From assembly GCA_015484715.1 (NCBI GenBank), contig WFUY01000440.1, positions 1 through 10,154 on the forward strand: 10,154 nucleotides of DNA, in the 5' to 3' direction. Source of the DNA: Thermoflexales bacterium. Lineage in GTDB: Bacteria; Chloroflexota; Anaerolineae; S140-20. Positions 1 to 10,154 of the stretch are shown here, one piece after another. The notes under the pieces are model-generated. The model saw only the letters and a list, made by a program, of their open reading frames with translations. It ran no database searches and was not told where the DNA came from. Each line of letters opens with the position of its first letter. Positions within the stretch are counted from its first letter, which is position 1. Position numbers and translations under genes: made by a program.

Positions 1-1
1 G

Positions 2-502
2 CTCTACCTGGGGGGCGATGGATGGGCCGGGGAGGTAGGGCACACGACTGTGGACGAAGATGGCCCCCGCTGTGCGTGCGGGAACTACGGCTGCTTGGAG
101 GCGCTGGCTGCCAATCCGGCCATCGTCCGCCGAGCCCTCAAGGGCGTCCGTCAGGGAGCCCAGACGGCGCTGGATCCAGACCATGTGACGGTTGAGGCGA
201 TCGTCGCCCTGGCTCAGGGGGGAGACAGCTTTGCCCGCTCCCTGGTCGAACAGACGGGCCGCTACGTGGGGGTGGGCGTTGCCAACCTGGTCAACCTGCT
301 CAACCCCAACGCAGTGGTCATCGGGGGACTCATCACCGAGGCTGGCGACCTCTTCTTTGAAGCCGTGCGCCACGCCGTTCAGGTGCGGGCCCTGCAGCGC
401 CCTGCCCGCAGCGTGCGCATTCTACCCACCAACTTTGGGCGGGATGCCAGCGCCATCGGCGCGGCCACGTTGGCCTTGCTCCGGGCCGGCATCCTGAACT
501 GA
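2..502 (+). CDS. ROK-family sugar kinase or regulator, C-terminal part (5' end outside window)
   Basis: The reading frame is open from base 2, so the gene starts upstream of the window and about 166 codons remain. Near the left edge the frame reads GWAGEVGHTTV and then a CACGNYGCLE motif. This is the ROK signature with the Cys-x-Cys-x4-Cys zinc site and the histidine of GHT. Further on, NLLNPNAVVIGG followed by a glycine-rich turn is the typical C-terminal nucleotide-binding strand of the family. ROK proteins are cytosolic glucokinases or other hexose and amino-sugar kinases, or NagC/XylR-type repressors that carry an extra N-terminal helix-turn-helix. The N-terminus is missing, so kinase and repressor cannot be told apart. 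The stop codon lies 10 bp from the stop of the convergent RNase H gene, and both stops sit in a small inverted repeat (ACTGAG/CTCAGT, 498-517). Confidence 0.9.
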   Translation, partial: LYLGGDGWAGEVGHTTVDEDGPRCACGNYGCLEALAANPAIVRRALKGVRQGAQTALDPDHVTVEAIVALAQGGDSFARSLVEQTGRYVGVGVANLVNLLNPNAVVIGGLITEAGDLFFEAVRHAVQVRALQRPARSVRILPTNFGRDASAIGAATLALLRAGILN

Positions 503-512
503 GCGTTCACCC

Positions 513-926
513 TCAGTGGCCCAACACCTGGACGATCTCCTGGCGCGGCCGCTGCCTCAGGCGGTATCCTCCGAAGCGGTCCAACAGCGCACGCACCCGG
601 TCACGATACGCCCGCATCCGTTCGTCCCGCGCCTTCCACGTCCCCAGCACCTGACGGATCACCAATTGGCTGTCCCCTTCGACCGCCACGGTGAACTGAT
701 CGGGGGAACGGTGGGCCCGTTCGATCCGCCCGATCAGGTCCGAGAGGGCAGCGATCATCGTCTCGTACTCGGCCTCGTTGTTGGTCATTGGTCGGTCGAA
801 GGAGAGCCGCACGATCTCCTGTTTCCCGTCGGCGACGCGGGTCAGGGCATAGCTGCCGTAGGCCGGTCCGGGGTTGCCGTGGCTTCCTCCATCAAAGAGG
901 ATCTGGTAGTCCGTGGGTTTCTCCAT
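513..926 (-). CDS. RNase H-like protein (type 1 RNase H fold)
   Basis: A 137-aa protein starting at the internal ATG at 926; the frame stays open upstream to 977, but residues before MEKPTDYQ look non-native. The sequence opens with the RNase H1 strand FDGGSHGNPGPAYGSYAL (Asp12). It continues with TNNEAEYETMIAAL (Glu53) and VEGDSQLVIRQVLGTWKA (Asp85), which supply the first three metal-binding acids of the DEDD site. RNase H1 enzymes cut the RNA strand of RNA-DNA hybrids in the cytosol. The C-terminus is unusual: after LRQRPRQE it ends IVQVLGH, whereas related proteins continue with an Ala-Asp that supplies the fourth acid. The terminal His is the only nearby candidate ligand. A purine-rich GGGAAGA precedes the ATG as a weak ribosome site. 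It lies between the ROK gene (convergent) and the hydrolase gene (same strand, 192 bp upstream). Confidence 0.83.
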   Translation of the reverse strand: MEKPTDYQILFDGGSHGNPGPAYGSYALTRVADGKQEIVRLSFDRPMTNNEAEYETMIAALSDLIGRIERAHRSPDQFTVAVEGDSQLVIRQVLGTWKARDERMRAYRDRVRALLDRFGGYRLRQRPRQEIVQVLGH

Positions 927-1118
927 GCATCTTCCCGCGGGCTGCGGTTGGCCGAGCCGGCGGGCCGATCTTCTCAACCTTGTGCCAGGGGGCTTCCCGC
1001 TCCCTCGTTGTCGCCTCCCCCATCCTCTGCCGGGCTTCGGCCGCTTGGTTGGGAGGGAACTCGGTGGCGCTTGGCTCGCCGAGCTCGGATGGCCACCGGG
1101 CGGGGCCGGACGGCCAAC

Positions 1119-1958
1119 CTACACCCGCTGGGGCTGAGCCATCCGCTCATAGAGTACCATCAGGTTGGCCACGTGGAGTTGCTGGACCAGACCGTTCAGA
1201 GGGATGCGGGAGAGCCCACAATCCTCGATGGAGATGGTGCGCAGGCTTTCCTTGGGACGTCCCTCGGCCAAGGCTTCCTGGACCAGGTCCCGAATGGTCT
1301 CCAGGTAGCGGATGTTGGCCTCCAGCCGGATAGGGATCTCCCCACGCAGTAGGACCTCTCCATGCCCCTGCACGACGCTCTCAAATCGCTGCTGCTGCAG
1401 GGCACGCAGCGATTGGAGCATCGCCTCCAGGTCGCCGTCCATAATCGTCGGCACCGGCATCATCGCATCGGCGGCCAGGAGGATGTTTTCCTCCATGACG
1501 TGTACGGCGATAGAGTCCACCGTGTGGCCCGGCGTGGCGAAGAGCCTGAGCGTCTTGCCCCCCAGGTGCAGGTAGAGCTCTCCCTCGTCGAAGATGAGAT
1601 CGGGGAAACGCAGCTCCACCTCGGCCAGCTCTGGGGTCTCCTCCTTGGCTTCGGCCAGGGCGGGGACGCCCAGAGTGATGAGGCGCTCCCGGCAGAGTCG
1701 GTGAGCCACCACCTCGGCTTGGGGAAATAGGTAGGCTCCGTAGGTGTGGTCTGCGTGGTAGTGGGTCAGGACAATGTACCGAATGCCTGCCGGGCACCGA
1801 CGGGCAGCGAACGCCGCGATCTCCCGAGTCTCATCGGGGAAGGGGAGTGTGTCTACCAGAATCCCCCCCGCAGGGGTCACGACCAGACTGGCCGTGACCT
1901 GGGCGTATCGTTCGCTGGTAAAGACGTGGATGTCGTCAGAAACCCGCTCCTGCAGCAT
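1119..1958 (-). CDS. MBL-fold metallo-hydrolase
   Basis: A 279-aa cytosolic protein with the full metallo-beta-lactamase metal site: HYHADH (His66, His68, Asp70, His71), TPGHT (His145), Asp164 in LLAADAMM and His199 in VQGHGE. The N-terminal strands (VTASLVVTPAGGILVDT) and the core spacing are typical of the stand-alone hydrolase branch (glyoxalase II or quinoprotein-hydrolase-like). The last 70 residues, rich in RDLVQEALAEGRPKES, form an extra helical tail seen in many environmental MBL proteins. No signal peptide is visible. The substrate cannot be read from the sequence; thioesters, lactones or phosphodiesters are all possible. The ATG at 1958 is the first in frame, and only a weak GAGG lies 12 bases upstream. 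A strong sigma-A promoter lies about 55-83 bases upstream of the ATG, so it is probably transcribed alone. Confidence 0.9.
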   Translation of the reverse strand: MLQERVSDDIHVFTSERYAQVTASLVVTPAGGILVDTLPFPDETREIAAFAARRCPAGIRYIVLTHYHADHTYGAYLFPQAEVVAHRLCRERLITLGVPALAEAKEETPELAEVELRFPDLIFDEGELYLHLGGKTLRLFATPGHTVDSIAVHVMEENILLAADAMMPVPTIMDGDLEAMLQSLRALQQQRFESVVQGHGEVLLRGEIPIRLEANIRYLETIRDLVQEALAEGRPKESLRTISIEDCGLSRIPLNGLVQQLHVANLMVLYERMAQPQRV

Positions 1959-1963
1959 AGGTA

Positions 1964-2012
1964 CACGTGTCCTCAGGGGAAGGGTTTGAGTTGGAGATGA
2001 GCTTCACGTGTC
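1964..2012. promoter_or_regulatory. Paired CACGTGTC boxes in the hydrolase leader (possible operator)
   Basis: The octamer CACGTGTC occurs at 1964-1971 and again at 2005-2012, 41 bp apart, close to four helical turns. Each contains the palindrome CACGTG. One copy sits at the expected transcription start, touching the -10 element at 2013; the other sits just before the ATG at 1958. That placement fits binding sites for a dimeric regulator that blocks initiation. No regulator gene is adjacent, so this remains a suggestion. Confidence 0.3.
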
Positions 2013-2041
2013 AGGATAGCATAAAGGTGTGGGTGTGTCAA
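2013..2041 (-). promoter_or_regulatory. Sigma-A promoter of the MBL hydrolase gene
   Basis: Read on the minus strand, TTGACA (2041-2036) is followed by exactly 17 bases and TATCCT (2018-2013). The -35 is a perfect consensus hexamer and the -10 matches four of six. The expected start is near 2006, giving a 5' leader of about 48 nt before the ATG at 1958. It lies just downstream of the terminator that ends the upstream RNA gene, which supports an independent transcription unit. Confidence 0.75.
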
Positions 2042-2086
2042 GGGTTTCAAAAAGATTTGCCGAAGGGGTTGGTCGCCTCGGTGACG

Positions 2087-2123
2087 AAAAACTGGGTAGC
2101 GGACAGCACCGGTCCGCTACCCA
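2087..2123 (-). terminator. Intrinsic terminator of the 6S-like RNA gene
   Basis: On the minus strand a perfect 11-bp stem, GGGTAGCGGAC (2122-2112) with GTCCGCTACCC (2104-2094), closes a 7-base loop. A T-A pair at 2123/2093 extends it to 12 bp. It is followed after one base by TTTTT (2091-2087). Read on the plus strand the hairpin is followed by AAGGAACTT, so the terminator acts on minus-strand transcription. It separates the RNA gene from the promoter of the hydrolase. Confidence 0.85.
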
Positions 2124-2140
2124 AGGAACTTACAAAGAGC

Positions 2141-2316
2141 AACCCCGCTGTGCCGTGTGGAGCGCCGTTTTGAACCTGCTCTCGCAGGTGGGAACCTACC
2201 CGGTCGTTCTGCCTTGCCCTTGCGGGCTAGCGCATCCCGCCCGGGAAGCCGGTCCCCTTTGAAGTAGGTGTTGGCTCAAAACCGCAAAAGCGCCATCACG
2301 CACACAGCAGGGTTCA
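2141..2316 (-). ncRNA. ssrS: Structured RNA resembling 6S RNA
   Basis: A minus-strand transcript framed by a consensus promoter and an intrinsic terminator, with no open frame. The ends form a perfect 12-bp closing stem (2314-2303 with 2141-2152). The stem resumes with CGTG/CACG, GCGC/GCGC and a 10-bp helix, GUUUUGAGCC (2282-2273) with GGUUCAAAAC (2176-2167). A lopsided central bulge follows: few bases on the 5' side and, on the 3' side, a small hairpin CCUGC-GAGA-GCAGG (2188-2175) with a GNRA loop. That hairpin competes with the end of the 10-bp helix. A terminal arm begins with ACCUAC/GUAGGU (2269-2264 with 2199-2194) and includes GCCC-GCAA-GGGC. A size near 175 nt, one long bulged rod and a hairpin-forming 3' side of the bubble are the known plan of 6S RNA, which sequesters the housekeeping RNA polymerase holoenzyme. 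The family call rests on architecture only; tmRNA, RNase P and SRP signatures are absent. Confidence 0.62.
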
Positions 2317-2321
2317 GCTAT

Positions 2322-2350
2322 ACTATAACACAAATCGCCCAAAATGACAA
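2322..2350 (-). promoter_or_regulatory. Sigma-A promoter of the 6S-like RNA
   Basis: On the minus strand TTGTCA (2350-2345), a 17-base spacer and TATAGT (2327-2322) make a strong housekeeping promoter, each hexamer matching five of six. The predicted start near 2315 coincides with the base of the RNA's closing stem at 2314, which supports both calls. Confidence 0.8.
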
Positions 2351-2424
2351 GGCGAACAGGCGTGCTGGTCCCTCGTGCGGTGATTACCCACAAGGGAGCG
2401 AGAGGGTGGTCCGTAGCAGGCCGT

Positions 2425-2491
2425 CCACGAATTTCTCACCAATGCACGAATGAGGCGGTCCTTAATTCGTGTATTCGTGCCCCATTCGTGG
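2425..2491. repeat. Mirror-symmetric CACGAAT palindromic repeat
   Basis: Three CACGAAT heptamers (2426-2432, 2437-2443 with one mismatch, 2445-2451) face three reverse complements ATTCGTG (2465-2471, 2473-2479, 2484-2490). Start-to-start spacings are 11 and 8 on the left and 8 and 11 on the right, so the element is symmetric about 2458 and can fold into one hairpin. It encodes nothing evident. It lies between the divergent promoters of the 6S-like RNA and of the radical SAM operon. The form is that of a dispersed, possibly mobile, intergenic palindrome. Around it (2353-2424 and 2492-2544) I see only a short hairpin at 2503-2523. Confidence 0.7.
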
Positions 2492-2544
2492 CCGGCTGGT
2501 CTCCCTATCTCCAAAGATATGGGTGACCACCGGTCCCTCGCGCC

Positions 2545-2573
2545 TTGACGGACTCCCCCTTTCGTGTTACGCT
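2545..2573 (+). promoter_or_regulatory. Possible sigma-A promoter for the amrS operon
   Basis: TTGACG (2545-2550), 17 bases, then TACGCT (2568-2573). The -35 matches five of six and the -10 only three of six; TATAGC at 2573-2578 is a better -10 sequence but at a 22-base spacing. Transcription from here would give a leader of about 215 nt before the ATG at 2797. No better promoter is visible in the interval. Confidence 0.4.
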
Positions 2574-2580
2574 ATAGCTT

Positions 2581-2770
2581 GGAGGGGGAGGGTGCGTTGT
2601 GTCCTGAGCCGAGAGCACGGTGTCCCCCTCCCGCCCCTCAGCACACCGAGGAAGAAGCCTTCTGCCCGCAAGGGCTGTTGGCGTGAAGAAGCGTTGGGTT
2701 ACCTGTCGTAGGCTCCCGAAGTCCGGCAGACTTCGAGGGCCTTGACCCAGGGGTTATTCGCGCCAACCAA
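2581..2770 (+). promoter_or_regulatory. Hairpin-rich leader or small RNA upstream of amrS
   Basis: About 190 non-coding bases with several strong pairings on the plus strand. GGAGGGGGA (2581-2589) pairs with TCCCCCTCC (2623-2631). GTGTCCTGAG (2599-2608) pairs with CTCAGCACAC (2637-2646) with one mismatch; this crosses the first helix, so the two form either a pseudoknot or alternative states. CTTCT/AGAAG (2659-2663 with 2687-2691) encloses GCCC-GCAA-GGGC (2664-2675). CGAAGTC/GACTTCG (2717-2723 with 2729-2735) is extended by outer pairs to 2711 and 2741. GTTGGCG (2677-2683) can pair with CGCCAAC (2761-2767). No known riboswitch consensus is recognised and there is no U-tract, so a cis-regulatory leader fits better than a terminated RNA. 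Confidence 0.4.
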
Positions 2771-2796
2771 AGGCTGGAAAGGGGGGAGAGGTGCCG

Positions 2797-3882
2797 ATGA
2801 TCCGAGTGTTGACCTCCCGTGTGCCATCCCAGGACCTCTCTCTCGCTGAACTGCTGGACCGACTGAGCAGGCCCGGCGAGCTCTACGAGAGGTGCGAGGA
2901 TGGTGCTGTACGTTGCTACGCCTGCGGCCACCGCTGCCTGATCCGGCCAGGACGCCGAGGGATCTGCCAGGTTCGTTTCAACCGGGATGGGGTCCTCTAC
3001 GTGCCCTACGGATACGTCGCCGGGCTTCAGGTGGACCCCACCGAGAAGAAGCCCTTCTTCCATCTGCTTCCCGGCTCTGACGCCCTGACCTTTGGGATGC
3101 TGGGCTGCGACTTTCACTGTAGTTACTGCCAGAACTGGCTGACCTCCCAGGCCCTGCGGGACCCGGCTGCCGGCGTTACTCCCACCGAGATCACTGCCGA
3201 AGCCCTCGTCGCTTTGGCCACCCACCATGGCGCTCGCCTCGTCGTCAGTTCCTACAATGAACCTCTCATCACCTCTGAGTGGGCCGTCGAGATCTTCCGT
3301 CTAGCCCGCCGGCAGGGGCTACGCTGTGCCTACGTCTCTAACGGCAACGCCACGCCAGAGGTGCTGGACTACTTGCGCCCCTGGACCGATGGCTACAAGA
3401 TTGACCTCAAGACGATGGACGACCGCAACTATCGGAAGCTGGGCGGTGTGCTCGACCACGTCCTGAACACGGTCCGCTGGACCTTTGAGATGGGCTTCTG
3501 GGTGGAGGTCGTCACCCTCATCGTGCCCGGCTTCAACGACTCGGAGACCGAGCTGCGGGAGGCTGCCCGCTTCATCGCCGGCGTCTCGCCCGACATCCCC
3601 TGGCACGTGACCGCCTTCCACAAGGACTATAAGATGACCGACCCGGACAACACTCCGGCTCAGGCGTTGATCCGGGCCGCCGAGATCGGCTACGAAGAGG
3701 GGTTACGCTACGTCTACGCAGGCAACCTCCCAGGTCGCGTCGGGCCTTACGAGGACACCCGTTGTCCTCAGTGCCACGAGACGCTGATCCGACGCTACGG
3801 CTTCTACGTCCTGGAGAACCGGGTGACGCCGGAGGGACGGTGCCCATCCTGTCAGACCGCCATCGCGGGGATATGGAGGTGA
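2797..3882 (+). CDS. amrS: AmmeMemoRadiSam-type radical SAM enzyme
   Basis: A 361-aa protein. The start is placed at ATG 2797 because GGAG at 2785-2788 lies 8 bases upstream; a GTG at 2791 is in frame but only 2 bases from that ribosome site. The radical SAM cluster site is CDFHCSYC (Cys104, Cys108, Cys111), after the family motif DPTEKKPFFHLLPG and before QNW. An N-terminal Cys group (CYACGHRC, Cys40/43/47, plus Cys57) and a C-terminal CPQC...CPSC pair (323/326 and 349/352) resemble metal-binding knuckles. Order and motifs match AmrS, related to pyruvate-formate-lyase activases, which generate a 5'-deoxyadenosyl radical. Its physiological substrate is not well established. The usual partners MEMO1 and AMMECR1 are not in this window. 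It heads a tight operon, with 1 bp to the next gene. Confidence 0.9.
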   Translation: MIRVLTSRVPSQDLSLAELLDRLSRPGELYERCEDGAVRCYACGHRCLIRPGRRGICQVRFNRDGVLYVPYGYVAGLQVDPTEKKPFFHLLPGSDALTFGMLGCDFHCSYCQNWLTSQALRDPAAGVTPTEITAEALVALATHHGARLVVSSYNEPLITSEWAVEIFRLARRQGLRCAYVSNGNATPEVLDYLRPWTDGYKIDLKTMDDRNYRKLGGVLDHVLNTVRWTFEMGFWVEVVTLIVPGFNDSETELREAARFIAGVSPDIPWHVTAFHKDYKMTDPDNTPAQALIRAAEIGYEEGLRYVYAGNLPGRVGPYEDTRCPQCHETLIRRYGFYVLENRVTPEGRCPSCQTAIAGIWR

Positions 3883-3883
3883 G

Positions 3884-4561
3884 ATGGCGACGCTGTTCTT
3901 GATCCGCCACGCGACCAACGACTGGGTGGGGAAGCGGCTGGCCGGCTGGACCCCGGGCGTGTCCCTGAACGAGGAGGGGCGACGACAGGCCGCCGCCCTG
4001 GCCCGGCGGCTGGCCGATGTGCCCCTGACGGCCATCTACTCCAGCCCTCTGGAGCGGGCGGTGGAGACGGCGGAGGCCATTGCCCGCCTCCAGGGGCTGA
4101 CCGTGCGCATCCTCGAAGCCGTGGGGGAGGTGCGCTTCGGCGCTCTGGAGGGGGAGAGCTTGGAGAGCCTCTCCAAGAGTGAGCTATGGCAGGCGATCCA
4201 GTTCTACCCCAGCGGAGTCCGCTTCCCCGGCGGTGAGAGCGTGCGCGAGATGCAGAGCCGGGTGGTTGCCGGCCTGGAGACCCTCCTGCAGGTCCACCCG
4301 GCCCAAGAGGAAATCGTCGCCGTGGTCTCCCACAGCGACGTGATTAAGGCGGCCGTGGCCCATTTCATCGGTCTCCCCCTGGACCTCTTCCAACGGTTGG
4401 TGATCAGCCCTGCCTCGGTGACCGTGATCACCTTCGGCACGATGGGCCCTCGCCTGCTCCGCCTCAATGACGATGGCTCCCTGCCCATCCCCGGCCGGCC
4501 GAGAAGGGCTCAAGGGGGAGAGGAGCGGGAGCCTCCTGATTCGCGGGAAGGGGACGAGTGA
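3884..4561 (+). CDS. Histidine phosphatase (MSMEG_4193-like phosphomutase family)
   Basis: A 225-aa cytosolic histidine phosphatase. The catalytic motif is LIRHATND (Arg8, nucleophile His9), with RHA in place of the common RHG. SSPLERAVETA supplies Arg58, EVRFGALEG the acid-base Glu82 and VVSHSDVIK the second His150. The segment WVGKRLAGWTPGVSLNEEGRRQA and the genomic setting match the MSMEG_4193 branch, annotated as a probable phosphomutase and found with DUF3090 and SCO1664-type genes. The last 25 residues are a charged, probably disordered tail. The substrate is unknown; a small phosphate ester is likely from the family. GGAGG lies four bases before the ATG, overlapping the end of amrS, and the stop is 3 bp before the next ATG, so the genes are translationally coupled. 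Confidence 0.9.
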   Translation: MATLFLIRHATNDWVGKRLAGWTPGVSLNEEGRRQAAALARRLADVPLTAIYSSPLERAVETAEAIARLQGLTVRILEAVGEVRFGALEGESLESLSKSELWQAIQFYPSGVRFPGGESVREMQSRVVAGLETLLQVHPAQEEIVAVVSHSDVIKAAVAHFIGLPLDLFQRLVISPASVTVITFGTMGPRLLRLNDDGSLPIPGRPRRAQGGEEREPPDSREGDE

Positions 4562-4564
4562 CCT

Positions 4565-5092
4565 ATGCCCTATCTCCAGTACGACCTGAACCCTGTCACC
4601 CACATTACCATTGACACTGTAGGCCCGCCGGGTCGGCGGACCTTCTTCCTTCAGGCTAGCCAGGGGCTTACCCTCGTCAGCCTGATCATTGAGAAAGAGC
4701 ACGCCTACGCACTCGCCATCGCCGTCCGCCAGCTTCTGGAGCAGTTGGGCGAGGACCTCTCTGATCTGGAGGCGACAGAGGTGGACCTGGAACTGAAAGA
4801 GCCCCTCATCCCCGCTTTCCGGGTGGGCCAACTGGGGCTCGGCTACGATGACACAGAGGACCTGCTGGTTGTGGTCGCTCAGGAGTTGACGGGAGAGGGA
4901 GAGGAAGAGATGGCTGCGGTGGCCCGCTTTTGGGCCACCCGCCGCCAGATGGGAGCGCTAAGCGAGCACGCCCTGCAGGTCGTGGCCGCCGGTCGGCCCA
5001 TCTGTCCCCTCTGCGGCGAACCGATGGATCTCGACAATCCCGAAGGCCACTTCTGCCCTCGCAAGAACGGCCGGCAGGGGGCAGGCGGATAG
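4565..5092 (+). CDS. DUF3090 family protein
   Basis: A 175-aa soluble protein of unknown biochemical function. The start MPYLQYDLNPVTHITIDTVGPPGRRTFFLQA and the middle strand LIIEKEHAYALAIAVRQLLEQL are characteristic of DUF3090, which occurs between the phosphatase and the SCO1664-type protein in actinobacteria and Chloroflexota. The C-terminus carries CPLC (Cys147, Cys150) and HFC (His162, Cys164), a likely one-zinc ribbon. The ATG follows the phosphatase stop by 3 bp and has only a distant purine tract, so translation probably relies on coupling. Its stop (TAG, 5090-5092) is in the same frame as the next gene. Confidence 0.88.
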   Translation: MPYLQYDLNPVTHITIDTVGPPGRRTFFLQASQGLTLVSLIIEKEHAYALAIAVRQLLEQLGEDLSDLEATEVDLELKEPLIPAFRVGQLGLGYDDTEDLLVVVAQELTGEGEEEMAAVARFWATRRQMGALSEHALQVVAAGRPICPLCGEPMDLDNPEGHFCPRKNGRQGAGG

Positions 5093-5119
5093 CGCCCCAC
5101 AGATGGGTCCCAGAGGCCT

Positions 5120-5833
5120 GTGGAGAAGGAGCGTCTCCTCCGGTTTCTCGAAAAGGCTGCCATCGAGGTGCGCGGGCTGCTGCCCTGGAGCTCCAACTAC
5201 ACCTTCCTGGTCCATCTGAAGGACGAGGCTCTGGAGAGCCTGGCCGTCTACAAGCCCAGGGCCGGGGAAACCCCTCTGTGGGACTTCCCCCAAGGCACCC
5301 TCTGTCTGCGCGAATACGCGGCCTTTCTGGTCAGCGAGGCTTTGGGCTGGTCCTTGGTCCCGCCCACGGTGCTGCGCGACGGTCCCCACGGCTTCGGGAT
5401 GGTGCAGCTCTACGTGGAGGCGGACCCAGAGGAGCACTACTTCACGATGCGAGGCCGCTTCGTCTCCCAATTCCAGCGTGTCGCCGCCTTCGACTACGTG
5501 ATCAACAATGCCGACCGCAAGTCGGGCCACGTCCTGCGGGATCGGCAGGACCACATCTGGGTGATTGACCACGGGGTGACTTTCCACGCCCAGTACAAGC
5601 TGCGCACGGTGATCTGGGACTTCGCCGGCCAGCCCATCCCCGAGCCCATCCTGGAGGACCTGAGCCGGCTGGAAGAGGCCCTGGCCGCCCCGACGCCCCT
5701 CGCAGAGGCTCTTTCCTCACTGCTCGCCGGGCCGGAGGTGCGAGCCTTCCGGCACCGCATTCGGCACCTGCTGCAACAGCGCACTTTCCCCCATCCCGGC
5801 CCCGGTCGTCGTGTCCCCTGGCCCCTGGTGTAG
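5120..5833 (+). CDS. SCO1664-family protein with a PI3/4-kinase-like catalytic core
   Basis: A 237-aa protein matching the SCO1664 family. Kinase-like elements appear in order: VYKPRAGE with Lys45 in the ATP-binding position, a helix Glu65 in CLREYAAFLVSEALG, the catalytic-loop-like FDYVINNADRKSGH (Asp125, Asn130, Asp132, His137) and IDHG (Asp150) in the place of DFG. This resembles the lipid-kinase/HipA branch of the kinase fold. Whether it phosphorylates a lipid, a small molecule or a protein is not known. There is no membrane segment. The start GTG at 5120 has AGAGG only 3 bases upstream; it is chosen because the family's conserved N-terminal helix begins just after it. The gene ends the operon and converges with the PIG-L gene, 64 bp apart. 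Confidence 0.85.
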   Translation: MEKERLLRFLEKAAIEVRGLLPWSSNYTFLVHLKDEALESLAVYKPRAGETPLWDFPQGTLCLREYAAFLVSEALGWSLVPPTVLRDGPHGFGMVQLYVEADPEEHYFTMRGRFVSQFQRVAAFDYVINNADRKSGHVLRDRQDHIWVIDHGVTFHAQYKLRTVIWDFAGQPIPEPILEDLSRLEEALAAPTPLAEALSSLLAGPEVRAFRHRIRHLLQQRTFPHPGPGRRVPWPLV

Positions 5834-5846
5834 GCTCTTAATCTCT

Positions 5847-5911
5847 CGGTCAACAAGGGTTCAACGGATCAACGGATTGTGGAGCACGATCCCCTCCTCA
5901 TTCGTTGACCG
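5847..5911. repeat. Degenerate TCAAC palindromic repeat between convergent genes
   Basis: CGGTCAAC (5847-5854) is perfectly inverted at 5904-5911 (GTTGACCG). The left arm holds TCAAC at 5850, 5861 and 5869, the last two inside overlapping TCAACGGAT copies. Their spacings, 11 then 8, are the same as in the CACGAAT palindrome at 2425. The right arm keeps only one unit (CATTCGTTGA), and it lies inside the last codons of the PIG-L gene (stop 5898-5900). No U-tract is present, so it is not a classical terminator, although it is the only structure between the two convergent genes. Confidence 0.5.
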
Positions 5912-6752
5912 GCTCGATCCCGGCGAAGAGGTCCGAAAGCCGCTGACCGGGGGTGGGGGCCGGCCAGGCCAGCTCGTAGTACTCCCGGCTCATCAGCCGC
6001 TTCATCTCCGCCTCGGGCAGGCGCCGGAAGAGGTGACCGGGACCGATCTGGGTGCGGTGGCAGTGGATGGCCGTCCACTTGGCCTCAACGACCCCTGCCA
6101 CGTCCAGCACCACGTGGACCTGTTCGTCGGACCACCCCCGCCGCCACTCCAGGATGCGGTCCAGGTCGTGGGTGTCCAGGCCCAGCGCAACCATCCGCTC
6201 CCGCATCCTCACGAAGACGGAGCGAGGGATGGCCGTGTAGAAGAGGCGGGCTGGCTGCCAGGGAGGGCCCTGGTCGGGGTAGCGGGCCGGATCGGCAGCG
6301 GCGCGGAAGGCGGCCACCGTGTGGCGGTGGATGGCAATGTGGTCCGGGTGGCCATACCCGCCGTTGGGCTCGAAGGTGATGACGACCTGGGGGCGCAGGC
6401 GGCGGATGATCCCCACCAGCCGCCGGACCACCTCGTCGGCGTCGGCGTTGACGAAGGCGCGGGGGTCCTCGTTGTCGGGACTCCCGGCCATTCCCGAATC
6501 TCGATACCCCAGGAAGATGAGGTCGGCGATGCCCAGGGCCTGGGCGGCGCAGCGGAGCTCCGCCTCCCGCACCGGGCCCAAGGTCTCCGGCGTCGCCAGC
6601 GCGGGGTCGGAGATCTCGCCGGCTTCCCCCCGGGTGGCGCAGACCAGGGCCACGCGCACCCCCTGCGCCGCGTAGTGGGCCAGGGTACCGCCGGTGCTGA
6701 AGGACTCATCGTCGGGATGGGCGAAGACGGCCAGCAAGGTAGAAGGGCTCAT
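5898..6752 (-). CDS. PIG-L family deacetylase, MshB/BshB-like
   Basis: A 284-aa zinc-dependent N-deacetylase. The start is ATG 6752, preceded by AGGAGAGG; the longer open frame to 6842 overlaps the thioredoxin gene and adds no family sequence. AHPDDE (His12, Asp14, Asp15) opens the protein, and NGGYGHPDHIAIH (His135, His138, His142) gives the remaining active-site residues. The second motif is close to that of MshB and Mca, which act in mycothiol metabolism, and BshB of bacillithiol synthesis has the same core. Other family members deacetylate different N-acetyl-sugar conjugates, so the substrate is uncertain. The ATG begins one base after the thioredoxin stop, so it is the last gene of a DUF2892-thioredoxin-deacetylase set. 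The C-terminal codons overlap a palindromic repeat. Confidence 0.9.
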   Translation of the reverse strand: MSPSTLLAVFAHPDDESFSTGGTLAHYAAQGVRVALVCATRGEAGEISDPALATPETLGPVREAELRCAAQALGIADLIFLGYRDSGMAGSPDNEDPRAFVNADADEVVRRLVGIIRRLRPQVVITFEPNGGYGHPDHIAIHRHTVAAFRAAADPARYPDQGPPWQPARLFYTAIPRSVFVRMRERMVALGLDTHDLDRILEWRRGWSDEQVHVVLDVAGVVEAKWTAIHCHRTQIGPGHLFRRLPEAEMKRLMSREYYELAWPAPTPGQRLSDLFAGIEPVNE

Positions 6753-6753
6753 C

Positions 6754-7275
6754 TCACCTCTCCTGGCGGAGGGCAGTGACCAGCCGGGGCACGATGGCCC
6801 GCCACAGGGGGCAGCGGTCGTAGACACCGCTGAAGAGCACAATCCCCCCGATGACCAGCAGGGCGGGGGAAGGACCGCCCAGCCAGCCCAGGACCAGGAG
6901 CGCCCCTCCCGCCAGCAGCCGTAGGGTGCGGTCGGTGGCCATCAGGCGGGGATGGGCCAGGCCCTGGCCGGAGAGAGCCACCTCGAAGAGCTCGGTCAGG
7001 GCTTTCTCCGACAGGGCACCGGTGCGGCGGGCGATCTCCTCTCCTCGGCGGAAGCTGATAAGGGTGGGCACGCCGTACACCCCCAAGGCGCGGACCAGCT
7101 CCGGCTCCTCATCGGCGTTCACCCGCCACAGGTCCACCCGACCGGCGTAGCGCTCCGCCAGCCGGTCCAGGGCCGGCTCGATGGTTCGACAGGGGACGCA
7201 CCAGGGTGCCCAGACGTCCACCACGACGGGACGCTCGTGGTGGTGCAGGCGTTCGAGAAAGGGAGTCCGTGACAT
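6754..7275 (-). CDS. Thioredoxin domain fused to a DUF2892 membrane domain
   Basis: A 173-aa two-domain protein. Residues 1-105 are a thioredoxin fold: VVVDVWAPWCVPC gives the redox pair Cys26/Cys29 (CVPC instead of the usual CGPC), and GVYGVPTL supplies the cis-proline 70. Residues 115-160 are a YgaP-like DUF2892 segment with two hydrophobic helices (about 117-133 and 137-152) ending in DRCPLW (Cys155). There is no signal peptide, so the thioredoxin part probably faces the cytosol and is anchored to the inner membrane. It may reduce disulfides near the membrane or exchange with Cys155. The start is ATG 7275, with AAGGA upstream; a GTG/ATG-initiated extension to 7332 lacks family similarity. 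It sits 209 bp after the DUF2892 gene and 1 bp before the deacetylase start. Confidence 0.9.
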   Translation of the reverse strand: MSRTPFLERLHHHERPVVVDVWAPWCVPCRTIEPALDRLAERYAGRVDLWRVNADEEPELVRALGVYGVPTLISFRRGEEIARRTGALSEKALTELFEVALSGQGLAHPRLMATDRTLRLLAGGALLVLGWLGGPSPALLVIGGIVLFSGVYDRCPLWRAIVPRLVTALRQER

Positions 7276-7442
7276 CGCCTCGTCCTTCGCCTCTCTGAAC
7301 CTGTAACGGAGAGGGGCGGATGGGAGATCCACCCGCCCCTAGCCAGGGCTCTCGGACTTGCTAAAGCGCTCGGCCTTCCCAGGCTCTCGGCGGATTCGCG
7401 GCCCATCAGGGCTGCCGGACCACACCTCCGACGGGAGCAGAG

Positions 7443-7474
7443 GGGGCGGGGCGGATCCGCAATCCGCCGGCCCC
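7443..7474 (-). other. GC-rich hairpin after the DUF2892 gene
   Basis: GGGGC (7443-7447) pairs with GCCCC (7470-7474), and GGCGGAT (7450-7456) with ATCCGCC (7462-7468), giving a 12-bp bulged stem 11 bases past the DUF2892 stop. No T-run follows on the minus strand. A second short stem, AGGGGCGG/CCGCCCCT (7312-7340), lies nearer the thioredoxin start. They may stabilise or partly attenuate the transcript between the two genes rather than end it. Confidence 0.35.
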
Positions 7475-7484
7475 GTTAGGTCCA

Positions 7485-7688
7485 TCAGGCTTTCTTGGTG
7501 CTGAACCTGAGCAGGTGGTAGAGGGGGCACCAGCCGACCAAGCCGGTGATCAGAGGGATGAAGCCGATGATTTTAAGGGCAAGGCCCAACCCTCCGGTGA
7601 CCACGCCTCCCCACCCCAGGTAGAGCAGGATGATTCCCAGCACCACCCGAACGATCCGGTCCCATCCTGCTTCGTTGATGAAGCCCAT
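7485..7688 (-). CDS. Small DUF2892 (YgaP-like) inner-membrane protein
   Basis: A 67-aa protein made almost wholly of two membrane helices (about 12-30 and 34-52). It opens with WDRIVRVVLGIILLYLGW and closes with GWCPLY (Cys54), the family's conserved CPL motif. DUF2892 also forms the membrane part of E. coli YgaP, there joined to a rhodanese domain. The ATG at 7688 is chosen over upstream starts because AAGGAGG lies 9 bases before it. The next gene carries the same domain fused to thioredoxin, with the same CPL cysteine, so the two may pair in the membrane. An ECF-type promoter lies about 50-80 bases upstream. The function is unproven; the context suggests a thiol or sulfur-transfer role. Confidence 0.85.
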   Translation of the reverse strand: MGFINEAGWDRIVRVVLGIILLYLGWGGVVTGGLGLALKIIGFIPLITGLVGWCPLYHLLRFSTKKA

Positions 7689-7736
7689 CGCTTGTTCCCT
7701 CCTTTCCAGCATTGCGGGTTTTCCGAACATCTACCC

Positions 7737-7766
7737 TTTAGACGCGAAAGGGGGCGAAAAGTTACA
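7737..7766 (-). promoter_or_regulatory. ECF-sigma promoter of the DUF2892-thioredoxin-deacetylase set
   Basis: On the minus strand TGTAAC (7766-7761) is followed by exactly 16 bases and CGTCTAAA (7744-7737). The AAC core of the -35 and CGTC of the -10 are the hallmarks of ECF sigma promoters. The element differs by one base from the promoter in front of the sigma gene and has the same spacing. The expected start is near 7731, leaving about 43 nt before the ATG at 7688. Confidence 0.7.
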
Positions 7767-7769
7767 GGG

Positions 7770-7915
7770 AGTCCGCAGTCCTGAGTCCTCAGTCCGCAGT
7801 CCTCCCGGCCCTTGGTGCCTGCTCCTTGGTTGGGTGGTCAGGTGGTCGCTTGGTCGGGTGGTCCTTGGTCCTCAGTCCTGAGTCCGCCGCCAGGCCGCTA
7901 GGCCGCTAGGCCGCT
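7770..7915. repeat. Degenerate 7/8-bp tandem repeat tract
   Basis: The tract opens with five head-to-tail 7-bp units of the form AGTCCNN (7770-7804). After a diverged stretch come four 8-bp units of the type GGTGGTCN (7833-7864), three 7-bp units ending GTCC (7865-7885) and three perfect copies of AGGCCGCT (7892-7915). The last copies supply the TAG stop of the anti-sigma gene (7906-7908). The left end is 3 bp from the ECF promoter's -35 element. The tract fills the gap between the anti-sigma gene and the promoter of the next gene and holds no open frame of its own. Confidence 0.7.
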
Positions 7916-8169
7916 TGATCGGCGGTCGTCCCAGTGCCGCTCCCCTGGAAAGCCTCCTGCAAGCGCCGGAAGAGCCGGCCTCGCCGCTCGGCGGGGATGG
8001 CCCGACGGCCGGTACGACGGTAGAGGAAGATCATCTGCTGGGTCGTGTCCAGCACCACCCGACAGTTGCGACAGGTGGCCAGGTGCTCCTGGGCATCGGC
8101 CCGCAGTTCCTCGTCCAACTCCCGGTCAATGTAGTCTGACAGATAGCGGATTAGCTCCTCACAGTTCAT
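7906..8169 (-). CDS. Zinc anti-sigma factor (zf-HC2/ZAS domain)
   Basis: An 87-aa soluble protein with a ZAS zinc site: Cys3, then His29-x3-Cys33-x2-Cys36 in EHLATCRNC, with the Cys3-to-His29 spacing of 26 that RsrA also has. The second half (LDTTQQMIFLYRRTGRRAIPAERRGRLFRRL) is a basic helix that in this family packs on sigma region 4. There is no membrane helix, so it should bind its sigma factor in the cytosol. Its ATG overlaps the sigma TGA (ATGA), which ensures coupled, near-equal synthesis. Cysteine ligands allow redox sensing as in RsrA, but many ZAS proteins with the same ligands are not redox sensors. The last codons run into a short-period tandem repeat. Confidence 0.88.
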   Translation of the reverse strand: MNCEELIRYLSDYIDRELDEELRADAQEHLATCRNCRVVLDTTQQMIFLYRRTGRRAIPAERRGRLFRRLQEAFQGSGTGTTADQAA

Positions 8170-8759
8170 CGTCCTTGACCTCCGGGAGGGCCGGCGAAGA
8201 GAAGGGCCAGCCGTTCCCGCAAGGCGAGCCGGGCGCGGTGCAAGCGGACCTTGACCGCGCCCGGTGAGATTCCCAGCACCTGGGCCGTCTCGGCGGTGGA
8301 GAGTCCCTCGATGTCCCGCAGGACGAAGACGGCGCGCAGGCTTTCCGATAGCGCTTGGATCGCCTCGTCCAGGGCGGCCCGCGCCTCGGCATCAATGAGG
8401 ATCTCCTCAGGGGTGCGCCATTCCACCAATACTTGGGGCAGCGGCACCGCGCCGGTCTCCTCGGTCTCCCGGTCGTCGGAGGGTAGGGCGCTCTCCCCCT
8501 GACGACGCAGACGGTCTATGCTGGCGTTGTAGGCCACCCGGTAGAGCCAGGTGCTCAGACGGGAACGGCCCTCGAACCGGTCGAGGTGGGTCAGCGCCTT
8601 CAGGAAGGTCTCCTGGACCACGTCCTCGGCCTCGTCGGGGTTGCGCAGCAAGCCCAGGGCCAGCCGGTAGAGGCGGTCGGCGTAGGCGTCGAAGAGCGCG
8701 GCCAGGGCGCTCGCATCGCCGGCCCGCAGCGCCTGCAGGATGGCAGCGTCGTCAGCCAT
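8166..8759 (-). CDS. ECF-type RNA polymerase sigma factor
   Basis: A 197-aa sigma-70 family protein with only regions 2 and 4. Region 2 (about 23-88) contains LYRLALGLLRNPDEAEDVVQETFLKAL and STWLYRVAYNASIDRLRR. A variable acidic linker follows (90-125). Region 4 (about 128-185) has LPS-like helices and the helix-turn-helix LSTAETAQVLGISPGAVKVRLHRAR, which reads the -35 element. It directs RNA polymerase to a small stress regulon and is held inactive by the overlapping anti-sigma gene. An ECF-type promoter sits just upstream, implying autoregulation. The expected transcript start leaves a leader of only about 10 nt, with GAGAGAGGG as the ribosome site. The gene lies 61 bp after the Lgt-like gene. 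Confidence 0.95.
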   Translation of the reverse strand: MADDAAILQALRAGDASALAALFDAYADRLYRLALGLLRNPDEAEDVVQETFLKALTHLDRFEGRSRLSTWLYRVAYNASIDRLRRQGESALPSDDRETEETGAVPLPQVLVEWRTPEEILIDAEARAALDEAIQALSESLRAVFVLRDIEGLSTAETAQVLGISPGAVKVRLHRARLALRERLALLFAGPPGGQGR

Positions 8760-8773
8760 AACCCTCTCTCTGG

Positions 8774-8802
8774 TTAGACGGGCGAGGTGGGCAGAGGTTT
8801 CA
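8774..8802 (-). promoter_or_regulatory. ECF-sigma promoter of the sigma/anti-sigma pair
   Basis: On the minus strand TGAAAC (8802-8797), exactly 16 bases, then CGTCTAA (8780-8774). This is the TGAAAC/CGTC form known for SigW/SigX-type ECF promoters. It lies in the 61-bp gap between the Lgt-like gene and the sigma gene, with the expected start near 8768. The match to the element at 7737-7766 supports recognition by the sigma factor it precedes. Confidence 0.7.
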
Positions 8803-8820
8803 TCGGCGTCAGGTTCTGCG

Positions 8821-9570
8821 TCAGATCCTCACGGCTTCGCGCCACCGACCCAGCCCGTACCGCCCGCGCCCCCACCGCACCCCCTGCCAGAGCAGGATGG
8901 CCAGGCAGAGGTACTGGATGCCGGTGAGGCCAAGGGCGATGCGGGGGTAGAGCCGCAGGAACTCCAGCCAAAAGCGGAAGAAGGCGTAGGCGGTGAAGTA
9001 GAGGTGCAGCAGGTCGTCATCGTCCCCAAATCGGGGGCGCAGCCGCAGGAGGGCAAAGAGGGCGACCAGGTTGAAGAGCCCCTCGTAGACCATCGTGGGA
9101 TGGCGGTCGGCACCGGCCAGGTAGATGCTCCAGGGCAGCCGGGTCTCCTTGCCGTAGCAGCATCCGCCCAAGGTGCAGCCGATGCGCCAGAGGACGCTGG
9201 CAGCGGCCAAAGGAGGTGCGAAGACGTTCCCCAGTGGGGGCAGCTTCAGGCTGTGGCGTACCAGCAACCCTCCCAGGTAACCCCCCACCATCAGGCCGAC
9301 GATGTTGCCTGGGGTGGTGGGGCGAAAGAGACTGTAGAAGTCTAGGAGCTCGAAGAACCGGCTTGGCTCGACGATGAAGTGGGAGATGCGGGCCCCGAAG
9401 ATCCCCCCCACCAGCGTGCCGGCGGCCACCGGCAGCAGGTCCTCCCACGCCCAACCTGCTCTCCTTGCAGGGTACAACGCAGTGGCGTAGAGGGTGATCA
9501 CCCCCAGGAGAATGAACACCCCATACGAGAAGACGGGGTAGGGACCGATGTAGAAGAGGACTGGGCGCAT
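8821..9570 (-). CDS. lgt: Prolipoprotein diacylglyceryl transferase family protein (Lgt-like)
   Basis: A 249-aa polytopic membrane protein with about seven hydrophobic segments. Lgt-family elements are in order: the first helix after GPYPVFSYG, GGIFGARISHFI (54-65), WRIGCTLGGCCYG (Arg129, Cys132/137/138), RHPTMVYEG (156-164) and RFWLEFLR (199-206). Lgt transfers diacylglycerol from phosphatidylglycerol to the lipobox cysteine of prelipoproteins at the cytoplasmic membrane. Two points differ from E. coli Lgt: the signature has GCTLGGCC instead of GNFxNGE, and the glycine loop (VGLMVGGYLGG) lacks the conserved His of HGG. It is therefore a divergent member and may use another substrate. GGAG lies six bases before the ATG. 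The start is only 23 bp after the EF-G terminator, so its promoter may overlap that hairpin, or it depends on readthrough. Confidence 0.8.
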   Translation of the reverse strand: MRPVLFYIGPYPVFSYGVFILLGVITLYATALYPARRAGWAWEDLLPVAAGTLVGGIFGARISHFIVEPSRFFELLDFYSLFRPTTPGNIVGLMVGGYLGGLLVRHSLKLPPLGNVFAPPLAAASVLWRIGCTLGGCCYGKETRLPWSIYLAGADRHPTMVYEGLFNLVALFALLRLRPRFGDDDDLLHLYFTAYAFFRFWLEFLRLYPRIALGLTGIQYLCLAILLWQGVRWGRGRYGLGRWREAVRI

Positions 9571-9593
9571 CGTCCGCTCCGTATCGGTTGTGC

Positions 9594-9627
9594 AAAAGGC
9601 CCGCCGGCGATGAGGACGCCGGCGGGC
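9594..9627 (-). terminator. Intrinsic terminator of the EF-G gene
   Basis: GCCCGCCGGCG (9599-9609) and CGCCGGCGGGC (9617-9627) form a perfect 11-bp stem with a 7-base loop. On the minus strand the stem is followed by C and then TTTT (9597-9594). It lies 74 bp after the EF-G stop. The T-run is short, so some readthrough into the Lgt-like gene is possible. Confidence 0.72.
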
Positions 9628-9700
9628 AGGGATGGCGTGGCGGCTTTCGCCGGATGCGCTCTCTGATGTGGGCGGGGGGAGGGAGCCGACGGGTCTGGTG

Positions 9701-10154
9701 CTACGCCTTCTCCTTCTCCTGCTTCGCCTGCTCGATGATCTGCTGGGCCAGGTGGGCCGGCACCTCCTCGTAGTGGGAGAACTCCATCGTGAAGACGCCT
9801 CGCCCCTGGGTCAGGGAGCGGAGATCGGTGGCGTAGCGGAGCAGTTCCGCCAGGGGAGCCAGGGCTTGGATGATGCTCTTGCCGCCTCGCTGGTCCATCC
9901 CCTGCACCCGAGCCCGCTTCGTGTTCAGGTCCGACATCACGTCGCCGGTGAACTCCTCCGGCACGGTGATGGTCAGGCGGTAGATGGGCTCCAGCAGGAC
10001 CGGCCCCGCCTGCTGCACCGCCAGCTTGAAGACCTCGCGGCCGGCGATCTGGAAGGCGATGTCCTTGGAGTCCACCGGGTGCTCCTTGCCGTCGTAGACC
10101 ACCGCCTTGATGTCCACCACCGGGTATCCGGCGATCACCCCCTGCTCCATCACC
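9701..10154 (-). CDS. fusA: Elongation factor G, C-terminal part (5' end outside window)
   Basis: About 150 codons at the right edge, open to the window end, so the start lies beyond it. The piece begins in domain IV (EQGVIAGYPVVDIKAVVYDGKEHPVDSKDIAFQIAGREVFK) and continues through domain V, where LLEPIYRLTITVPEEFTGDVMSDL and the segment LRYATDLRSLTQGRGVFTMEF are diagnostic for EF-G. EF-G is the cytosolic GTPase that moves tRNAs and mRNA through the ribosome; the GTPase domain is not in view. The wording NTKRARVQGMDQRGGKSIIQALAPLAELLRY looks more like the second EF-G type (FusA2/EF-G2) than the classical RRG-type EF-G, so the paralogue is uncertain. A terminator follows the stop. Confidence 0.92.
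   Translation of the reverse strand, partial: VMEQGVIAGYPVVDIKAVVYDGKEHPVDSKDIAFQIAGREVFKLAVQQAGPVLLEPIYRLTITVPEEFTGDVMSDLNTKRARVQGMDQRGGKSIIQALAPLAELLRYATDLRSLTQGRGVFTMEFSHYEEVPAHLAQQIIEQAKQEKEKA

Follow-up and report, generated by a model that had tools for sequence, protein, structure and literature searches.

The window analyzed here, the complete contig 440 (10,154 nt) of a Thermoflexales draft genome, probably encodes an autoregulated switch for thiol stress in Anaerolineae, built from an ECF sigma factor and a zinc-binding anti-sigma factor; we estimate the probability of this reading at about 0.78. The core, constant predicted target of the sigma factor is a gene for a small DUF2892 membrane protein, which carries the matching promoter in the relatives more constantly than the sigma gene itself, and this is the strongest result of the comparison. 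The draft genome comprises 3.0 Mb in 588 contigs and is 70.55% complete. The closest sigma proteins among named records are from Anaerolineae/Chloroflexi metagenome genomes, by which we assign the window to class Anaerolineae of Chloroflexota. The comparison is based on 28 loci (group A), i.e., the window and L014-L040. The features of the window are as follows.

8774..8802, minus strand: ECF promoter of the sigma/anti-sigma operon, TGAAAC-N16-CGTCTAA (exact string; equivalent in 17 of 28 group-A loci, window counted)
8166..8759, minus strand: ECF sigma factor, 197 aa, sigma2 and sigma4 domains, Asp at residue 82 (Pfam/NCBIfam)
7906..8169, minus strand: CHCC zinc-binding anti-sigma factor, 87 aa, C3/H29/C33/C36 (zf-HC2, E 1.5e-10)
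7738..7766, minus strand: second promoter of the same type, TGTAAC-N16-CGTCTAA, 5' of the DUF2892 gene (exact string; motif at 18 of 18 stand-alone group-A DUF2892 genes, window counted)
7485..7691, minus strand: small membrane protein, DUF2892 / YgaP-like_TM (Pfam PF11127, E 2.4e-18; start picked by RBS)
6754..7275, minus strand: fusion of a thioredoxin domain and a YgaP-like_TM domain, without a motif of its own (Pfam)
5898..6752, minus strand: PIG-L deacetylase, MshB-like but below the MshB cut-off (Pfam/NCBIfam)
2138-2316, minus strand: 6S RNA, full length (Rfam RF00013, 84.0 bits vs. a gathering threshold of 46.4)

The family search bore out the gene identities named in the preliminary description (ECF sigma factor, zf-HC2 anti-sigma factor, DUF2892, thioredoxin-DUF2892 fusion and PIG-L) and also identified an Lgt-like gene upstream of the sigma gene on the same strand. 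Short repeat-like words (GGACTGAGGACTC, CCACCTGACCACC type) were seen by eye on the minus strand at approximately 7770-7900, after the anti-sigma stop and ahead of the second promoter.

Sigma factor and anti-sigma factor

The sigma factor consists of sigma2 and sigma4 domains only (Sigma70_r2, 76.9 bits; Sigma70_r4_2, 68.6 bits; both above cut-off) and scores 120.6 against a cut-off of 42.9 with the sigma70-ECF superfamily model, which makes it an ECF (group 4) sigma factor. It scored below the cut-offs of SigH_actino (TIGR02947; 90.3 of 251.55 bits), of the SigW equivalog models (140.4 of 209 and 135.3 of 243.1 bits) and of its best NCBIfam match, NF008888 (182.3 of 204).

A zinc anti-sigma factor (ZAS) was defined by the motif HxxxCxxC with a Cys or His 23-26 residues upstream, in a gene adjoining that of an ECF sigma factor. 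The protein encoded beside the sigma gene, with C3-x25-H29xxxC33xxC36 and a zf-HC2 score above cut-off, is of this kind; the translation contains all four residues of the zinc site previously proposed (Cys3, His29, Cys33 and Cys36). Of the 28 group-A loci compared, 27 retain C-x25-HxxxCxxC; no anti-sigma factor was found at L038. Since the window protein remained below the cut-off of the RsrA equivalog (TIGR03988; 38.2 of 62.5 bits), it is RsrA-like in anatomy, yet not filed as RsrA. Work on RsrA reports that the N-terminal ligand has to be a cysteine for oxidation to cause release and that CHCC is the redox-competent type, RslA being discussed as a reported HHCC exception (PMC4960319). A survey associates 72% of Chloroflexi ECFs with class I anti-sigma factors (PMC7406223), which makes pairs of this kind common in the phylum.

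The pair might instead represent an envelope-stress system of the SigW/RsiW or RpoE/RseA type that includes redox genes incidentally. The best solved-structure match of the sigma factor by sequence is indeed SigW (E 5.7e-32), SigW models are among its best NCBIfam matches and the HxxxCxxC motif of the anti-sigma factor aligns with that of RsiW (E 0.015). The window promoter resembles Bacillus ECF promoters as well. However, the anti-sigma factor is 87 aa long, lacks a membrane segment as judged by eye and belongs to the CHCC rather than the HHCC type, the SigW equivalog cut-off was missed (140.4 of 209), and the targets described below are thiol genes; we regard an envelope-stress system as improbable.

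Promoter sites in the window and in its genome

Both promoter strings were confirmed exactly on the minus strand, TGAAAC-N16-CGTCTAA at 8802-8774 and TGTAAC-N16-CGTCTAA at 7766-7738. The distance from the end of the -10 element to the ATG is 14 nt for the sigma gene (8759) and 46 nt for the DUF2892 gene (7691), whose ATG is preceded by an RBS. TGNAAC-N16-CGTC matches the window twice, whereas shuffles expect 0.05 matches and none of 200 reached two. The absence of a third copy, also claimed earlier, holds for exact copies in the window; a weaker GTAAC-N15-CGTC is located at 2570 (minus strand).

Regarding the draft genome as a whole (3.0 Mb, 70% complete), exact GWAAC-N16-CGTCTAA occurs in two copies, both in the window. 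The genome-wide scan proposed in the preliminary description yielded chance frequencies in this genome, with 28 sites for the loose motif vs. 32 for the reversed control, i.e., background level, and with 8 vs. 7 sites for GWAAC-N16-CGTCTAA with one mismatch, which is thus not over-represented. Motif abundance in this genome therefore proves nothing, and the evidence rests on the relatives. The six one-mismatch sites outside the window are situated 5' of a glutaredoxin gene followed by GroES (C140, a CATC site), as a tandem 5' of genes for a DsbD_TM/CcdA-like protein and a TlpA-like thioredoxin (C241, where a CATC site and a CGTC-like site are 33 nt apart) and 5' of an RpoD-type sigma gene (C104). 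Two others were set aside, one 11 nt 5' of a 220-aa ORF (C36) and one 5' of a 391-aa ORF that is Cas6-like by eye (C162).

Conservation of both promoters

Among the group-A rows, 26 form one clade (SH-aLRT 97); a second tree placed L038 next to the window, and neither tree included the fragment L040. A sigma promoter was called at a score of at least 10 of 13 and a shuffle p of at most 0.025, the shuffles for both promoter tests preserving base content only, not dinucleotides. By this measure, a site resembling TGTAAC-N16/17-C[GA]TCTAA precedes the sigma start in 17 of the 28 loci, in keeping with the autoregulation predicted earlier. Regarding the 11 loci without a clear sigma promoter, ten score 9 of 13 or less, some of them because the DNA upstream appears to be coding as far as the sigma gene; L022 scores 10 with a shuffle p of 0.08.

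Of the 28 loci, 18 have a stand-alone DUF2892 gene recognized by protein similarity, and all 18 genes are preceded by the motif with N16 at scores of 11-13 of 13, which agrees with the earlier proposal that the second promoter leads into DUF2892; no DUF2892 gene was found in the other 10 loci within the piece compared. Because four of the five DUF2892 queries came from the compared loci, the search was repeated with the window protein alone, and the motif was then found before 16 of 16 DUF2892 genes. One further match is the YgaP-like domain in the thioredoxin fusion of the window, which has no motif of its own. Four further DUF2892 genes that had been obtained through the motif were left out of the 18/18 count.

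In G040, and likewise in L016 and L037, both promoters have CATC in place of CGTC. An unusual -10 element is common to the two promoters of L018 (CGTCAAA) and, likewise, to those of L019 (CGTCATA). The two promoters of L028 differ (CGTCCAA and CGTCTAA), and the DUF2892 promoter of L015 has CGTC, though its sigma factor falls in the CATC subclade. The genome with the closest sigma relative, G031, has the sigma site only and no exact DUF2892 site.

The preliminary description had asked for the conservation of both promoters in relatives, and these counts supply it; they indicate that both predicted sites of the window are real ECF promoters. A chance likeness of two promoter-like strings would fit the background-level counts of the loose and one-mismatch motifs (8 vs. 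7) in the window's own genome, but this explanation is already refuted by the conservation in relatives (18 of 18 stand-alone DUF2892 genes and 17 of 28 sigma genes), together with the spacer controls given below, and its probability is negligible.

Motif counts and targets in related genomes

GTAAC-N16-CGTCWAA was found at 35 sites in 12 of 16 sigma-bearing genomes, the four genomes without it being those with CATC at the sigma gene. In the same 12 genomes, the same halves occur at 8 sites with N20 and at 84 sites over the ten spacers N21-30, i.e., 8.4 each (Poisson 6e-12 for 35). The first downstream gene encodes the sigma factor at 10 of the 35 sites, DUF2892 at 8, Lon at 2 (in the close relatives G043 and G044) and OsmC at 1; these four kinds of gene follow 21 of 35 N16 sites vs. 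0 of 8 N20 sites, and sigma and DUF2892 alone account for 18 of 35 vs. 0 of 8 (p 0.013). The redox query set for the target count was chosen after some of the sites had been seen, and because the 16 genomes were picked for the motif at the sigma locus, their 10 sigma sites are not independent evidence. The automated count left 14 of the 35 sites without a target, and one more read by eye left 13, with 8.4 sites expected by chance. Sites at L118, L120 and L130 were considered as a conserved methyltransferase/transsulfuration target and rejected, because an antisense gene seems to begin in this DNA.

In 19 genomes of the same class without a sigma match at E<=1e-30, the pattern was found at 0 sites (reversed control, 27), compared with 35 sites in the 16 sigma genomes (reversed control, 50); base composition differs between the two sets, so the absence is supportive rather than final.

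Of 22 loci, three have thioredoxin directly after DUF2892 (the window, L020 and L114), and another three have rhodanese after it (L033, L036 and L135). A SigR-like regulon was taken to be a thioredoxin system plus protein quality control under the promoter of the sigma factor; by sequence comparison, the candidate members are thioredoxin at these three loci and Lon in G043 and G044, with thioredoxin reductase (TrxB) and glutaredoxin-GroES found only under the CATC promoters of related pairs. A gene for a PEMT/ICMT-like methyltransferase follows the anti-sigma gene in L113 (Pfam) as well as in L107 and L132 (by eye), and one follows DUF2892 in L040.

The same circuit could respond to reactive sulfur (persulfide or polysulfide) or to cyanide/thiocyanate rather than to disulfide stress. 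The most constant target, DUF2892, corresponds to the membrane part of the sulfurtransferase YgaP, whose transmembrane domain has been tied to sulfane-sulfur transfer, with SCN export hypothesised, in PMC4730233. Besides the three loci named above, rhodanese is encoded second on a transcript divergent from the sigma gene, where the site in G042 (L107) leads into a lipoprotein gene first, and it has a CATC promoter in L176. The Lon and OsmC targets, like the Grx-GroES and TrxB genes of the related pairs, fit general thiol or protein damage equally well, and we hold a reactive-sulfur signal to be a tentative alternative, credible without being favored.

The paralogous pair, CATC promoters and residue 82

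The genome of the window contains a paralogous ECF sigma / zinc anti-sigma pair (G000:C578; L013, L156) with 55% identity and a weak GCATCTAA -10 candidate upstream. CATC promoters were searched in 11 genomes whose best sigma matches lie outside the group-A clade; in the second tree, eight such rows group with one another, opposite group A. GTAAC-N16/17-CATCHAA was found at 29 sites in 7 of the 11 genomes, compared with 56 sites over ten other spacers, i.e., 11.2 expected for two. Sigma or thiol genes follow 13 of the 29 sites vs. 1 of the 30 control sites examined (of 56), and this one control success is a true site seen via an overlapping match. The targets include thioredoxin reductase (L161, TIGR01292 above cut-off), PDO (L171, TIGR02187 above cut-off), glutaredoxin followed by a GroES-like gene (GroES by eye), OsmC, rhodanese (L176) and DUF2892. 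Besides the TrxB, Grx-GroES, OsmC and PDO genes (L161, L178, L186 and others), DUF302, ferritin-like and aconitase genes were also noted with CATC promoters. These sites before thiol genes in relatives make a wider thiol response in the class likely. The Grx-GroES order of C140 recurs in G015, and the CATC sites suggest that the C140 and C241 genes may belong to the regulon of the paralog.

Residue 82 of the sigma factor, which lies within the helix where ECF sigma factors read the -10 element, is Asp in 14 of 16 CGTC rows (exceptions L038 and L015) and in 0 of 17 CATC rows (Fisher 1.5e-7). This count leaves out L005, L006, L010, L012, L022 and L027, which have no promoter class, and the fragment L040, and L008, L011 and L013 were assigned to CATC at low motif scores (9 of 13, shuffle p 0.17-0.22). 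Since the pattern reflects only two to three independent changes (sign test p=1), the link between Asp82 and the -10 element is kept as a hypothesis only.

It is conceivable, if doubtful, that the paralogous sigma factor reads the window sites as well, or is even their main reader, and that the two pairs form one overlapping network. The paralog has its own zinc anti-sigma factor and 55% identity, and one-mismatch CATC sites precede Grx-GroES (C140) and CcdA-TlpA (C241) in the same genome, with CATC and CGTC-like sites side by side at the latter. The second base of the -10 element and residue 82 nevertheless separate the two groups, though with the three weakly assigned CATC rows and the few independent changes just mentioned.

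Thioredoxin, PIG-L and the mycothiol question

DUF2892 and the thioredoxin gene are separated by a gap of 210 nt; the intergenic stretch 7272-7490 (minus strand) has a long stable RNA fold (-111.7 kcal/mol, z -2.7), and no terminator or sigma-70 promoter was called between the two genes. PIG-L starts 1 nt after the thioredoxin stop. Thioredoxin and PIG-L are probably transcribed by read-through from the second promoter via DUF2892.

The link to mycothiol drawn in the preliminary description was not supported. PIG-L scored just below the cut-off of the MshB model (220.6 vs. 224.35 bits), none of 60 genomes had an MshC match above cut-off (the genome of the window being 70% complete), and PIG-L near DUF2892 was found in 1 of 22 loci, namely the window itself, in downstream stretches of 323-3500 nt. 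The best match to the MshC model in the window's own genome lies in a 561-aa frame that was read as cysteinyl-tRNA synthetase and rejected. BshC (bacillithiol) was not found in this incomplete genome and is present in 2 of 31 genomes. Matches to the MshC model of 369-404 bits, below the cut-off of 485.1 and above the best match of most other genomes, were observed at L152-L155 (G048, G028, G052 and G013); these genomes have two or three matches to the model, and MshC-like ligases are possible in some Anaerolineae.

Proposed circuit

Comparison of the genomes establishes the conservation of the promoters, the identity of the predicted targets and their co-occurrence with the sigma factor. In the proposed circuit, the small CHCC anti-sigma factor would hold the sigma factor under reducing conditions, and oxidation or persulfidation of Cys3 with Cys33/Cys36 would, by analogy with RsrA, release zinc and the sigma factor. 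The free sigma factor would then transcribe its own operon from 8802-8774 and the DUF2892 gene from 7766-7738, probably together with thioredoxin-DUF2892 and PIG-L. In relatives, the same promoter would also serve Lon and OsmC genes as well as those DUF2892 genes that are followed by thioredoxin or rhodanese. We infer both the inducing signal and a protective role of the products.

The preliminary description had proposed a SigR-equivalent thiol module in another phylum. The thiol regulon of this proposal is supported by comparison (DUF2892, in some genomes with thioredoxin or rhodanese after it, Lon and OsmC; TrxB, Grx-GroES, OsmC and PDO under related pairs), the mycothiol part is not. A putative SigR-like thiol response in Chloroflexota that is not SigR/RsrA by family models or promoter is well supported by the comparison of genes and promoters.

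A more elaborate scheme is unlikely as a whole. It envisages a two-branch thiol network of Chloroflexota with two ECF/zinc anti-sigma pairs per cell, split by one -10 base that would be read by residue 82 (Asp or not), CGTC serving DUF2892-thioredoxin-rhodanese-Lon and CATC serving TrxB-glutaredoxin-GroES-OsmC; the branch of the window would sense reactive sulfur via the three-cysteine zinc site, without mycothiol.

Comparison with known systems

The switch is of an ordinary type (ECF/ZAS), but its setting is new; by comparison, its promoter code is conserved and its predicted thiol/sulfur regulon coherent. No paper on such a Chloroflexota system was among the literature matches listed, and earlier automatic promoter predictions for the group are possible; the literature basis further includes PMC8103513 and PMC7533328. 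The analysis provides a predicted thiol/sulfur stress regulator and a promoter code with testable targets for a large, mostly uncultured phylum, adds a further case of an ECF/zinc anti-sigma pair apparently governing thiol defense and assigns DUF2892, a membrane protein about which little is understood, to a stress regulon. ECF promoter specificity might be studied in a natural experiment, the replacement of G by A in the -10 element, which tracks sigma lineage and residue 82.

SigR-RsrA of Streptomyces and SigH-RshA of Corynebacterium and Mycobacterium likewise combine an autoregulated ECF sigma factor with a small single-domain CHCC zinc anti-sigma factor, and their targets include thioredoxin and protein quality control according to PMC5472188 and PMC4960319. 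As in SigR/SigH, one-mismatch sites in the genome of the window precede Grx-GroES, CcdA and an RpoD-type sigma gene, the first two being CATC sites that may be the paralog's. The SigR promoter, given as GGGAAT-N16-GGTTG in PMC3489674, differs from GTAAC-N16-CGTCTAA found here. Unlike in SigR-RsrA and SigH-RshA, the cut-offs of SigH_actino and RsrA were not reached, the core target is DUF2892, and no mycothiol pathway was found.

SigW of B. subtilis is the nearest solved sigma structure by sequence, and the zinc motif HxxxCxxC of RsiW, which is membrane-anchored, aligns with that of the window protein. RsiW is of the HHCC type and, in PMC4960319, is reported not to sense disulfide stress, whereas the anti-sigma factor of the window is CHCC with no membrane segment by eye. 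The membrane sulfurtransferase YgaP shares its membrane domain with the core target, DUF2892 being Pfam YgaP-like_TM. Unlike in YgaP, this domain both stands alone and is fused to thioredoxin, not to rhodanese, in the window, and rhodanese is encoded by a separate gene in the relatives.
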